From: Halorussus sp. MSC15.2
GTDB lineage: Archaea; Halobacteriota; Halobacteria; Halobacteriales; Haladaptataceae
Direction of reading: 5' to 3'
DNA length: 64,000 bases
Assembly: GCF_010747475.1 (NCBI RefSeq)
Contig: NZ_VSLZ01000002.1
Span: 62,001-126,000 of the forward strand
Below are positions 1 to 64,000 of the stretch, piece by piece; within the stretch, counting starts at the first letter, position 1, and each line of letters begins with the position of its first letter. The position numbers and the translations under genes are program-made. The notes under the pieces were generated by a model. That model had not been told where the DNA came from. It was given only the letters and a program-made list of their open reading frames with translations, and did no database searches.

Positions 1-1
1 C

Positions 2-457
2 GTCGCCGAGAACGACGGTCTCCAACTGCAACTCATCCAGTACATGCCGGAACTCACCGGGAAGCCCGAGTGGAACATCGACATCCAGCGTGTCCACGAC
101 TGGCTCGGCGATATCGCCGACGAAGTGGAGACCCGCGAGATGCACAACCGCCGCCGGTACTGGGTGGGCGGAACCGCGTCCGACGGTGGCATGGTCGAAA
201 TCGTAGACCCCGTCGAGAACCCGCAGTTCTGTGCGAACTGCCATCGGGTGCGCGTCACGCACGAAGGATATCTAAAAGGGTGTCTGAATCGCAACGACGA
301 CCTCCGCTCGATGGGCGAGATGACCAAAGACGAGATACGGGACACGTTCCGCGAAACCGTGGCCAACCGCGTGCCGTACTACGGCGAGTACATGGTGCGG
401 GGCGACGACGACGAGTGGGAAATCAACGACGAGTACGTCGGTAACGCCGAGGCTTGA
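2..457 (+). CDS. moaA: GTP 3',8-cyclase MoaA, C-terminal part (molybdenum cofactor step 1)
   Basis: MoaA is a radical-SAM enzyme that, with MoaC, turns GTP into cyclic pyranopterin monophosphate in the cytoplasm. Only the last ~151 codons are in the window; the N-terminal half with the radical-SAM CxxxCxxC cluster lies upstream. The visible part reads [12 protein letters not shown], the end of the barrel, and then the C-terminal 4Fe-4S cluster that binds the GTP base: [19 protein letters not shown] carries its three Cys. A dozen residues on is a haloarchaeal C-terminal tail. It ends with TGA and is followed by a 95-nt gap, so it does not overlap the next gene. The family assignment rests on the cluster motif and is secure; the frame is open to base 2. 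Confidence 0.93.
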
Positions 458-552
458 CCCTTCTCGCGTCCGGATTGTCCCTCTTGTAGAGGCCCCAACG
501 TTACGACCGACCGGCCCGCACACTTAACCTCGGCTTTGGTGATATTCGAATT

Positions 553-861
553 ATGAGCGAAACCGACCTCGTCACGCCGTTCGCCGAGGCCGAACAGAAC
601 GACTACGTTCGCGTCACGCTCTCGGATGGGACTACCTTCGAGGGTCCCGCGAGTCCCATCGACTACGTGCCCGAGGAGTCGCTCAGGGTCGAAGTCCGAC
701 CGGAGGGCGGCACGACCGAACGATACGAGATATCTGGCGAATACGACGACGACTGGAGCGAATTGACGGTTCGAGGCGTCTCGATGGAGGGCGAGGACTC
801 CGAGTGGGAAGACCTCGGCGAGGTCGAATCGGTCGAGTTCGCTGACGAGAACGACAACTAA
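553..861 (+). CDS. small acidic haloarchaeal protein of unknown function
   Basis: The 102-residue product is soluble and very acidic, with no signal peptide or membrane segment. The central part (residues 17-60, around VRVTLSDGTTFEGPASPID) looks like a short beta-rich fold of the Sm/Lsm or SH3-like barrel kind, with the alternating pattern of a strand and the G-T-F-E-G turn. That resemblance is by eye only. The C-terminal third is Glu/Asp-rich. It lies between moaA and the tRNA-Ser/ribosomal operon on the same strand. I do not recognise a named family; coding potential is supported by the ATG, the acidic composition and the lack of a competing frame. Confidence 0.75.
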   Translation: MSETDLVTPFAEAEQNDYVRVTLSDGTTFEGPASPIDYVPEESLRVEVRPEGGTTERYEISGEYDDDWSELTVRGVSMEGEDSEWEDLGEVESVEFADENDN

Positions 862-918
862 AACTGCGACACGGCGGACGAGTGAGACGCCGACCCAGAG
901 CAACCGCGTTTCGTTGTA

Positions 919-926
919 TTTATATA
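919..926 (+). promoter_or_regulatory. TATA box of the tRNA-Ser / uS13 operon
   Basis: TTTATATA stands out in a G+C-rich intergenic stretch. Expected initiation ~27 nt downstream would leave a ~55-nt leader before tRNA-Ser, to be removed by RNase P. No other good box lies between it and the S13 start, so the tRNA and the ribosomal protein genes are probably one transcript. Confidence 0.6.
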
Positions 927-1006
927 CCCGTCGCCGGTACGTTTACTCGCAAACCTGTAGGGGCGTCGGGTCCCGAGTCCGGAAGGGCGACAGTGAATGC
1001 AAGCGT

Positions 1007-1091
1007 GTCGAGGTAGCCTAGTCTGGCCCACGGCGCAGGGTTGCTAACTCTGTGGCGTCAAGCCTCGAGGGTTCAAATCCCTCCCTCGACG
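1007..1091 (+). tRNA. tRNA-Ser (anticodon GCU)
   Basis: The acceptor stem GTCGAGG pairs with CCTCGAC and is followed by discriminator G. The anticodon stem CAGGG/CTCTG encloses TTGCTAA, giving anticodon GCU (reads AGC/AGU). The T arm GAGGG-TTCAAAT-CCCTC is perfect, and a long variable arm (GGC/GCC stem) identifies a class II tRNA, as expected for Ser. CCA is not encoded. The uS13 start codon lies 19 nt downstream, so this tRNA is probably processed from the ribosomal-protein transcript. Confidence 0.96.
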
Positions 1092-1109
1092 CTTTCCAGA
1101 ATCCAAACT

Positions 1110-1631
1110 ATGAGCACGGAAGAACCACAGGAGGAAGACGAGGACCTCCAGTACTTCGTCCGCATCGGGCAAACGGACCTCGATGGGACGAAGTCGGTCG
1201 AACGGTCCCTGAGCGAACTGAACGGGATCGGTCGCCGAGCGGCGCGGATTATCGCCGACGAAACCGGCGTAGACCGCACGGCGACGTTCGGCCGTCTCGA
1301 CGACGACGTAATCGAACGCGTCGTCGAGGCCGTCGAGAACTTCGGCGACGAGGTCCCTGAATGGCTCGCGAACCACCGAAACGAGTACTTCTCCGGCGAG
1401 ACGACCCACCAGACGGGCAACGACCTGAACATGACCCGTCGGCAGGACATCAACCGGATGAAGATGATCGACTCGTACAAGGGCGTCCGCCACAAGCGCG
1501 GCCAGAAGGTCCGCGGTCAGCGGACCCGCTCGACGGGCCGTACCGAAGGCACCATCGGCGTCAACGTCGAGGAGATTAAAGAAGAGCAGGCGGCCGAAGA
1601 GGCCGCCGAAGAAGAGGGTGGTGAGGAATAA
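1110..1631 (+). CDS. rps13: 30S ribosomal protein uS13
   Basis: uS13 sits in the head of the small subunit and contacts 5S-side bridges and tRNA. The 173-residue product has the helix-two-turn-helix core ([13 protein letters not shown], residues ~35-50) and the conserved basic C-terminal stretch [20 protein letters not shown] followed by [19 protein letters not shown] Glu-rich tail of ~20 residues follows, common in haloarchaea. I chose the ATG giving MSTEEPQ because the open frame further upstream runs through tRNA-Ser. The stop overlaps the next start as TAATG, so translation of uS13 and uS4 is coupled. Confidence 0.97.
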
Positions 1632-2155
1632 TGGCGCTCGGCGAGAACACCAAGTTCTACGAGACGCCCAACCATCCGTTCCAGGGCGAACGTATCTCCG
1701 AGGAGCGCAGCCTCGTGGACCGCTACGGCCTGCAGAACAAGCAGGAACTCTGGCGCGCCCAGAGCCAACTTCGCGGCTACCGCCGTGAAGCCCGGAACGT
1801 CCTCGCGCAGCAAGCGCAGGGTGAGGACGAGGTCACGGGTGGCGAGGAGTTCGTCGCCCACCTCCAGCGAATCGGCGTCCTCGACGACGGCGACGAACTG
1901 GACGACGTGCTGCTGCTCGACGTGACCGACGTGCTGGAGCGCCGTCTCCAGACCGTCGCCTACCGGAAGGGTCTGGGCAACACGCCGAATCAGGCGCGAC
2001 AGTTCGTCGTCCACGGACACGTTACCGTGGACGGCCAGCGCGTGCAGGCTCCCTCGTACAAGGTCGAAGTGGACGAGGAAGCGACCGTCGCGTTCGACGA
2101 GAACAGTCCCCTCGCGGACGAACTGCACCCCGAACGAGCGGAGGGTAACGAATGA
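1631..2155 (+). CDS. rps4: 30S ribosomal protein uS4
   Basis: uS4 is a primary 16S rRNA-binding protein. The 174-residue product begins with the archaeal form of the N-terminal domain ([19 protein letters not shown]) and contains the S4 RNA-binding fold at residues ~110-150 ([20 protein letters not shown]), where the loop after the two helices grips rRNA. Archaeal S4 lacks the zinc-binding N terminus of some bacterial homologues, and none is seen here. It overlaps uS13 by one base and uS11 by four (ATGA). Length and order match the conserved haloarchaeal operon. Confidence 0.97.
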
Positions 2156-2544
2156 GCGCAAACGACGACGAAAAATGGGGCGTAGCCCACGTTCACGCAT
2201 CGTTCAACAACACCATCATCACGGTCACTGACCTGACCGGTGCGGAGACCATCGCCAAGTCCAGCGGCGGGACGGTCGTCAAGCAGAACCGCGACGAGTC
2301 CTCGCCGTACGCCGCGATGCAGATGGCCGAGACGGTCGCCGAGGAGGTCAAGGCCGCGGGCATCGACGGCGTTCACGTCAACGTTCGCGGTCCCGGCGGC
2401 AATCTCCAGCAGAACCCCGGCCCGGGTGCGCAGGCGACTATCCGCGCCCTCGCACGTGCTGGACTCGAAATCGGTCGCATCGAGGACGTGACCCCCATCC
2501 CGCACGACGGTACCCGCGCCCCCAAGGGCAAGAGTGGATTCTAA
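2152..2544 (+). CDS. rps11: 30S ribosomal protein uS11
   Basis: uS11 lies in the platform of the small subunit beside the mRNA exit. The 130-residue protein has the family signature from [16 protein letters not shown] through [20 protein letters not shown] to the C-terminal [18 protein letters not shown], which is nearly invariant in archaea. The start ATG overlaps the uS4 stop and three bases separate its stop from rpo3, so this is one tightly packed operon. Confidence 0.97.
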
Positions 2545-2547
2545 CCC

Positions 2548-3294
2548 ATGACAGGAGAGTACGAGGTCGAGTTCGTCGAACGCGGGGACCGAAAGGCTCG
2601 GTTCCTCGTTCGAGGCGTGACCCCGGCGTTCGCCAACGGGATTCGTCGGGCCATCGTCGCCGACGTGCCGACCCTCTCCATCGAGACGGTTCGGATGGTG
2701 GAGAACTCGTCGGTGATGTTCGACGAGCAGATTGGTCTGCGACTCGGTCTCGTCCCTCTCAGTACGCCGCTCGGCGAGTTCGAGGAGGGCGACACCGTTA
2801 CGCTCAGTCTCGACGTGTCGGGACCGAGTACCGCCTACTCGGGCGACCTCGTGAGTTCCGACGAGATGGTCCAACCGGCGGACGACAACGTTCCCATCAT
2901 CGACCTCAAAGACGACCAGCGGCTCGAACTCGAAGCCGACGCCGTCCTCTCGACGGGGAAGGACCACGCCAAACATCAGGGCGGCGTGGCCGTCGGCTAC
3001 CGACACCTCCAGCGCGTGGAGGTCGCCGGCGACCGAGACGAGTACGACGAGGAGGAGACGAACATCCTCCGCGGCGTCATCGAGGACGACGGCGAACTGA
3101 TTCCGACCGAGGAGTTCGACCACGACCTCACGAACCGCTACCCCGGTAAGGAGGTCGAGGTCCACGACGTGCCGAACGCATTCGTGTTCCACGTCGAGAC
3201 CGACGGGTCGCTGTCAATCGACGACCTCGTGACGGCGGCCGCCGCCTCGATTGGCGAGCGCGCGGACGAACTCGAAGAAGCTGTACAGCTATAG
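2548..3294 (+). CDS. rpo3: DNA-directed RNA polymerase subunit D (Rpo3)
   Basis: Rpo3 is the archaeal counterpart of eukaryotic RPB3 and half of bacterial alpha; it pairs with Rpo11 as the assembly platform of the polymerase. The 248-residue product has the alpha-like N-terminal motif [19 protein letters not shown] and the second conserved block [14 protein letters not shown]. The insertion domain that holds an Fe-S cluster in many archaea has no cysteines here: the whole protein lacks the required Cys set, as in other haloarchaea. It closes the tRNA-Ser/uS13 operon. Confidence 0.96.
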
Positions 3295-3380
3295 AATCAT
3301 GCAAGGCACTTCAGACCACGTTTCGGCGTTCGCGGGCCTCCGAAAGTCGCAAGACTCCGTGACGGCAGGGGCCGAAGACG

Positions 3381-3452
3381 CCAGTCGTTTCGAAACTGGT
3401 TTGAAGGGCCACCCACAACACACAGTTGCCCGCGAAGGGTTGCACGTGTGTT
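3381..3452 (+). promoter_or_regulatory. structured leader ahead of tRNA-Leu (two inverted repeats)
   Basis: Two potential stem-loops lie between rpo3 and tRNA-Leu. The first is CCAGT/ACTGG around the palindrome TTTCGAAA (3381-3399). The second pairs AACACAC (3417-3423) with GTGTGTT (3446-3452) and ends 6 nt before the tRNA 5' end. They could help tRNA 5' processing or regulate the eL18 operon, or be an operator around the promoter. Seen by eye only. Confidence 0.35.
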
Positions 3453-3458
3453 CTACGT

Positions 3459-3543
3459 GCAGGGATAGCCAAGTCAGGCCAACGGCGCAGCGTTCAGGGC
3501 GCTGTCTCGTAGGAGTCCGCAGGTTCAAATCCTGCTCCCTGCA
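3459..3543 (+). tRNA. tRNA-Leu (anticodon CAG)
   Basis: GCAGGGA pairs with TCCCTGC to form the acceptor stem, with discriminator A. The anticodon stem CAGCG/CGCTG holds loop TTCAGGG, anticodon CAG (reads CUG). The T arm GCAGG-TTCAAAT-CCTGC is intact and the long variable arm fits class II Leu tRNA. No intron and no encoded CCA. It opens the eL18-uL13-uS9 operon, 33 nt before the eL18 start. Confidence 0.96.
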
Positions 3544-3576
3544 CTTCAGTTCTTATTCCCATCAGGAGGAAGTATT

Positions 3577-3930
3577 ATGAGCAAGACGAATCCGAGGCTC
3601 ACCAGTCTCATCGCTGACCTGAAGTCGGTGTCCCGCGATTCGGACGCCGATGTGTGGAGTACTGTCGCGGACCGCCTCGAGAAGCCACGGAGTACGCACG
3701 CGGAAGTCAACCTCGGTCGCATCGAGCGATATGCCGAGGAAGACGAGACCGTCATCGTACCCGGTAAGGTTCTCGGTAGTGGGGTCCTGCAGAAGACGGT
3801 AACCGTCGCCGCAGTGGACTTCTCGTCCAGCGCGGAGACCAAGATTCAGCAAGCGGACGGTGAGGCTCTCGAACTCGAACAGGCTATCGAACAGAATCCA
3901 GACGGCTCGAACGTGCGGGTGATTCGATGA
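3577..3930 (+). CDS. rpl18e: 50S ribosomal protein eL18
   Basis: eL18 is a large-subunit protein shared by archaea and eukaryotes and related in fold to uL15. The 117-residue product starts [16 protein letters not shown] and has the diagnostic central block [20 protein letters not shown] (residues ~62-81). A strong ribosome-binding sequence AGGAGGAAG lies 5 nt before the ATG, unlike the leaderless genes around it, because the gene is internal to a tRNA-led transcript. Its stop overlaps the uL13 start (ATGA). Confidence 0.96.
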
Positions 3931-4364
3931 GTCTCGCAGAATTCGACGCAGACGTAGTGGTCGACGCGCGCGACTGTATCCTCGGTCGCGTGGCGAGCCA
4001 AGTTGCACAGCGTGCGCTCGACGGCGAACGCGTCGCGGTGGTCAACGCCGAAGACGCGGTCATCACCGGAAGCGAAGACGACGTGATGGAGACCTACGAG
4101 ACGCGCGCCGAACTGGGGTCGGACAGCGGTCCGTACTACCCCAAGCGCCCCGACATGATTTTCAAGCGCGCCATCCGCGGGATGGTCCCGTACAAAGAGG
4201 ACCGCGGCCGCGAGGCGTTCGAGAACATCCGAGTCTACGTCGGCAACCCGTTCGACGAGGACGGCGACGTCCTCGACGGCACGTCGCTGGACCGGCTATC
4301 GAACATTCGCTTCGTCCAACTGGGCGACGTCAGTGAAAATCTGGGTGCTAACGTCACATGGTAA
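3927..4364 (+). CDS. rpl13: 50S ribosomal protein uL13
   Basis: uL13 binds 23S rRNA early in large-subunit assembly. The 145-residue product shows the family features [17 protein letters not shown] at the N terminus, [12 protein letters not shown] in the middle and the archaeal [17 protein letters not shown] block that contacts rRNA. It overlaps eL18 by four bases and the uS9 start by seven bases (ATGGTAA), so three genes are translationally coupled. Confidence 0.97.
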
Positions 4365-4755
4365 CCAACACGAGCGGAAAGAAGAAGACGGCCATCGCCC
4401 GCGCCACGGTCACGGACGGCGAGGGCCGCGTGCGAATCAACTCCCAGCCCGTCGAGCTGTCGAACCGGAGACGGCACAGCTGAAGATGCTGGAGCCGTTC
4501 CGCATCGCGGGCGACGAGGCTCGCGATGACGTGGACGTGGAAGTCGACGTGCAGGGCGGCGGCATCAGCGGACAGGCCGACGCGGTCCGCACCGCCATCG
4601 CCCGCGGACTCGTCCAGTACACCAACGACGCCGAGCTTCGGGACGCGTTCATCGAGTTCGACCGGTCGCTGCTGGTCAACGACTCGCGGCGTTCCGAACC
4701 CAAGAAGTGGGGCGGTCCCGGCGCTCGCGCCCGCTACCAGAAGTCCTACCGTTGA
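4358..4755 (+). CDS. rps9: 30S ribosomal protein uS9, reading frame broken by one missing base
   Basis: uS9 reaches into the P site with its basic C-terminal tail. Translation from the ATG gives [19 protein letters not shown] and [10 protein letters not shown], then at 4457-4460 the frame fails and a stop follows seven codons later. The next frame continues at once with [36 protein letters not shown] and the canonical end [10 protein letters not shown]. Restoring one G (CTGTCGAA to CTGGTCGAA) gives an intact 132-residue protein reading ELVEPE. uS9 is essential and both halves are perfectly conserved, so a sequencing or assembly error is far likelier than a pseudogene. Confidence 0.93.
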
Positions 4756-4802
4756 TTACCATGACAGGAAACCCGCGGTTCCGAACGGAGACACGATAAC
4801 CC

Positions 4803-5002
4803 ATGATGGTACCAGTCCGCTGTTTCACGTGCGGCATGGTCGTCGGGGAGTACTGGGAAGAGTTCAAAGCACGGTCGGCGACGAAAGAGGGCGACGAGGA
4901 CCCGGAGAAGGTCCTCGACGAACTCGGCGTCGAACGGCAGTGCTGTCGCCGGATGCTCGTCTCGCACAAGGACCTCGTCGATATCGTCGCTCCCTACCAG
5001 TA

Positions 5003-5003
<1 letters not shown>
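4803..5003 (+). CDS. rpo10: DNA-directed RNA polymerase subunit N (Rpo10)
   Basis: Rpo10 (RPB10 homologue) is a small zinc protein bound to the Rpo3/Rpo11 platform. The 66-residue product has the N-terminal CFTCG pair and the second pair in RQCCRRML, the atypical CX2CX(n)CC zinc site of this family. The second Met could be the start, but MMVPVRCF is the usual archaeal form. It lies 47 nt after uS9 and overlaps Rpo6 by one base (TAATG). Confidence 0.96.
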
Positions 5004-6385
<1,382 letters not shown>

Positions 6386-6389
<4 letters not shown>

Positions 6390-7177
6390 GCGAGAACGAA
6401 TCCGAACAGGTAGACGACGAAGGACTCGACGCCGCGGAATCGGAGATTGACTCCGAACCCGAGGGCGCTGGCGGCGCGGAGCCGGCAGAGCAGCCCGACG
6501 AGGACGTGGCGGCGCAGGCCGACGACGAACAGGCAACCGAAGACGTGGAAGACGAGGGACCGAACCTCGACGAAAACGTGATGGACAACCAGGAGGAGGC
6601 CGACCTCCTCATCCCCGTCGAGGACTACCTCGGCGCCGGTGTCCACATCGGTACCCAACAGAAGACGCAGGACATGGAGCGGTTCATCCACCGCGTCCGC
6701 ACGGACGGACTGTACGTCCTCGACGTGTCCCAGACCGACCAGCGCATCCGGACGGCGGCGGACTTCCTCGCCAACTACAACCCGGAGCAGATTCTGGTGA
6801 CGAGTTCGCGACAGTACGGTCGCTTCCCCGCCGAGAAGTTCGCGGAAGCGGTCGGTGCGCGTGCCCGGACGGGTCGGTTCATCCCCGGTACGCTCACCAA
6901 CCCCAAGTACGAGGGCTACATCGAACCCGACGTGCTGGTCGTCACGGACCCCATCGGTGACGCGCAGGCCGTCAAGGAGGCCATCACGGTGGGCATCCCG
7001 GTCATCGCGATGTGCGACTCCAACAACAACACCAGTAACGTGGACCTCGTGGTCCCGACGAACAACAAGGGTCGAAAGGCGCTGTCGGTCGTCTACTGGC
7101 TACTCGCCAACGAGACGCTCGACCGCCGCGGTGCCGAACCGACGTACGGTCTCGACGACTTCGAGAGCGAGATTTAA
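6386..7177 (+). CDS. rps2: 30S ribosomal protein uS2
   Basis: uS2 joins the small subunit late and sits between head and body. The 263-residue product has a ~75-residue Asp/Glu-rich N-terminal extension, typical of haloarchaea, and then the conserved domain from [20 protein letters not shown] through [18 protein letters not shown] and FIPGTLTNP to [19 protein letters not shown]. It overlaps enolase (ATGA) and is the last gene of the operon; T-rich sequence follows. Confidence 0.96.
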
Positions 7178-7182
7178 GCGAC

Positions 7183-7212
7183 GTTTTTGGGTTTCGTTTT
7201 GCGGGGTTTTCG
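7183..7212 (+). terminator. T-rich terminator after uS2
   Basis: Three T runs (GTTTTTGGG, CGTTTTGC, GGTTTTCGG) follow the stop within 35 nt, in DNA that otherwise has few T runs. This is the usual archaeal intrinsic termination signal and marks the end of the tRNA-Leu operon. Confidence 0.55.
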
Positions 7213-7355
7213 GTTCACAACGGTCCGTAGCTACGCGTCCGAAATACGCGTAGAGCGCCTGTCGAACCGGAAGACGCGACGCGCGGTGTGTCGGCGCGGT
7301 GGAGTTGGCCATCCAACTTTTGCGTCACGAGATGGTGGTCGCCACGTGGAGACCA

Positions 7356-7949
7356 ATGAGTAACGACGACATCGTCTCACGACTCACCGGCGGCGAGTCG
7401 CGACGTCGGTTCCTGAAGAACGGAACGCTCGCAACCCTCGGAGCGAGCATCGTCGGTTCCGGACACGTCGCCGGACAGGACGGCGACGGGGGCGACGACG
7501 AGAACATCAACGTGGACGACGAGGTGTTCAAGGTCGGGACGTTCCAAAACGACTTCCGTCCGCAGGCGAAGTTCGTCATCGTGTCGGACGTCATCGACTG
7601 GACGCCCGACGTTCCCGAGAACCTCGGCACGTCGCTGAACGAGTACAACACCCACATGGTGGTGTACCTGAACACCGGCGAGCGCGTTCCGATGTTCATC
7701 ATCGAACAAGCCGAACTCACTGCCGAGTACGCGTCCGAACAGGGCTACTTCGTGGACCCGAACGACGACGCGACCGACGGGTTCCACCAGCCACAGGTGT
7801 ACGAGACGAGTAACGAGTTCTCGCTGTACGAACAGACCGACCGAATCGTCACGCTGCTGGCCAGTCCGCTGGAGGAGGACGCGGAGAATCGTCTCTTCTC
7901 GGGCGAAGGACTGGATAGCCGCGAGGAGTTCCAGCAGTTCCTCTTCTGA
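7356..7949 (+). CDS. Tat-exported haloarchaeal protein of unknown function
   Basis: The 197-residue product begins with a twin-arginine signal, SRRRFLKNGTLATLGASIV, and a likely cleavage region near GHVAGQ, so it should be exported folded. After an acidic linker the mature part (residues ~45-197) has no Cys and no further membrane segment; blocks such as FVIVSDVIDWTPDVPENLG and YNTHMVVYLNTGERVPMFI look beta-rich. I started at MSNDDIV, which puts the RR motif 18 residues in; the upstream in-frame Met would bury it. It stands alone downstream of the uS2 terminator. No named family recognised. Confidence 0.8.
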   Translation: MSNDDIVSRLTGGESRRRFLKNGTLATLGASIVGSGHVAGQDGDGGDDENINVDDEVFKVGTFQNDFRPQAKFVIVSDVIDWTPDVPENLGTSLNEYNTHMVVYLNTGERVPMFIIEQAELTAEYASEQGYFVDPNDDATDGFHQPQVYETSNEFSLYEQTDRIVTLLASPLEEDAENRLFSGEGLDSREEFQQFLF

Positions 7950-7974
7950 CGCGGGGGCGCGGGCCGACCCGTCG

Positions 7975-9024
7975 TCAGTCTTCGAGACAGTCTTCGATGG
8001 GTTCGAGTATCTCGTCGGCGACCGAGTAGGGGTCGGTCTCGCGCCGCCGGACGCTCTCGACAAGGTCGTCCATACCGCCGTGACGCTCGATTTCCTCCTC
8101 CAGCAGACCGCCCACGTCGTCGCGCAGCAGGTTCCGAATCTCCTCGGCGTAGCGCATCCGCTCTTTCCCTTCGAGCAGTCCCGACTCCTCCAGATACGCC
8201 CGGTGGTCGGCGAGCGTCTCGACCAGTTCTTCGACGCCCTCGCCGTCCTTGGCGACCGTCTCGACGATTCGGGGTTCCCACCCGTCCTCGTCGTCCCCGT
8301 CGTCGTGACCGTGGTCGGCGTCGGTCGCGCCCGCGCCGTGGTGGCCGGTGGCGAGACCCGCGGTGTGGTCGTTCTGCATGTGAATCATCTCGCGCAGTTC
8401 TTGGGCCGTCCGGTCGGCCCCAGCGAGGTCGGCCTTGTTGACGACGAACACGTCGCCGATTTCGAGGATTCCGGCCTTGAGCATCTGCACGTCGTCGCCG
8501 CTCCCCGGCGGGACCAGCACCGCCACCGTGTCGGCGGACTTCACGATGTCTATCTCGTTCTGGCCCGCGCCGACGGTCTCGATGAGTATCTTGTCCTTGC
8601 CGAAGGCGTCGAGGGCCTTCACCGCGTCCGTGGTCGCCGTCGAGAGACCGCCGAGGGTGCCTCGGGCCGACATCGACCGGAAGAACACGTCCATGTCGCC
8701 GACGTTGCTCGCCATGCGGATGCGGTCGCCCAGCACCGCACCGCCGGTGAACGGCGAGGAGGGGTCCACCGCGATGACGCCGACTGTCTCGCCGCGCTCG
8801 CGGTAGTAGTTGGCCATCTTGTCCACGAGCGTGGACTTGCCCGCGCCCGGACTCCCCGTGATGCCGACGACTTCGGCGTGGCCGGTGTGTCTGTGGAGTC
8901 GAGAGACGAGGTCCCGGTACCCCGGCGCGCGGTTCTCGATTTTGGTGATGGTCCGGGCCAGCGCGCGGTGTTCGCCCGCCAGCAGGTCCTCGACCAGTTC
9001 GGCGTGGTCTGACTCCGCGCTCAT
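7975..9024 (-). CDS. meaB: methylmalonyl-CoA mutase-associated GTPase MeaB
   Basis: MeaB is a G3E-type GTPase that protects B12-dependent methylmalonyl-CoA mutase and gates cofactor loading. The 349-residue protein has the P loop GSPGAGKSTLVDKMA (residues ~56-70), DPSSPFTGGAVLGDRIRM, the switch ETVGAGQNEIDI and the NKADLAG guanine motif. Between residues ~255 and 275 it carries a His/Asp-rich insertion (GHHGAGATDADHGHDDGDDE) not needed by the fold. Its ATG overlaps the stop of the upstream B12-binding subunit (ATGA), so the two are coupled. It converges with the Tat protein 25 nt away. Confidence 0.94.
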   Translation of the reverse strand: MSAESDHAELVEDLLAGEHRALARTITKIENRAPGYRDLVSRLHRHTGHAEVVGITGSPGAGKSTLVDKMANYYRERGETVGVIAVDPSSPFTGGAVLGDRIRMASNVGDMDVFFRSMSARGTLGGLSTATTDAVKALDAFGKDKILIETVGAGQNEIDIVKSADTVAVLVPPGSGDDVQMLKAGILEIGDVFVVNKADLAGADRTAQELREMIHMQNDHTAGLATGHHGAGATDADHGHDDGDDEDGWEPRIVETVAKDGEGVEELVETLADHRAYLEESGLLEGKERMRYAEEIRNLLRDDVGGLLEEEIERHGGMDDLVESVRRRETDPYSVADEILEPIEDCLED

Positions 9025-9437
9025 CGCTTCGGAGCGTTTTCGCGGACGAACTCGATGGTCTCCTCCATCGGCGTGCCGGGACCGAACACCTCGGCGACGC
9101 CCATCTCCTTGAGTTCGGCCTTGTCGTCGTCGGGCACGACCCCGCCGACGAGGATGAGGGTGTCCTCGAACGCGCCGTACTCTTTGAGTCCGTCGATGAC
9201 CTTGGGCACGAGGGTGTTGTGCGCCCCCGAGAGGATGGAGATGCCGAGGACGTTCACGTCCTCTTGGACGGCCGCCTGCACGATTTCGTCGGGCGCGTTG
9301 TGCAGGCCCGAGTAGATGACCTCGAACCCGGCGTCGCGGAAGGCGCGGGCGATGACGTGTGCACCCCGGTCGTGTCCGTCGAGTCCGACCTTGGCGACGA
9401 GGCAGCGAATCGACTGCTGTTCCTGGTCTGCGCTCAT
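9021..9437 (-). CDS. mcmA2: methylmalonyl-CoA mutase, B12-binding small subunit
   Basis: This free-standing cobalamin-binding domain pairs with a separately encoded catalytic subunit to isomerise methylmalonyl-CoA to succinyl-CoA. The 138-residue product has the B12 motif DGHDRG (KVGLDGHDRGAHVIARAF), the SGLHNAPDEIVQAAVQE strand-helix, GISILSGAH and the GG of LVGGVVPDDD. I chose the ATG at MSADQEQ, because the upstream 24 codons are not family-like, although an in-frame ATG lies there. The large catalytic subunit is not in this window. It is translationally coupled to MeaB. Confidence 0.92.
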   Translation of the reverse strand: MSADQEQQSIRCLVAKVGLDGHDRGAHVIARAFRDAGFEVIYSGLHNAPDEIVQAAVQEDVNVLGISILSGAHNTLVPKVIDGLKEYGAFEDTLILVGGVVPDDDKAELKEMGVAEVFGPGTPMEETIEFVRENAPKR

Positions 9438-9705
9438 ATCCGTCGTTTCGACACGTTCGGCTTTGACAGTTACGGAAATCTTGCCGAAAGTTCGTTTTAG
9501 TTCGTGCAAGCGGGCTTGATGAACGAGGAGTTACGCGAGAGTCGGGACGAACACCAAGCGCGCTCGGTCTCAGGGGTCAACGGGCAAGCAGTAGATAGCT
9601 CGGTTCGCTCCTCTTCCTCTCCATTCTCTGCTCTTTCTCCCCGTTCTGACCTCTTTCATCGCTTCCCGTCTATCGACTCCGACGTTCGTGCCAACTAGCG
9701 TCGAG

Positions 9706-9732
9706 CGGTTGGTCGAGACAGCCGTCCAACCG
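9706..9732 (-). terminator. hairpin directly after the ParB-like gene
   Basis: CGGTTGG (9706-9712) pairs with CCAACCG (9726-9732) across a 13-nt loop, starting at the base after the stop codon of the minus-strand gene. Upstream, 9608-9660 is a pyrimidine-rich tract on the plus strand with no gene. The remaining 9438-9732 gap would hold the mcmA2 promoter. Confidence 0.35.
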
Positions 9733-10443
9733 TCAGGACACGACGTCCTGCACGTCCGGATGGTCGGCGTACTCCCGCAGTTCGCCGGACAGTTCCGAGA
9801 CCGACCGTCCGCTCATCTCGTCGCGCTTGCGCTGCCACTCCTCGTATCTCCGGACCACGTACACCGGGATTTCATCGACGCCCAGAATCGAGGAGAGTAG
9901 CAGCCTGTGGTAGCCCTCGTTCCACCGAATATCGCCCGAGCGACCGACGACGACGAGTGGCTCCAAATCGCTCACGCGCTCGACCTCGCTCGGGTCGTCG
10001 TACAGCGTCTCGTCGTTCGGCCTGTAGCCGTCACGTCGGATGCTGTCGTACAGGTCGTCGATGGCCGTCAATCGCTCGTCTCGGAACTGCTCCAGCGTCT
10101 CGTGTCCCCGGACAGCGTTGCCCTCGCCAGTCTCGTCCCCTTCCTCGAACTTCCCTTTCGCCCACTCGTAGTAGACCGTCTCCTCCCACGCTCGGCCCTC
10201 CTCGAATCGCTGGCGGAGGCCCCTCGCGGTCACCGTTTCGTCCAACTCCTCGCAGTTCTCCGGGCGGTCCCACTCACCGCCGCGGACCCTGCCGAGGCCC
10301 CACTTTAGCGAGACGGTCACGTAGTACTCCACCTCGGAGGGGTCCACCAACACGACGTTCCACGGGTCGGCGGGCGCGGCGTAGCGACGCCGGTTGGCGG
10401 CGTGGTTCCAGCGCGTGTAGTACCGGAAGTAGTCGAGGGACAC
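9733..10443 (-). CDS. haloarchaeal protein with ParB/sulfiredoxin-like C-terminal domain
   Basis: The 236-residue protein is soluble and charged. The N-terminal part (MSLDYFRYYTRWNHAANRRR then PWNVVLVDPSEVEYYVT) is unfamiliar. Residues ~170-210 read EPLVVVGRSGDIRWNEGYHR followed by LLLSSILGVDEIPVYVVRRY, the pattern 'value, then his/arg-containing loop, then LG-DEIPV-V' typical of ParB/Srx N-terminal domains; here the loop has NEGYHR where many members have GRHR. The start is GTG, supported by a TTTTATC box ~28 nt upstream (centre ~10471). It may bind nucleotide or DNA; substrate unknown. Both neighbours are on other transcripts. Confidence 0.75.
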   Translation of the reverse strand: MSLDYFRYYTRWNHAANRRRYAAPADPWNVVLVDPSEVEYYVTVSLKWGLGRVRGGEWDRPENCEELDETVTARGLRQRFEEGRAWEETVYYEWAKGKFEEGDETGEGNAVRGHETLEQFRDERLTAIDDLYDSIRRDGYRPNDETLYDDPSEVERVSDLEPLVVVGRSGDIRWNEGYHRLLLSSILGVDEIPVYVVRRYEEWQRKRDEMSGRSVSELSGELREYADHPDVQDVVS

Positions 10444-10567
10444 GCCGGATGAGTTGTCCGAGCGTCGATAAAAGCGTTCGTGGTTTCCCGGACGGATACG
10501 CTGGACCTACTGGCTGACTCCTCGTAGACAGCAACACACTTGGGACGATAGTTCCAAACGTCCGTAC

Positions 10568-11188
10568 ATGGCCACTGCAACCGCGAAGCGCCGGGTCAAG
10601 GATAACCCGCGGGCCGCCACCGCGGTCCTCTCGATACTCGGATACGTGCTCGTCCTCGGGACGTTCGCCGGACTCATCCCCATCTACCCGGAGATATCCC
10701 GAAGCACCGTGGACTTACTGAGCCACGCCATCGCGGTCGTCAACACCGTCGCGCTCACGTCGCTCCTGCTCGGGTGGCGCTGGATTCGCCGCGGCGAGGT
10801 CCGCAAGCACCGCGCCGCGATGCTGACCGCGTTCGTGATGATTCTGACCTTCCTCGCGCTCTATCTCGTGAAGATAGGCGGGGGCGGCGAGAAGTCAATC
10901 GCGGTCGAGGGACTGGTTTACTACGCCTACCTCGTGATGCTGGCGATACACATCGCTCTCTCGGTAATCGCCGTGCCCGTGGTCGTCTACGCCGTGGTCC
11001 TCGGACTGACCCACACGCCCGCGGAACTCCGGAACACGCCCCACGCCAGAGTCGGGCGCTGGGCGGCGGGAGCGTGGGGACTCAGCCTCGCGCTCGGCAT
11101 CGTCACCTACCTGATGTTGAACCACGTCTACGGAGTCGACGAGTACATGGCCGCGCTCGTTCCCCTCGTACTCGTTCGGCGACGATGA
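10568..11188 (+). CDS. DUF420 family membrane protein
   Basis: The 206-residue protein has five or six membrane helices, beginning with AVLSILGYVLVLGTFAGLIP, with conserved His residues in and between helices (LLSHAIAVVNTVAL, RKHRAAMLTAF, AIHIALSVIAVPVVV). This His pattern is that of DUF420/CtaM-like proteins, which are linked to haem-copper oxidase maturation. Cox genes ~5 kb away agree with that, but the role here is inferred. Its stop overlaps the next start as ATGA. Confidence 0.85.
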   Translation: MATATAKRRVKDNPRAATAVLSILGYVLVLGTFAGLIPIYPEISRSTVDLLSHAIAVVNTVALTSLLLGWRWIRRGEVRKHRAAMLTAFVMILTFLALYLVKIGGGGEKSIAVEGLVYYAYLVMLAIHIALSVIAVPVVVYAVVLGLTHTPAELRNTPHARVGRWAAGAWGLSLALGIVTYLMLNHVYGVDEYMAALVPLVLVRRR

Positions 11189-12084
11189 GCGACCGGCGAA
11201 CCGAACCGTCGATTCGAACGCAGGTCGCCGACGCGCTCGGGGTCGGGGTCGAATCTGCCACCGAACTCGACGGCGGCGAGGTCGGACGCGTCGAACGAGT
11301 GTCGCTCGCCGACGGCCGGACCGTGGCGGCCAAGACCGGCGAGACGCCCCTCGACGTCGAGGCGTTCATGCTCTCGGTTCTCGCCGACCGCGGCCTACCG
11401 GTTCCGGAAGTACTCCACTGGAGCGACGACCTGCTGGTGATGGAGTACGTCGAGGGCGACGGCGAGTTCACCCCGGCCGCCGAACGCGACGTGGCTCGGC
11501 ACCTCGCCGCGCTCCACGAGCGACGACCGAGGGAGTCCAGCGGAGAGATGCGGGACGCCGCGGACGGTCGGTTCGGCTTTCCGCGCGACACCCTGACCGG
11601 ACCGTATCGGCAACCCAACTCGTGGACCGAGTCGTGGGTGGCGTTCTTCCGGGACCGCCGTCTCCGCCACTTCGCCGGGATGGCCGCCGAAGCGGGCGTC
11701 CTCTCCCCGGAACTCGCCGACCGCATCGACGCGCTCGCCGCGGACCTCGACTCGTGGCTCCCCGATTCTCCGGCGCCCTCGTTGCTCCACGGCGACGCGT
11801 GGGCGAACAACATCGTCGTGCGCGACGGCCGCGTCCGGGCGTTCCTCGACCCGGCGTCGTCGTTCGGCCACGCGGAGGTCGAACTCGCCTACGTCGATTT
11901 CGTCGGGTCGTTCGGCGACGCTTTCTTCGAGACCTACCGCGACGAGCGCGGTATCGACGCCGGGTTCGAGGAGGGTCGCCGGGATGTGTACCAACTCGTG
12001 CCGCTACTCGAACATCTGCTCTACTTCGAAGACGACGGATACGCCGCGGGAATCCGGCAGCGACTAACCGAACTCGGCTACTGA
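11185..12084 (+). CDS. fructosamine kinase / aminoglycoside phosphotransferase family protein
   Basis: The 299-residue protein has the kinase fold of the fructosamine-3-kinase/APH family: an N-terminal lobe with the ATP-binding Lys in RTVAAKTGETP, the linker LLVMEYVEGDGEF, the catalytic loop LLHGDAWANNIVVRDG (His, Asp and Asn in the HGDxxxxN motif) and the metal-binding Asp in RAFLDPASSFG. Fructosamine kinases phosphorylate ketoamine sugars on proteins so they fall off; whether this one has that substrate is not shown. It is coupled to the DUF420 gene by a four-base overlap, a pairing whose meaning is unclear. Confidence 0.85.
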   Translation: MSDRRTEPSIRTQVADALGVGVESATELDGGEVGRVERVSLADGRTVAAKTGETPLDVEAFMLSVLADRGLPVPEVLHWSDDLLVMEYVEGDGEFTPAAERDVARHLAALHERRPRESSGEMRDAADGRFGFPRDTLTGPYRQPNSWTESWVAFFRDRRLRHFAGMAAEAGVLSPELADRIDALAADLDSWLPDSPAPSLLHGDAWANNIVVRDGRVRAFLDPASSFGHAEVELAYVDFVGSFGDAFFETYRDERGIDAGFEEGRRDVYQLVPLLEHLLYFEDDGYAAGIRQRLTELGY

Positions 12085-12147
12085 CCGACGGCCGGTGCGG
12101 CCGGCCGTACCGCTGGGTCTAAGGGACGTGACGGCGGATTGTCACTC

Positions 12148-12678
12148 GTGACCGACGAGTGGACGTTTCGGACGGCGACGGGGACCGCGACCGCCACCGA
12201 CGGCGAACTCCGCGTCTCGGGGTCGGTTCGGCGAGTGGTCGTCGAGAAGTGGCGCGACGGCTGGGAGCGCAACGACCGGGACCGGCGGTTGCTGTTCGTC
12301 GTCTCGGTTCTCGGTTCCGGAGGGTTCGTGGCTCGTACGATTGCGAGCGCCCGCGACGTGCTGACGGGGAACGCCGACGCGCTGTCGCTGTTGGTTCTCG
12401 CCTGCGCCGCCTTCATCGTCGGTCTAGTGGCGTACCGGGACGTCCGGAATCGGACGGTTTCTCTGCGACAGGTCGAGGCGGTCCGACGTGTGGACGAAGA
12501 CGAACTCCGAGTCGTGTGCGAGGGCGACCGTGACGACCTCGAAATCGAGACCCCGACGGAGGCCGACGCCGACGAGGCGGTCGAGATACTCCGCCTCCGC
12601 GGGGTCTCGGTCGGAGAGACCGCGGATACGGACGACGACCCCGGGTTCCGAGAGCGCCTCCGCGCGAAAATCGAGTGA
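12148..12678 (+). CDS. haloarchaeal two-helix membrane protein of unknown function
   Basis: The ~176-residue protein starts at GTG (MTDEWTFRTATG); a TTG three codons earlier is also possible. An N-terminal beta-rich part of ~50 residues is followed by two membrane helices (LLFVVSVLGSGGFVARTIAS and LSLLVLACAAFIVGLVAY) and a C-terminal soluble part with alternating charged strands (VRRVDEDELRVVCEGDRDDL) that ends in a helix. The layout resembles bacterial-PH-like membrane proteins, but I cannot name the family. It follows the kinase gene after 63 nt. Confidence 0.7.
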   Translation: MTDEWTFRTATGTATATDGELRVSGSVRRVVVEKWRDGWERNDRDRRLLFVVSVLGSGGFVARTIASARDVLTGNADALSLLVLACAAFIVGLVAYRDVRNRTVSLRQVEAVRRVDEDELRVVCEGDRDDLEIETPTEADADEAVEILRLRGVSVGETADTDDDPGFRERLRAKIE

Positions 12679-12756
12679 GACGACCGACAAGCCACGGTCT
12701 CGGCGGTCGGTCTTGTTCTGCAGAAGGCGAGGCGCGCGTTCCGTGACGGTTCGAGG

Positions 12757-13557
12757 TCAGTCCGTCCGCGGAATCGCGTAGGTCCCCGCGGCGAAGAAGA
12801 CCACCGTGAGGACCGCCAGCACCGCGAGGTTGGACTCCCACCCGGCGAGCGCCGCCTCCGCGAGCGGTTCCGCGCCCGACGCCGACATTCGGTAGGTCAG
12901 TTCCCGAACGCCGCGCGCGAAGTAGGTCAGCGGCGAGAGGTTCATCGCGGGTCGGAACCACGCCGGGAGCAGGCCGGGCGTGACGAAGGTGTCCGAGAGG
13001 AACAGCAGCGGCAGCGCGATGGTGTTGCTCGCGGCGATGACGCCGTCTTGGGAGTCGGCGAGTCCGCCGAGGACCGCGCCGAGACCGCAGAACAGCGCGA
13101 CCGCGAATCCGACGAACGCCGCCACCAGCGCGAGGTTCGCCGGGCCGAGCGCGAGCGACGCCGTCCCCGTCACCAGCGCCATCAGTCCGAGGATGAGCAG
13201 ACCGGCGATGCCGATGATGGCGACGTTGACCAGCGTGTGGGCCAGGAGCCACTCGGCGCGCGACAGCGGCGTCGTCGCCAGTTTCTCGAAGCGGTTGCCC
13301 TCGCGGTGGCGTGCGACCTCCGACCCCACTCGCGAGAGCGGTGTGAAGAGGACGACCACGGCGAGATACCCCGGCAGGTAGTAGCCCGGCGGTTCCGCGA
13401 ACAGTCCGCCGCCGGTCGGGTTCGTCTGGACCAGCACCGCGAAGATGAGGATGAGGATGACCGGGAAGAAGAACGTGAAGAACACCGCGGTCCGCCGCCG
13501 GACGAACGAGCGCCACGCCGCACTCGCTTCCGACCGGACCCGGCCGGTGGCGCTCAT
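12757..13557 (-). CDS. ABC-2 type transporter permease
   Basis: The 266-residue protein is a six-helix exporter permease. Helices include RTAVFFTFFFPVILILIFAV, YLPGYLAVVVLFTPLS, LVNVAIIGIAGLLILGLMAL and the C-terminal LAVLAVLTVVFFAAGTYAIP; the conserved ABC-2 segments RFEKLATTPLS and MNLSPLTYFARGVREL are present. The start ATG overlaps the stop of the ATPase gene, so the two are made together. The substrate is unknown; lipids, drugs or a haem-related compound are possible given the nearby cox genes. Confidence 0.9.
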   Translation of the reverse strand: MSATGRVRSEASAAWRSFVRRRTAVFFTFFFPVILILIFAVLVQTNPTGGGLFAEPPGYYLPGYLAVVVLFTPLSRVGSEVARHREGNRFEKLATTPLSRAEWLLAHTLVNVAIIGIAGLLILGLMALVTGTASLALGPANLALVAAFVGFAVALFCGLGAVLGGLADSQDGVIAASNTIALPLLFLSDTFVTPGLLPAWFRPAMNLSPLTYFARGVRELTYRMSASGAEPLAEAALAGWESNLAVLAVLTVVFFAAGTYAIPRTD

Positions 13558-14522
13558 CGCTCGCCCCCCGCGAAGGCGGGTTCGCCCTCGCGGTTGGTCC
13601 CGACCGAGATGCCTTCCCCGCCCGCGACCGACTTCCCGGTCACCCGGAGGAAGGCGTCTTCGAGCGTGGGTTGCTTCCACGCCAGCGACTCGTAGGCGAC
13701 CCCGCGGTCGTTCAGCGCCGAAACCACGTCGCCGATGTCCTCGGGTTCGACCCCACCGACGACCAGTCGGCCCTCGCTCGACTCGACTTCGAAGTCGGTC
13801 CCGGCGAAGGCGTCGGCGACCGCACTCACGTCGGCGTCGGTCTCGACCACGATTCGCGTCCGGCCGCCGTGTTCGGCCACGAGCGCCGACGGGGACCCCG
13901 CCGCGGCGACTTCGCCGTCGGCGAGCAGTGCCACCCGGTCGGCGAGTCGCTCGGCCTCCGCCATGTAGTGGGTCGTCAGGAAGACGGTCGTCCCGCGGTC
14001 GGCCAACTCCTCTATGAGCGACCAGAGCGCCCGCCGCCCGGCCGGGTCGATGCCCGTGGTCGGTTCGTCGAGGAACAGCAGGTCGGGGTCGTTGACCAGC
14101 GCCGTACCGACGCAAGCGCGGCGTCGCTGGCCGCCAGAGAGGTTCTCGTACCACGTCTCGTCGGCGTCCGCCATCCCGACCTCCGCGAGGACCGCCTCCG
14201 GGTCGCGGGCCTCGTCGTAGAGTCCGGCGTAGTACTCGACCAGTTCGCGCGCGGTCAGTCGCTCCGGCGGGTCGAACGCCTGCGGGAGGAGTCCCAGACG
14301 CTGGGGGTCGGCCGACTCCGGGTCGGTCCCGAACACCGACACCGACCCCGAGTCCGGGTCGGTCGTCCCGGTCAGCGCCCGGACGAGGGTGGTCTTGCCC
14401 GCGCCGTTAGGACCGATGAGCGCGAACACCTCGCCCTCGCCGACCGACAGCGACACGCCGGCCAGCGCCGCGGTGTCGCCGTAGGTCTTCCGGAGGTCCT
14501 CGGCGACCAGTACGTCGTTCAT
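13554..14522 (-). CDS. ABC transporter ATP-binding protein (ABC-2 exporter)
   Basis: The 322-residue ATPase has Walker A GPNGAGKTTLVRAL, the Q loop in LGLLPQAFDPPERLT, signature LSGGQRRRACVGTAL, Walker B DLLFLDEPTTGIDP and the switch His in VFLTTHYMAEAERLAD. A ~90-residue C-terminal DrrA-like domain follows, ending in QPTLEDAFLRVTGKS, as in DrrA-type exporters. I chose the ATG at MNDVLVAEDL rather than the longer frame because the ABC fold begins there. The downstream permease is its partner. Confidence 0.92.
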   Translation of the reverse strand: MNDVLVAEDLRKTYGDTAALAGVSLSVGEGEVFALIGPNGAGKTTLVRALTGTTDPDSGSVSVFGTDPESADPQRLGLLPQAFDPPERLTARELVEYYAGLYDEARDPEAVLAEVGMADADETWYENLSGGQRRRACVGTALVNDPDLLFLDEPTTGIDPAGRRALWSLIEELADRGTTVFLTTHYMAEAERLADRVALLADGEVAAAGSPSALVAEHGGRTRIVVETDADVSAVADAFAGTDFEVESSEGRLVVGGVEPEDIGDVVSALNDRGVAYESLAWKQPTLEDAFLRVTGKSVAGGEGISVGTNREGEPAFAGGER

Positions 14523-14606
14523 GGTCCGGGATTGTGGCGGTTCGCTGGTAAGCGGTTCGATTCCGACGCCAGTAGGTATTTGTGTCATCGGTCGGATACG
14601 GCCGAT

Positions 14607-14876
14607 ATGACCGACGCCACCGACCGCTTTCGGAGGGAAGTCGAGACCAGAATCGCCGCCGAGTTCGGGTCGGAACGCGACGCCGAACGAGTCGCCGACG
14701 CGGCGGTTCGACTCCGGGAGTCCGAGGGCGTCGAGTGGAGTCCGCCGTTCGTCGCCGAGCGTATGGCCGACGCGCCCGGCGACCGGAGCGTCCCCGAGAA
14801 GTGGAACTGGTTGCTCGGATACGTCGGCACTGAGGTCGAGAATATCGACGAGTACAGACTGCGCGGCGGACCGTGA
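14607..14876 (+). CDS. small haloarchaeal protein of unknown function
   Basis: The 89-residue product has no signal or membrane segment. It reads as three helices: FRREVETRIAAEFGSERDAE, ADAAVRLRESEG and a Trp-rich end, SVPEKWNWLLGYVGTEVENI. The ATG at MTDATDRF lies 85 nt from the divergent ABC ATPase start. It is convergent with the PH-SHOCT gene 24 nt away. Composition is haloarchaeal and the frame is clean, but function is unknown. Confidence 0.65.
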   Translation: MTDATDRFRREVETRIAAEFGSERDAERVADAAVRLRESEGVEWSPPFVAERMADAPGDRSVPEKWNWLLGYVGTEVENIDEYRLRGGP

Positions 14877-14900
14877 TTTACGGCCCTCGAACGCCCAGAT

Positions 14901-15521
14901 TCACTCGTCCAGTAGGTCCTCCTTGCGACGCTGGAACTCCTCCTCGTCGATGAGTCCGCGCGACTTGGCGTCGCCGAGTCGTTCGAGTCGGTCGCGCAGA
15001 CTCTGGGGTTCGTCCGGCGACGCCGACCCGCCACCCCCGGTGTCGGGCGACTCGGCTTTGGAACGGTAGGTCACGTACTCGGCGGCGCGGGCCACGTCGT
15101 CGGCGTCGAGTGCGGCCGGAAGCCAGAGGAAGTACTTGGCGTCCGCGACCGCGAGGTCGATGCGGTGGCGTCGAACTCCGTCACGCGAGCGAACGCCGAC
15201 GATATCGCCGTAGGGGAGACTCACCGACTCGTCTCCACCCTCGACGCCCAACTGGAGGTACACCCGGCGGTCGGTGAACAGGTAGACGCCGCCCCGTTCG
15301 GGGGTCACGGTGGACTCCGGGTCGTCGAACCCGACGCCCTCGTCGCCGCACTCGAAGCAGAACTCGGGTTCCTCGCCGGCGACGAGGCGGGTCACGAGCG
15401 CCGATTCGAGGTCACTGACGGCGTCGGCCGTCCCCGCCAGTCGGTCGGCCGTGACCGACGGGTGGTCGGCGCGGTCGGCGAGCATCGACGCGAACCGTCG
15501 GTCGTCGCCGGTCGGTGACAT
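14901..15521 (-). CDS. PH-like domain protein with C-terminal SHOCT domain
   Basis: The 206-residue protein has a middle region (residues ~50-140) with the pattern of a bacterial PH domain, GVYLFTDRRVYLQLG then VSLPYGDIVGVRSR, and ends with a SHOCT oligomerisation motif, LRDRLERLGDAKSRGLIDEE EF. A CxxC pair, FCFECGDEG, precedes the PH part and could bind zinc. A Gly/Ser linker separates the domains. No membrane helix is seen. SHOCT domains usually add short helical tails to other proteins; the ligand here is unknown. Confidence 0.8.
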   Translation of the reverse strand: MSPTGDDRRFASMLADRADHPSVTADRLAGTADAVSDLESALVTRLVAGEEPEFCFECGDEGVGFDDPESTVTPERGGVYLFTDRRVYLQLGVEGGDESVSLPYGDIVGVRSRDGVRRHRIDLAVADAKYFLWLPAALDADDVARAAEYVTYRSKAESPDTGGGGSASPDEPQSLRDRLERLGDAKSRGLIDEEEFQRRKEDLLDE

Positions 15522-15602
15522 GACTGTCAGACGAACGTCTGACGCGAACCCGGTTATACTTGCCGACTATTATCACGGAAAATAACTCGCATCAGCGCGC
15601 CG

Positions 15603-16274
15603 TCAGAATCGACCGCCGACGGTGGGCCGCCACCGCAACAGCGCGACGGTCAGGACGAACGCGAGTGTCCCGAGCGTGTACGACCATTCGCTGGCCGCGG
15701 CCGCCACCCCGGTTCCGGTCCCCGCCACTCCGGCCGCGAGCGTGGCGACGACCGGCCACGCGCAACTGACGCAGGAGACCAACCCGACGAGACCCGACAC
15801 CGCCGACCCCGCCGTGTCCAGCACTGTGTCGTAGACGAGATACGCGAGGGTCAGGTAGCCCACGAGTTTGTACGGCATCAGCGAGAGGTTCACCGCCGAC
15901 CCGGTGTAGAGGACGGCGGGACCCCATCCCGGCGGGAGCCACGCGATTCGCCACCCGAGGGCGTGGCTCCCGCCGGGTTCGACGAGACCGCCGACGTACG
16001 CCAGCAGGAGGAAGTAGCCGACCGCCACGGCCGCACCGATGGAGCGAGTGCGCCGCGAGTCGGCCACCGGGTCGGCCCGCAGCAGCGCCCACGCGCTGAC
16101 GTTTATCCAGACGAACGGGAAGACGAGGAAGCGCCACTCGGTCACCGTCACGTCCGCGAGCAACAGATACGCGAACGTCAGGACGAGTTCGGTGTTGACC
16201 AGCAGGCCGGTCCACAGCAGGGCGTCGCGACTCGGCCGAAGTCGGTCCAGCGAGAGGTCGAGAGTCCGTGTCAT
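15603..16274 (-). CDS. conserved haloarchaeal membrane protein beside heme-A genes
   Basis: The 223-residue protein has six or seven membrane helices, starting with WTGLLVNTELVLTFAYLLLA and ending with SYTLGTLAFVLTVALL. A CxxC pair within a helix, LVSCVSCAWPV, is the notable feature and could bind copper or haem or act as a thiol pair. It sits 18 nt downstream of the ctaA-ctaB fusion on the same strand, so co-transcription and a role in oxidase assembly are reasonable inferences. I do not recognise a characterised family. Confidence 0.8.
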   Translation of the reverse strand: MTRTLDLSLDRLRPSRDALLWTGLLVNTELVLTFAYLLLADVTVTEWRFLVFPFVWINVSAWALLRADPVADSRRTRSIGAAVAVGYFLLLAYVGGLVEPGGSHALGWRIAWLPPGWGPAVLYTGSAVNLSLMPYKLVGYLTLAYLVYDTVLDTAGSAVSGLVGLVSCVSCAWPVVATLAAGVAGTGTGVAAAASEWSYTLGTLAFVLTVALLRWRPTVGGRF

Positions 16275-16292
16275 AGTTGGTCGTTTCGGGTG

Positions 16293-17705
16293 TCAGAACA
16301 CGAGCGCGTCCACGACGACCGCGAGCAACAGCGCGCCGAGGTACGCGTTCGAGGCGTGGAACGACCGGAACGCCGCCTGCTCGGTTCGCTCGTGGTGGAG
16401 GCGGACGACCGCCCACAGGAAGAGCGCGCCGAACGCGACGCTGGTCCCTGCGTAGACCAGTCCGAGCGTCGTGACCGCGGAGAGCAGACCCGCCGCGAGC
16501 AGGGTCGCACCGAGGTAGAGCAGAATGTGCTTGCGGGTGACCGCCTCGCCTCGGACCACGGGCATCATCGGGAACCCGCCGCGGGCGTAGTCGTCCTTGT
16601 ACGCCAGCGCGAGGTTGTAGAAGTGAGCGGGGGTCCAGAGGAAGATGACGCCCGCCAGCACGACTGCGGGCAGGCCGATTCTGCCCGTGACGGCGGCCCC
16701 GCCGATGAGCGCCGGGAGCGCCCCGGCGAAACCGCCGATGACCGTGTTCTGGACGGTGTTGGGCTTGAGCAACAGCGTGTAGATGACGCTGTAGAACAGG
16801 ATGGCGAACATCCCCAGCGCGGCCGCCAACACGTTCACCGTCAGGAACGCACCCAGTGAGAGCGCGACCAGCAGGACGCCGAACGCCACGGCGTTCCGGA
16901 CCGGAATCTGGTCGGTCGCCGCGGGGCGGTCTGCGGTCCGGTTCATCTTCTTGTCCACGTCGCGTTCGAGGACGTGATTGAAGGTCCCCGACGCGCCGAT
17001 GGAGAGGACGCCGCCCGTGAGAGTGGCGACCACCGTCTCGACCTGTAGGGCCGACGACGACCCGGCAGCGAGCGCCATCGCCGCCGACGCGACGAGACAG
17101 AGCAGCCACATCAGTCGGGGCTTCATCAGTCGGAAGTAGGCGAACCCGGTCCGCTTGGCTCGCGCGAGGAGGCCGTCGGGTCGGGCCGCGGTCGGTGCCG
17201 GAGACGGTTCGTGCGCGTCGGGTACCTCCTCGGGGTCCTCGACACCGGTGGGTTCGTCGAACGTCTCGGGTTCGAGCGTCCACGCGAGCGCGACGACGAT
17301 GCCGCCGAAGATGGCCATGCCGACGACGAGGTGGACCGCCGACAGCAGGGCGGGCGTGGCGGTGGTCGCCGCGAACGCGCCGAGTCCGACCTGCGCCGGG
17401 TAGAGGACCGCCGAGGTGGTGAGCGCGGCCCGGACTCTCCCTTCGGTGTCCGTCGCCCACGCGAGGGCGGTCGTCGCCGCGAGCGCGAGGGCGACGCCGA
17501 GCGCGGCGACCCGGTGGCCCCACGCGACTGCGAGTTTCGGCCGGTCCAGCGGGACCAGCCAGCGACCGTGACACGCGGGCCACGTCGGGCAGGCGGCAGC
17601 GGCGTCGGTCAGTGCCGTGGTCGCACCGACGACCACCAGCAGGTAGACGCCGATGGCGGTGCCAGCGAGCATCGAGACGAACCGACGAGATGGGTGTCCG
17701 GTCAC
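16293..17705 (-). CDS. ctaBA: fused compact heme A synthase (CtaA) and heme O synthase (CtaB)
   Basis: The 470-residue membrane protein joins two steps of heme A synthesis. Residues ~10-165 form a four-helix, half-length CtaA with the Cys pair ACPTWPACHGRW, the His of WGHRVAAL and the His of LSAVHLVVGMA. A ~35-residue Pro/Glu linker leads to CtaB (residues ~200-470), a UbiA-type prenyltransferase with the diphosphate motif NHVLERDVDKKMNRT, PNTVQNTVIGGFAGALP and the second motif YKDDYARGGFPMMP. Compact CtaA is known from other archaea and this fusion is typical of haloarchaea. The GTG start fits the TATA box upstream; an ATG 11 codons later is possible. Confidence 0.94.
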   Translation of the reverse strand: MTGHPSRRFVSMLAGTAIGVYLLVVVGATTALTDAAAACPTWPACHGRWLVPLDRPKLAVAWGHRVAALGVALALAATTALAWATDTEGRVRAALTTSAVLYPAQVGLGAFAATTATPALLSAVHLVVGMAIFGGIVVALAWTLEPETFDEPTGVEDPEEVPDAHEPSPAPTAARPDGLLARAKRTGFAYFRLMKPRLMWLLCLVASAAMALAAGSSSALQVETVVATLTGGVLSIGASGTFNHVLERDVDKKMNRTADRPAATDQIPVRNAVAFGVLLVALSLGAFLTVNVLAAALGMFAILFYSVIYTLLLKPNTVQNTVIGGFAGALPALIGGAAVTGRIGLPAVVLAGVIFLWTPAHFYNLALAYKDDYARGGFPMMPVVRGEAVTRKHILLYLGATLLAAGLLSAVTTLGLVYAGTSVAFGALFLWAVVRLHHERTEQAAFRSFHASNAYLGALLLAVVVDALVF

Positions 17706-17738
17706 GCGAATCTCCTAGCTAACGTTGCGGACTCGTCG

Positions 17739-17746
17739 TATTTAGA
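17739..17746 (-). promoter_or_regulatory. TATA box of the ctaA-ctaB gene
   Basis: TCTAAATA on the minus strand lies ~37 nt ahead of the GTG start, giving a leader of about 10 nt. It is back-to-back with the coxB promoter in a 137-nt divergent region, so heme A synthesis and CoxB may be controlled together. Confidence 0.5.
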
Positions 17747-17809
17747 AGAACCGAATCGAGGGGAACGCAGACCGTCTAACCCGCTGACCCGAACAGGGAA
17801 GTCAGTAGG

Positions 17810-17817
17810 TATTTATG
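17810..17817 (+). promoter_or_regulatory. TATA box of coxB
   Basis: TATTTATG lies ~30 nt ahead of the coxB ATG, which predicts a leaderless or nearly leaderless mRNA. Confidence 0.55.
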
Positions 17818-17842
17818 AGTCTCGTCCTAATTCGCAACCAGC

Positions 17843-18565
17843 ATGAGTTCAAAGCGGACAGCGTTCGCAACGCTACTGGGGGTCGCGGCGCTCGCCCTGT
17901 TCGCGGACCCGGTACTTGCGCAGGGATACGACTCCACCACGGAGGCGCTGATACAGTCGCTGAACACCCAGCTGCTGTACATGGCGATTCCCATCACGGT
18001 GCTGGTCGAGGGCATCCTCATCTACACCGTGTGGAAGTACCGCAACAACGACGACCCCAAACCGACCAAGGAGAACCGCCGCCTCGAAATCTCGTGGACC
18101 ATCGCCACGGCGCTGGTCCTGCTGGTCGTCGGCTACGCCTCCTACGGCGTGATGGCCAACGAGTACGTCTCGCAGGCGAGTGGCGAAATCGAACCCGAAA
18201 ACTCGAACGCCGTGACGGTAGACGTCTACGGCCAGAAGTACCTCTGGGAGTACAACTACACCGGCCAGAACGTCACGACGACGGGCACTCTCGTCCTGCC
18301 GAAGGGGAAGGACGTCATCCTCAGGATAACCTCGCGGGACTGGCTCCACTCCTTCCACGTCCCCGAACTCGGACTGAAACAGGACGCGCTCCCCGGACAG
18401 TACGAGACCATCAAGACGAAACCGACCGAGACGGGAACCTATCAACTCTACTGCGCCGAGTACTGCGGCGTCGGTCACTCCAAGATGCTCGGTGAAGTTC
18501 GTATCGTGAGCCAGCAGGAGTACCAGAACTGGCTCGACGAACAGCAGGGCAACAGTTCGAGCTAA
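17843..18565 (+). CDS. coxB: cytochrome c oxidase subunit II (CuA subunit)
   Basis: CoxB carries the binuclear CuA centre that takes electrons from the soluble carrier and hands them to subunit I. The 240-residue product has a Sec-type signal (LLGVAALALFADPVLAQ), two membrane helices (QLLYMAIPITVLVEGILIYT and WTIATALVLLVVGYASYG) and a C-terminal cupredoxin domain with all CuA ligands: His in WLHSFHVPELG and CAEYCGVGHSKM. The cleavage site ends LAQG rather than a lipobox Cys. The tail is short and no haem c domain is fused, which agrees with a halocyanin donor. The oligo-T stretch at 18579-18586 may terminate it. Confidence 0.95.
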   Translation: MSSKRTAFATLLGVAALALFADPVLAQGYDSTTEALIQSLNTQLLYMAIPITVLVEGILIYTVWKYRNNDDPKPTKENRRLEISWTIATALVLLVVGYASYGVMANEYVSQASGEIEPENSNAVTVDVYGQKYLWEYNYTGQNVTTTGTLVLPKGKDVILRITSRDWLHSFHVPELGLKQDALPGQYETIKTKPTETGTYQLYCAEYCGVGHSKMLGEVRIVSQQEYQNWLDEQQGNSSS

Positions 18566-18685
18566 CTCGCGTTCCCCGCTTTTTCCGCCCGGCACCGACC
18601 GCCTAGCCGCGTCGTCGCCGAGCGCGTGCGAACCACCCCCACGGGACCACACGATTTTTCGACAAGGTGTTCGAACCGTCCCGGT

Positions 18686-20743
18686 ATGCCGACGCCCCCG
18701 GACTGGACTGCCGACCCGCCGCCGACCCGCCGCGAACCCGTCACCGAGGAGTTCCACGGAACCGAAGTCGCCGACCCCTACCGATGGCTGGAGCGCGACG
18801 ACGAGGCGGTCCGCGAGTGGACCGCCGCGCAGAACGAGTACGCCGACACGCTCCTCGCCGCACCCGTGCGGGACCGCCTCCGGTCGGAGATGCGCTCGCT
18901 GACCGCTGTCTCGGAGTACGGTACCGTCGAGGCCGCGAACGGCCGGTACTTCCGGACCGTCCGCGACCCCGGCGACGACCACGCGCGACTCGTGGTCAGT
19001 GAGTCCCCGGACGGCGACTGGACGCGACTCGTGGACCCCGACGAGACCGGAGACGCGCCCACCCGCTCGATGGCGTGGTTCCTGCCAGCACCGGACGGCG
19101 AACACGTCGCCTACGGCGTCGCGGGCGGCGACGAGCGCGTGGACATTCGCGTCGCGAGCGTACCCGACGGCGAGGACGTGGCCGTGTTGGACGACTGCGG
19201 GCGGGTCAGTCGCGCGTTCGTGGGATACGACCCCGCGAGTCCCGGCACGGTCGCGTGGGACGCCGACAGCGAGGGGTTGTACTACGTCGCCACCGAACCG
19301 GCGTCGGGCGGCGGTACCGAGACGGAACTGCGCCGCTGGCGCTTCGACGGGAGCGAGGAGGTCCTCTTCGCTCCGGACGACCCGGACGGGTGGCCGCTGG
19401 TCAGGACCGACCCCGCCTCCGGGACGCTGGCGGTGGCGGTCCACGACGCGTCGGGCACCGACTGGTGGGTCCGGGCGGACGGCGAGTTCCGGCCCGTCCT
19501 CACCGACAGCGACGCCGAGACGTTCGCGGTGTTCGGCGACGGACGCGTCTTCGTTCAGACCGACCACGAGGCCCCCCGCAAGCGCGTGGTGGCCTGCTCG
19601 CTGTCGCGGTTCCGCGCGGGCGACCTCTCGCTGGCCGACTGCGAGACAATCCTCCCCGAGCGAGAGGCGGTCCTCCAGTCGGTCGCCGCGACGCCCGACT
19701 CCCTCGTCGCCCAGTACTCCGAGGACGCCTGCGCCCGCCTCGCGGTCTACGACCACGAGGGCGGCCACCGCCGGGACCTCCCACTTCCGGAGTTCTCGTC
19801 GGTGTCGAAACTCCGGACCGACTCCGATGCCGAGGCGGCGTTCTATCTGGTCGAAGGCTTCGACCGGCCGCCGACGCTGGTCCGCGCCGACCTCGGGACG
19901 GGCGACCGCCGGGAACTGGCGAGCGTCGAGGTGGCGACGCCCGACGACCTCGTGGTTCGCCGGACGTTCGTGGAGTCGTCGGGCGGCGTCGAGGTGCCGG
20001 TGTTCGTCTGCCACCGAGCGAGCGTCGAGTGCGACGGCGATAACCCGGCGGTGCTCCACGGCTACGGCGGGTTCCGCTCCAGCAGGCCGCCGGACTTCGA
20101 CCGGTTCCGACTGCCGTTTCTCGCGGACGGCGGCGTGTACGCGCGCGTCTGTGCGCGCGGCGGTCACGAGTACGGCGAGGAGTGGCACGAGGACGGGATG
20201 GGCGCGGCGAAACGGCACACCTTCGACGACTTCGTTGCGGCGGGCGAGTACCTCTGTTCGGCGGGGTACACCAGTCCCGACCGACTCGCGGTCACCGGAC
20301 GGTCGAACGGCGGTCTGTCGGTCGGCGCGGTCGTGACTCGGCGACCGGACCTCTGGGCCGCGGCGCGGTGTTCGGTACCGCTACTGGACCTGCTCCGGTT
20401 CCACCGATTGGGGATGGGCGCGGCGTGGACGCCCGAGTACGGCGACCCGGACGACCCCGAGGCGTTCGACTACCTCCGGGCGTACTCGCCGTACCACGAC
20501 GTCGAGGAGGGCGTCGAGTATCCGCCGGTCCTGTTCGCGACCGGCGAGAGCGACACGCGCGTCCACCCGGGTCACGCCCGGAAGATGGCCGCTCGGATGC
20601 AGGCGGAGGCCGACGGCGGCCCGTTCCTCCTGCGGACGACCGCCGACGCCGGTCACGGCGGCGGCGAGACCGCCGAGACCGTTGCGACAGAGCAGACCGA
20701 CAAGTGGACGTTCCTCTACGAGGCGCTGGGAGTGGACGAGTAA
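18686..20743 (+). CDS. prolyl oligopeptidase family serine peptidase (S9)
   Basis: The 685-residue cytoplasmic protein has the S9A layout. An N-terminal part begins HGTEVADPYRWLERDD, typical of prolyl oligopeptidase; a seven-bladed propeller follows (residues ~70-400), then the alpha/beta hydrolase domain. The catalytic triad is Ser540 in TGRSNGGLS, Asp623 in ESDTRVHPGHA and His657 in ADAGHGGGE. Such enzymes cut short Pro-containing peptides; the propeller keeps folded proteins out. I chose the ATG at MPTPPDWTAD. It lies between coxB and coxC but shares no operon with coxC, which is on the other strand. Confidence 0.93.
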   Translation: MPTPPDWTADPPPTRREPVTEEFHGTEVADPYRWLERDDEAVREWTAAQNEYADTLLAAPVRDRLRSEMRSLTAVSEYGTVEAANGRYFRTVRDPGDDHARLVVSESPDGDWTRLVDPDETGDAPTRSMAWFLPAPDGEHVAYGVAGGDERVDIRVASVPDGEDVAVLDDCGRVSRAFVGYDPASPGTVAWDADSEGLYYVATEPASGGGTETELRRWRFDGSEEVLFAPDDPDGWPLVRTDPASGTLAVAVHDASGTDWWVRADGEFRPVLTDSDAETFAVFGDGRVFVQTDHEAPRKRVVACSLSRFRAGDLSLADCETILPEREAVLQSVAATPDSLVAQYSEDACARLAVYDHEGGHRRDLPLPEFSSVSKLRTDSDAEAAFYLVEGFDRPPTLVRADLGTGDRRELASVEVATPDDLVVRRTFVESSGGVEVPVFVCHRASVECDGDNPAVLHGYGGFRSSRPPDFDRFRLPFLADGGVYARVCARGGHEYGEEWHEDGMGAAKRHTFDDFVAAGEYLCSAGYTSPDRLAVTGRSNGGLSVGAVVTRRPDLWAAARCSVPLLDLLRFHRLGMGAAWTPEYGDPDDPEAFDYLRAYSPYHDVEEGVEYPPVLFATGESDTRVHPGHARKMAARMQAEADGGPFLLRTTADAGHGGGETAETVATEQTDKWTFLYEALGVDE

Positions 20744-20758
20744 AAAGGACGGAACCGC

Positions 20759-21610
20759 TCAGACCGTGATTTCCGCGCCGGCGTACAGCACGACGACGAG
20801 GAATATCCAGACTGCGTCCACGAAGTGCCAGTACATCGAGACCGTCGTGACCGAGACGTGGCGGTCGGCGGAGTACTGTCCGTAGAGCGCGCGGACGAAC
20901 ACGATGCCGATGAGGACCGCGCCCATCGAGACGTGGAGTCCGTGCAGGCCGGTCAGGCCGTAGAACGCGGACGCGAAGATGCCCGAGGTGAGGGTGAAGC
21001 CCTCGTGCTGGATGAACTCGTAGTACTCCAGCACCTGCCCGCCGATGAAGACGACGCCGAGCAGGAGCGTGGCCGCGAGACCGACGAGGAAGTTCTTCCG
21101 GTTACCCTTCCGGAGTTCGACGTGGCCCCAGTGGAGCGTGAAACTCGACAGTATCAGGAGTGCGGTGTTGATGAGGACCAGCGACCCGAGCAGGTGCGGG
21201 AGTCCCTCGGTGGACCAAGTGCCGACGCGGATGAAGAAGTAGTAGACGAACCCGGCGCTGAACGTGGCTATCTCCGAACCGAGGAACAGCGTCATTCCCC
21301 ATCTGAGCGCGCTGTCGCCGTGGCCGTCACTCGACCAGAACGCCTTGACGAAGGCGTGGTAGACCCACCCGTACAGGCCCGCGAGGAACAGGCCGACCGA
21401 CCCGATGAAGACGACGGGACCGAAGATTGGGTCGACTATCGGTTGCTGGCCCTGCGCGAGCAGGAACAGTGCGGCCCCGACGTAGATGCCCGCACCGCCG
21501 AGGGCGGTGACGAAGGGCCACCAACTCGCCTCGCCGAACCCTCGCGGCCAGTCTTCGACGGCCGGAAGGTGATGGCCGTGCTCTTCCGTTGAATCGTCCG
21601 CTACTGTCAT
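20759..21610 (-). CDS. coxC: cytochrome c oxidase subunit III
   Basis: CoxC is a seven-helix subunit that stabilises the oxidase and its oxygen entry. The 283-residue product has SWWPFVTALGGAGIYVGAAL at the start, the acidic helix residue in MTLFLGSEIATFSAGFVYYF, and the C-terminal YGLTGLHGLHVSMGAVLIG block and WHFVDAVWIFLVVVLY ending typical of subunit III. It converges with the peptidase gene 15 nt away. A TATA box lies 27 nt upstream of the ATG. Confidence 0.95.
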   Translation of the reverse strand: MTVADDSTEEHGHHLPAVEDWPRGFGEASWWPFVTALGGAGIYVGAALFLLAQGQQPIVDPIFGPVVFIGSVGLFLAGLYGWVYHAFVKAFWSSDGHGDSALRWGMTLFLGSEIATFSAGFVYYFFIRVGTWSTEGLPHLLGSLVLINTALLILSSFTLHWGHVELRKGNRKNFLVGLAATLLLGVVFIGGQVLEYYEFIQHEGFTLTSGIFASAFYGLTGLHGLHVSMGAVLIGIVFVRALYGQYSADRHVSVTTVSMYWHFVDAVWIFLVVVLYAGAEITV

Positions 21611-21632
21611 ACGAGACGATTGCGGGTCGAAT

Positions 21633-21642
21633 AGTAAAAAGG
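21633..21642 (-). promoter_or_regulatory. TATA box of coxC
   Basis: CCTTTTTACT on the minus strand is centred 27 nt ahead of the ATG, predicting a leaderless coxC mRNA. The ~170 nt further upstream to the E1-alpha stop shows no gene. Confidence 0.5.
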
Positions 21643-21812
21643 CACCTGAACGCGTCCGCGAAGCGAGTGGACTCCGGCGGTATTTCCGGAGCTAACGTGT
21701 CTCCGTTCTGGACCGATAGCGTATCGAACGTCCCGCCAGAGGCTACCCCTCGCGACGTACGCAGAACGCCCCAGGATGTGGGCGACCCCGGTCCGCGGAG
21801 TCGCGCCTGCGG

Positions 21813-22883
21813 CTATCGCTCGACTTCCGGGTCGTCGACGACCTGCTGGCGCTGTCGTTCGAGCGACTCGGGCGTCCGCGCGTAGACGTGTTCGAAAATG
21901 TCGTCCACGTCGAGACCTGTTCGGTCCTTGACGCCCTCGACGGCGTCGGCGACCCGGTCGTCGGCCCACGAGCGGAGTTGGCGCTCGTCCTCGTCGGTCC
22001 AGTCGTGAGTCTCCGCGAGATACTCCCGAGTCCGTTCGACCGGGTCCTCCTTCCGCCACTCCTCGACCTCCTCGTCGTCGCGGTACTTCGACGGGTCGTC
22101 GGTGGTCGTGTGGGCACCCCGCCGGTAGGTGACGGCTTCGATGAGTCGGGGACCCTCGCCGTCTTTCGCGGCTTCGAGCGCGTCTTCGACCGCGCCGTAC
22201 ACTGCCAGCACGTCGTTGCCGTCCACGCGGACGCCCTCGAACCCGTAGGCGTCGGCCTTCTGGGCGATGGTCGCGGAGGCAGTCTGGCGCTCGCGGGGCA
22301 CCGAAATGGCCCACTGGTTGTTCTGGCAGAAGAACACCGTCGGCGTCTCGAACACGCCCGCGAAGTTCATCCCCTCGTGGAAGTCGCCTTCGCTGGTCGC
22401 GCCGTCGCCGAAACTCACCAGCGTGGCGCAGTCGTCGCCCCGGTAGTCTGCCGCCATGCTCGTCCCGACCGCGTGGGGGAGTTGGGTGGCGATGGGTATC
22501 GTCGGCGGGAAGGTCCGGAGTCCGTCGGGGTCCTCGCGGTCCACGTAGTTGCCCTCCCCGAGCAGGTATACCAACACGTCTTCGAGGTCGAGACCACGCG
22601 TCAGATACATCGCGTGGTCGCGGTACGTCGGGAAGCAGTAGTCCGACTCCGAGAGCGCGTAGGCCGCGCCGACCTGCGCGGCCTCCTGTCCTTGGAGGGG
22701 CGCGTACGTTCCGATGCGTCCCTGCCGGTGGAGTTTTACCGCCTTCTCGTCGAACGTCCGGGCGAGTACCTGTAGCCGGTACAGGTCGGTTACCGCCGAC
22801 GCCGAGAGGTCGGGGTCCGTCCGTTCGTCGATGGTACCGTCCGGGTCGACCACGCGGGTAACGTCTGGTGCCTGTATTGCCAT
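21813..22883 (-). CDS. 2-oxoacid (pyruvate-type) dehydrogenase E1 component, alpha subunit, without partners
   Basis: E1 alpha holds thiamine diphosphate and decarboxylates a 2-oxoacid with E1 beta. The 356-residue product has the TPP motif GDGATSEGDFHEGMNFAGVF ending in CQNN, the entry block RIGTYAPLQGQEAAQVGAAY, FPTYRDHAMYLTRG and the phosphorylation-loop region YRRGAHTTTDDPSKYR with its catalytic His. All active-site parts are present. No E1 beta, E2 or E3 gene is next to it: downstream is coxC and upstream a peptidase. I chose the ATG rather than a TTG three codons earlier. Whether it uses pyruvate or branched-chain oxoacids cannot be read here. Confidence 0.92.
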   Translation of the reverse strand: MAIQAPDVTRVVDPDGTIDERTDPDLSASAVTDLYRLQVLARTFDEKAVKLHRQGRIGTYAPLQGQEAAQVGAAYALSESDYCFPTYRDHAMYLTRGLDLEDVLVYLLGEGNYVDREDPDGLRTFPPTIPIATQLPHAVGTSMAADYRGDDCATLVSFGDGATSEGDFHEGMNFAGVFETPTVFFCQNNQWAISVPRERQTASATIAQKADAYGFEGVRVDGNDVLAVYGAVEDALEAAKDGEGPRLIEAVTYRRGAHTTTDDPSKYRDDEEVEEWRKEDPVERTREYLAETHDWTDEDERQLRSWADDRVADAVEGVKDRTGLDVDDIFEHVYARTPESLERQRQQVVDDPEVER

Positions 22884-23092
22884 TGTCGTCAATCACCGAC
22901 CGTCTGTTAGAAAATGAACATCCAGCGTTATAAAGTATCGTTGGGCAACTGAAATGCCGAAAATCGGTCACGAGATTTAAAAGCAGAGTTGCGATTCGTC
23001 TACGCGAAGCCCTCAGAACCGCCCGTCGAGTGACGAATCGTCGGAACTTTCGATTCGAAAAGCTTACGCCGCCGCCGGAGTCATGCGGTGGT

Positions 23093-24403
23093 ATGACACA
23101 GTGGATAGGTCGGACGTTCACCAGCGACGCTGGATGGAACCACTTGGAGGAACTCGTGGACATCGGCGACCGTATGGCGGGAACTGACGGCGAGCGAGAG
23201 GCCGCCGAGTCCACTCGGGACGCGCTCGAACGCGTCGGCGCGCGGGACGCCCGAATCGAGGAGTTCGACGTGCAGGGCTGGACTCGCGGCGACAGCGAGA
23301 TTCGGGCGGGCGACGGCGTTCAGTCGTCCATCGCGCTCCCGCGAAGCCCCGACGCGACCGCGGCGGGCGAACTCGTGGACCTCGGCTACGGCCTGCCCGA
23401 GGACTTCGAGGAGACCGACATCGAGGGGAAGGTCGTGATGGCCGCCTCGAACGTCCCCGACTACTACGACCGGTTCATCCACCGACGCGAGAAGTACTAC
23501 TACGCCGTCGAGGGCGGCGCGGCCGCGTTCGTCTTCCGCAACCACGTCGAAGGCTGTCTCCCGCCGACCGGAAGCGTCGGAACCGACGAGGACCCCATCG
23601 GCGACGTCCCCGCGGTGGGCGTCTCGAAGGAGGTCGGGTCCCGACTCTCGCGGCGCTGGGAGGGCGAGGAGGTCGAGGTGGCGGTGGACGCGGACGTCTA
23701 CGACGCGACGAGCCAGAACGTCCACGCCGAACTCGGCCCCGACACCGACGAGGAAGTCCTCGTCACGAGCCACGTGGACGCCCACGACATCGCGGAGGGC
23801 GCCATGGACAACGGCGCGGGCACCGCGATGGTCGTGGAGATGGCCCGCGCGCTCGCGGAGCGCGAGGACGAACTCGACACGAAGATTCACTTCGTCGCGT
23901 ACGGTGCCGAGGAGGTCGGTCTCGTCGGGTCGAACGTCGACGCCGAGAACCGCGACCTCGACTCTATCGCGGCCATCGTCAACAACGACGGCGTGGTCCG
24001 CGGGCGCACGCTCTCGTTCTACACCCACGGGTTCGACGCGCTGGCGGACGCGGCCGAGGAGGTGGGTGACGACCTCGGCCACCCCGTGAAGACGATTCCC
24101 GAGCAGGGTCCCCACAGCGACCACTGGCCCTACGTCGAGTGGGGCGTCCCCGGCTACCACGTCATGAGCGAGACCGGCGACGAGGGCCGCGGGTGGGGCC
24201 ACACCTACGCGGACACGCTCGACAAACTCGAAGTCCGGGACCTCCGCGAGCAGGCGATTCTGCTGACCGAACTGACCGTCCGTCTCGCTGGCGAGGAGTT
24301 CGAAGCCGAACGCAAGGACCCAGAGGAGATTGCCGCGGCGCTCGAAGCCGAGGACCAAGCCGAAGGCATGAAGATAATCGGCGACTGGCCCTACGACGAG
24401 TAG
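23093..24403 (+). CDS. M28 family metallopeptidase
   Basis: The 436-residue protein is a di-zinc aminopeptidase-like enzyme with an inserted PA domain (residues ~90-200, from GELVDLGYG to VPAVGVSKEVG). The metal ligands read in order: HVDAH (SHVDAHDIAEGA), Asp of MDNGAGTA, the catalytic Glu-Glu of YGAEEVGLVGSN, Asp of VNNDGVV and His of GPHSDHWPYVEWG. No signal peptide or membrane helix is seen, so it should act in the cytoplasm on peptides. The start ATG (MTQWIGR) follows a divergent region shared with the E1-alpha gene. Confidence 0.92.
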   Translation: MTQWIGRTFTSDAGWNHLEELVDIGDRMAGTDGEREAAESTRDALERVGARDARIEEFDVQGWTRGDSEIRAGDGVQSSIALPRSPDATAAGELVDLGYGLPEDFEETDIEGKVVMAASNVPDYYDRFIHRREKYYYAVEGGAAAFVFRNHVEGCLPPTGSVGTDEDPIGDVPAVGVSKEVGSRLSRRWEGEEVEVAVDADVYDATSQNVHAELGPDTDEEVLVTSHVDAHDIAEGAMDNGAGTAMVVEMARALAEREDELDTKIHFVAYGAEEVGLVGSNVDAENRDLDSIAAIVNNDGVVRGRTLSFYTHGFDALADAAEEVGDDLGHPVKTIPEQGPHSDHWPYVEWGVPGYHVMSETGDEGRGWGHTYADTLDKLEVRDLREQAILLTELTVRLAGEEFEAERKDPEEIAAALEAEDQAEGMKIIGDWPYDE

Positions 24404-24617
24404 CGCCAGCCGAACCGCCGGCTTTCTTTCGCACGGAGCGCGACCGACGACCGCGACCGGCGGGTTCTCAGGACCGCCGCCGACCCTCCGCGACCGACGT
24501 TGCGGAGTCGGAACCCGGTCTACCGTACCGCGGTCGTCCGACTCCGTACCCTTTTCACGGATGGCGCTCCAAGGGCAGTTCGATGGGTAGCGCGAACGTC
24601 GAGGGGGTCGGAAGCGT

Positions 24618-25430
24618 ATGACGCTCGGAATCGTGGGCGAGAGTGCGCTCGCGGACTGGATTCGCGACGCCGCCGAACCCGAGGCGGACGTGGCTCACGC
24701 CTCGGCGAGCGAAGTCGTCGCCGCCGACCCCGAGTCGGTCGTCGCGGTTGGCGAGTCGGCCCTGCTCGCGGTCGGCCGCGAAGGTCCGGACGCGCCCGTC
24801 CTCCCCGTGAACGCCGGTCCCGGCTACGGCGGCGTCTCGCTCGACGCGAGCGACTCCGACATCAGCGGCGACGATTCGGACTCCACGGACAGCTCGACCC
24901 CGACGAAGGCCGAACGAGAGCGACTGTCGAGCGCGCTCGACGCCCTGCTCGCGCGGGAGTTCGAGACCGACTCGCGGACGCTCCTCGCGGTCACGGTCGA
25001 CGGCGAGCGCGTAGGTCCCGCGCTGGCAGACGTGATGCTGGTCACCGCCGAACCCGCGCGAATCTCCGAATACGCCGTCCGCTCCCGCGGGGAACGGGTA
25101 GCTCGATTCCGCGCGGACGGCGTGGTCGTCTCGACGCCGACCGGAAGCCACGGGTACGGTCGGAGCGCGGGCGGTCCCCTGCTCGAACCCGGGTCGGGCG
25201 TCGTCGGCGTCGTCCCGGTCGCCCCGTTCGCCGTGAACGTGGACCACTGGGTACTGTCGGCCGACCGGCCGGTGACGCTGACGGTCGAACGTGACGAGGG
25301 CGAGGTCTCGCTGCTGCTCGACGACCGAACGGTCCGCCGCGTCTCACCGCATACGGCCGTCGAGGTGGTCGAAGACGGGTCGCTCGACGTGGTCCGAGTG
25401 ACCGAGAGTCGCCCCTTCTTCGAGCGGTAG
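24618..25430 (+). CDS. NAD kinase family protein (ATP-NAD/polyphosphate kinase fold)
   Basis: The 270-residue product has the C-terminal half of NAD kinases: LLAVTVDGERVGPALADVML, ADGVVVSTPTGSHGYGRSAGG (the substrate-binding TPTGS motif) and VVPVAPFAVNVDHWVLSADRP. The N-terminal half is short and divergent: the GGDGT loop that contacts NAD in true NAD kinases is absent; the nearest segment is PVNAGPGYGGVSL. A low-complexity Ser/Asp linker (residues ~75-95) joins the halves. It may be a paralogue with altered substrate; I would not assume NADP synthesis. Confidence 0.82.
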   Translation: MTLGIVGESALADWIRDAAEPEADVAHASASEVVAADPESVVAVGESALLAVGREGPDAPVLPVNAGPGYGGVSLDASDSDISGDDSDSTDSSTPTKAERERLSSALDALLAREFETDSRTLLAVTVDGERVGPALADVMLVTAEPARISEYAVRSRGERVARFRADGVVVSTPTGSHGYGRSAGGPLLEPGSGVVGVVPVAPFAVNVDHWVLSADRPVTLTVERDEGEVSLLLDDRTVRRVSPHTAVEVVEDGSLDVVRVTESRPFFER

Positions 25431-25494
25431 TCGGCGGGTCGTGGGCGAACGCGACGTTGGTTACGGAAAGCGACCGACGGACTCGGAAATCAAG

Positions 25495-25502
25495 GTTTAA
25501 TA
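25495..25502 (+). promoter_or_regulatory. TATA box of the membrane protein at 25.5 kb
   Basis: GTTTAATA is centred 27 nt ahead of the ATG, predicting a leaderless mRNA and supporting that start. Confidence 0.5.
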
Positions 25503-25525
25503 CGCCGCCTTCCCGATTATCGGGT

Positions 25526-25966
25526 ATGGAACCGCTGTCACTGCTCGGACCGATTGACACGCTCTTCGCGGACGTCATCGAGTACGTGGTGTTCGCCCTC
25601 GTGTTGGTCAACATGGGCACGCGCTGGTGGGCGTACCGCGACTACCGAAAGCAAGCACGGAGCGACGAGTACGACGAGGAACTCGACCGTAACGTGCTCC
25701 ACGAGGTGTCGAACGTCGTCCTCGTCCTCGGGTCGTTCTACCTGCTCACGCTCCACCACCACGCCGGTATCGTCCTCTCGACGCTCGTCCTCGGACTGTT
25801 CATCACGGACTTCTTCGAGTTCGAGGCCAAGGAGGTCGAACTCCGTCAGGACGAGAACCTCTCCAGCCCCAAAGGCTCGGTGACCGCCTCGTTCGTGGTG
25901 TTCCTCTACGCGGGCTATATCAGTCTGTTCTACGTCATCGAACCGCTCTGGAACTCCGTCGTCTGA
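25526..25966 (+). CDS. conserved haloarchaeal membrane protein
   Basis: The 146-residue protein has four membrane helices: FADVIEYVVFALVLVNMGTR, NVVLVLGSFYLLTLHHHAGI with a conserved LHHH, VLSTLVLGLFITDFFEFEA and VTASFVVFLYAGYISLFYVI. A charged loop (RDYRKQARSDEYDEELDRN) faces the cytoplasm. It is a common haloarchaeal gene of unknown role. The start is supported by a TATA box 27 nt upstream. Confidence 0.8.
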   Translation: MEPLSLLGPIDTLFADVIEYVVFALVLVNMGTRWWAYRDYRKQARSDEYDEELDRNVLHEVSNVVLVLGSFYLLTLHHHAGIVLSTLVLGLFITDFFEFEAKEVELRQDENLSSPKGSVTASFVVFLYAGYISLFYVIEPLWNSVV

Positions 25967-26342
25967 CGGCCGCGGTCGTTTTTCTCGCTCGGCTCTCGGT
26001 TCGAGCGCCGTCGCCGTTCGCGGCGCTCCGACGGTAGGCCGATGTCGCTCTCGTCAGGGTGACTTGCACTCGTCGTGAAGCCGGTTCATTCACCATCGTG
26101 GACCGCGGCACTCGTCGGCGAGGTGCGTCTACGTGCTCCGCTTTCTGACGTCGTTACCACGCGAGTCGGGCGACGCGTCGGTTCCAAAAGAGCATCAACA
26201 GGACGAACGACTGCAGGCGTTCGAGCGCCGGACCGGAAACTCGGACGGGTCGGTCTCGCTATCGCTCGCGGACCAAGGACGAGAGACGGACGAGTGCCGT
26301 CGCTCCAACGCAGGCGTCGAAAGGAAGAGGCGACTGTCGGTT
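25967..26342 (+). other. 376-nt convergent gap; terminator and hairpin only
   Basis: No credible gene is seen on either strand. The left edge has an oligo-T tract (CGTTTTTCTC, 25977-25986) and an 8-bp inverted repeat, GAGCGCCG (26003-26010) with CGGCGCTC (26021-26028), which could terminate the membrane-protein gene. The rest is G+C-rich and featureless; open frames here have no haloarchaeal codon pattern. Confidence 0.5.
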
Positions 26343-26597
26343 CTACGCGGACGATTTCCGGAGCTCTTCGACGACCGGGATGACGACCCAGAACGTCAGG
26401 ACGCCGACGACCACGAACCAGAACATCACTTCCCGGAGCATGATGGCGGCCTGCCCGTACGCATCGAGGTTACCGGGAATCTCGCCGACGAGTTGCGCGT
26501 CCTCGAAGCCCGGCGTGGTGAACCATCCCGACAGTACCATCCAGATGAGACCGCCACCCGTCAGGATACCGAATCCCTTTGCGAATTCGTCAGCCAT
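26343..26597 (-). CDS. small membrane protein, last gene of the cytochrome bc operon
   Basis: The 84-residue product has two membrane helices, GILTGGGLIWMVLSGWFTTP and EVMFWFVVVGVLTFWVVIPV, and ends in a charged stretch. It is a haloarchaeal bc-operon protein without known function (I think one of the DUF7314-7321 series, number not checked). The start overlaps the previous gene by 8 nt. Confidence 0.85.
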   Translation of the reverse strand: MADEFAKGFGILTGGGLIWMVLSGWFTTPGFEDAQLVGEIPGNLDAYGQAAIMLREVMFWFVVVGVLTFWVVIPVVEELRKSSA

Positions 26598-26910
26598 TGT
26601 TCGATTGTTCGTCGGCGTCGTCTTTAGGTTTTCCCATTCCTTCGGCGCGGAACCGGGTCGCGAAGGCGTATATCGTCGCGCCCCCGGCTATCATCGCCAC
26701 GCCGAGGACGGCGAGAGGCAGGTCTATCTCCGAGAGGGAGAGTTCCGCGCGCTGGGTCGCCGTGTCGAGCACGATGAACCCGCCCACGACGAACGCCACC
26801 GCGAACATGGTCGAGAACACGGTGACGACCTTGTACAGTCGGAGCGGCACCTCGACTTCGCGAGCGCCAGACTCCCCACCGGCGTCGGTGTCGTTGGTAC
26901 GTGAATCCAT
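26590..26910 (-). CDS. small membrane protein of the cytochrome bc operon
   Basis: The 106-residue product has an acidic N terminus, two membrane helices (VVTVFSTMFAVAFVVGGFIV and LPLAVLGVAMIAGGATIYAF) and a charged C-terminal tail. It follows petD by 20 nt and overlaps the next gene. It is specific to haloarchaea; a role in stabilising the bc complex is inferred only from place. Confidence 0.85.
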   Translation of the reverse strand: MDSRTNDTDAGGESGAREVEVPLRLYKVVTVFSTMFAVAFVVGGFIVLDTATQRAELSLSEIDLPLAVLGVAMIAGGATIYAFATRFRAEGMGKPKDDADEQSNNG

Positions 26911-26929
26911 GAAAAGAGAACCCTCGGCG

Positions 26930-27709
26930 TTACTTCGGCGGTCGGAGCCGATAGTACCGCCGGTTAAGGTCGAACATGTACCCCTCGCGCATCGACCGCA
27001 GGACGGCGTACGTGATGGTCCCGACGACGATGGGCAGGAGGAACGCGAGGTCGAACAGCAGGTGCGAGTCGATGGGGATGAGGTTCTTGATGGACACCGC
27101 GCTGATGGTCCACGCGAACGTGAACCCTGCCATCCCGACTGCGGCCCAGAACGGCTGCTCGACAGGACGGCGCGCGCTCCCCTTGTTCAGGAACGGCACC
27201 ATGGCGATGAACCCGACCACGATGATGTTGGCGATGACGCCGTACGTCCGGTCGGCCGTCAGCTTCTGGCCGCCAAGAATCGCCAGTTCGGGGTTGAGCG
27301 GACCGAGCTTCAGTAGCCCGAACGACCAGTAGAGGTACCAGTCGGGCAGGATGACCGCCGGGGTCGAACTCGGGTCGGCGGGTGCCCCGAGGTGGGGCGG
27401 GAGCGTCGCCGCCAAGAAGATAATCATCCCGACGAAGAAACTCGTCAGCGAGAGGTTTCGAATCATCTCGTGGGGCCACACCGGGAACGCCAGCACGTCG
27501 CGCTCGACGTAACTGGACTCCTGTCGGAGGTCTTGGTCCTCGCGGCGTGCGCGCTCGAAGTACTCGTACGTCAACCGCGAGAGACCCTCGGTGCGCTGCT
27601 TGCGCTCGCTCCACGTCGGGGTCTCGTCGTCCGGCGGAACGATACCCGTTCCACCGCCGTCGGTCTGTGCTTCTCCGCTGCCGTCGGTTTTCGTTTGTTC
27701 GTCAGACAT
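26930..27709 (-). CDS. petD: cytochrome b C-terminal part (subunit IV / PetD-like)
   Basis: This 259-residue protein is the second half of a split cytochrome b, as in cytochrome b6f. An acidic N-terminal tail of ~55 residues precedes helices. The quinol-oxidation site motif PDWYLYW (a PEWY variant) is present in AVILPDWYLYWSFGLLKL. Three or four helices follow, including VIANIIVVGFIAMVPFL and LFDLAFLLPIVVGTITYAVL. It is 3 nt downstream of petB and therefore coupled to it. PDWY in place of PEWY is known in several prokaryotic bc complexes and is associated with low-potential or menaquinol systems. Confidence 0.93.
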   Translation of the reverse strand: MSDEQTKTDGSGEAQTDGGGTGIVPPDDETPTWSERKQRTEGLSRLTYEYFERARREDQDLRQESSYVERDVLAFPVWPHEMIRNLSLTSFFVGMIIFLAATLPPHLGAPADPSSTPAVILPDWYLYWSFGLLKLGPLNPELAILGGQKLTADRTYGVIANIIVVGFIAMVPFLNKGSARRPVEQPFWAAVGMAGFTFAWTISAVSIKNLIPIDSHLLFDLAFLLPIVVGTITYAVLRSMREGYMFDLNRRYYRLRPPK

Positions 27710-27712
27710 GGT

Positions 27713-28516
27713 TTAGTGGGGTTCCGCGATGCCCTGAATCCACACGATGGCGATGTGGACCGCGATGAGCGTCGTGACGACGAACGGGAGCAGGAACACG
27801 TGCATGATGTACATGCGCTGGAGCGTCGCCGCTCCCGGGCTGAACCCGCCGAACACCAACTGTGCGACCCATTCGCCGATGAGCGGTATCGAGAGGCTCA
27901 TCTCGACGCCAATCTGACTGGCCCAGAACGCTAGCTGGTCCCAGGTGAGCAGGTATCCGGAGTAACCGAACACCATCGTCAGACTGATGAGGATGATACC
28001 GAGTATCCAGTTCAGTTCGCGGGGTTCCTTGTACGCTCCGGTGAAGTACACGCGGAGCATGTGGAGGAACACCGCCGCCACCATGACCTGCGCGGCCCAT
28101 CGGTGGATGGACCGGAGCATGAACCCGAAGTTCAAGTCGGTCATGATGAACACCAACTGGTTGTACGCTAACGACGCGTCGCCCGTCGCCGAAACCGTTC
28201 CCGGGGCGTAGTAGAACCCGAGCAACGCGCCACTCAGCGCCGCGACGACGTAGGCGATGGTCGAGAAGCTACCGAGCGCGTACAGCGGGTACCAGTACCA
28301 GAACTTGTTGTCGAGGTTGTACTGCTCGGTGTGGCTCTTCGGCATCTGCATGTTGACCCTGTAGTAGAGGGTCTCCAGTATCTCGAGGTAGTCCACGATG
28401 CGGAAGCGCTTGTCCATCCAGATGAGCGCCGTCAGGAACGTCGTCTCTACCGGCGTGAGTTCCTTCTTCTGCATCCACTCGCCGTGGTCGTATTCGTCTT
28501 TGCGTTCGATACTCAT
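27713..28516 (-). CDS. petB: cytochrome b N-terminal part (PetB-like, two haems b)
   Basis: The 267-residue protein has the four helices that hold both b haems. The His pairs are in RSIHRWAAQVMVAAVFLHML (helix B) and MYIMHVFLLPFVVTTLIAVH (helix D), spaced as in cytochrome b6. LNFGFMLRSIH and YSGYLLTWDQLAFWA are further conserved blocks. It oxidises menaquinol together with PetD and the Rieske protein. The start ATG lies 3 nt after the Rieske stop. Confidence 0.94.
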   Translation of the reverse strand: MSIERKDEYDHGEWMQKKELTPVETTFLTALIWMDKRFRIVDYLEILETLYYRVNMQMPKSHTEQYNLDNKFWYWYPLYALGSFSTIAYVVAALSGALLGFYYAPGTVSATGDASLAYNQLVFIMTDLNFGFMLRSIHRWAAQVMVAAVFLHMLRVYFTGAYKEPRELNWILGIILISLTMVFGYSGYLLTWDQLAFWASQIGVEMSLSIPLIGEWVAQLVFGGFSPGAATLQRMYIMHVFLLPFVVTTLIAVHIAIVWIQGIAEPH

Positions 28517-28519
28517 TGA

Positions 28520-29368
28520 TTATTCCTCCGGGCGCGGGAGCGCCACGAACGATTTCTTGACGATGTTGAACGGGTCGTACACCGACTGGTGGCACTGACA
28601 GTATATCTTGTCCTGTGCGCTCGCGACCGCCGACCCCGCCAACCCCTTGAACGACGGCACGCAACAAAAGTGCGTGCATTTGTTCAGGTTGGCGATGAAT
28701 CCTTCCGACGTGCTGGCCGAGAGCCACTCGTCGTTCTGGGCCATCTTCTCGATGCGCTTGCTCCGGATGACCTGAATCGGCATCGTGCCGCTCGGCGGCA
28801 CGTCCTGCGAGCGCCACGACCCTTGCGCGGGCTTCCCGAGACCGCTCTGGCCGATGCCGTTGCCCCAAGTCTCGTAGTCGCTGAAGTCGTCGACGTGCAT
28901 CTTGTCGCCTTCGCTCACCGCGTCGTTTTGCCACTCGAACTTGGAGTTACCGCTGTAGCGGAAGTAGTTGTCTTGGTCGGCCTTCGGTTGGACGCCGGGG
29001 TAGGTCTGGACGCCGCAGTACTGGAACCACTCGCTGGAGTACGTGACGCCGCCCAGTTCCATCTCGGCGACCGTTATCTCGCGGCCCTGCTGGGTCTTGG
29101 TCTTCACTTCGGGCCAGATGCCCTTGAGATACCCTTCCGAGTCCACTTCGACCGGAATCTGGGGCATCCCGCGCGGCGCGGGACCGGCCGTGTTCTCCAT
29201 CGCCATGAACTGTCGGATACCACCGCCGGCACCGCTCGGTGCGGTGGCCGAGTTGATACCTGCCGCCGTCGCGGTACCGACTCCGGCGAGCGATGCGCTG
29301 CCGACGACGCCCTTGACGAAGCGTCGGCGACCTGTGCTTTCCGGATACTTGTCGTCTTCTTCTGGCAT
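28520..29368 (-). CDS. petA: Rieske iron-sulfur protein (Tat-exported)
   Basis: The 282-residue protein carries the Rieske 2Fe-2S centre. It has a twin-arginine segment GRRRFVKGVVGSASLAGVGT, which also anchors it, then a long beta-rich domain. The cluster motifs are NKCTHFCCVPSFKG and IYCQCHQSVYDPF: two His and two Cys ligands plus the disulfide Cys pair. Residues 60-200, with several Trp-rich loops, are an insertion typical of haloarchaea. I chose the ATG at MPEEDDKY; an upstream GTG would extend into the preceding gene. Its stop is 3 nt from petB. Confidence 0.93.
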   Translation of the reverse strand: MPEEDDKYPESTGRRRFVKGVVGSASLAGVGTATAAGINSATAPSGAGGGIRQFMAMENTAGPAPRGMPQIPVEVDSEGYLKGIWPEVKTKTQQGREITVAEMELGGVTYSSEWFQYCGVQTYPGVQPKADQDNYFRYSGNSKFEWQNDAVSEGDKMHVDDFSDYETWGNGIGQSGLGKPAQGSWRSQDVPPSGTMPIQVIRSKRIEKMAQNDEWLSASTSEGFIANLNKCTHFCCVPSFKGLAGSAVASAQDKIYCQCHQSVYDPFNIVKKSFVALPRPEE

Positions 29369-29370
29369 AG

Positions 29371-29757
29371 TTATCGTTTGTAGTACGGGTAGACTGCCTG
29401 CTTGAACTGGTCCCACGCGTTACCGAGGGTCTCGGTACCGTATTGCTGGTCTTCGCGAATGTAGAGGTCTTCCCACTTGCGACGACGCTTCTTGACAATC
29501 ATCACGTCGGGGAGGAACTCCTTGCGATACAACAGGAGGATGAACGCGAGGTCGATGAAGATGACCGCGAGGACGAACCCGAGGTACATGTTCCCAATCT
29601 CGCTGTACCCCCAACCGCTCACCAGTCCGTAGGTGAAGAGACCGACGAACACGACTTCGACCACCGTCAGGAGGACGATGGCGATGGCCGCGGCGGTGCT
29701 CTCTCGGGCGGGTTCGTAGCGATGAATGTCGCCGTACGTTGAGCCTGTGGATGACAT
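29371..29757 (-). CDS. small membrane protein of the cytochrome bc operon
   Basis: The 128-residue product has two helices, AAAIAIVLLTVVEVVFVGLF and MYLGFVLAVIFIDLAFILLLY, followed by a basic loop (KKRRRKWEDLYIREDQQYG) and an aromatic end. It lies 2 nt before petA and 2 nt after the halocyanin gene, so it is made in fixed order between the copper donor and the Rieske protein. Function unknown. Confidence 0.86.
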   Translation of the reverse strand: MSSTGSTYGDIHRYEPARESTAAAIAIVLLTVVEVVFVGLFTYGLVSGWGYSEIGNMYLGFVLAVIFIDLAFILLLYRKEFLPDVMIVKKRRRKWEDLYIREDQQYGTETLGNAWDQFKQAVYPYYKR

Positions 29758-29759
29758 GG

Positions 29760-30416
29760 TTATCGGTTACCCCCACTCGCGTGCGGTGATTCGCCGTACT
29801 TCAGGAGGAAGAACGTGTAGACGAGCGAGACGGCCATCATCAGGAGGGTCGCCAGACCGACGAAGTGGGCCTGAAACGGCACGCCCATGTGTTCGGGGTC
29901 GGCCTCCGCTTGTCCACCGCCGCCGCCAGACGAAATGTTCTCTTTGACGACGACAGTGCCGACCATCCCGGCGGTCTTGTGGGGCTGGCAGAAGTACTCG
30001 TACGTCCCCAGCGTGTCGAAGGTGTGGGAGTACTCGTAGCCAGTGTTGTAGGTCTTGCTCGGGGCACCGGGCGTCCCCTCCCAGTTCGCCTCTTCTGGTT
30101 GACTCTCGGGGACGACGTTGTGGTTGTCCGACTCCCAGACCCACTTGATAGTGGTTCCGGGAGTGATGGTTATCTCGGCGGGTTCGAACACCAGACTCCC
30201 GCCGGGACCGACTATCACCTCTTCCGTCGGACCGCCACCGCCGGACGAACCTCCGCTCGTCGTCGTCCCGTTGGTGGCGGTCGTGGTCTCGTTTCCGGAG
30301 GCAGTGGCGTTGCCGGACGACGTGGTGGTCGTCTCCTGTGCCGCGGCGGCCGTTACGCCCGCCCCAGCGCCGCCCGCAACACCGGTTGCTGCCGTCAGAA
30401 AGTCCCGCCTCTTCAT
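29760..30416 (-). CDS. halocyanin (membrane-anchored blue copper protein), first gene of bc operon
   Basis: The 218-residue protein begins MKRRDFLTAATGVAGGAGAG, a Tat signal, then a Thr/Ser/Gly-rich linker (residues ~25-65), a cupredoxin domain and, unusually, a C-terminal membrane helix (HFVGLATLLMMAVSLVYTFF). The copper ligands are His of ESDNHNVVPES and Cys, His, Met of YFCQPHKTAGMVG. It likely carries electrons from the bc complex to CoxB. The anchor at the C-terminal end instead of a lipobox is the notable feature. A close paralogue lies at ~42 kb. Confidence 0.93.
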   Translation of the reverse strand: MKRRDFLTAATGVAGGAGAGVTAAAAQETTTTSSGNATASGNETTTATNGTTTSGGSSGGGGPTEEVIVGPGGSLVFEPAEITITPGTTIKWVWESDNHNVVPESQPEEANWEGTPGAPSKTYNTGYEYSHTFDTLGTYEYFCQPHKTAGMVGTVVVKENISSGGGGGQAEADPEHMGVPFQAHFVGLATLLMMAVSLVYTFFLLKYGESPHASGGNR

Positions 30417-30441
30417 ACGGTAGAAAGTCAGGACAGGAATT

Positions 30442-30449
30442 GCTTAAAG
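30442..30449 (-). promoter_or_regulatory. TATA box of the halocyanin-bc operon
   Basis: CTTTAAGC on the minus strand is centred 30 nt ahead of the halocyanin ATG, so the seven-gene operon (halocyanin to the 84-aa protein) probably starts as a leaderless mRNA here. Confidence 0.5.
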
Positions 30450-30501
30450 CCACCGATGCCGCCGTAGCGGGGTTTCCGACGCCGACGCGCCGAGTGAGGT
30501 C

Positions 30502-31428
30502 CTAATTCGCACTGTCGGACGCCGACGAAACGCCGGTTCCGGTCGCCCCGTCACCCTCCTCGTCGGGCGACGAGTCGCTGGTCTCGGCGTCGTCCGGGAG
30601 TCGGTCGCCGTCGTCGAGGAGGAACTCGGGGCGCTCGTCGTCTTCCAACCCAACCGCACGGAGTCGGTTGCGGTACTCCTCGGCGCGGAATCGGTCGGAG
30701 AGTCGAGCGTTCGCCACCAGCAGGAAGACGAACACGCCGAAGAACAGGAATCCGAGCGCGGCCACGGCCGCCACGATGGGGAGTCCCACGGCGACCCACG
30801 ACGCGAGCAGCGCGACGCCGGCGAGGACGTGGACGGCCGCGATAATCTGCATCAACTGGTTGCCGAGTTTCCCCGAGCCTTCGGGCACCTCGGCGGGGTC
30901 GGGTAGCACGTCGCCCTCCGGGGATTCAGGTACCTCGTAGCTCTCCATCGACGCCAGCGCGACCGAGGGTTTCACGTCCCGGAGGACCGTCCCGCTCCCC
31001 TCGACTGACCCGTCGGGGTAGACCACGGCGTACCCCTCGTCGGAGTACGCCAGCAGTTGGGGTTCGCCCTCGCGCTCGATGCGCTCGACCACGGCGAACA
31101 CGTCGCGGTCGGCGACGCGACTGTTGAGGTCGGTCTCCACCCTGTCGAGGAGTTGCTCGCCGGTAATCCACGAGTCGTGGTCGAACGCGACCTGCCACTC
31201 CTCGTAGCTCATCTCGGCCATGTCTCGCGGACCGAAGTCCTCGAAGTCGTACTTCTCCTCGACTTCCTCGGGAGTCGGCCCGTCGCCGTCCTCGTCGGCG
31301 GCGGCCACCTGCTCGTCACGCTCCTCGTCGGGCGAGGAGTCGGTCCGCCTCTCGGGGCTACCCTCACCCCGCGTCGCCGTCGCGTCCGCGGGTGATTCGC
31401 CCGCCGGGTCGTCCGAGGCGTCGGTCAT
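30502..31428 (-). CDS. acidic two-helix membrane protein upstream of the bc operon
   Basis: The 308-residue protein has ~60 low-complexity acidic residues, a soluble domain (residues ~60-190, from YDFEDFGPRDMAEMSYEEW to DVLPDPAEVPEG) and two adjacent helices, IIAAVHVLAGVALLASWVAV and IVAAVAALGFLFFGVFVFLL, and an acidic C-terminal tail. It is a conserved neighbour of haloarchaeal bc operons with no known role. The start at MTDASDDP is chosen because the longer frame reads through another gene. Confidence 0.82.
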   Translation of the reverse strand: MTDASDDPAGESPADATATRGEGSPERRTDSSPDEERDEQVAAADEDGDGPTPEEVEEKYDFEDFGPRDMAEMSYEEWQVAFDHDSWITGEQLLDRVETDLNSRVADRDVFAVVERIEREGEPQLLAYSDEGYAVVYPDGSVEGSGTVLRDVKPSVALASMESYEVPESPEGDVLPDPAEVPEGSGKLGNQLMQIIAAVHVLAGVALLASWVAVGLPIVAAVAALGFLFFGVFVFLLVANARLSDRFRAEEYRNRLRAVGLEDDERPEFLLDDGDRLPDDAETSDSSPDEEGDGATGTGVSSASDSAN

Positions 31429-31493
31429 CGTCCGAAACTCAGACCTGAAGCCGCATAAACACCCCGACGTCGCGTCGCACCCCGAGTTCGCGG

Positions 31494-32159
31494 TCAGAAC
31501 GGCGTCCACTCTCGGGGTTGGTCGGCGAGTCCCCGAACTCGCATTTCCCGCGTACCGTCGCCGCGCACCCGAACGTCCACCCGGCCGTCGCAGAGTTGCG
31601 TGATGGTGTTGACCACGCGCTCGTCCTGCGTGGACGGGTCGATGAGGAACACGCCGAGACCGTCCGTCGCCCCGATGCGACCGGCGACGGTGTGGACGAA
31701 CCGGGAGACGGTCTGGAACTCGGTGTACATCAGCAGCGTCGAGAGCGAGAACAGTCCCGCCCGGACGCGCTCGGTCGTCTCCCGATGGACGCTCTGATAC
31801 AGTCCCGAGAACTCGATGCCGATGCCCGTCAGGTCGCCGGGACTCGACACCGTCTCGATGCGCTCCGACGTCTGCTCGCGTCCCTGCTTCTTGCTGACGC
31901 AGTCCACGACGCCGAAGGTACTCTGCTGGAGGCCAGTACACAGTTTGTCGCACTCCGACAGGATTTTCCCGCCGCTCTTGGTCGTCGTGACCAGTACTAA
32001 CCCCTCCTCCCGGTCGCTCCCGGCGGTGACGAGACGGAGCGCGAGGTCTCTGGCACCGCCCATCGTCGGCCCGGCCACGAGGAGGTTCGACCCGGGTTCG
32101 ACGCCCTCTATCGGCAGGTCGTCGGCGAACTCGTACGCGCTCGTCTGGCGCTGAGTCAC
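31494..32159 (-). CDS. RecA/KaiC-like protein with degenerate P loop
   Basis: The 221-residue protein has the outline of haloarchaeal RecA-superfamily (HTR/KaiC-like) proteins: GSNLLVAGPTMGGARDLALR where the Walker A should be, LVLVTTTKSGGKIL, VDCVSKKQG and the Walker-B-like GVFLIDPSTQDERVVN. The P-loop Lys is missing, so ATP hydrolysis is doubtful. It starts with GTG that overlaps the stop of the REC-GAF gene (GTGA), which makes the two a coupled pair, probably a signalling output. Confidence 0.8.
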   Translation of the reverse strand: MTQRQTSAYEFADDLPIEGVEPGSNLLVAGPTMGGARDLALRLVTAGSDREEGLVLVTTTKSGGKILSECDKLCTGLQQSTFGVVDCVSKKQGREQTSERIETVSSPGDLTGIGIEFSGLYQSVHRETTERVRAGLFSLSTLLMYTEFQTVSRFVHTVAGRIGATDGLGVFLIDPSTQDERVVNTITQLCDGRVDVRVRGDGTREMRVRGLADQPREWTPF

Positions 32160-33109
32160 GTCGGACCACCGTCCCCTTCGGCCGCCTCCCGGACGTCGCG
32201 CTCGTCAGAGTGGTCCTCCGCTCGGTCTTCTCTCAGTTGCGCGACTTCGAGGTGCAGGTCGAGGACGTTGACCGTCACGTCCGCGAGCGTGCTGAGGTAC
32301 TCCCTGTCGCCGTCCGTGAACGTCCGGGGTTCCTCGTCGTACGCGCAGAGGGTTCCGATAGTGAGTCCGTCGGGGGTCGTCAGGTCGGCCCCCACGTACG
32401 AACGGATGTTCATGTCGTCGAGGCTCTCGTTGTGTTCGAATCGCGGGTCGGCCTTCACGTCCTCTATCACGGTCACGTCGCCGTCTTCGACTATCGCGTA
32501 CGTGCAGATGGAGTCCTCGCGGGGCGTCGGCGTCCAGTCCGCGCCGTGGCACACGAGGAACTGCTGACTGTGTTCCCGTATCATGTTCACCGACGCCATC
32601 GGCACGTCGAGGTACTGGGCCGCGAGGTCGGTGATTCGCTCGACGTCGGTCTGCAGCGCCGCCCCGTCCACGTCGTACGCGTCGAGCGCGTCGAGTCGGT
32701 CTTCCTCGTCCTGCGGCAGCGGGTACGGAGTCTGGGGCCGGAACGCCGACGTGAAATCCACGAGGTTCCACAGCGTTTCCCCGGCGTTCGCCGCATCCTT
32801 GGCGACGTACTCGGTGACGGTTTCGGTGGTCTCGTCGGTGTCGAGCGCCGCGCGGTCGGTCGCGGTGTAGAGGACGCACCCGATGTCCGGTCGAACGTCG
32901 CGGGCGCGTGCCGCGAGTTCGAGTCCGGTCCCGTCGGGCAGTTCGTACTCCGTCACGACGCAGTCGACGTCCTCGTCGTTCAGTTCGCCCACGGCGTCCG
33001 CGAGCGAGGCCGCCCGAAGGACGCGCAGGTCCGGCGCTTCGGTCCGGAGCAGTTCGGCGGTTTCCGCTCGGGCCGACTCGTCGGGGTCCACGCACAGTAC
33101 AGTTCTCAT
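32156..33109 (-). CDS. receiver-domain protein with GAF sensor domain
   Basis: The 317-residue protein has a response-regulator receiver domain (residues 1-120; start RTVLCVDPDESA, conserved Lys in TEYVAKDA) and a GAF domain (~135-290; CTYAIVEDGDVTVIED then IGTLCAYDEEPRTFTD), with a helical tail. At the phospho-acceptor position the sequence is CVVTEYELPDG: a Glu replaces the usual Asp, which can mimic the phosphorylated state or make it unresponsive. There is no DNA-binding or kinase domain, so the output must be through protein contacts, likely the overlapping RecA-like gene. Confidence 0.88.
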   Translation of the reverse strand: MRTVLCVDPDESARAETAELLRTEAPDLRVLRAASLADAVGELNDEDVDCVVTEYELPDGTGLELAARARDVRPDIGCVLYTATDRAALDTDETTETVTEYVAKDAANAGETLWNLVDFTSAFRPQTPYPLPQDEEDRLDALDAYDVDGAALQTDVERITDLAAQYLDVPMASVNMIREHSQQFLVCHGADWTPTPREDSICTYAIVEDGDVTVIEDVKADPRFEHNESLDDMNIRSYVGADLTTPDGLTIGTLCAYDEEPRTFTDGDREYLSTLADVTVNVLDLHLEVAQLREDRAEDHSDERDVREAAEGDGGPT

Positions 33110-33252
33110 CTGAGTCGCTCGTCCGGAGCGTCACGACTCCGTGTGCATTAGTTTTGGCAATACAAGTCGGGGAACTGTCTGTTCGATTTCGAACCGGTCG
33201 GTCCCGAACCGCTTTCGGGTTCCTTATCCACCAGCGCTCCTAACCGCCGCGC

Positions 33253-33741
33253 ATGGCGAGTGAGACGCTGGTCGCGGCCGTGGTCGCCCTCGTCGTCACT
33301 GCCAGCTTTCCGTTCTACCTCTACGGCGCGTGGTACATCCTCGACCAGGAGGTCGTGACGTGGGACGTGCTGATGCACCACCTCAAGTTCATCGTGGTCG
33401 GACTCCTGCTGACGACGATACCGATGCTGACGTGGATGGTCCCCCGATTCCTCGACCAACTCGGCGGGTTCGCGGCACTGCACGCCTTTCTTGGGTTGCA
33501 GGCCTACGCGATGCTGCTGGTCGCGCTGACGGGTATCGTCCGCATCTTTCAGGTCAAGTACCAGCACGACATGTACGACTCGGACGCGCGCGAGGAGGAC
33601 GTGGACATCGGCGAACTCCACGAGAACATGGGCGCGTGGCGGGGTCGCCTCCGCATCGGCGTCGTCGGGTACGTCCTCTTCTGGCTTCTCGCGTGGCTGG
33701 TCGGGATGATTCGGTTCGTCATGGACTACGTGCTGTACTGA
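33253..33741 (+). CDS. conserved haloarchaeal membrane protein near the bc operon
   Basis: The 162-residue protein has four helices: LVAAVVALVVTASFPFYLYG, LKFIVVGLLLTTIPMLTWMV, ALHAFLGLQAYAMLLVALTG and VGYVLFWLLAWLVGMIRFVM. Conserved His residues in the second and third helices (DVLMHHLKFI and ALHAFLG) resemble cytochrome b561-type haem ligands, so a b-type haem is possible but not shown. It diverges from the REC-GAF gene. Confidence 0.8.
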   Translation: MASETLVAAVVALVVTASFPFYLYGAWYILDQEVVTWDVLMHHLKFIVVGLLLTTIPMLTWMVPRFLDQLGGFAALHAFLGLQAYAMLLVALTGIVRIFQVKYQHDMYDSDAREEDVDIGELHENMGAWRGRLRIGVVGYVLFWLLAWLVGMIRFVMDYVLY

Positions 33742-33837
33742 CCGCCCGCTCCAGTCGCGGTCCCGGGTCTCGGTGGCATCGGCGGCTCTGCCTACCCCGC
33801 TCTTCGGTGGGAGTGTCGGCGATATTCGAGCGGGCGG

Positions 33838-34524
33838 TCAGTCCCACTCCTCGCCGCTGGCGAGGTCCACGTCGTGGTCGAGTTTCGAGGACGGACAGAG
33901 GTCCTCGACCACGCAGTCGCCGCAGTCGGGGTTCCGCGCGGTGCAGGTCGCCCGGCCGTGACTGATGCACAGGTGGGTGTACTGCTGCCAGTGCTCCTCG
34001 GGGACGACGCCCATCAGGTCCTCCTCGATGGTCTCCGGGCGCTCGTCCTCAGTGATACCGAGGCGACGGGAGAGGCGCTGGACGTGGGTGTCCACGACGA
34101 TGCCCTCCACGATGTCGTGGCCGTGCTGGAGGACGACGTTGGCGGTCTTGCGGCCGACGCCCTTCAGTTCGGTCAGTTCGTCCATCGTGTCGGGGACCTC
34201 GCCGTCGTGTTCCGCCAGCATGGTCTGTGCCGAGGAAACGATGTAGTCGGCCTTGCTGTTGTGGTAGGTGATAGAGCCGATGTCCTCCGAGAGTTCGTCT
34301 ACGTCGGCGTTCGCGTAGTCCTCGACGGTCTCGTACTTCTCGAAGAGGTCGGCGGTCTCCTCGTTCACGCGCTCGTCAGTACACTGGGCCGACAGCATCA
34401 CGGCGATGAGGAGTTCGAGTCGGTTCGAGAAGTTGAGCGAGATAGTCGAATCGGGATACTCGTCGTAGAGTCTGTCGATGACTTCCTCCACTTGGGCGTC
34501 GCGCGAGTCGAGTGGCTCTCCCAT
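33838..34524 (-). CDS. nth: endonuclease III (DNA glycosylase/AP lyase)
   Basis: Nth removes oxidised pyrimidines and cuts the abasic site. The 228-residue protein has the helix-hairpin-helix LKGVGRKTANVVLQHGHDI with the catalytic Lys of GRKTA, the catalytic Asp of VVDTHVQRLSRRLGI, and the C-terminal 4Fe-4S loop CTARNPDCGDCVVEDLC (C-X6-C-X2-C-X5-C). MLSAQCTDERVNEETADLF is also typical. Full length; start ATG at MGEPLDSRDAQ. Confidence 0.95.
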   Translation of the reverse strand: MGEPLDSRDAQVEEVIDRLYDEYPDSTISLNFSNRLELLIAVMLSAQCTDERVNEETADLFEKYETVEDYANADVDELSEDIGSITYHNSKADYIVSSAQTMLAEHDGEVPDTMDELTELKGVGRKTANVVLQHGHDIVEGIVVDTHVQRLSRRLGITEDERPETIEEDLMGVVPEEHWQQYTHLCISHGRATCTARNPDCGDCVVEDLCPSSKLDHDVDLASGEEWD

Positions 34525-34582
34525 GTTCGTGACGTTGCACGGGAGGGGTTTGAGCTATTCGGCTCCGACTTCACGCCGCGGG

Positions 34583-35377
34583 TCAACAGGCGCGGTTGTC
34601 CTCGAACGCGTTACCTCTCGGTTGTTCGGGCCTGACGATGGCCCGCCGGTTCCCGCAGAACGCGTTGTCCGAGACCACGTTATTGTTGGAGTTCGACACG
34701 GCCACGCCCAGTCGATTGTCCCGAATCACGTTCCCGACGACACGGTTCGCCCTGCTCCCGGTCGTGAGACTGATGCCCACTTGGTTGTCCGCGACCACGT
34801 TGTCGGCGACGACGCTCTCGCGCGTGGTCGAGACGTCGATTCCGGCGTCTGAGTTGTTCGTCGCGTTCGACCCGGCGATGCGAACCGCCCGCGAACTCCG
34901 GACCGTGATTCCGAAGTCGCTGTCGTTCACGCTGACGTTTCGCACCCGCGACTCGGTGACTCCCCGGAGGTAGACGCCCGCGTACCCCCAGTCGGTGAGC
35001 GTCACGTTCGACACGACCACGTCACTCGCGCCGGTCGCTCGGATTCCGGTGTGCCGTGCGAACCGCGAGTCCGACCCGTCGAGGGTGTGGCCCGCCCCGC
35101 GGAGGCGAACGCGGTCGGCCTTGATTTCGATGCACGTCTCCGACGCGTTCTCGACGTCCGCGACCAGTACGTACTCGCCCGGTTCGGTGATGGTCGTACA
35201 CGAGCGCACCTCGGTCGCACCGTCGGTCTGCTGGGTGGTCGCGCCTATACCGCTCGGAGCGACTGCGGGCGTCGCTCCCGCGACTCCCGACGCGGCCAAC
35301 AGCAGGACGGCGGCGAGGACGACCAGTCGAAACGAGGCGGGGTCACCGCCGGTTCGACGCGCTGATTCTGCCCTCAT
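34583..35377 (-). CDS. secreted right-handed parallel beta-helix protein (NosD-like repeats)
   Basis: The 264-residue protein has a signal-peptide-like helix (FRLVVLAAVLLLAASGVAGA), a short region with Cys pair ATEVRSCTTITEPG...CIEI, and then about eight beta-helix coils of the NosD/pectate-lyase type, for example GIRATGASDVVVSNVTLTDW and NNVVSDNAFCGNRRAIV. No catalytic residues are recognised, and short length suggests a binding or structural surface protein. I started at MRAESARR; an ATG six codons upstream is also possible. Confidence 0.82.
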   Translation of the reverse strand: MRAESARRTGGDPASFRLVVLAAVLLLAASGVAGATPAVAPSGIGATTQQTDGATEVRSCTTITEPGEYVLVADVENASETCIEIKADRVRLRGAGHTLDGSDSRFARHTGIRATGASDVVVSNVTLTDWGYAGVYLRGVTESRVRNVSVNDSDFGITVRSSRAVRIAGSNATNNSDAGIDVSTTRESVVADNVVADNQVGISLTTGSRANRVVGNVIRDNRLGVAVSNSNNNVVSDNAFCGNRRAIVRPEQPRGNAFEDNRAC

Positions 35378-35488
35378 CCTGCGTGGTGTCAGCACGCCGG
35401 GCGTGTAAGTCGTTCCGGCCGTCGAGACCGCTCGTGCGACGGGTTGCGGGGAGGCGTTCGACGGGGAGCGGCGTGGTCGGTTTCGGGG

Positions 35489-35496
35489 AATTTAAG
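35489..35496 (+). promoter_or_regulatory. TATA box of mvaD
   Basis: AATTTAAG is centred 28 nt ahead of the ATG, so the mRNA should be leaderless. This supports the MKTTAKAHP start over the much longer upstream open frame. Confidence 0.55.
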
Positions 35497-35520
35497 CGGG
35501 CATCGCTCTCCCTTCCACCC

Positions 35521-36501
35521 ATGAAAACGACCGCGAAGGCTCACCCGATTCAGGGACTCGTCAAGTATCACGGGATGCGCGACGAGAAACTCCGCTTGCC
35601 CTACCACGATTCCATCAGCGTCTGCACCGCGCCGAGTCACACCAAGACCACCGTCGAGTTCGACCCCGACCTCGACTCGGACACCTTCGTCGTCGGCGGC
35701 GAGCGACTGGCCGACCACGAGGCCGACCGCGTCGCCAACGTCGTCGCTCGCGTGCGAGAGTTGGCCGACGCCGACTACGTCGAGAACCCCGTCCGACTGG
35801 AGAGCGAGAACTCGTTCCCGTCGAACGTAGGACTCGGGTCTTCCTCGTCCGGGTTCGCCGCCGCGGCGATGGCACTCGCCGAGGCCGCGGACCTCGGTCT
35901 CTCCCGACCGGAGATTTCGACCATCGCCCGCCGGGGGTCGTCGTCGGCCGCCCGCGCCGTGACGGGCGGGTTCTCCGACCTCCACGCCGGTCTCAACGAC
36001 GAGGACTGTCGCTCCGAGCGCCTCGACTCGCCGCTCGAAGACGACCTGCGCATCGTGGCGGGACTCGTGCCCGCTTACAAGGAGACCGAACACGCCCACC
36101 GCGAGGCCGCCGACAGTCACATGTTCGAGGCGCGACTCGCGCACATCCACGACCAACTCGCCGAGGTGCGCGACGCGCTCCGCGAGGGCGACTTCCAGCG
36201 CGTCTTCGAGACCGCCGAACACGACTCGCTGTCACTGGCCGCGACGACCATGACCGGCCCGTCCGGGTGGGTCTACTGGAAGCCCGACACGCTGGAGGTC
36301 TTCAACGCGGTTCGGGACCTCCGCGAGGAGGGCGTTCCGGTCTACTTCTCGACCGACACGGGCGCGAGCGTCTACGTCAACACGACGGCCGAACACGTCG
36401 AGCGCGTCGAGGAAGTCGTCGCGGAGTGCGGCGTCGAGACGATGGTCTGGGAGGTCGGCGGTCCCGCCGAAGTCCTTCCGGAGAACGAGGCCCTGTTCTA
36501 A
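35521..36501 (+). CDS. mvaD: phosphomevalonate decarboxylase (GHMP kinase fold)
   Basis: In haloarchaea this enzyme of the alternative mevalonate pathway makes isopentenyl phosphate for archaeal lipids. The 326-residue protein has AHPIQGLVKYHGMRDEKLRL at the N terminus, the ATP-binding GHMP motif SNVGLGSSSSGFAAAAMALA (residues ~101-120) and RRGSSSAARAVTGGFSDLHA. The catalytic Asp position seen in diphosphomevalonate decarboxylases is present as STDTGASVYV. The name phosphomevalonate, not diphosphomevalonate, decarboxylase follows what is known from Haloferax. Start fixed by the promoter. Confidence 0.93.
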   Translation: MKTTAKAHPIQGLVKYHGMRDEKLRLPYHDSISVCTAPSHTKTTVEFDPDLDSDTFVVGGERLADHEADRVANVVARVRELADADYVENPVRLESENSFPSNVGLGSSSSGFAAAAMALAEAADLGLSRPEISTIARRGSSSAARAVTGGFSDLHAGLNDEDCRSERLDSPLEDDLRIVAGLVPAYKETEHAHREAADSHMFEARLAHIHDQLAEVRDALREGDFQRVFETAEHDSLSLAATTMTGPSGWVYWKPDTLEVFNAVRDLREEGVPVYFSTDTGASVYVNTTAEHVERVEEVVAECGVETMVWEVGGPAEVLPENEALF

Positions 36502-36509
36502 CTACCGCG

Positions 36510-38030
36510 TTACTTCGCACTCGGCGCTCGGGACCCGCCTTCGACGCCCGAGAATTCGAAGCGCGCCCCGCCCGACTCGCTCTCGGTCACGGTACAGTCC
36601 CACTCGTACGTCTCGGCGAGCTGCGCGACGAAGGTCAACCCGAGACCGATGCCGGCGTCGTCGGTGGTGTGTCCGGCCTCGAAGACGGCGTCGCGGTCCG
36701 CCGCCGGGATGCCCGGCCCGTCGTCGGCCACGTAGAACCCGCCGGAAGACTCGCTCTGCTCGTCTTCCGAGCCTCCGCTCGCTTCGTCTTCTCGCGGGCT
36801 TTGCCCGCTCGAACGGTCCGAGGGACTTCGTCCCTCGCTACTCGAGGAGACGTCTTCGAGGTCGCCGACGCGGACGGTCACGTCGTCCCCGCCATGCTCG
36901 ACCGCGTTCCGGAGCAGATTTTCGAGGAGATGCCAGATGTGGACCGGGTCGGTCCGAATCGTGCGGTCGGCCTCGACGACGAGGTCTGCGCTCTCGGGCG
37001 CCACTTCCGCCCACGCCTCCGCGGCGGCGGTCGCGAGCGCCACCGACTCGCACTCGGCGTTCGAGTCGCTTCCCCGGGCCGTGACGAGCAACACGTCTAT
37101 CATCTCCTCGATGCGGTCGAGCGCGGTATCGACCTTCTCGGTGGCGGTCTCGTCGCCCTCGACCGCCGACTGGAGGTATATCTGGGCGATGGTGAGCGGG
37201 TTGCGGAGTTCGTGGGCCAGCATGCTCGCGAACGATTCGAGGCGGTCGTTCTGGCGCTGGAGTTCGCGTTCGCGCTCGCGGAGACTCACGGTCGCGGTCG
37301 TTCGGTCCCGGAGCGAGTCGAGCATCCGGTCCACCTCGCGGGCGGGCCGGTCGGGACCGAAGAACTCCTCGGGCGGCGTGTAGTAGGCGTTGTGACAGAC
37401 CGTGTTGTCGTAGACGAGGTGCGGGTGCGTGCGGACGACGTCTCGCAGGACCTCGGCCGGGAACCTGTTCCGGTTGTACTGGCAGAGCGCGATGCCGTTC
37501 TCGTCGGGGAGGAGGCGGTTGAGTTTCCCCTCGTACTCCACGAGGTCGGCGATTTCCGGGTCGTCGCCGAAAATCCACGTCATCTCGCCCGTGACCCGGA
37601 GCGCCTCGTACTCCTCGGTGGCCGCCTCGATTTCGGCCGCGAGGAACGCAATCATGTCGTCGGGGTCGAACCCGCCGTTCCGACAGTACGTGTCCTGCTT
37701 GGTGTGGAGGGTCAGCGCGCCCGACTCGCGGGCCGCGTCCGCGTCCACGCCCGCGTCGCGCATCGCCGCCAACACTTCCGTCTTCGAGTTCTCGTCGGCG
37801 ATGTAGAGGCATCGCTCGTTCCGGTCGAGTCCCTGTTCCACGAAGGGAATCGCGGCCGAGAACTGCTCCTCGGTGGTCTCGTAGACCAGCGCGAGGTGGT
37901 CGTGGGAGTCGTGGTCGCCCAGCGGTTCGACCGGCCCGCGGAACGTCGGACTGTTGCGTAACGCCTCCAGTCCGCTCTCCAGTCCGAGTGTCTTCCCCTC
38001 GTCGGAGGGCGTGAGTGTGTGTTGGCTCAT
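36510..38030 (-). CDS. MEDS-domain sensor histidine kinase
   Basis: The 506-residue cytoplasmic kinase has an N-terminal MEDS (methanogen/methylotroph DcmR) sensory domain (residues ~35-225, from DHLALVYETTEEQ to NTVCHNAYYTPPEEFFG), a short coiled coil (SLRERERELQRQNDRLESFA), the H-box MLAHELRNPLTIA with phospho-His, the N-box HIWHLLENLLRNAVEHGGD and G-boxes VADDGPGIPAADRD and AGIGLGLTFVAQ. Between N- and G-boxes it carries a ~35-residue Ser/Glu-rich insertion whose DNA contains two perfect palindromes. No response regulator adjoins it. Confidence 0.93.
   Translation of the reverse strand: MSQHTLTPSDEGKTLGLESGLEALRNSPTFRGPVEPLGDHDSHDHLALVYETTEEQFSAAIPFVEQGLDRNERCLYIADENSKTEVLAAMRDAGVDADAARESGALTLHTKQDTYCRNGGFDPDDMIAFLAAEIEAATEEYEALRVTGEMTWIFGDDPEIADLVEYEGKLNRLLPDENGIALCQYNRNRFPAEVLRDVVRTHPHLVYDNTVCHNAYYTPPEEFFGPDRPAREVDRMLDSLRDRTTATVSLRERERELQRQNDRLESFASMLAHELRNPLTIAQIYLQSAVEGDETATEKVDTALDRIEEMIDVLLVTARGSDSNAECESVALATAAAEAWAEVAPESADLVVEADRTIRTDPVHIWHLLENLLRNAVEHGGDDVTVRVGDLEDVSSSSEGRSPSDRSSGQSPREDEASGGSEDEQSESSGGFYVADDGPGIPAADRDAVFEAGHTTDDAGIGLGLTFVAQLAETYEWDCTVTESESGGARFEFSGVEGGSRAPSAK
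36794..36837. repeat. two perfect palindromes inside the kinase gene
   Basis: GCGGGC-TTT-GCCCGC (36794-36808) and CGAGGGAC-TTC-GTCCCTCG (36819-36837) lie 10 nt apart. Both would form strong hairpins with 3-nt loops in DNA or mRNA. They encode part of the Ser/Glu-rich linker in the kinase ATPase domain and keep the frame. They look like an inserted palindromic element; I did not see the same pair elsewhere in the window. Confidence 0.6.
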
Positions 38031-38250
38031 GATAGTTCAGGGCGCTTCCGGAGGCGGTCGGCGTGCGTCGCCGAACTCGTCGCGACGAACCACGCGTCGC
38101 TGTCGGGCCGTCGTATCGAACGTCACCAGTACAGTCTCCCCCGAAACGTACCTTCGAAGAGGCAGGGAAGACACTTAAACACGATAGGACTGCAGGAGAA
38201 ACAACACCGTCCGCTGATACGTGAGTCCCCGTGCCGCGGGGACCGACCGC

Positions 38251-38260
38251 ACTTCTAAAC
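38251..38260 (+). promoter_or_regulatory. TATA box of the NDH-2-like gene
   Basis: ACTTCTAAAC is centred ~30 nt ahead of the ATG, giving a leaderless mRNA. The rest of 38031-38250 holds no gene that I can support. Confidence 0.45.
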
Positions 38261-38285
38261 CCCCTCGGTCCCTACGTCCGGCCGA

Positions 38286-39446
38286 ATGCGAATCTGCGTC
38301 CTCGGCGCGGGTTACGCCGGACTGACCCTCGCCCGAAAACTGGAGCGCACCGTCCCCGACGACGTCGAGATTCTTGTGATTGAACGGACCGGGAGCCACC
38401 TCGTCCAGCACGAACTCCACCGGGTCGTCCGCCGACCGTCGCTCGCGGACGAAATCGTGGTGGACCTCGAAGACGTGCTGGACCGCGCGACGGTCCGGCA
38501 GGCCGAAGTCGCCGGGGTGGACCCGGAGACGGGCGTCGTCTCGCTCGACTCGGGCGAGACCATCGACTACGACTACGGTGCGGTCTGCCTCGGGGCCGAG
38601 ACCGCCTTCTACGACCTGCCGGGCGTCGAGGAGCACGCCACGCCCCTGAAGACGCTCGACCACGCCGAGCGCATCCGGGCCGACTTCCTCGACGCGGTCG
38701 AAGCCGGGAGTCCCGATTCGCCGGCTAACGTGGTCGTCGGCGGTGCGGGCCTGTCGGGCGTGCAGGTCGCCGGCGAACTCGCGGCGTTCGCTCGCGAAGA
38801 GGAGTCCCGCGAGTCCGTCACCGTCACCCTCCTCGAACAGTTCGAGAGCGTCGCGCCCGCGTTCCCCGAGAACTTTCAGGCCGCGGTCCGCGACCAACTC
38901 GAAGCCCGCGACGTGGAGATACGGACGGGAACCGCGGTCGCCTCGGCGGACGAGTCGGCCGTCGAACTCGACTCGGGCGAGCGACTCGACTACGACCAGT
39001 TCGTCTGGACCGGGGGTATCCGCGGTCCCGCGGCGCTGGACGGCGAGCGCCCCGAGGTCGAGAACACCCTTCGACTCGGCGACGGCACGTTCGTCGTCGG
39101 CGACGCGGCGCGCGTGGTGGACGCAGACGGGGAACCCGTCCCCGCTAGCGCGCAGGCCGCGGTCCGAGAGGCCCGTGCGGTCGCCGAGAACGTCGCCAGC
39201 CTCGTGGAGTACGACCGCGAGGGCGACGACATCTTCGAACCCCGACTCGAACCGTTCGCGTTCGACTCGCCGGGGTGGCTGGTATCGGTCGGTGACGGCG
39301 CGGTCGCTCAGGTCGGCCCGACGGTTCTCACGGGGACCGCCGCGAAGGCGCTGAAGACGACCGTCGGGGCCGGATACCTCTCGTCGGTCGGTGCGATACG
39401 CAACGCCGCGGACCTCGTGAGCGAAGAACTAGGGTACGAGCGGTAG
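38286..39446 (+). CDS. FAD-dependent NADH dehydrogenase-like oxidoreductase (NDH-2 family)
   Basis: The 386-residue protein has two Rossmann folds: the FAD site RICVLGAGYAGLTLARKLE at the N terminus and the NAD(P)H site VVVGGAGLSGVQVAGELAAF (residues ~154-173), plus the C-terminal FAD motif GTFVVGDAARVVDADGEPVPA. This is the single-subunit NDH-2/sulfide-quinone reductase family. The redox Cys pair of SQR is absent, which favours NADH:quinone reduction feeding menaquinol to the bc complex. The C-terminal membrane-binding helix of NDH-2 is weak. Confidence 0.88.
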   Translation: MRICVLGAGYAGLTLARKLERTVPDDVEILVIERTGSHLVQHELHRVVRRPSLADEIVVDLEDVLDRATVRQAEVAGVDPETGVVSLDSGETIDYDYGAVCLGAETAFYDLPGVEEHATPLKTLDHAERIRADFLDAVEAGSPDSPANVVVGGAGLSGVQVAGELAAFAREEESRESVTVTLLEQFESVAPAFPENFQAAVRDQLEARDVEIRTGTAVASADESAVELDSGERLDYDQFVWTGGIRGPAALDGERPEVENTLRLGDGTFVVGDAARVVDADGEPVPASAQAAVREARAVAENVASLVEYDREGDDIFEPRLEPFAFDSPGWLVSVGDGAVAQVGPTVLTGTAAKALKTTVGAGYLSSVGAIRNAADLVSEELGYER

Positions 39447-39494
39447 TCAGAGCGGGGTGCGTGCGGTAGTTCGGAACGAGAGTCCGACCGGGAA

Positions 39495-39869
39495 TCAGAA
39501 ACCGGGGATGCCGAGCGCACCGGCCGCGATGATTTCGAGGCTTTCCAGCACGACGAGGACGACCCAGACGGCGAGCCACGCGACCACGCCGATGCCGATA
39601 GCGTTGCCCCAACCGCCCGGATACCGGGCGTTGATGACGTACACCCACGCGACGAGTCCGAAGACCGCGCCGACGAGTCCGCCGACGAACGGAATCAGGC
39701 CGAACAGTCCGGTGATTAGCCACCAGACGAACGCGCCGACGAGCGCGGTGAGAATGGCGTACTCGTAGTCGTCCCTGTCGGCGATGACGCGCGCACCGAC
39801 GTAGATGCCGAACGCGCCGATGAGGAGGCTCACGACGAATCCGATGACGTAGTTCAGGAACCCTACCAT
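39495..39869 (-). CDS. haloarchaeal membrane protein of unknown function
   Basis: The 124-residue protein has four helices: VGFLNYVIGFVVSLLIGAFG, AILTALVGAFVWWLITGLFG, FVGGLVGAVFGLVAWVYVI and GIGVVAWLAVWVVLVVLE. An in-frame ATG nine codons upstream lies inside the TATA box at 39894-39901 and so would not be transcribed; I therefore start at MVGFLNY. It converges with the NDH-2-like gene 49 nt away. The function is not known. Confidence 0.78.
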   Translation of the reverse strand: MVGFLNYVIGFVVSLLIGAFGIYVGARVIADRDDYEYAILTALVGAFVWWLITGLFGLIPFVGGLVGAVFGLVAWVYVINARYPGGWGNAIGIGVVAWLAVWVVLVVLESLEIIAAGALGIPGF

Positions 39870-39893
39870 GTAGTCGTATTTGCTTCGACTGGG

Positions 39894-39901
39894 CATTTAT
39901 A
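39894..39901 (-). promoter_or_regulatory. TATA box that decides the start of the 124-aa membrane protein
   Basis: CTATAAAT on the minus strand overlaps the upstream ATG (39896) and lies ~28 nt ahead of the ATG at 39869. If the box is used, the longer start cannot be in the mRNA. Confidence 0.5.
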
Positions 39902-39950
39902 GGTGGCGTCTGTCCGTCGGCCGACGCGCCCACGGAACCAACGACGCCTG

Positions 39951-40388
39951 TCACGTGTTCTCGTCCGTCTCGAAGGTCGCGTCGTCAGCGTCGCGGGTAT
40001 TCCGCGACCTGCTCCGCCTTTCGACGTGGTCGCGCGCGCTCTCGGGCGTCTCGGTTTCGAGGAGGGCCTCGACCTTCCGCTCGAACTCCGCCTCGGTGAG
40101 GTCGCCGCGGGCGTACCGGTCCCGGAGCGTGTCGAGCGCGTCCTGCTTCGAATCGGATTCGTCGGCGCTCCGGGTCTCGGGTCGTTGGTCGCGTTCGTCC
40201 GGGACCGCGTCGTCGCCGAACCGGTTGGTGAGGACATCCACCATCGGGAGGAGGACGCCGAAACCGAGGACGAACGCCATCCAGAACCACTCGTACCCCA
40301 GAAACAGCGCGGTGAGTCCGACGCCCAGGACGACGAACACGGTGAGGTTCACGAGCACGTTATCGTCGTCGTCGAGCGAGTCGTCCAT
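39951..40388 (-). CDS. membrane protein with C-terminal SHOCT domain
   Basis: The 145-residue protein has an acidic start, two helices (VLVNLTVFVVLGVGLTALFL and WFWMAFVLGFGVLLPMVDVL), an acidic linker and a SHOCT motif, LDTLRDRYARGDLTEAEFER. Two helices plus SHOCT is a common haloarchaeal arrangement of unknown role. I chose MDDSLDDD; the longer frame reaches back into the promoter of the next gene. Confidence 0.82.
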   Translation of the reverse strand: MDDSLDDDDNVLVNLTVFVVLGVGLTALFLGYEWFWMAFVLGFGVLLPMVDVLTNRFGDDAVPDERDQRPETRSADESDSKQDALDTLRDRYARGDLTEAEFERKVEALLETETPESARDHVERRSRSRNTRDADDATFETDENT

Positions 40389-40470
40389 GCGACTGGCTAC
40401 CGGCGACGGTGACAAAAAGGTTTCATCTTCTCCGACTCGTCGTGATTCTGTTGGTCTCCCGCCGTCAATG

Positions 40471-40480
40471 GGTTTAAGTT
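40471..40480 (+). promoter_or_regulatory. TATA box of the 73-aa zinc-ribbon-like gene
   Basis: GGTTTAAGTT is centred 27 nt ahead of the ATG and predicts a leaderless mRNA. Confidence 0.5.
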
Positions 40481-40502
40481 TGTGGGCCAACCTCCCGAGC
40501 GC

Positions 40503-40724
40503 ATGGCACGCGACACTGGGTTGCTAGACAAGGCGCTCGCGGGGGCGGTCGGTCTCGCCGCCGGAGCGGTAATCGGAAGGCACGCGCTGCGGCGGTACCG
40601 CAGCACCGACGATACGACCATCGTCTGTACCGAATGCGGGGAAGCGATGCCGGTCGGTGACGTTCTCGACCCTGCAGTGACCTGCAACTGCGTCGCACCG
40701 CGCGACTCTCACGACTTCTGGTAG
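40503..40724 (+). CDS. small protein with Cys-pair zinc-binding motif
   Basis: The 73-residue protein has a glycine-rich helix (LDKALAGAVGLAAGAVIGRH) that may touch the membrane, a basic stretch RHALRRYRS and a CxxC...CxC set (VCTECGEAMPV and VTCNCVAPRD) that looks like a small zinc ribbon. The start is supported by the TATA box. I cannot assign a family. Confidence 0.7.
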   Translation: MARDTGLLDKALAGAVGLAAGAVIGRHALRRYRSTDDTTIVCTECGEAMPVGDVLDPAVTCNCVAPRDSHDFW

Positions 40725-40760
40725 CGAGGCGTTTACCCTCGTTGCACCGTAACACCACCT

Positions 40761-41141
40761 ATGGACGACGAGCGCACGGACGGCGAGGCGGCATTGGACG
40801 ACGACGACCTCCGCGAACGACTCGAACAGCGCCTGATGAGCCACGGCGTCTACGTAACCGACCTCGAAACCGAGGCGGGGACGCTCCGGGTGAACTACGA
40901 GACGGCGACGCCGGGCACCGGGGTCCCCCACCGAGAGGTGGGTCGCGTCCTCAATCGCCTGCTGGCGCTGCAGGACGAGGGGTGGTCCCCCACCGACGTG
41001 CGGGGCACCGTCGCCGACATCGACGGCGGTCGCCGCGGAACGTGGCGGGCCGACGAAGAGTGGCTGGCGGCCCACGCACGCGGCGACCTCTCTGACGTGG
41101 ACCTCTCTCAGCGAGTTCTCGACACTATCGAGGAGGCGTGA
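40761..41141 (+). CDS. small acidic haloarchaeal protein of unknown function
   Basis: The 126-residue soluble protein has an acidic N terminus and a compact alpha/beta part (LEQRLMSHGVYVTDLETEAG then LRVNYETATPGTGVPHREVG and VLNRLLALQDEGW). It lies 36 nt after the zinc-ribbon-like gene on the same strand, so the two may be co-transcribed. Common in haloarchaea, function unknown. Nothing is seen in the 250 nt after it except the promoter of the next gene (TTTTA near 41361). Confidence 0.7.
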   Translation: MDDERTDGEAALDDDDLRERLEQRLMSHGVYVTDLETEAGTLRVNYETATPGTGVPHREVGRVLNRLLALQDEGWSPTDVRGTVADIDGGRRGTWRADEEWLAAHARGDLSDVDLSQRVLDTIEEA

Positions 41142-41391
41142 GAAAGCGACCACCCGCACGGATTCTCCTCCTCTTAGCCTTCGGCCCCGAGTCGGTGGTT
41201 ACTCTCGGCTCTCGGTTCTGAGTCGGTCGCGTTCCTCTCAGTCGCCGAGCGACCGGCACCGATTTCGAACCCCAAGCCAGCCCCCTCCGCCGACTCGAAT
41301 ACGTCGCTCGCGACTGCCCGCGCTCGACTGAACACCACCGTGAGCGCGTCCGCCGGAAGTTTTACGCCGCGTTCGTTCCAAATCCGACACC

Positions 41392-41922
41392 GTGGACAGC
41401 GTCGAACTCAGCACCGTCGTCTACGTGTCGCCCGAGGAAGCCTACGAGTTCCTCGCGGACTTTCAGGGGTACGCCAACTACTCCGAGTATCTCGACCGGG
41501 TGACGCGTCACGGCGAGGGCGGTCCCGGCACGGAGTACGACATCCACCTCCAGTGGTGGAAACTGAACTACGTCGTCCGGTCGGAGGTGACGGACTTCGA
41601 CCCGCCAGAGCGAATCGCGTGGCGCGTCGTCAAGGACCTCCGCGCGAACGGCGAGTGGCTGGTCGAACCCGACCCCGAGGCGGCCCCGCCCGAACGGGAG
41701 ACGGCCTCGCGGGTTCGACTGGTCATCGAGTTCGACGCCGACTCGGCGAGTTCCGACATGCTCGACCTGCCGCGCCTCGTCTCGCTCGACTGGGTAATCG
41801 GCAAGGTCAGACCGCTCGTGCTGAAGGAGGCCGAGAAGGTCGTCGCGCGCATCGTCGAGGACCTCGAAGGCGAGCGCCGCGACGTCGAACTGACGCTCCA
41901 CGACTCGCCCGATACGATATAG
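41392..41922 (+). CDS. SRPBCC (START/polyketide-cyclase-like) family protein
   Basis: The 176-residue protein starts at GTG and has the SRPBCC layout: VELSTVVYVSPEEAYEFLAD (strand plus first helices), GYANYSEYLDRVTRHGEGGP (loop with Y-S-xx-V), a central beta sheet and a long C-terminal helix (KVRPLVLKEAEKVVARIVED). Such helix-grip folds bind lipids, quinones or other hydrophobic ligands; the archaeal relatives near respiratory genes may act like Coq10, but the ligand is unknown. Confidence 0.85.
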   Translation: MDSVELSTVVYVSPEEAYEFLADFQGYANYSEYLDRVTRHGEGGPGTEYDIHLQWWKLNYVVRSEVTDFDPPERIAWRVVKDLRANGEWLVEPDPEAAPPERETASRVRLVIEFDADSASSDMLDLPRLVSLDWVIGKVRPLVLKEAEKVVARIVEDLEGERRDVELTLHDSPDTI

Positions 41923-41991
41923 CCGACGCTTCGACGCGCCGGACCGGCCGCTCCGTCGCCGAGAGACCGAAAGAAGTCGCGAACCGCGCTA

Positions 41992-42569
41992 CTACTCTGC
42001 CTGTCCGTAGTCGCCGCCGTACTTCATGAAGAAGTAGGCGAGACCGAGGGTGAACACCAGCGCCGCCGTCGTGGCGATGCCGAGCGTCTTGGCGCTGCTC
42101 GGAATCGCGGGACCGCTACTGCCGGTCTTTGCGCCGCCCTCTTGGACGACGACGGTGCCGACCATCCCGGCGGTCTTGTGGGGCTGGCAGAAGTACTCGT
42201 AGGTGCCGGTGGTTTCGAAGGTGTGAGAGTACTCGTAGCCGGTGTTGTACGTCTTGCTCGCGCCGCCGGGCGTCCCCTCCCAGTTCGCGCCGTCCGGTTG
42301 GCTCTCGGGGACGACGTTGTGGTTGTCCGACTCCCAGACCCACTTGACCGTGGTTCCGGGGGCGACGGTTACCTCGGCCGGTTCGAAGACGAGGCTACCG
42401 CCGGGACCGACGATGACTTCCTTTGTCCCGCCGCCTCCGCCGCTCTCACCGGAGGTCGTCTCCTTGCTCTCGGCCGATGCGGTCCCCGCCGCACCTGCGG
42501 CGCCGCGGTCCCCGTGGCGGCACGCATGAATCCACGCCGCGTGACCGACTCGCTTCCTTCCGTGCTCAT
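41992..42569 (-). CDS. second halocyanin, reading frame broken by one missing base in the signal region
   Basis: This ~192-residue paralogue of the bc-operon halocyanin has the copper domain (His in ESDNHNVVPES, then YFCQPHKTAGMVG) and C-terminal anchor helix (LGIATTAALVFTLGLAYFFM). The start MSTEGSESVTRRGFMRAATG is a Tat signal, but it is out of frame with the rest: the frame slips at about 42498-42508, where GCGGCGCCGCAG should read GCGGC-x-GCCGCAG. One missing base explains it. The copper domain is almost identical to that at 30 kb. It stands alone on its transcript. Confidence 0.88.
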
Positions 42570-42727
42570 AGTCGGGGCTAGCGGTGGTGGGTACTCTATA
42601 CTTTCGATACGACCCCACATTCTTCGTCGTCGGGTGTCCCCGCCCGCTCCCTCCGGTCGCTCGCAGCAGAGATATCGAAATCGGGATAGAAGACGAGGGA
42701 GAGCGCGAGAATCCGGTTTTCGCGGGG

Positions 42728-43768
42728 CTACAGGCTGTAGTCGTGGTCGCCCGTCTCGGTTTCGAGGAAGGCGGTCAGGAGGTCGATGGTCGCCTCCACG
42801 TCGGCGTGGTGGGCGCTCTCGGTGACGGTGTGGAGGTAGCGAGTCGGCACTGAGATGGCTCCCACCGGTTTCGCGCCGTGGGTGTTCTGGAATCCCGAGG
42901 TGTCGGTGGCCCCCGAGGGAAGGACCTCCAGTTGGTGGTCGATGCCCCGCTCCTCGGCGACCGAGCGCATCCGGCGGTGGACCTTCGGCGTCGTCACGAC
43001 GCTGGAGTCCTTGAGCTTTATCGCCGCGCCCTCGCCGAGTTCGGTGACGTACCCGCTCTCGTTCTCCACCGCGGGGATGTCGTTGGCGACCGTCACGTCG
43101 AGCGCGACGGCGAGGTCCGGGTCGAGGTCCACGCCGAGCGCGGGCGCGCCGCGGACGCCGAGTTCCTCCTGTGCGGTCGCACAGAAGTGAATCGTCACGT
43201 CGGGGTCCTCGATGCGTCGGGCCGCTTCGAGCATGGCCAGCAGGCAGACGCGGTCGTCCAGCGCCTTGCCGGTCACGTTGTCGCCGATTCGGGTCGTCGT
43301 CTGTTCCATGCTCACGAGGTCGCCGACAGAGACGCGCTCGGCGGCGTCCTCGGCGGGGAGTCCGAGGTCGATGGCCACGTCGTCGATGGAGAACTCCTCG
43401 TCGTCGTCCTGCACGTGGGTCGGGACGGACCCGATGACGCCGGTGAGGTCCTCGGCGTCCGTGTGGACCGTCACGCGCTGGGCGCGGAGCACGTCGGGGT
43501 CCCACCCGCCGAGGGTGTCGATTTCGAGGAATCCGTCGTCGGTGACGTGCTTTACCATAAAGCCAATTTCGTCCATGTGCGCGGCGACGGCCACCTCGTA
43601 GTCGCTCGACCCCTCCACCGTCCCGACGACGTTGCCCATCGCGTCGGTGTGGACCGAGTCCGCGACGCCGTCGAGTTCCCGACGAACGACGTCGCGTACC
43701 CGGTCTTCGTACCCCGGCACGCCGTCCGTCTCTGTGAGTTCGCGTAGCAGTTCGAAGTCGAAATCCAT
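42728..43768 (-). CDS. M42 family metallo-aminopeptidase
   Basis: The 346-residue protein is a tetrahedral-type aminopeptidase. Metal and catalytic residues are in order: VAAHMDEIGFMVKHV (His, Asp), the Asp of KALDDRVCLLAMLE, the Glu pair of ATAQEELGVRGAP, Asp of VALDVTVAND and the late His of SVPTRYLHTVTESAH. A domain inserted at residues ~70-160 covers the active site. It is cytoplasmic and trims peptides. A GGCTTAAAC box 27 nt upstream (43791-43799) supports the ATG. Confidence 0.94.
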   Translation of the reverse strand: MDFDFELLRELTETDGVPGYEDRVRDVVRRELDGVADSVHTDAMGNVVGTVEGSSDYEVAVAAHMDEIGFMVKHVTDDGFLEIDTLGGWDPDVLRAQRVTVHTDAEDLTGVIGSVPTHVQDDDEEFSIDDVAIDLGLPAEDAAERVSVGDLVSMEQTTTRIGDNVTGKALDDRVCLLAMLEAARRIEDPDVTIHFCATAQEELGVRGAPALGVDLDPDLAVALDVTVANDIPAVENESGYVTELGEGAAIKLKDSSVVTTPKVHRRMRSVAEERGIDHQLEVLPSGATDTSGFQNTHGAKPVGAISVPTRYLHTVTESAHHADVEATIDLLTAFLETETGDHDYSL

Positions 43769-44040
43769 GCGAGTTACTGACGACCCGCCGGGCTTAAACC
43801 CCGTCTTTTCAGTCTCCCGGCAGAACCCGCCTCGCCGTTCGGACTCCCCGCCGTTCGGGATGGTTAACTCGGCGGTTGGTTGCGTATACCGACCCGACGG
43901 CGACGCTTGTTCCGGGTTACACTAACCCGTCGAATCGGCAGACGGCGTATAACAAAACCCGTTAGAGGGCTATTACGCATCGACGCGGCCGTGCGAGGAG
44001 CCGAATTGCGCGGTCAGCAACCTCCAGCGTGACACCGAAC

Positions 44041-45030
44041 ATGTACAACGGAAACACAGTCGGCGTCGTCGTACCGGCGTACAACGAGCGAGGATTCGTC
44101 GGCGAGGTCATCGACACGCTCCCCGAATTCGTGGACCGCGCGTACGTCGTGGACGACCAATCGACCGACGGGACGTGGCAGGAGATACAGGAACACGCGG
44201 AAGCGGCCAATCGCGCCGCGGCGGAACCCGAAGGCGAACCGAGACTCGCGGACGGCGGCGTCGGTTTCACCCGAAAGGTCGTGCCGATTCGCCACGAGAC
44301 GAACCGGGGCGTCGGCGGCGCGATAAAGACCGGGTATCGCCGGGCGTACGCCGACGGGATGGACGTGACGGCGGTGATGGCGGGAGACGGCCAGATGGAC
44401 CCCGACTCGCTCCCCCGACTCCTCGACCCAATCGTGGACGGGGACGCGGATTACGCCAAGAGTACTCGACTCCTCGACGCCGAGTACCGCGAGGAGATGC
44501 CGCCGTTCCGGCTGTTCGGCAATCGACTGCTCTCGGTACTCACCAAGATAGCGAGCGGCTACTGGCAGACGACCGACCCGCAGAACGGTTACACTGCCAT
44601 CTCGCGCGAAGCCCTCGCCGACCTCGACATCGACAGCCTCTACGACGACTACGGCTTCGCCAACGAACTCCTCGTCCGCCTGAACTGCCACGGGATGACC
44701 GTCGCCGACGTGGCGGTTCCGGCCGTCTACGGCGACGAGGAGAGTACAATCCGGTACCGTAGCTTCGTCCCGAAACTGTCGTGGCTCCTCCTCACCAACT
44801 TCCTCCACCGACAGCGGGCGCAGTTCGCCGAGTCGGGCGCTCGCGCAACGCCGCTCTGCTACGCGCTCGGCCTGTCGGGAATTCTCGCCGCCGTCGCCGC
44901 CGGACTAATCGGCGACGCGGACCTCCTCGCCGCGCTCGTCGTCGGGAGCTATCTGTCGCTCGGGTTCGCAATTCACCGGGACCGCCAAGGCGACGAGGGA
45001 TTGGAGATGCGGGTGACCGACGACGAGTAG
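44041..45030 (+). CDS. glycosyltransferase family 2 with membrane anchor
   Basis: The ~329-residue protein has a GT-A fold: GVVVPAYNERGFVGEVID at the N terminus, AYVVDDQSTDGTWQEIQEHA, NRGVGGAIKTGYRRAY, the metal-binding VMAGDGQMDPDSL, and the Q/W-region DPQNGYTAISREALADL. Two helices near the C terminus (ALGLSGILAAVAAGLIG and LLAALVVGSYLSLGFA) anchor it. It resembles dolichyl-phosphate sugar synthases and cell-wall GT2 enzymes. A GTG four codons upstream is an alternative start. It is convergent with the DUF354 gene, so a surface-glycan role is inferred. Confidence 0.9.
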   Translation: MYNGNTVGVVVPAYNERGFVGEVIDTLPEFVDRAYVVDDQSTDGTWQEIQEHAEAANRAAAEPEGEPRLADGGVGFTRKVVPIRHETNRGVGGAIKTGYRRAYADGMDVTAVMAGDGQMDPDSLPRLLDPIVDGDADYAKSTRLLDAEYREEMPPFRLFGNRLLSVLTKIASGYWQTTDPQNGYTAISREALADLDIDSLYDDYGFANELLVRLNCHGMTVADVAVPAVYGDEESTIRYRSFVPKLSWLLLTNFLHRQRAQFAESGARATPLCYALGLSGILAAVAAGLIGDADLLAALVVGSYLSLGFAIHRDRQGDEGLEMRVTDDE

Positions 45031-45156
45031 TCGGAAGGGCCTCCTCTTTCTCGGGTCGAGTCGGCGATAGACTCCCCCTCCTTTTTAGCCGAACCGGCGT
45101 TCGCCGGGGTTCGACCGACGCGTCGTCGAACGTCGGGAGAGACGCGTCGGCGGCGG

Positions 45157-46251
45157 TCAGATGGGCGTTTCCGTCGGCATCAGATTGTAGGTCCGCTTGG
45201 TCGGGAGCGACCTGAGCATCGTCTGGTCGGTCGCCACTCGTACCACGAGGTCGGTGAGGTTCACCTTGTCGTCGAGGAACTCCTCGCGCTTGCGCGCCCA
45301 CTCGTCGGCGACGCCCGGCCGCGCGAGCAGGTCGGTCGCCCTGTCCAGCACCGCGTCGAACGCCCGGAGGTTGTAAATCAGGCCCTCGCGTTCGAGTTCG
45401 GCGAAGTTGCCCATGTCGCCGTCGCCGACGAAGGAGTTCGAGCGAATCGCGGGGGTACCGAGGAGCGCGGCCTCCGTCACCATCGTCTGGGTATCGGCGA
45501 CCAGCAGGGACGCCTCGGCCAGCGCGTCGTGGAGCAGCGCCGGATGGAGGTCGAACGGTCGGGCGGGGACCGACGAGAAGTCCATCGCGTCGCCCTCGTC
45601 GGAGACGAAGACCGTCACGTCCTCGGCGAGGCGCTCGACGAGTTCACGGCGCTTCTCGGGCGTGAACCCGTCGTGTCCCACGTCGTGATGCGACCCGAAG
45701 GCGTTCAACCGGACGATGGCGAACTCCTCGTCCGGGCCGACGCCCAACTCCTCGCGGACGTCGGTCTGTGGCTCCCACTCTTCGGGGTGGAGGTAGGCGC
45801 ACTCCTTGAACCCGCGGAAGACGTGGTGGTCCTCGCCGAGGTCTTTGTCGAAGGTGTGAGGTGTGAGGTAGGCGTCGGCGAAGGGCCGCGAGATGGCGTG
45901 GTCGAGGTGGGTGTTCTCTGAGTCCGTGATGAGAACGACCGGCGCGTCGGTCACGGTCCCCGCGTGGGCGGCGTACGCGCCGACGCCGAATATCTTGTCG
46001 GGGTCGTACTCTCGGGTCTTCCGGAGGATGGTGAGGTAGTGACTCGGGAGTTGGCGAGCCAACGAGGACTTGCTGGTCGCCAGTTCGCCGTAGACGACGT
46101 GAGGCAGGTCGTAGTAGTCGAGCAGGTCGAGGGTACACCCGTAGTCGCGGGCCAATATCAAGGCTCCGTGACCGCGCTCTTGCAGCTCCGCGATGGCGTT
46201 ACGATAGAGATGGACGTGTGCCGGCGTGTTCGTGAAGAACAGGTAATCCAT
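45157..46251 (-). CDS. DUF354 family protein (glycosyltransferase-B-like)
   Basis: The 364-residue protein has the features of DUF354, archaeal proteins related to UDP-GlcNAc epimerase/GT-B folds: MDYLFFTNTPAHVHLYRNAI, IFGVGAYAAHAGTVTDAPV, VVLITDSENTHLDHAIS, the FRGFKECAYLHP block and the GT-B-like LLVADTQTMVTEAALLGTPA. Enzymatic activity has not been shown for this family as far as I know. Located between a GT2 and a secreted beta-helix gene, it likely acts in surface-glycan synthesis. Confidence 0.88.
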   Translation of the reverse strand: MDYLFFTNTPAHVHLYRNAIAELQERGHGALILARDYGCTLDLLDYYDLPHVVYGELATSKSSLARQLPSHYLTILRKTREYDPDKIFGVGAYAAHAGTVTDAPVVLITDSENTHLDHAISRPFADAYLTPHTFDKDLGEDHHVFRGFKECAYLHPEEWEPQTDVREELGVGPDEEFAIVRLNAFGSHHDVGHDGFTPEKRRELVERLAEDVTVFVSDEGDAMDFSSVPARPFDLHPALLHDALAEASLLVADTQTMVTEAALLGTPAIRSNSFVGDGDMGNFAELEREGLIYNLRAFDAVLDRATDLLARPGVADEWARKREEFLDDKVNLTDLVVRVATDQTMLRSLPTKRTYNLMPTETPI

Positions 46252-46493
46252 GTCTCGAACGCGTATCGGGTCTGCGAGCGTATTGTTCTGCGCCGCGTTC
46301 CCCCGCGGTAGTCCGAATCAACCGACTACTCGGGAGAGAGTACGTCCGGGTTGACCTGTCGGTAACTGTCCCCTGTCGCTGCTTCCTTCCAGAAACGGCG
46401 ACCGCCGTCGGTCGAGACGCGTCGAATCACGGTCGAAGAACCGCATGACCGTCAGCAAAATTCGGAAACGGAGCCTTCGTCTGCGGAACCGGT

Positions 46494-47993
46494 TCAGGAC
46501 CCGTCTTCGACGTTCACGGTCGCGGGGCCGTCGAGTCGGAAGGCCGTAATCTCGCCGGAGAACCGGAAGCCGTCCTTCCCGCCGATGACGCGTCCGGATA
46601 TCTGACCGTCCGAGACGGTGTCGCGGTCGTTGACCGACCCGAGCGCCGCGCTCTTGCGTGCCTCTCCGCTGACCTCGAACGTGTAGGTGCTGGCCACGCC
46701 GGGCGCGTTGCTCCCGTCGATGACGAGTTTGTTCGGCAGGACGAGGTCCGAGACCGAGACCTCCTGCCCGCCCCACCGGAGCGTCCAGTCGCTCTCGTCG
46801 AGGCTCACCGACACCACGTCGCCGTCCACGAGGAACGAGTCGCCGTAGCCGTTGCCCGCGACGCCGGAGACGGTCACCGTGCCGTCGCCGTTGTCGGTGG
46901 CGCTGTCGTTGCCCTCGGCCGCCACGTCGCCCGCCGACGTGCGCTTCGTGACGCTTCCCTCGACCGTGAACTCGTAGGAGACGCTCGACGTGTTCAACCC
47001 CGCGACCAGTTCCAGCACCGTCCCGGAGGCGTCCGAGTCGGAGTCACTGGTCGTCGATTCGGAGCCGGAACCGCCGCTACTCGCGCTGGAGGTGCCGCTG
47101 GCGGCCTCTTCGGCCGTCATGGGGACGCCCGACGGGACCCTGCTGGTGTCGGCCTCCGACCCCCAGCGCGTGTTCTTCGAGATAATCTCGGGGTTGCCCG
47201 CTCGATTGTCCTGTTCGCGCCGCGCGGGGGAACTCCCGATGTCGGAGTTGCTCACTTCGACCGGTCCCCACCACGCCCAGACGCCGCGGCTGTTGGTCGC
47301 GCCCGGACTCGAACACCCGACGTCGCACGGGCGCGTGGTCCCGCCCTTCACGACGCAGTTATCGACGTAGCAGGTCCGACCGTCGATGGACCCGACGCGG
47401 ATGTTGGCGATGTTGTTGCTGTCGAAGTAGCTGTCGTAGACGTTCACCACGCCGCCGTGGCTCCCGTGGTACGAGTACCCGGAGTCGGTGCCGTACAGAC
47501 CGTTGTCGATGAAGTGCGCGATGTGGACGTTGCGGAAGTTCAGCGTCCCGTAGTGGTCGTTACCGTTGACCCAGATACCGCCCTTGCCCGACCCCGCGGT
47601 CTGACCGTCGCCCATGTAGAGGTTCTCGACGGTGGCGGTGCCGCCCTTCGAGACGGCAGGAGTGAACAGGTAGTGTCCGCCGGGGTGGTTCCCCTTGAAC
47701 GCGACGTTGCGGACCGTCCACCCGTCGCCGTTCGCGTAAATCTTCGCCGACGCGCCGTCGGCGGTCATGTCGATGAGGAGGTTCTCCAGCGTCTCTCCAC
47801 TCCCCACACTGAAGGTTCGGGTGTTTCCGGCCGAGACCGTGACCGTCCGGTACTCCGCCGCGTCGCTCGCGCTCGATAGTGTCCCGACGCCGAGGGCGGC
47901 GGTGACGCCGGCACCGGCGACTCCGAGGAAGGAGCGTCGGTCCACCGTTGCGTCTCGCTGTTCGGATTCGCGTGCTGTTTCGTCGCGTGCCAT
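46494..47993 (-). CDS. Tat-secreted parallel beta-helix protein
   Basis: The 499-residue protein has a Tat signal (DRRSFLGVAGAGVTAALGVG), a beta-helix domain of residues ~55-290 (for example GDGWTVRNVAFKGNHPGG and DSYFDSNNIANIRVGSIDG), a Ser/Asp-rich linker at ~310-330 and a C-terminal beta-sandwich of ~170 residues (LDESDWTLRWGGQEVSVSD). Two Cys pairs near CYVDNCVVKGG and CDVGCSSPG may be disulfides. It resembles polysaccharide-active pectate-lyase-like folds, but I see no certain catalytic residues. Start fits the TATA box upstream. Confidence 0.86.
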   Translation of the reverse strand: MARDETARESEQRDATVDRRSFLGVAGAGVTAALGVGTLSSASDAAEYRTVTVSAGNTRTFSVGSGETLENLLIDMTADGASAKIYANGDGWTVRNVAFKGNHPGGHYLFTPAVSKGGTATVENLYMGDGQTAGSGKGGIWVNGNDHYGTLNFRNVHIAHFIDNGLYGTDSGYSYHGSHGGVVNVYDSYFDSNNIANIRVGSIDGRTCYVDNCVVKGGTTRPCDVGCSSPGATNSRGVWAWWGPVEVSNSDIGSSPARREQDNRAGNPEIISKNTRWGSEADTSRVPSGVPMTAEEAASGTSSASSGGSGSESTTSDSDSDASGTVLELVAGLNTSSVSYEFTVEGSVTKRTSAGDVAAEGNDSATDNGDGTVTVSGVAGNGYGDSFLVDGDVVSVSLDESDWTLRWGGQEVSVSDLVLPNKLVIDGSNAPGVASTYTFEVSGEARKSAALGSVNDRDTVSDGQISGRVIGGKDGFRFSGEITAFRLDGPATVNVEDGS

Positions 47994-48396
47994 GCCACCT
48001 TCAAGGCTTCACTACTATATTACAAGCTTTCCGGTTTCGCTTCAATGGTAGATTAACGATTTATACCTATTGTTGGTCGTGTCGATTCGGTATCAGCCCG
48101 AGACGAGGAACGGCCAATCACCGCAAACGCGCTACGCGGCGACTACCAGACGCCAGAACGGGGTTCAACGACCGGTTAACGCGACCATTCTACCGGTAAT
48201 TCGGGCTTGTAACGGTCGGAAGGCGGCCGGGTCGGCTACGGCGCCTCGACGAGAACGGCCGAAGCGAATCGTCAGCAACCTCTCCTTCGACCGGACGGTC
48301 GCCGGACGTGGAACCCGGTCCGACGATGGAAAAACAGTCCACGAGTTCTGTGTTGTTCCGGAACGCTTTTGCCCGGACCGCTATACAACAACGGAT
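47994..48396. other. 403-nt divergent gap with AT-rich core and unassigned TATA box
   Basis: The first ~75 nt are much richer in A+T than the surroundings. CTATATTA at 48014-48021 (read on the minus strand) is centred ~26 nt ahead of the Tat beta-helix ATG and is its probable promoter. A second box, TTTATACC (48060-48067, plus strand), has no gene within 300 nt: the next ATG is at 48397. A small RNA or a long leader are possible. The remaining sequence contains only unconvincing open frames. Confidence 0.45.
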
Positions 48397-48660
48397 ATGG
48401 CAGACGAACAAGCAGAAGCCGAACTCCGCGACCAGTTCACCGAAGCGTTCGAAGGCGCAGACTTCCCGGTCACCAACCCGATGGACCTCGTGCCCGCGCT
48501 TCCTGACGGGCCGGGCACGCGCTTCGAGGCGGGCGACGTCAACTTCACCGCGATGGAACTCTCGACGAAGCTCTCGGACATTCAGGACTTCCCCTACGAG
48601 GACGTCGAGAGCCTCGTGGACGACCTCATCGAGGGTCTGAAACAGAAGGATATGCTGTAA
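48397..48660 (+). CDS. MTH865-like family protein
   Basis: The 87-residue protein matches the small MTH865 EF-hand-like family of archaea: LRDQFTEAFEGADFPVTNPM, DLVPALPDGPGTRFEAGDVN, FTAMELSTKLSDIQDFPYED and SLVDDLIEGLKQ. It is a helical soluble domain with unknown role. The start lies ~30 nt after a CGCTTTTGC promoter-like box (~48367). Identity is by eye. Confidence 0.8.
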   Translation: MADEQAEAELRDQFTEAFEGADFPVTNPMDLVPALPDGPGTRFEAGDVNFTAMELSTKLSDIQDFPYEDVESLVDDLIEGLKQKDML

Positions 48661-48930
48661 CTACTCGTCTTCCTCTTCTTCCTCGTCCTCTTCGCCCGGA
48701 AGCGCGACCAGCAGGACCTCCCACACGTCGTACTGCTCGTTGAAGTGGCTGTCGAGCACCCGGTCCTTCTCGCCGATGGGAATCGGCTGCTGCGGATGGG
48801 ACACTTCGAGCCACGTCACGGTCGGTTCGGTGATGTCCATCTCGGCGATGTCGTCCGGTTGCTGGGCGGCGTCGGTCGGTTCGCCCGTGCCGCGCTCTCC
48901 TGACCCTATCGGCGTGTCTTGGCGTTCCAC
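48661..48930 (-). CDS. small haloarchaeal protein with Glu-rich tail
   Basis: The ~89-residue product (from GTG at MERQDTPIGSG) has a soluble domain (ITEPTVTWLEVSHPQQPIPI then VLDSHFNEQYDVWEVLLVAL) and ends in ten or more Glu/Asp residues. The open frame extends upstream to 49023, but a TTTATA box at 48964-48970 (minus strand) suggests transcription starts near 48940, favouring the GTG. The start remains uncertain. It is convergent with the MTH865-like gene with no gap. Confidence 0.6.
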   Translation of the reverse strand: MERQDTPIGSGERGTGEPTDAAQQPDDIAEMDITEPTVTWLEVSHPQQPIPIGEKDRVLDSHFNEQYDVWEVLLVALPGEEDEEEEEDE

Positions 48931-49032
48931 GATAATCTCCCCCGAGGCTCGGTACCACAGCGTTCTATAAAACGCTGCTGGCGAGGGACCGAGTCCGGAA
49001 ACGACAAGTCCCGACCGCGCCAACGTCCGGTG

Positions 49033-50409
49033 ATGAGACGGTCGAACGTCCGGACGCTCGCAGTGGCGGGCAACGCACTGCTCGCTACGACGCTACTCGC
49101 CGGAACCGCGCTCGCCCACGGCGGCGGTCTCCGCGCGGCCGCAGGTACCCTCTCAGTCCCGACGTGGCTGTTCCTGCTGACCGGCGGCGGCGTCGTCGGC
49201 GCGTCGTTCCTGCTCGCCAGTTTCGTCACCGACCGGGCGTTCATCCGCGCGGTCCACGGCTGGCGGCGGGTCGCAGGGATGCGATTCGACGGCGTGGCGA
49301 CGCTCACCCGCGTCCTCTCGGTCGCGGCCCTGCTCGGGGTCGTCGTCGTCGGTCTCGAAGGCCCGCAGTCGATGTTCCGGAACGCCGCGATTCTGTTCGT
49401 CTGGGTGGGCTGGTGGGCCGGATACGTCGCCACGGTCTACCTCGTGGGCAACAGTTGGCCCGCGCTCAACCCGTGGCGGGCCGTGAGCGAGTGGGTGCCC
49501 TCGCTCGACCGCGCCTACCCCGAGCGACTGGGCGCGTGGCCCAGCGTGGTCGGTCTCCTCGCGTTGGTTTGGTTAGAAGTCGTGAGTCCGCTGGCCGACG
49601 ACCCGCGGCTACTGGCGTGGGTCGTGGTGGGCTACTCGGTTATCACGCTGGCGGGGGCGCACGTCTTCGGTCCGGACCGATGGTTCGGGAGCGTGGACCC
49701 CGTGGCGCGACTGTTCCGGTACTACGGCCGGGTCGCGCCGATTCAGCGCGGCGAAGACGGGTTGGCCGTCGGGCCGCCGGGCGCGGCGCTGACCGACGCT
49801 CGACTCGCGGACGGCCGCGACGAAGTGGCCTTCGTGGTGGCGATTCTGTGGGTCACGACGTACGACGGGTTCGTCGGGACGCCCCTCTGGGTGGACATGG
49901 CGCAGACTGCGGTCGGCGTCGGCGTCCCCGCGGTCGTCCTCTACCCGGCCGCACTGCTCGCCGGATACGCCCTCTTTCTGGGCGTCTACTGGCTCGCGGC
50001 CCGGTCGGCCCGCGAGACCGCCGAGACGTACCTGACGCCGGACGCCATCGCCCGACGGTTCGCGCCGTCGCTGTTGCCCATCGCGGCCGGATACCACCTC
50101 GCGCACTTCCTCGGCCTGTTCGTCTCGCTGTCACCCGCGCTGCTCGCGGCGCTGTCGAACCCCCTGAACCCGCCGATAAACCCCTCGGTGGTCGTCCTGC
50201 CGAGTTGGTTCGGGATGCTCGCGGTGGCGTTCGTCCTGCTCGGACACCTGCTGGCGGTCTGGGTCGCGCACACGAGCGCGTACGAGGTGTTCCCCGGCCG
50301 GTTGCAGGCGGTCCGGAGTCAGTACCCCTTCGTGGTCGTCATGGTGCTGTACACCATGACGAGCCTCTGGATAGTGTCCGCACCGAGTGCCGAACCGCCG
50401 TTCGTCTGA
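49033..50409 (+). CDS. large haloarchaeal membrane protein upstream of the coxA cluster
   Basis: The 458-residue protein begins with a signal-like helix (TLAVAGNALLATTLLAGTAL) ending AHGGG, followed by about ten membrane helices, for example TWLFLLTGGGVVGASFLLAS, AILFVWVGWWAGYVATVYLV and AVAFVLLGHLLAVWVAHTS. Polar loops include NSWPALNPWRAVSEWVPSLD, which is repeated in this type of protein. I recognise it as a conserved neighbour of cox genes in haloarchaea, without a known activity. It overlaps none of its neighbours; the next gene starts 3 nt after it. Confidence 0.8.
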   Translation: MRRSNVRTLAVAGNALLATTLLAGTALAHGGGLRAAAGTLSVPTWLFLLTGGGVVGASFLLASFVTDRAFIRAVHGWRRVAGMRFDGVATLTRVLSVAALLGVVVVGLEGPQSMFRNAAILFVWVGWWAGYVATVYLVGNSWPALNPWRAVSEWVPSLDRAYPERLGAWPSVVGLLALVWLEVVSPLADDPRLLAWVVVGYSVITLAGAHVFGPDRWFGSVDPVARLFRYYGRVAPIQRGEDGLAVGPPGAALTDARLADGRDEVAFVVAILWVTTYDGFVGTPLWVDMAQTAVGVGVPAVVLYPAALLAGYALFLGVYWLAARSARETAETYLTPDAIARRFAPSLLPIAAGYHLAHFLGLFVSLSPALLAALSNPLNPPINPSVVVLPSWFGMLAVAFVLLGHLLAVWVAHTSAYEVFPGRLQAVRSQYPFVVVMVLYTMTSLWIVSAPSAEPPFV

Positions 50410-50411
50410 GT

Positions 50412-50723
50412 ATGACCGGAGAGACCACCACCGACGAGACCGAGGTACCGCCCGGCGAATCGCCAGCGGAGTGTCCGTACTGCGGTCGCCCGCTGGAAAG
50501 CGAGGAGTTGCTGGTCCTCCACGAGGGCATCGACCACTGGGACCGACTCGACGACGACCGGCGCGAGGCGTTCCGCGAGACCTACCAGCGGGAGAACGAC
50601 GACCTGCGCACCTTCCGGCTGAAACTGCTCGGCCTGTTGGTGCTGGTGTACTTCGTCTTCCTGTTCGTCTACTCGGTGGAGACCACGGACCCCTACAGCG
50701 TCGTCGCGGTGATACCAGTTTGA
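50412..50723 (+). CDS. zinc-finger-like cox cluster membrane protein
   Basis: The 103-residue protein has an N-terminal Cys/His site, ECPYCGRPLESEELLVLHEG...DH, spaced like a C2H2-type zinc finger, and one C-terminal membrane helix (LKLLGLLVLVYFVFLFVYSV). It starts 3 nt after the large membrane protein gene and is surely co-transcribed. Its role in oxidase biogenesis is inferred from position only. Confidence 0.8.
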   Translation: MTGETTTDETEVPPGESPAECPYCGRPLESEELLVLHEGIDHWDRLDDDRREAFRETYQRENDDLRTFRLKLLGLLVLVYFVFLFVYSVETTDPYSVVAVIPV

Positions 50724-50836
50724 GGGGCGTTCCGGCGTCGCGAGTCCGGTCGGACGCGAAGACGTTCGGACGACGCCTGAAGGCCCCCTGATTCGGGAAC
50801 GGTGCCCTTTAGTCGTTACTCCCCCGAGTCGTAGCT

Positions 50837-51196
50837 ATGGACGAACAACCCGGATTGAGTGACGAATACCGCAAAGCGAGTCCGTGGCCGCTGTTCGTCG
50901 CCTTCGGACTCGCCATCTTCGAGGTCGGCATCGTGTGGCCGCTCTTCCCCGTGGCGGTCGGCGGTCTCCTGCTGTTCGTCGGGAGCGTCGTCGGCATCCT
51001 CCGCGAGTCGGGGTACATCGCCGACCCGTGGAAGGGACTGGTCACCGCGTCGGTCTTCTGTCTCGCGGCCGGCGGCGTCATCACCTACGCGACGTCGGGG
51101 TCGATACACCTCCGCGGTCTCGCCATCCTCGTCGGCGGCGTCATCATCCTCTTCGGCGGCGTCTTCGGGTCGTTCTGGCAACCCCAGAGCGTCTGA
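50837..51196 (+). CDS. cox cluster membrane protein (three to four helices)
   Basis: The 119-residue protein has helices PLFVAFGLAIFEVGIVWPLF, AVGGLLLFVGSVVGILRES, LVTASVFCLAAGGVITYA and GLAILVGGVIILFGGVFG. The first helix is preceded by GLSDEYRKASPWP, a conserved start in this haloarchaeal family (NCBI calls such genes cox cluster proteins). Function unknown; position upstream of coxA suggests oxidase assembly or an accessory subunit. Confidence 0.82.
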   Translation: MDEQPGLSDEYRKASPWPLFVAFGLAIFEVGIVWPLFPVAVGGLLLFVGSVVGILRESGYIADPWKGLVTASVFCLAAGGVITYATSGSIHLRGLAILVGGVIILFGGVFGSFWQPQSV

Positions 51197-51277
51197 CTCG
51201 ACGCGCCCGGCCCGAACGCACGGGTCGGCCGAGACGAATCGGCAACCTATTTGGGACCCCCGTGGTTACCGTCGTAC

Positions 51278-51505
51278 ATGGCAACCCCCATCTTCGACCG
51301 GGAGACGTGGCTCGACATTTCGGTCAACATCATCCCGCTCTGCATCATCGGCTTCTTCGTCGTGCTGTTCACCGTCGCGTCGCCGTGGGCCATCGAGGGG
51401 CTGACCTCGTCCATCGGGTTCGCACTGCTGGTCGTCCCCTTCGCACTGCTGGCGTACCTGACCTACTTCTCGGCGAAACTCATCGAGGACGCCGAGTCGG
51501 AGTAA
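51278..51505 (+). CDS. cox cluster membrane protein (two helices)
   Basis: The 75-residue protein reads MATPIFDRETWLDISVNIIP, then two membrane helices (LCIIGFFVVLFTVASPWA and FALLVVPFALLAYLTYFSAK) and a charged end. I chose the ATG at MATPIF over a frame start nine codons earlier. It is probably the DUF6684-type small membrane protein found beside coxA in haloarchaea; the number was not checked. Confidence 0.82.
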   Translation: MATPIFDRETWLDISVNIIPLCIIGFFVVLFTVASPWAIEGLTSSIGFALLVVPFALLAYLTYFSAKLIEDAESE

Positions 51506-51678
51506 CCCGTCGATTCTGCCTCGGTCGTCTCGGTAACTGCCGGGCAAGCGTCGCACTCCCGATAGTGAATCGTGACTGACTCGTCGCGCTAATCTTTGGC
51601 AGTCGTTCGCACGAAACTCCCCGATGCAGTCGGGTCGTATCCTAACCTTTCTTTACCTTGTAGTCCTGACCTCGGCGT

Positions 51679-53463
51679 ATGGTAGAAGCCGGACAAATAG
51701 CACTCACCGTCGTCATGGGGGTACTCCTCTTTGGAGTCGCCGCGTTCCTCTCGAGACTCGAGGACTGGCGCTCCTACACGCCCCTCACGACCGGCGGCGG
51801 GTACGTCGGCGAACAGACGGGGCAGGTACATCACGAGAAGCCTGCCGGAATCGTGCGTTGGTTGACCACCGTGGACCACAAGGACATCGGCATCCTCTAC
51901 GGTATCTACGGGCTGTTCGCGTTCGCGTGGGGCGGCATCGCGGTCCTGCTGATGCGGGCCGAACTGGCCGCGCCCGCCGAGAACTTCATCGGCGCGAACT
52001 TCTACAACGCCCTGCTGACGACCCACGGCATCACGATGCTGTTCCTGTTCGGAACGCCCATCATCGCGGCGTTCGGGAACTACTTCGTCCCGCTGCTCAT
52101 CGACGCGGACGACATGGCGTTCCCCCGAATCAACGCCATCGCGTTCTGGCTCCTCCCGCCCGCGGCGGTTCTCATCTGGGCCGGGTTCCCGCTGGCGACG
52201 CTGACCAGCGGCGATGTCCAACCCGCCCAGACCTCGTGGACGATGTACACGCCGCTCTCGGTCGAGCAGACCAACCCCGGCGTGGACCTGATGTTGCTCG
52301 GTCTCCACCTCTCGGGGGTCTCGGCGACGATGGGTGCGATAAACTTCATCGCGACAATCTTCACCGAGCGCGGCGACGACGTCGGCTGGGAGAACCTCGA
52401 CATCTTCTCGTGGACGATGATTACCCAGTCGGGCCTCATCCTGTTCTCGTTCCCGCTGCTCGGGAGCGCGCTCGTGATGCTCCTGCTCGACCGGAACTTC
52501 GGTACCCTGTTCTTCGCCGCGGAGGGTGGCGGTCCCATCCTCTGGCAACACCTGTTCTGGTTCTTCGGCCACCCGGAGGTGTACATCCTCGTGCTGCCGC
52601 CGATGGGACTGGTAAGTCTCATCCTGCCGCGGTTCTCGGGCCGGAAGCTGTTCGGGTTTAAGTTCGTGGTCTACTCGACGCTGGCAATCGGGGTCCTGAG
52701 TTTCGGCGTCTGGGCGCACCACATGTTCGCCACCGGTATCGACCCGCGCATCCGAGCGAGCTTCATGGCGGTGTCACTCGCCATCGCGGTACCCAGCGCG
52801 GTCAAGACGTTCAACTGGATAACGACCATGTGGAACGGTCGGCTCCGACTGACCGCGCCGATGCTGTTCTGCATCGGGTTCGTCCAGAACTTCATCATCG
52901 GTGGCGTCACGGGGGTCTTCCTCGCGTCCATCCCGGTTGACCTCGTCCTCCACGACACCTACTACGTGGTCGGACACTTCCACTTCATCGTGATGGGTGC
53001 CATCGCCGTCGCCGGGTTCGCGGGCATCTACTACTGGTTCCCGCTCGTCACGGGCCGGATGTACCAGCGCACTCTCGCCAAGTGGCACTTCTGGCTCACC
53101 ATGATTGGCAGCAACGTGACGTTCATCGCCATGCTCCTGCTCGGCTACGGCGGGATGCCCCGGCGCTACGCCACCTACGTCTTCGGTAACTCGGAGTTGG
53201 TATCGATGTTCACCAACCTCCACGTCATCGCGACGGTCGGCGCGTTCATCATGGGCTTCGGCCAACTCATCTTCGTCTACAACATCGTCACGTCGTGGCT
53301 CGAAGGTGCCCGCGTCCGCAGCGGCGACCCGTGGGACCTCGAAGACGACGGCATGAAGACCAAGGAGTGGACGTGGTTCGAGCGCAAGCGTGAGACCGCA
53401 CTCGCAGACGGCGGTGAGGAAGTCGCCACCGACGGCGGCGAAGCGGTCGAAGAAGACGAGTAG
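51679..53463 (+). CDS. coxA: cytochrome c oxidase subunit I (haem-copper oxidase)
   Basis: Subunit I holds haem a and the haem a3-CuB site where O2 is reduced. The 594-residue protein has twelve or more helices. The key ligands are seen: His in LLTTHGITMLFLFGTP (low-spin haem), WFFGHPEVYILVLPPMG (CuB His, Glu and cross-linked Tyr), VWAHHMFATGIDP (CuB His pair) and DTYYVVGHFHFIVMGA (haem a3 and a His). The GHPEVY Glu marks an A1-type oxidase with a D channel. An N-terminal helix precedes the core. CoxB and CoxC are ~31 kb away rather than adjacent. Confidence 0.96.
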   Translation: MVEAGQIALTVVMGVLLFGVAAFLSRLEDWRSYTPLTTGGGYVGEQTGQVHHEKPAGIVRWLTTVDHKDIGILYGIYGLFAFAWGGIAVLLMRAELAAPAENFIGANFYNALLTTHGITMLFLFGTPIIAAFGNYFVPLLIDADDMAFPRINAIAFWLLPPAAVLIWAGFPLATLTSGDVQPAQTSWTMYTPLSVEQTNPGVDLMLLGLHLSGVSATMGAINFIATIFTERGDDVGWENLDIFSWTMITQSGLILFSFPLLGSALVMLLLDRNFGTLFFAAEGGGPILWQHLFWFFGHPEVYILVLPPMGLVSLILPRFSGRKLFGFKFVVYSTLAIGVLSFGVWAHHMFATGIDPRIRASFMAVSLAIAVPSAVKTFNWITTMWNGRLRLTAPMLFCIGFVQNFIIGGVTGVFLASIPVDLVLHDTYYVVGHFHFIVMGAIAVAGFAGIYYWFPLVTGRMYQRTLAKWHFWLTMIGSNVTFIAMLLLGYGGMPRRYATYVFGNSELVSMFTNLHVIATVGAFIMGFGQLIFVYNIVTSWLEGARVRSGDPWDLEDDGMKTKEWTWFERKRETALADGGEEVATDGGEAVEEDE

Positions 53464-53485
53464 AAGGCGTTCGCCTCCGCAGTTC

Positions 53486-53521
53486 TCGATTCGGTTCGAT
53501 TCTTCGTTTTTCGGTTCTTCG
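53486..53521 (+). terminator. T-rich terminator after coxA
   Basis: ATTCGGTTCGATTCTTCGTTTTTCGG is a run of T clusters starting 22 nt after the coxA stop, the usual archaeal signal. There is no hairpin. Confidence 0.5.
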
Positions 53522-53619
53522 TATCGGACAGCGCTAGCTACGGAAACTCGTCGGGTAGTCGGGGAGGTACGCCCGGCGTATCCGGGGAAGACGGTCCAAC
53601 GTGCGCGACGCGTCGTCGG

Positions 53620-53706
53620 TCACGTCACCGCCAGTACGATTCCCATCGTGAACATGAGGATGGCGATGCCGCCGAGGATGTAAGCCAGCATGTCCTTCTC
53701 GGTCAT
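53620..53706 (-). CDS. 28-residue single-helix membrane protein beside coxA
   Basis: A tiny open frame reads MTEKDMLAYILGGIAILMFT followed by MGIVLAVT and a stop. One hydrophobic helix spans most of it, preceded by a charged start. It lies between coxA and the next cox cluster gene, on the opposite strand. Single-helix miniproteins are common as subunits of haem-copper oxidases. I judge it real from its clean helix, acidic-basic start and place; no homologue search was possible. Confidence 0.55.
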   Translation of the reverse strand: MTEKDMLAYILGGIAILMFTMGIVLAVT

Positions 53707-53767
53707 AGTGGAGGTAGGGCGCGAGCGGATGAAAAGGCTAATCCTTCCGCCGTCCCGACTTGCGACC

Positions 53768-54040
53768 GTGAGCGAGACGTTCGGCGGACGGTCGTTCGTG
53801 GTCGCGTTCTACGCGCTCATCGTCGCCATCACCGGCGTCGTCGGCGCGGTGCTGGGCGTGGCCGGTCCCGACGACCTCACACCGGTCACACTCCTCGGAC
53901 TGGTCGAACTCCAACCGACGCCGCTCGGTCTCGCGGTGTACGGCATGGTCACGGTCGGACTGGCGCTCGGCGTCCCGCTTGCGCTGGTCGTCGTCGTCTC
54001 GAAGCGCGCCGACGCCGAGCGCCCCGGCGAGAACCCCTGA
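53768..54040 (+). CDS. cox cluster membrane protein (two to three helices)
   Basis: The 90-residue product starts at GTG (MSETFGGRSFV). Helices: VVAFYALIVAITGVVGAVLG and LAVYGMVTVGLALGVPLALV, with VSKRADAERPG at the end. It resembles the last gene of haloarchaeal coxA clusters (DUF7520-type, number not checked). No known function. Confidence 0.78.
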   Translation: MSETFGGRSFVVAFYALIVAITGVVGAVLGVAGPDDLTPVTLLGLVELQPTPLGLAVYGMVTVGLALGVPLALVVVVSKRADAERPGENP

Positions 54041-54205
54041 ACGCGGCGGCCTGCGCGCGAACGCGAGTCCGATGCTCCGGGACGGAGCGGACGACGGTTC
54101 GAGGACGAACTACTTCTGCGGTGCGTATCGAACCGAAAGAGAACGCTCTCGAACGTCCGATTTCCAAGGCCAACACCTAAGGTCGCCTTCGTCGTCGTTG
54201 GAAAC

Positions 54206-54604
54206 ATGTATCACGTCGTCATCGCCGTGGACGAAGAGTCAGACCGTGCGCGCAGACAGGCCCGAGCAGTCGCCGACCTCCCCAGCGCGGCCGACGAGGT
54301 GCGAGCGACCTTGCTCCACGTCTTCACCGAGAACCCCGGCGGCGCGTCGGCGACGCAGGTCGGGTCGGTCCGTCGCGCCGAGGAGATGCTCGACGAGGCG
54401 GGCGTCGAGGTCGAGGTCGCGGAGCGCAGCGGCGAACCCGCCGCGACCGTCCTCGACTTCGCCCAGAGCGAGGACGCCGACTGCATCTGCGTCGGCGGGC
54501 GGAGTCGCTCGCCCGCCGGAAAGGCCATCTTCGGGAGCGTCTCCCAGTCGGTCATCCTGCAGTCCGACCGGCCGGTCATCGTATCGGGTTCGACTGAGGA
54601 GTAG
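54206..54604 (+). CDS. universal stress protein UspA family
   Basis: The 132-residue single-domain protein has the Usp fold, starting YHVVIAVDEESDRARRQARA, with an ATP-type C-terminal motif VGGRSRSPAGKAIFGSVSQS (G-X2-G-X9-G-S/T) and VILQSDRPVIVSG at the end. It is cytoplasmic and probably ATP-binding; the physiological role is unknown. A CCTAAGG box at about 54175-54181 lies ~28 nt ahead of the ATG. Confidence 0.9.
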   Translation: MYHVVIAVDEESDRARRQARAVADLPSAADEVRATLLHVFTENPGGASATQVGSVRRAEEMLDEAGVEVEVAERSGEPAATVLDFAQSEDADCICVGGRSRSPAGKAIFGSVSQSVILQSDRPVIVSGSTEE

Positions 54605-54624
54605 GCAGGCGGCAGACGAGATGG

Positions 54625-55368
54625 CTATGCCCGGTCGCGGAGGACCGCCTGCAGGCGCTCGGCCACCGCGTCGGCGTCGCTCTCGCGGACCGTCGAACGG
54701 TCGTCGCCGTCCACGACGACGAACCCCGGTGCCGACGCCACGTCGTGGTTCCGGCAGAACTCGACCGCCACCTCGCCGTCGATGCCGGCGACCGCGACCC
54801 CGTCGGGTACCGCGTCCAGAATCGTCTCGAGGTCGGCCTTCGTCGCTTCGCAGGGGTCGCAGAAGCGCTTCCAGACCGACACCACCGCTCGGTCGCGTCC
54901 GGCGAGGAACGCGTCGGGGTCGTCGGTCACGTCCGCGATTGTTGACGGGACCGGCGAGTCCGGGACCGCCTCGTGGACCATTCCGGCCATCGCGGCGAGG
55001 TCGGTCGCGGAACGCGACTCGGCGTCGTCGAGGTGGGACTGCACGGCGAGGTAGCAGACGAACTCCGAGCGAGTCACCTCGCGTTCGGCGATGAGGTCCG
55101 CCGCGGCGTCGGCGTCCGGCAGGCCGAACGTCGCGGCCACCGCCTCGTGGAACTCGGCGTCGCTCACTCCGACGTAGGAGTCGTGGTAGACGGCGCGGGT
55201 GTCGTCGAACGCGTCGGTCGTCCGGACCCCGGCCTCGCCGACCGCGAGTACGTCCGCCGCGACCAGCGCGTCGAACAGCGCCTCCGCTTCGTCGGTCGTC
55301 ACCGCCGTTCGAGTTCGTTCGTCGCTCGCTGCCTCAGACGCCGAGGTATCGGTCTCTCGTTTCGTCAT
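54625..55368 (-). CDS. thioredoxin-like protein with N-terminal helical domain
   Basis: The 247-residue protein has an N-terminal helical domain (residues ~25-120, with FHEAVAATFGLPDADAAADL) of unknown kind, and a C-terminal thioredoxin fold (~145-247) with the redox motif WKRFCDPCEATKADLETIL and the cis-Pro region SAPGFVVVDG. It is cytoplasmic. Its ATG lies inside the 3' end of livF (35-nt overlap), and a GTG two codons upstream is possible. Substrate unknown. Confidence 0.82.
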   Translation of the reverse strand: MTKRETDTSASEAASDERTRTAVTTDEAEALFDALVAADVLAVGEAGVRTTDAFDDTRAVYHDSYVGVSDAEFHEAVAATFGLPDADAAADLIAEREVTRSEFVCYLAVQSHLDDAESRSATDLAAMAGMVHEAVPDSPVPSTIADVTDDPDAFLAGRDRAVVSVWKRFCDPCEATKADLETILDAVPDGVAVAGIDGEVAVEFCRNHDVASAPGFVVVDGDDRSTVRESDADAVAERLQAVLRDRA

Positions 55369-56086
55369 CCTCACGTAGTGCGGCCGCGGTTCCCTCGAAG
55401 ACGATGCTCCCCTGGTCGACGACGTAACACCGGTCGGCGATGTCCATCGCGGCGACCGCGTTCTGCTCGACCAGCAGAATCGTGGTGCCCGAGTCGCGGA
55501 TGCGCCGGATGGCGTCCTCCACGTCCGCGATAATCTGGGGTGCCAGTCCTTCGTACGGTTCGTCGAGCAGGAGCAGGTCGGTGTTCTGCTTCAGCGCGCG
55601 GGCGATGGCGAGCATCTGCTGTTCGCCGCCCGACAGCGTCCCGGCTTTCTGGGTCTTGCGCTCGCGCAGGCGCGGGAACTCCTCGTACACCTGCTCGGTC
55701 GTCATGCCGACGTGTTCGACCTGCACCTGCCCGAGCGACCGCCCGACGGTGTTCGAGCGGTTCTCCGAGACCTCCGCGAGGTGGAGGTTCTCGGCCACGG
55801 TGAGGTTCGGGAAGACGCGCCGCTCCTCGGGCACCAGCGAGATGCCCCGCGCCGAGATGTCCTCGGGGTCCATCGCGGTGACGTCCTCGCCCTTGAACGA
55901 GATGCGACCCGCTCGAACGTCGGGCGGGCGCGCCCCCGAGATGGACCGTAAGGTGGTGGTCTTGCCCGCGCCGTTCCGCCCGAGGAGCGCGCAGACCTCT
56001 CCCTCCTCGACGCTCAGCGACACGTCCCGGAGGATGTGGCTCTCGCCGTAGTAGGCGTCGACGCCGTCGAGTTCGAGCAGACTCAT
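55334..56086 (-). CDS. livF: branched-chain-amino-acid-type ABC transporter ATPase LivF
   Basis: The 250-residue ATPase has Walker A LLGRNGAGKTTTLRSISG, the Liv-type RISFKGEDVTAMDPEDIS, signature LSGGEQQMLAIARALKQ, Walker B DLLLLDEPYEGLAPQI and ILLVEQNAVAAMDIADRCY. It forms a heterodimer with LivG to drive import. I chose MSLLELDGV, whose start overlaps the end of livG; the longer start is unlikely. Confidence 0.94.
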   Translation of the reverse strand: MSLLELDGVDAYYGESHILRDVSLSVEEGEVCALLGRNGAGKTTTLRSISGARPPDVRAGRISFKGEDVTAMDPEDISARGISLVPEERRVFPNLTVAENLHLAEVSENRSNTVGRSLGQVQVEHVGMTTEQVYEEFPRLRERKTQKAGTLSGGEQQMLAIARALKQNTDLLLLDEPYEGLAPQIIADVEDAIRRIRDSGTTILLVEQNAVAAMDIADRCYVVDQGSIVFEGTAAALREDDETRDRYLGV

Positions 56087-56099
56087 CGTAAGTCCTCCC

Positions 56100-56858
56100 T
56101 CACGCCTCGACACCTCCGAGGTACGCCTCCTGCACGTCGGGGTCGCCCTGAACTTCTTCGGGAGACCCCTCGGCGATGACGCTCCCGCGGTTCAGCACGA
56201 CGATGCGGTCCGAGACGTTGAACACAACCTCCATGTCGTGTTCGACCAGCAGGATGGTCAGGCCGAGTTCCTCCTTGACCTCCTCTATCAGTGCCACCGT
56301 GTCGGCGGTCTCCTCGGGCGACATCCCCGCGGTTGGTTCGTCCATCAGCAGCAGGTCCGGTTCGCTCGCCAGCGCGATGCCAATCTCCAAGCGGCGCTTG
56401 TCGCCGTACGGCAGGTCCGCGGCCGCCACGTCGCGCTGACCGAGCAGTCCCACCGCGTCCAGCGTCCGGCGGGCCAGCGCGTCCACCTCGCCGTAGTTGT
56501 CGCGGTGCCGGAGGAAGTTGAAACGGAACGAGCCGTGTTCGGCCGCTAGCGCCGCGATTTGGGCGTTCTCCTCGACCGAGAGTTCCGGGAAGATGGAGGC
56601 GGTCTGGAACGACCGGCTCACCCCCTTCTGGACCACCTCGTGGGGGTCGTCGCGGAGTATCGACTCGCCCTTGAACGAGATGTCGCCCTCGGTCGCGTCG
56701 AGCATCCGCGTCACGAGGTTGATGAACGTGGACTTGCCCGCGCCGTTCGGCCCGATGACCGAGATGGACTCGCCCTGCTCGATGGAGAGGTCCACGTCGT
56801 CCACCGCCACGAGTCCGCCGAACGACTTGGTGAGACCCCGGGTCTCCAGCAGCGCCAT
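56100..56858 (-). CDS. livG: branched-chain-amino-acid-type ABC transporter ATPase LivG
   Basis: The 252-residue ATPase has Walker A VIGPNGAGKSTFINLVTRML, GVSRSFQTASIFPELSVEEN, a Liv-specific long loop, LPYGDKRRLEIGIALAS as signature and LLMDEPTAGMSPEETADT as Walker B, then ILLVEHDMEVVFNVSDRI. The ATG overlaps the livM stop (ATGA) and 14 nt separate its stop from the livF start codon. It pairs with LivF. Confidence 0.94.
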   Translation of the reverse strand: MALLETRGLTKSFGGLVAVDDVDLSIEQGESISVIGPNGAGKSTFINLVTRMLDATEGDISFKGESILRDDPHEVVQKGVSRSFQTASIFPELSVEENAQIAALAAEHGSFRFNFLRHRDNYGEVDALARRTLDAVGLLGQRDVAAADLPYGDKRRLEIGIALASEPDLLLMDEPTAGMSPEETADTVALIEEVKEELGLTILLVEHDMEVVFNVSDRIVVLNRGSVIAEGSPEEVQGDPDVQEAYLGGVEA

Positions 56859-58042
56859 CACCGACCACCTCCCAGCCGCCTGAGGGCGCTCCCCGCGTCC
56901 TCTAACAGTCCCCAGATGCCCCGCGGGAACAGGACGACGACCGCGACGAACACCAGTCCGAGGATGAGGTGCCAGTACGCCCCGAAACCGTCGAGCAGGA
57001 CGATGGGTTCTTCGACCAGCGTCAGATACTCCGAAGGACCCGTGAACGGCACGGTCAGCTTCTGGACCCCGCTGACGATGTTCTCGACGTAGAGGTACAC
57101 CCCCGCGCCGAGTATCGGGCCGAACAGCGACCCGACGCCGCCCAGCACCGACATGATGACCACCTCGCCGCTGGTCGTCCAGTAGAACGACGACAACGGG
57201 ACGTACGCGCTGTAGATGGTGAACAGGCTCCCCGCGACGCCCGCGAAGGTGCCCGAGATGACGAACGCCATCAGTTTGTAGCGCCAGACGTTCAGGCCGA
57301 CGAACTCGGCGCGCTGGTCGTTCTCCCGGATGGCTCGGAACACCATCCCGTACGGCGAGTGGAGGATGCGGTTGGCGGCCGCCACGCACAGAATCGCGAC
57401 CGCCCCGACCAGCACGTACTTCCACGTCCCGACCAACCAACCGAGTCCCGGCACCGGATACCGGAGGTGGAACACCCCCAGTAACTTCCCGAGTTGGACG
57501 CCCGTGAAGCCGTTCTCCCCGCCCGTAATCCACGCCAGCGGCGACAGCGCCATGTAGTAGGCCATCTGGCCGAACGCCAGCGTCAGGATGGCGAAGTAGA
57601 TGCCGCCGCGCCGGAGCGAGACGAACCCCAGCACCCACGCCGACAGCGCCGCGAACGTCGTGCCCGCGAGGATGACGAGAATCGGACTCGACGACACCTG
57701 CGCGCTGAACACGCCCGCGGCGTAGGCCGCCCCGCCCCAGAACGCGGCGTGGCCGAACGACAGCAGGCCGGTGTAGCCCAGCAGGAGGTTGAACCCCATG
57801 GCGAAGATACCCCAGATGAGGATGAGCGTGGCGAGGTCCTGATACCCCCGCAGGACGCCGCTGACTACCGGCGCGCGGGCGAACAACCACGGGAAGAGCG
57901 CGACCGCGACCGTGGTCACGCCGACGACGAACCACTCGCTCTCGGTGACGCGTTCCCACGAGGGGAGTTCGCGGTCGGTCCGCTCGACGACGGTCCCGGC
58001 GTCCTCGGCGGCGTCGGCCGTCTCGGTCGGTTCGTCGCTCAC
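56858..58042 (-). CDS. livM: branched-chain-amino-acid-type ABC permease LivM
   Basis: The 394-residue permease has an acidic N-terminal tail of ~35 residues and about ten helices, with the Liv motifs LLLGYTGLLSFGHAAFWGGA and VVIMSVLGGVGSLFGPILGA and the coupling segment FRAIRENDQRAEFVGLNVWR (EAA loop). The start is GTG, which overlaps the livH stop. It forms the membrane channel with LivH. Confidence 0.94.
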   Translation of the reverse strand: MSDEPTETADAAEDAGTVVERTDRELPSWERVTESEWFVVGVTTVAVALFPWLFARAPVVSGVLRGYQDLATLILIWGIFAMGFNLLLGYTGLLSFGHAAFWGGAAYAAGVFSAQVSSSPILVILAGTTFAALSAWVLGFVSLRRGGIYFAILTLAFGQMAYYMALSPLAWITGGENGFTGVQLGKLLGVFHLRYPVPGLGWLVGTWKYVLVGAVAILCVAAANRILHSPYGMVFRAIRENDQRAEFVGLNVWRYKLMAFVISGTFAGVAGSLFTIYSAYVPLSSFYWTTSGEVVIMSVLGGVGSLFGPILGAGVYLYVENIVSGVQKLTVPFTGPSEYLTLVEEPIVLLDGFGAYWHLILGLVFVAVVVLFPRGIWGLLEDAGSALRRLGGGR

Positions 58043-58992
58043 GGGGCCACCTCCTCGGTCCCGAGCAGCCCCTGCGGCCGGGCCAACAGGACGACCGCGG
58101 CCAGCACGTAGATGCCGACCTGCGACCACTGGGGCGCGACGGCGACCATGACCGCCAGCGTCTCGCCGATGAGGATGCCCCCGAGGACCGCGCCTGTGAT
58201 GGAACCGACCCCGCCGATGACCACGACGAGGAACGAGGGCACCAGCACCTCGGTCCCGATGTTGGGGTTGACGGCGTACAGCGGCCCGCCGACCACGCCA
58301 GCGACGCCCGCCAGCGCCGCGCCGACGCCGAACACCATCAGGTAGGGTCGCGAGAGTTTGATGCCCAGTAGTTCGACCATCTCGGCGTCGCGCGTCCCCG
58401 CGCGCACGACCAGACCGAAGTCGGTGTACTCGATGAGACCGTAGACCAGTACGACGACCCCGGCCGTGATGGCGATGATGTACAGTCGCCACTCGGGGAA
58501 GGTGCCCACGATGGGGAGGTTGACTTGTCCGCTGGCCCACGCCGGTCGGGCGAAGTTGTAGCTCTGGCCGCCGAACAGGATTTTGAACACCTCCTGCACC
58601 ACGATGGCCAACCCGAACGTGAGCAGAATCTGGTCGGTGTCGGGCCGGTCGTAGAACGGTCGGGCGACGAATCGCTCCATCAACAGGCCGAGGGCGAACA
58701 CGAGTATCGGGACGAGAACCAGCGCCGGGAGGAACCCCCACCCGAGACCCAGCGTCGTGTACCCCCAGTCGGCGAGTTTCCCGCCGGTCGGAGTGATTTT
58801 GAGTGTGATGAGCAGTCCGGCGTAGGTCCCGACGAGGTAGAGCGCCCCGTGGGCGAAGTTGACGAACTTCAGCGTCCCGAGAATGATGGACAGTCCGATT
58901 GCGACGAGGACGTAGATAGCGCCCTGCTGTAGCCCGTTCAGGAACGTCTCTACCACCGCCTCGACGAACAGCGGCCCGCCGACGAGCGTCAC
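58039..58992 (-). CDS. livH: branched-chain-amino-acid-type ABC permease LivH
   Basis: The 317-residue permease has eight or nine helices and Liv motifs: NGLQQGAIYVLVAIGLSIIL, LKFVNFAHGALYLVGTYAGL and the EAA-like VRAGTRDAEMVELLGIKLSR near the C-terminal third. Downstream genes overlap it, while 129 nt without genes lie between it and the binding-protein gene. The substrate is set by the latter and not visible here. Confidence 0.93.
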   Translation of the reverse strand: MTLVGGPLFVEAVVETFLNGLQQGAIYVLVAIGLSIILGTLKFVNFAHGALYLVGTYAGLLITLKITPTGGKLADWGYTTLGLGWGFLPALVLVPILVFALGLLMERFVARPFYDRPDTDQILLTFGLAIVVQEVFKILFGGQSYNFARPAWASGQVNLPIVGTFPEWRLYIIAITAGVVVLVYGLIEYTDFGLVVRAGTRDAEMVELLGIKLSRPYLMVFGVGAALAGVAGVVGGPLYAVNPNIGTEVLVPSFLVVVIGGVGSITGAVLGGILIGETLAVMVAVAPQWSQVGIYVLAAVVLLARPQGLLGTEEVAP

Positions 58993-59121
58993 GGTCTCAC
59001 CCCCGCTCGGCCTTCGACTCTCGAACCACGATACGTTCTCCCCACCATGTCTGTGTGATATCCTCTCGCAAGCATAAAGGTTAGTTCCTTCATTTGAACC
59101 CCGAGGAGGGGTCGGACTACG

Positions 59122-60447
59122 TCACTGGTACGGTCCGAGGTCGCACTCGGCGGCAGGTCCTTGGTCGCAGGCGTAGCCGAGTTGTCCTTTCGGCGTGAGG
59201 TTGACTATCTCGTAGAACTGGCCCTGCTGTTGCTCGTCCGCGGACAGGCCCTTCACGACCGGAACGGCGCGCTGGGCCTGATGGTCGCACTTCCGCATGG
59301 TCTCCTCGCCCATCCCGATGTTGCTGTACTGGTAGCCCTCCAACTGCTTGATGACCTCCGGCGGGTAGAAGGTGCCAGCGCGCTCCACCGCGGCGGCGTA
59401 CTGGAGCGTCTGGGCGTAGGCCAACTGGGCGACCCCCGACGGGACGCGGTTGTACTTCTGCTGGAAGGCCTGCGAAAACTGGTTCGACGGCGGGTTGTCT
59501 ATCTGGGAGTCCCACGCGACGGTGCCGTACACGCCCTCGATGGCCCCGCCCGCGGCCTGCGCCATCGGGCGGTTGTACAGCGGGACGATTATCTCCATGT
59601 CTTGGTCCAGTCCCATCTCCTTGGCCTGCGTCAGCGAGTTCGACCCGTCCAGACCGTAGTGGTCGAGGAACAGCACGTCGGTCTTCTCTCGGGGCACCTG
59701 CGAGAGGTACGACGAGAAGTCCTTGGTTCCCAGCGGCGTTGCGACGCTGTTCAGTTCGGTCCACCCCGCCTCGCCGAAGAACTTGCTCATCGACGATTGG
59801 ACGGTCTGGCCCCACGTGTAGTCGGCGTACAACTGGTAGAAGTTGTTGTTCTGGCCGTACTCCTGCGTGACCGGCGGGACGAGCGCCTGCGCGGTCATGT
59901 AGGCGTTGAACATCTCCCGGAAGGAGTAGCGGACGCAGGACTTGCCCGTGGTGTCGTTCGAGTGGGTCAGACAGCACATGTACTGGACCTTCTCGCGCTG
60001 GGCCAACTCCTGAATCGCGATGGCCACCGCGCTCGAGGACCCGCCCGAGAGCATGATGGCTTGGTCGCGTTGAATCATCCGGCGGGCGGTCTGTCGGGCG
60101 GTGTCGGCGTCGGTCGCGGTGTCCCCCGTGACGAACTCGACTTGGTCGCCCAGAACCCCGTCGCCCGACAGGTCGCTCCAGTTGTCCACCCAACCGCCCC
60201 CGTTGTTGAGGTGTTCGACCGCTAACTTGTACGCCCGAAGCTCGTCCTGTCCCTCCGACGAGTACGGTCCGGACTGCGGGACCGTGAACCCGAACGTCGG
60301 TTGGCCCTGAACCGGGAAGTTCCCGATGGGCGGATACTCCTGTGCGCTCGCGCTCCCGGCTACTCCCGCGATTCCGGCGAGACCGGACGCTCCGGCCATC
60401 TTCACCACGTCTCTGCGCGACACGTCGATTTTGTCTCCCCGTGCCAT
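59122..60447 (-). CDS. livJ: Tat-exported Liv-type substrate-binding protein
   Basis: The 441-residue protein has a Tat signal, DVSRRDVVKMAGASGLAGIA, and a mature type I periplasmic-binding fold (LivJ/amide-urea type): FGFTVPQSGPYSSEGQDELR, VEFVTGDTATDADTARQTAR, the LSGGSSSAVAIAIQELAQRE ligand loop and QNNNFYQLYADYTWGQTVQS. It captures the substrate outside the cell for LivHMFG. An unusual Cys-rich point, MCCLTHSND, sits near the ligand site. The ligand may be an amino acid, amide or organic acid; the neighbouring acyl-CoA ligase hints at the last. I chose MARGDKID. Confidence 0.92.
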   Translation of the reverse strand: MARGDKIDVSRRDVVKMAGASGLAGIAGVAGSASAQEYPPIGNFPVQGQPTFGFTVPQSGPYSSEGQDELRAYKLAVEHLNNGGGWVDNWSDLSGDGVLGDQVEFVTGDTATDADTARQTARRMIQRDQAIMLSGGSSSAVAIAIQELAQREKVQYMCCLTHSNDTTGKSCVRYSFREMFNAYMTAQALVPPVTQEYGQNNNFYQLYADYTWGQTVQSSMSKFFGEAGWTELNSVATPLGTKDFSSYLSQVPREKTDVLFLDHYGLDGSNSLTQAKEMGLDQDMEIIVPLYNRPMAQAAGGAIEGVYGTVAWDSQIDNPPSNQFSQAFQQKYNRVPSGVAQLAYAQTLQYAAAVERAGTFYPPEVIKQLEGYQYSNIGMGEETMRKCDHQAQRAVPVVKGLSADEQQQGQFYEIVNLTPKGQLGYACDQGPAAECDLGPYQ

Positions 60448-60471
60448 GCTATCACAGGACGAGAACATCAT

Positions 60472-60482
60472 TAATAATTATA
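60472..60482 (-). promoter_or_regulatory. AT-rich promoter of the livJHMGF operon
   Basis: TATAATTATTA on the minus strand is centred 30 nt ahead of the livJ ATG. The DNA from 60465 to ~60610 is unusually AT-rich for this genome (several TTATT/AATAAT runs) and contains no gene; it may hold regulator-binding sites. Confidence 0.5.
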
Positions 60483-60685
60483 CGGGAATATTCCGGCGGA
60501 ACAGATGTAAAATATCGGTGGAATCGGCAGGTAGCGAAGATGTGGCGCCGGTTCTCGTAATACTTGCCCGAACCCAACAATTATTACGTAGAATAGAGTT
60601 TCTGTCGGGGAGTATACAGGATGCCGAGGCAGTTACGCGATAGATAGTCGCGTCCGAGTCAGCGAACCGCCCGTCGCTCCGCGAG

Positions 60686-62305
60686 TTACCCCTGCCCGAC
60701 CATGCGGTCCTCGTCGTCCCATTCGCGCTCGCGGAGTTCGTACTTCTGTATCTTCCCCGTCGCGGTCGCGGGGAGGTCCTCGACGAACTCCACGCGGCGG
60801 ACCGCCTTGTAGGAGGCCATGCGTTCCCTCGTGAACTCGCGTATCTCCTGCTCGGTCACGCCGGGGTCGTCGGGGTCGCCCGACGCCGGAACCACGAACG
60901 CCTTGGGCGTCTCGCCCCACTCGTCGCTCGGGGCCGGGATGACCGCGACGTCCGAGACCGCCTCGTGGTCGAACAGCGTGTCCTCGATTTCGATGCTGGA
61001 GATGTTCTCGCCGCCCGAGACGATGATGTCCTTCTTGCGGTCCTGAATCGAGACCGTGCCGTGGTCGTCGATGACCGCGAGGTCGCCGGTGTGGAACCAC
61101 CCCTCGCGGCGCTCGTTGAACGCCCGCTGGGTCGCCTCGGGTTTGTTCCAGTAGCCGTCCATCACCTGATTGCCCCGGACCACGATTTCGCCGATGGTCG
61201 AGTCGTCGCGGGGAACGTCCTCGCCGTCTTCGTCTACGACGGCGACCTCCGTGCCCAGCACGCCCATTCCTTGGCGCTTCTTGAGGGCGAAGCGACTGTC
61301 GTCCTCGGCGCCCATCAGGCGGCGGGCGTCCGAGATGGTGACCAGCGGGCCGGTCTCGGTCAGTCCGTAGAGGTGCTTGAGGTACCACCCGAACTCGTCC
61401 TCGACGGCCCGTATCGTCGCCTCCGGCGGGGCCGACCCCGCGGTCGTGACCCGAACGTCGTTGTCGCCGGTCATCTCGGGTCGGTCGTTCCCCTCGTAGT
61501 AATCGACGAGCATGTTGAGGACGGTCGGTGCGCCACAGAGGAACGATACGTCTTCGGTCCGAATCGCCTCGACGACGCCCTCGGCGTCCACCCCGCGTGT
61601 ACAGACGTGCTTGGCTCCCATCCCGGTAATCGCGTAGATATGGCCCCACCCGTTGACGTGGAACATCGGCAGGGTCCAGAGGTAGACGTCGTCGTCGTAG
61701 AGTTCGTGGTGGACCGAGAGGACGTACGCGTGGAGCGTCTCGGTCCGGTGGGTCCGCATCACGCCCTTCGGGTCGCCCGTGGTCCCGGAGGTGTAGTTGA
61801 TGGTGACGACCTCGTCCTCGGCCATCTCCGGCCGCCGGAAGCCGTCGGGGTCGGCGTCGGCGACCACTTCGTCGAACTCCTCCCAATCGCCCTCCGTCGC
61901 GTCGGCGTCGTTGCTGATGAAGACCTCCGTGGGCACGTCGTCGCGCACGGTCTCTATCTTGTCGGCGTACTCGTAGTCGGCGACCACGGCGTCGACCTCG
62001 GCGTCGTTCAGGATGTACTCGTAGTCGTCCGGCGTCAGTCGGTAGTTCAGCGGGGTGTGGACCGCACCCAACTCGAAGGCCGCGTAGGCCGATTCGAGGT
62101 GGTAGTGCGTGTTGGGGTCCAGCACGGCCACCCGGTCGCCCTTCTCGACGCCCCGGTCGGCCAGCGCGGCCGCGAGTCGGTCCACCCGGTCGCCCAACTC
62201 GTCGTAGGTGTAGCGCTCGCCGGTCGTCGCCACGACGGCCTCTTGGTCGCCGTAGTGGGTCCGCGCTCTGTCGAGGAAGTCCGTCACCAGCAGGGGTTTG
62301 TGCAT
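60686..62305 (-). CDS. AMP-dependent acyl-CoA ligase
   Basis: The 539-residue enzyme activates a carboxylic acid with ATP and CoA. It has the ANL motifs: NYTSGTTGDPKGVMRTHRTE (P loop), LPMFHVNGWGHIYA, YGLTETGPLVTISDARR, GEIVVRGNQVMDGYWNKPEA, WFHTGDLAVIDDHGTVSIQD (hinge Asp) and the catalytic Lys in ATATGKIQKYELRE. This sequence type is annotated as medium- or long-chain fatty-acid ligase. It lies upstream of the liv operon on the same strand with its own TATA box, so co-regulation is inferred, not shown. Confidence 0.92.
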   Translation of the reverse strand: MHKPLLVTDFLDRARTHYGDQEAVVATTGERYTYDELGDRVDRLAAALADRGVEKGDRVAVLDPNTHYHLESAYAAFELGAVHTPLNYRLTPDDYEYILNDAEVDAVVADYEYADKIETVRDDVPTEVFISNDADATEGDWEEFDEVVADADPDGFRRPEMAEDEVVTINYTSGTTGDPKGVMRTHRTETLHAYVLSVHHELYDDDVYLWTLPMFHVNGWGHIYAITGMGAKHVCTRGVDAEGVVEAIRTEDVSFLCGAPTVLNMLVDYYEGNDRPEMTGDNDVRVTTAGSAPPEATIRAVEDEFGWYLKHLYGLTETGPLVTISDARRLMGAEDDSRFALKKRQGMGVLGTEVAVVDEDGEDVPRDDSTIGEIVVRGNQVMDGYWNKPEATQRAFNERREGWFHTGDLAVIDDHGTVSIQDRKKDIIVSGGENISSIEIEDTLFDHEAVSDVAVIPAPSDEWGETPKAFVVPASGDPDDPGVTEQEIREFTRERMASYKAVRRVEFVEDLPATATGKIQKYELREREWDDEDRMVGQG

Positions 62306-62330
62306 GCGGCATCGTTCATCAACTTTCACG

Positions 62331-62338
62331 ATATAAAT
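62331..62338 (-). promoter_or_regulatory. TATA box of the acyl-CoA ligase gene
   Basis: ATTTATAT on the minus strand is centred 29 nt ahead of the ATG at MHKPLLVTD and so fixes that start against the longer open frame. Confidence 0.55.
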
Positions 62339-62512
62339 TGGGGTGGCGGTAAGTAATTCGACGGACGACGAGACTGCGGACGACACCTCGCTGTACTTTC
62401 GCCGGTGATAGAACGCGCCGGGGTGAACATCCGGCCTCCGTACAACTGCGACGTGACCTCGACGCCCGGGAACGCCCATCAAGTATTCCCCCGCGAACCG
62501 ACAAACTCTGCC

Positions 62513-62812
62513 GTGAGCATCACGCAATCGATGCGCGATATCGACCGCGCCGTCGAGGACGCCGTCGGAACTCGCGAGCGCTACGAGTCCGAGCGAAGAG
62601 GTCGCTCTCGCCGCCGCGTCTACGAGAAGTCCATCGAGGAAGTGCGCAGGACCGCGGGCGAGACCGAGGCCGAGCGATTGGCGCAGTGGATAGAGACGAG
62701 GATTCGAGACAGGAGGGAACTGCCGTCGAGTCGCAGAGTGCGCAAGAAGGGCGCGGAGTTCTGCCGCGACGTGGGCGAGTCTGTCTCCGCGAACGACTGG
62801 CTCGGGACGTGA
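62513..62812 (+). CDS. small basic haloarchaeal protein of unknown function
   Basis: The ~99-residue protein (GTG start, then SITQSMRDIDRAVEDAVG) is rich in Arg and Lys, which is unusual in this acidic proteome, and is mostly helical (EEVRRTAGETEAERLAQWIE). ATG six codons further on is an alternative start. Basic helices suggest nucleic-acid binding. It converges with the HhH protein gene, with only 15 nt between the two stops. Confidence 0.65.
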   Translation: MSITQSMRDIDRAVEDAVGTRERYESERRGRSRRRVYEKSIEEVRRTAGETEAERLAQWIETRIRDRRELPSSRRVRKKGAEFCRDVGESVSANDWLGT

Positions 62813-62827
62813 ACCCGCAACCCGTTC

Positions 62828-63615
62828 TCAGTCGTCATTCTGAGGCGGCCGGTCGCCCGTCCGCATCCGGCGGAGTTCGGCTTCGAGTCGCTCCGCGTCC
62901 CCGTCGAGGGTCTCCCGCGCGAAGTACCAGACCCCCTGATTGAACGCGACGGGACAGACCCCGTTCTCGGCGCACGCCTCGACGATTCGTTTCGCCAGCG
63001 TCTCGTCGTCGGCGTCTCCGAGTTCCGGCCAAAGCAGTCGGGCGGTCCGCGCCACCCACGTGGTCGTCGGTTGGAGTCGGTGGCGGTCTTCACGCCTGAG
63101 GTCGGACGCCGCGCCCGAGAGCCACACGGCGTCCCGGAGGAAGAACCTCGCGATGCCCGGTCCGACGCCGCGAATCGACGTGAGTCGTCGTAGGGAACGG
63201 TCAACCGACCGTGGTCGCCGAGTTCCCTCCCGACCCACCGGAACAGGTTGCCCTCGCGGTTGGCGAGTCGCGCGGCGTCCGTGACGACGCCGCGGTTGAG
63301 TCGCTCGTAGACGCCCGTGTCGGTGCGTTCGCACTCCCGTCGGAAGTTGTCCCACAGTTCGTCCGGGTCGATTTCGCCCCCGGGGTCCGTCCGTTCGAGG
63401 GCCGACACTGCGCGGTGCTGGTACCCGGCTTTCATCGCACCGGCGCGGTTGAACCCGTACATCCGGAAGAAGAGTTTCAGACTCGTCCGTGCGTCGGCGG
63501 AGGCGGCGGTGGCCCGGTCTATCTCGAAATCGCTGACCAACTCGTCGAACGTCCGCCGCCGGTACTGCTCCGAGAATCTCGCCAGTCGGCATACCGCAGG
63601 GTCGGTTTCGACCAT
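62828..63615 (-). CDS. helix-hairpin-helix protein of unknown function, frame broken by one missing base
   Basis: The N-terminal half (63615 down to ~63196) reads RLARFSEQYRRRTFDELVSD, SLKLFFRMYGFNRAGAMKAG and NREGNLFRWVGRELGDHGRL. The C-terminal half is in the next frame: RRLTSIRGVGPGIARFFLRD, a helix-hairpin-helix with GVGPG, then HRLQPTTTWVARTARLLWPE and GVCPVAFNQGVWYFARETL. One base missing at about 63180-63196 explains the break and gives ~262 residues. The HhH plus the RTARLLWP helix recall DNA-glycosylase-like folds, but the catalytic Asp and Lys are not clear. I read it as a real gene with a sequence error, less securely than for uS9 and enolase. Confidence 0.7.
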
Positions 63616-63713
63616 ACCAGCGAGTTCGTGCGCGTCGGCGAAAAGTAAAACCCGATTACCCCGAGCGTAGCCGGTCTCTACCCCCGCCCTCTGAGGGGCC
63701 GCGCCGGTCGCGG

Positions 63714-64000
63714 TCAGTCGCCGCTGACCTTCCGCTGGATGTCCTCGACCACGTCCGGGTTCCGGAGCGTGGAGGTGTTGCCCAGTTCCTCGTCGTTGGC
63801 GATGTCTTCGAGGAGTCGGCGCATGATTTTGCCCGAGCGGGTCTTGGGGAGTTCTGGGGTGAAGATAACGGCCTCGGGTCGCGCGATAGGACCGATGGCG
63901 TCTTCGACACCCTCGACGATGCGGTCGCGCATCTCGTCGTCTTCCTCGTAGCCGTCCTCGGTGATGACGTAGGCGTAGACCGCTTCGCCTTTCACGTCGT
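63714..64000 (-). CDS. acs: acetyl-CoA synthetase, C-terminal end
   Basis: Acs makes acetyl-CoA from acetate. Only the last ~95 residues are in the window; the rest continues past the right edge. They have the ACS C-terminal domain: KGEAVYAYVITEDGYEED, AIGPIARPEAVIFTPELPKT and the catalytic, acetylation-sensitive Lys in TRSGKIMRRLLEDIANDEE, with the end GNTSTLRNPDVVEDIQRKV. This ending is typical of the AMP-forming ACS of archaea. Confidence 0.93.
   Translation of the reverse strand, partial: DVKGEAVYAYVITEDGYEEDDEMRDRIVEGVEDAIGPIARPEAVIFTPELPKTRSGKIMRRLLEDIANDEELGNTSTLRNPDVVEDIQRKVSGD

Follow-up and report, generated by a model that had tools for sequence, protein, structure and literature searches.

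The palindromic feature studied here is likely to be a single copy of a short mobile DNA element, palindromic and without an enzyme gene of its own, that forms a family in haloarchaea. It lies in a minus-strand open reading frame at positions 36510-38030 of the window (the whole 64-kb stretch of Halorussus DNA that was analysed), which encodes a 506-aa histidine kinase carrying MEDS, HisKA and HATPase_c domains. Two perfect palindromes, GCGGGC-TTT-GCCCGC (36794-36808) and CGAGGGAC-TTC-GTCCCTCG (36819-36837), are separated by a 10-nt spacer and stand between the N-box (36894-36920) and the G1 box (36705-36737) of the kinase, the reading frame of which stays open across both. No second copy of either palindrome occurs within the window. 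An earlier note, made from sequence alone, had reported this pair at 36794-36837, and its sequences, positions, spacer, placement and open frame are all confirmed. The extent of the element required correction as these coordinates span two hairpins only. Sequence comparison defines a 54-nt mobile unit, TAGC...GAGAAGA (36787-36840), nested in an outer palindrome with a 5' arm GACGTCTCCTCGAG (36841-36854) and a 3' arm CGAAGCGAGCGGAGGC (36771-36786), and the whole shared insert measures 118 bp (36737-36854) and includes at its 3' end a third hairpin (CGGAAGAC...GTCTTCCG, 36743-36769). Within the unit, hairpin 1 (36819-36837) has 8 bp, a 3-nt loop and a stem that covaries across copies, and hairpin 2 (36789-36813) reads TTC-GA-GCGGGC-AAA-GCCCGC-GA-GAA, with the 36794-36808 palindrome at its core and an invariant tandem G.A; all of these features are read on the minus strand.

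The extra-loop codons VSSSSEGRSPSDRSSGQSPREDEASGGSEDEQSESS (aa 394-429; 36744-36851, minus strand) are absent from the kinase orthologue of genome G027, a protein 59-62% identical that has no loop at all and reads GDLPD-GDGFFV where the window kinase has 35 additional residues. In the AlphaFold model, strands 385-391 and 430-436 enclose residues 394-428, the pLDDT of which is below 50, such that the insert is predicted to form an unstructured, low-confidence loop within a beta-hairpin and flanked by two confident strands, in a model that is modest overall (mean pLDDT 56). Separately, in four related Halorussus kinases (L103, L104, L112 and L113) the N-box is duplicated by in-frame tandem repeats (NAVEHGSTSSRPxxDDAVEHGS type), another kind of in-frame expansion at nearly the same kinase position as the palindromic insert.

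The clearest indication that the element moves is a nearly identical copy in an unrelated gene of Halorussus aquaticus: the window insert and the insert in an AMP-binding enzyme (ligase) gene of that species (L055/L064) share 99.2% identity over 118 bp, and the two host genes are unrelated. The insert in a MutS-like gene is instead common by descent to the window's own species and H. aquaticus (97% over all 497 bases compared). A small zinc-ribbon gene carries the unit in three Halorussus genomes, while about 20 relatives read straight through the site (for example GAGGACGCC); this one clean empty site, GAGGA^CGCC, shows no duplication beyond an ambiguous GA. Several genomes, the window's own included, retain a GATAGCGCGG-like remnant there, which is possibly a deletion scar but could be coincidence. 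The unit also occupies one common site in plasmid merA genes from four families (Halorussus, Natrinema, Salinirubellus and Salinigranum; L415-L418), the encoded MerA proteins being 82-83% identical, and CobN of Natronococcus occultus holds another copy. Recurrence, spread to non-homologous genes and empty orthologous sites are thus established, on evidence that is comparative, no insertion event having been observed directly.

Recurrence was assessed at increasing distance from the window. In the window's own genome, a 72-base query returned three strong matches outside the window copy, one locus at 97% identity over 72 bp, a second at 92% over 60 bp and a third at 85% over 56 bp, as well as weaker ones, the copies having linkers in common and not stem sequences. 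The pattern GTAGC-N15-30-ACCRTKCGARCGG matched six times in the 4.4 Mb of this genome versus no matches for reversed-pattern controls, which is far beyond chance. Four of the copies are in genes, on the same strand and in the same frame (the kinase, a MutS-domain protein, a LarC-type nickel insertion protein and TrpC), and two further copies are intergenic; the TrpC copy has different stem sequences with pairing kept, and its hairpin 2 bears two extra hairpins. At the family scale (28 genomes) there were 28 pattern matches versus two control matches, and at the order scale (392 genomes, 95 genera) about 243 strict matches versus about 33 control matches, in 115 genomes and 44 genera, the two order totals having been summed by hand from the table. 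A covariance model built from 44 copies found matches in all 28 family genomes, with up to about 26 in one genome, and all genomes listed with a match in a phylum-wide sample belong to one order, that of the haloarchaeal host. No phage match to the element was found; 50 pattern matches in viral contigs score nothing with the covariance model and are therefore ascribed to chance. Two loci, L078 and L125, were likewise treated as chance, being pattern matches without structure. Some tallies count copies sharing a locus by descent separately.

These results bear on the main proposals of the earlier note. Its reading of the feature as a protein-tolerated palindromic element held, on the strength of the recurrence and of the G027 orthologue without the loop, and neither outcome that it said would refute that reading was met: the palindromes recur elsewhere, both in the window's own genome and across the order, and not every orthologous kinase has a loop. 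Of the two behaviours it left open, spread between genes held, and a structural repeat at the mRNA level only failed in view of the almost identical 118-bp copy that another species carries in a gene not homologous to the kinase.

The conservation of the unit is structural. Its consensus is TAGC-[hairpin 1]-GGACCRTKCGA-RCGG..CCGY-GAGMAGA, with hairpin 2 in the form (K)C-GA-RCGG...CCGY-GA-G(M), and whole elements range from 54 to 118 bp. The tandem G.A of hairpin 2 is invariant in all 44 copies, and the pairs flanking it covary, one as T-A in 19 copies and G-C in 25, the other as G-C in 32 and A-T in 11. The stem covariation score is 0.279 versus 0.104 for shuffled alignments, none of 500 shuffles scoring as high. 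As sites were found with a pattern built on conserved linkers, linker conservation is partly a product of copy selection; the search pattern does not explain the stem covariation. The unit begins at TAGC, and the base preceding it follows the insertion site, so ATAG occurs beside GTAG. No Rfam covariance model matched, none up to E=1.

Two further arrangements were seen among the copies. The TrpC locus (L010/L058; C3:215861-215988 in the window's own genome) and L285 (G017) carry a second two-hairpin module of about 45-48 nt (GAGGCGGT...ACCGCCTC, GAGACGGC...GCCGTCTC) that lies inside the hairpin 2 loop in two unrelated genes, also in frame. Intergenic copies of the TGCGA...GAGCAGA class (L056, L057, L066, L079, L151-L155, L160 and L230-L234) have a T-run on one side, an A-run on the other and an outer stem, for example CCACCTTTTT/AAAAAGGTGG, and could be terminators of convergent genes or complete elements.

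The organization of larger elements follows from a nesting rule, by which a unit enters the hairpin 2 of a resident unit at CGAR^CGG. CGG directly follows the unit at 45 distinct sites, and an outer hairpin of at least 6 bp lies upstream at 58% of these versus 3% at control positions. In addition, the base before the unit pairs with the outer Y at every one of the 36 sites having a downstream outer CCGY-GAG foot (30 G-C, 6 A-T). The R-Y match together with the upstream outer hairpins therefore identifies four-hairpin elements as a unit inserted in a unit, exactly at CGAR^CGG of hairpin 2. A general preference for hairpin loops was not supported, as a stem of at least 4 bp surrounds the junction in 18% of joined sites versus 26% of controls, but single sites do lie in hairpin loops (L060, L219, L250, L260 and L313). 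At L309, L310 and L315, units are found in several genera within a conserved palindrome, CCCCACCCT...AGGGTGGGGTAGTT, which by inspection may be an IS605-type terminal palindrome.

Copies inside genes follow a strict pattern. When both flanks were scored for codon usage, every one of the 32 in-gene units so scored was on the sense strand, 27 in the SSEGRSPSDRSSGQSPRED frame and four in a shifted frame upstream; a possible antisense in-gene copy, L148, was not confirmed under stricter scoring. Of 31 in-gene copies, 30 have a unit length divisible by 3, versus 15 of 32 copies without coding flank (p=1e-5). Among the six frames, only the SSEGRSPSDRSSGQSPRED frame gives a peptide that is net acidic and free of hydrophobic residues, and one other has a stop. 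The preferred reading of this bias in strand and frame is the survival of harmless insertions, although an insertion bias is not excluded. The hosts include IleRS, a second class I synthetase, TrpC, MutL, the MutS-like protein, LarC, CobN, plasmid merA, a GatB/GatE-type amidotransferase (GatE), FBPase, an arginase-family protein, a Trm5-like methyltransferase, an HhH-GPD glycosylase, CofC, and members of the HIT and chlorite dismutase families, with in-gene status for most loci resting on codon usage and open frames and not on annotation. Alignment of IleRS and TrpC with solved relatives puts the insert between aligned blocks, and no core segment is missing. The element is thus tolerated in frame, in essential genes too, as a disordered acidic loop. 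In two species the element also provides a gene's last codons and stop, ...RVLDSEER-stop (L238 in G016 and L258 at C3:309874-309954 of the window's own genome).

We propose a mechanism in which copying of the unit would proceed by way of a folded DNA form, either single-stranded or cruciform, an inference, and the folded copy would be inserted by an unidentified trans-acting enzyme, also inferred. Insertion is mostly after GA or GAR, without visible target duplication, the favored target being the 5' arm of a resident copy's hairpin 2 (CGAR^CGG), so multi-hairpin elements are nested units. Within genes, only insertions on the sense strand, in the SSEGRSPSDRSSGQSPRED hydrophilic-peptide frame, of a length divisible by 3 and in a surface loop would survive, with selection the inferred cause of the strand and frame bias; the host protein would afterwards bear a disordered loop, and elements may be lost by small in-frame deletions. 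No transposase partner or other mobilizing enzyme was identified among the Y1 and TnpB candidates tested. A Y1 transposase gene is absent from six of 18 element-bearing genomes (G059, G032, G017, G145, G237 and G278), the first two of which hold 12 and 10 strict copies; no good element match flanks any of 30 Y1 loci or 30 TnpB loci; and no OrfB_IS605 was found in G002, a genome with about 15 copies. A bolder reading, toward which we lean slightly less than against, is that these elements are a haloarchaea-wide class of mobile hairpins moved by a transposase not yet known, which prefers their own hairpin foot CGAR^CGG and so generates nested arrays, and that throughout an archaeal order they have repeatedly extended core enzymes with in-frame loops.

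One alternative would make the unit an archaeal REP, mobilized by a Y1 (HUH) transposase of the REP-associated type, or else a PATE originating from an IS200/IS605-type element. In its favor are the GTAG at the hairpin 1 foot of most copies, as in bacterial GTAG REPs (PMC3733652), the hairpin-rich ends without visible target duplication, the known presence of PATEs in haloarchaea (PMC3119063) and the copies within palindromes resembling IS605-type ends (L309, L310, L315). However, the insertion site contributes the G of GTAG and copies elsewhere have ATAG, the six genomes without a Y1 gene include several with many copies, and neither the Y1 and TnpB loci nor the OrfB_IS605 search in G002 revealed a partner. 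We consider this origin unlikely and reject it as a general explanation. It is similarly unlikely that nested and in-gene copies arose by recombination or gene conversion between existing copies with no dedicated insertion mechanism; identical short blocks could seed recombination and one site shows compensating stem changes (L065/L212), but a primary insertion is needed wherever no copy was resident, as at GAGGA^CGCC in the zinc-ribbon gene. Less probable still is a selected functional structured RNA or regulatory module (for instance a protein-binding or mRNA-processing hairpin) with co-opted gene copies. The strong covariation and invariant tandem G.A helix, the T and A runs flanking intergenic copies, and a core more conserved than flanking third codon positions in several orthologue pairs speak for it, but the absence of an Rfam match, the patchy presence at orthologous sites, the unrelated host genes with no common function, and an in-gene length and frame governed by coding and not by RNA spacing make it very doubtful. 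Ordinary low-complexity acidic coding sequence, with palindromes arising from chance or codon bias in GC-rich DNA, finds support in the different hydrophilic loops nearby in other Halorussus kinases but is refuted by the 92-99% DNA identity between unrelated genes, the six matches versus none for reversed controls, and the covarying stems.

Comparison with known systems returns us to the favored reading, a family of mobile palindromic elements. Most known palindromic elements tolerated within proteins come from Rickettsia and its relatives. Like Rickettsia palindromic elements (RPEs; Ogata et al. 2000, reviewed in PMC10969869), the haloarchaeal units are short palindromic elements placed in frame in many unrelated protein genes, where they add a tolerated peptide, and their mobilizer is unknown. 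In contrast to RPEs (about 150 bp, Rickettsiales), the unit is 54 nt, self-nests at a fixed site and has stems that covary strongly from genus to genus; its likeness to RPEs is drawn from form and behaviour. RPEs have a CGTC tag at one end (PMC3733652), which we looked for: on the reverse strand CGTCTTCTC often precedes hairpin 2, but its CG belongs to the flank. The analogy with RPEs drawn in the earlier note therefore holds in part, as the element works like one but is not shown to be one. The small mobile repeats SMR-A and SMR-B of Haloquadratum walsbyi (about 80-110 bp, defined by terminal inverted repeats; PMC3119063) have no transposase, no target duplication and an unexplained mobilization; for the unit, likewise without an identified transposase, whole elements measure 54-118 bp and the one clean empty site shows no duplication beyond an ambiguous GA. 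The Haloquadratum repeats insert into near-terminal palindromes of other palindromic elements, as the unit does in resident units and, by inspection, at L309, L310 and L315. Those repeats are reported to target mobile elements (PMC3119063), whereas the unit forms in-frame parts of host proteins, and the resemblance is drawn from size, arrangement and behaviour. With GTAG REPs and REPtrons (PMC3733652), some of which have intragenic copies in bacteria, the unit shares multiple copies and a GTAG-like tag beside a stem-loop, but this GTAG is matched only because most insertion sites end in G. The tag is not intrinsic, there is no link to an associated Y1 tyrosine transposase (RAYT), and the unit is archaeal and consists of two hairpins with an internal tandem G.A helix. 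Subterminal palindromes and a lack of visible target duplication are also shared with PATEs and haloarchaeal IS200-IS605 ends (PMC3119063), but the unit does not share its ends with a TnpA/TnpB element, no association with either being found in the 60 loci tested. The RepRanger survey of REPs covered intergenic regions only (PMC12306157), and we found no description of this family, or of archaeal in-frame palindromic elements, in the open-access literature searched, subscription papers being outside its scope. The family is thus likely a new archaeal variant that works like RPEs and resembles the Haloquadratum repeats.

An element of this kind pervades the haloarchaea, in core genes (IleRS, GatE) and on plasmid genes (merA, four families). 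It accounts for some of the unusual disordered segments inserted in haloarchaeal enzymes, a caution that such loops need not be salt adaptations, and its movement, tolerance and function can be tested directly in genetically tractable haloarchaea. Its precise self-nesting site and covarying structure provide handles for finding the mobilizer. Genome G016 holds five near-identical nested copies at different loci (L230-L234), which suggest recent amplification and make it a good place to look for that activity.
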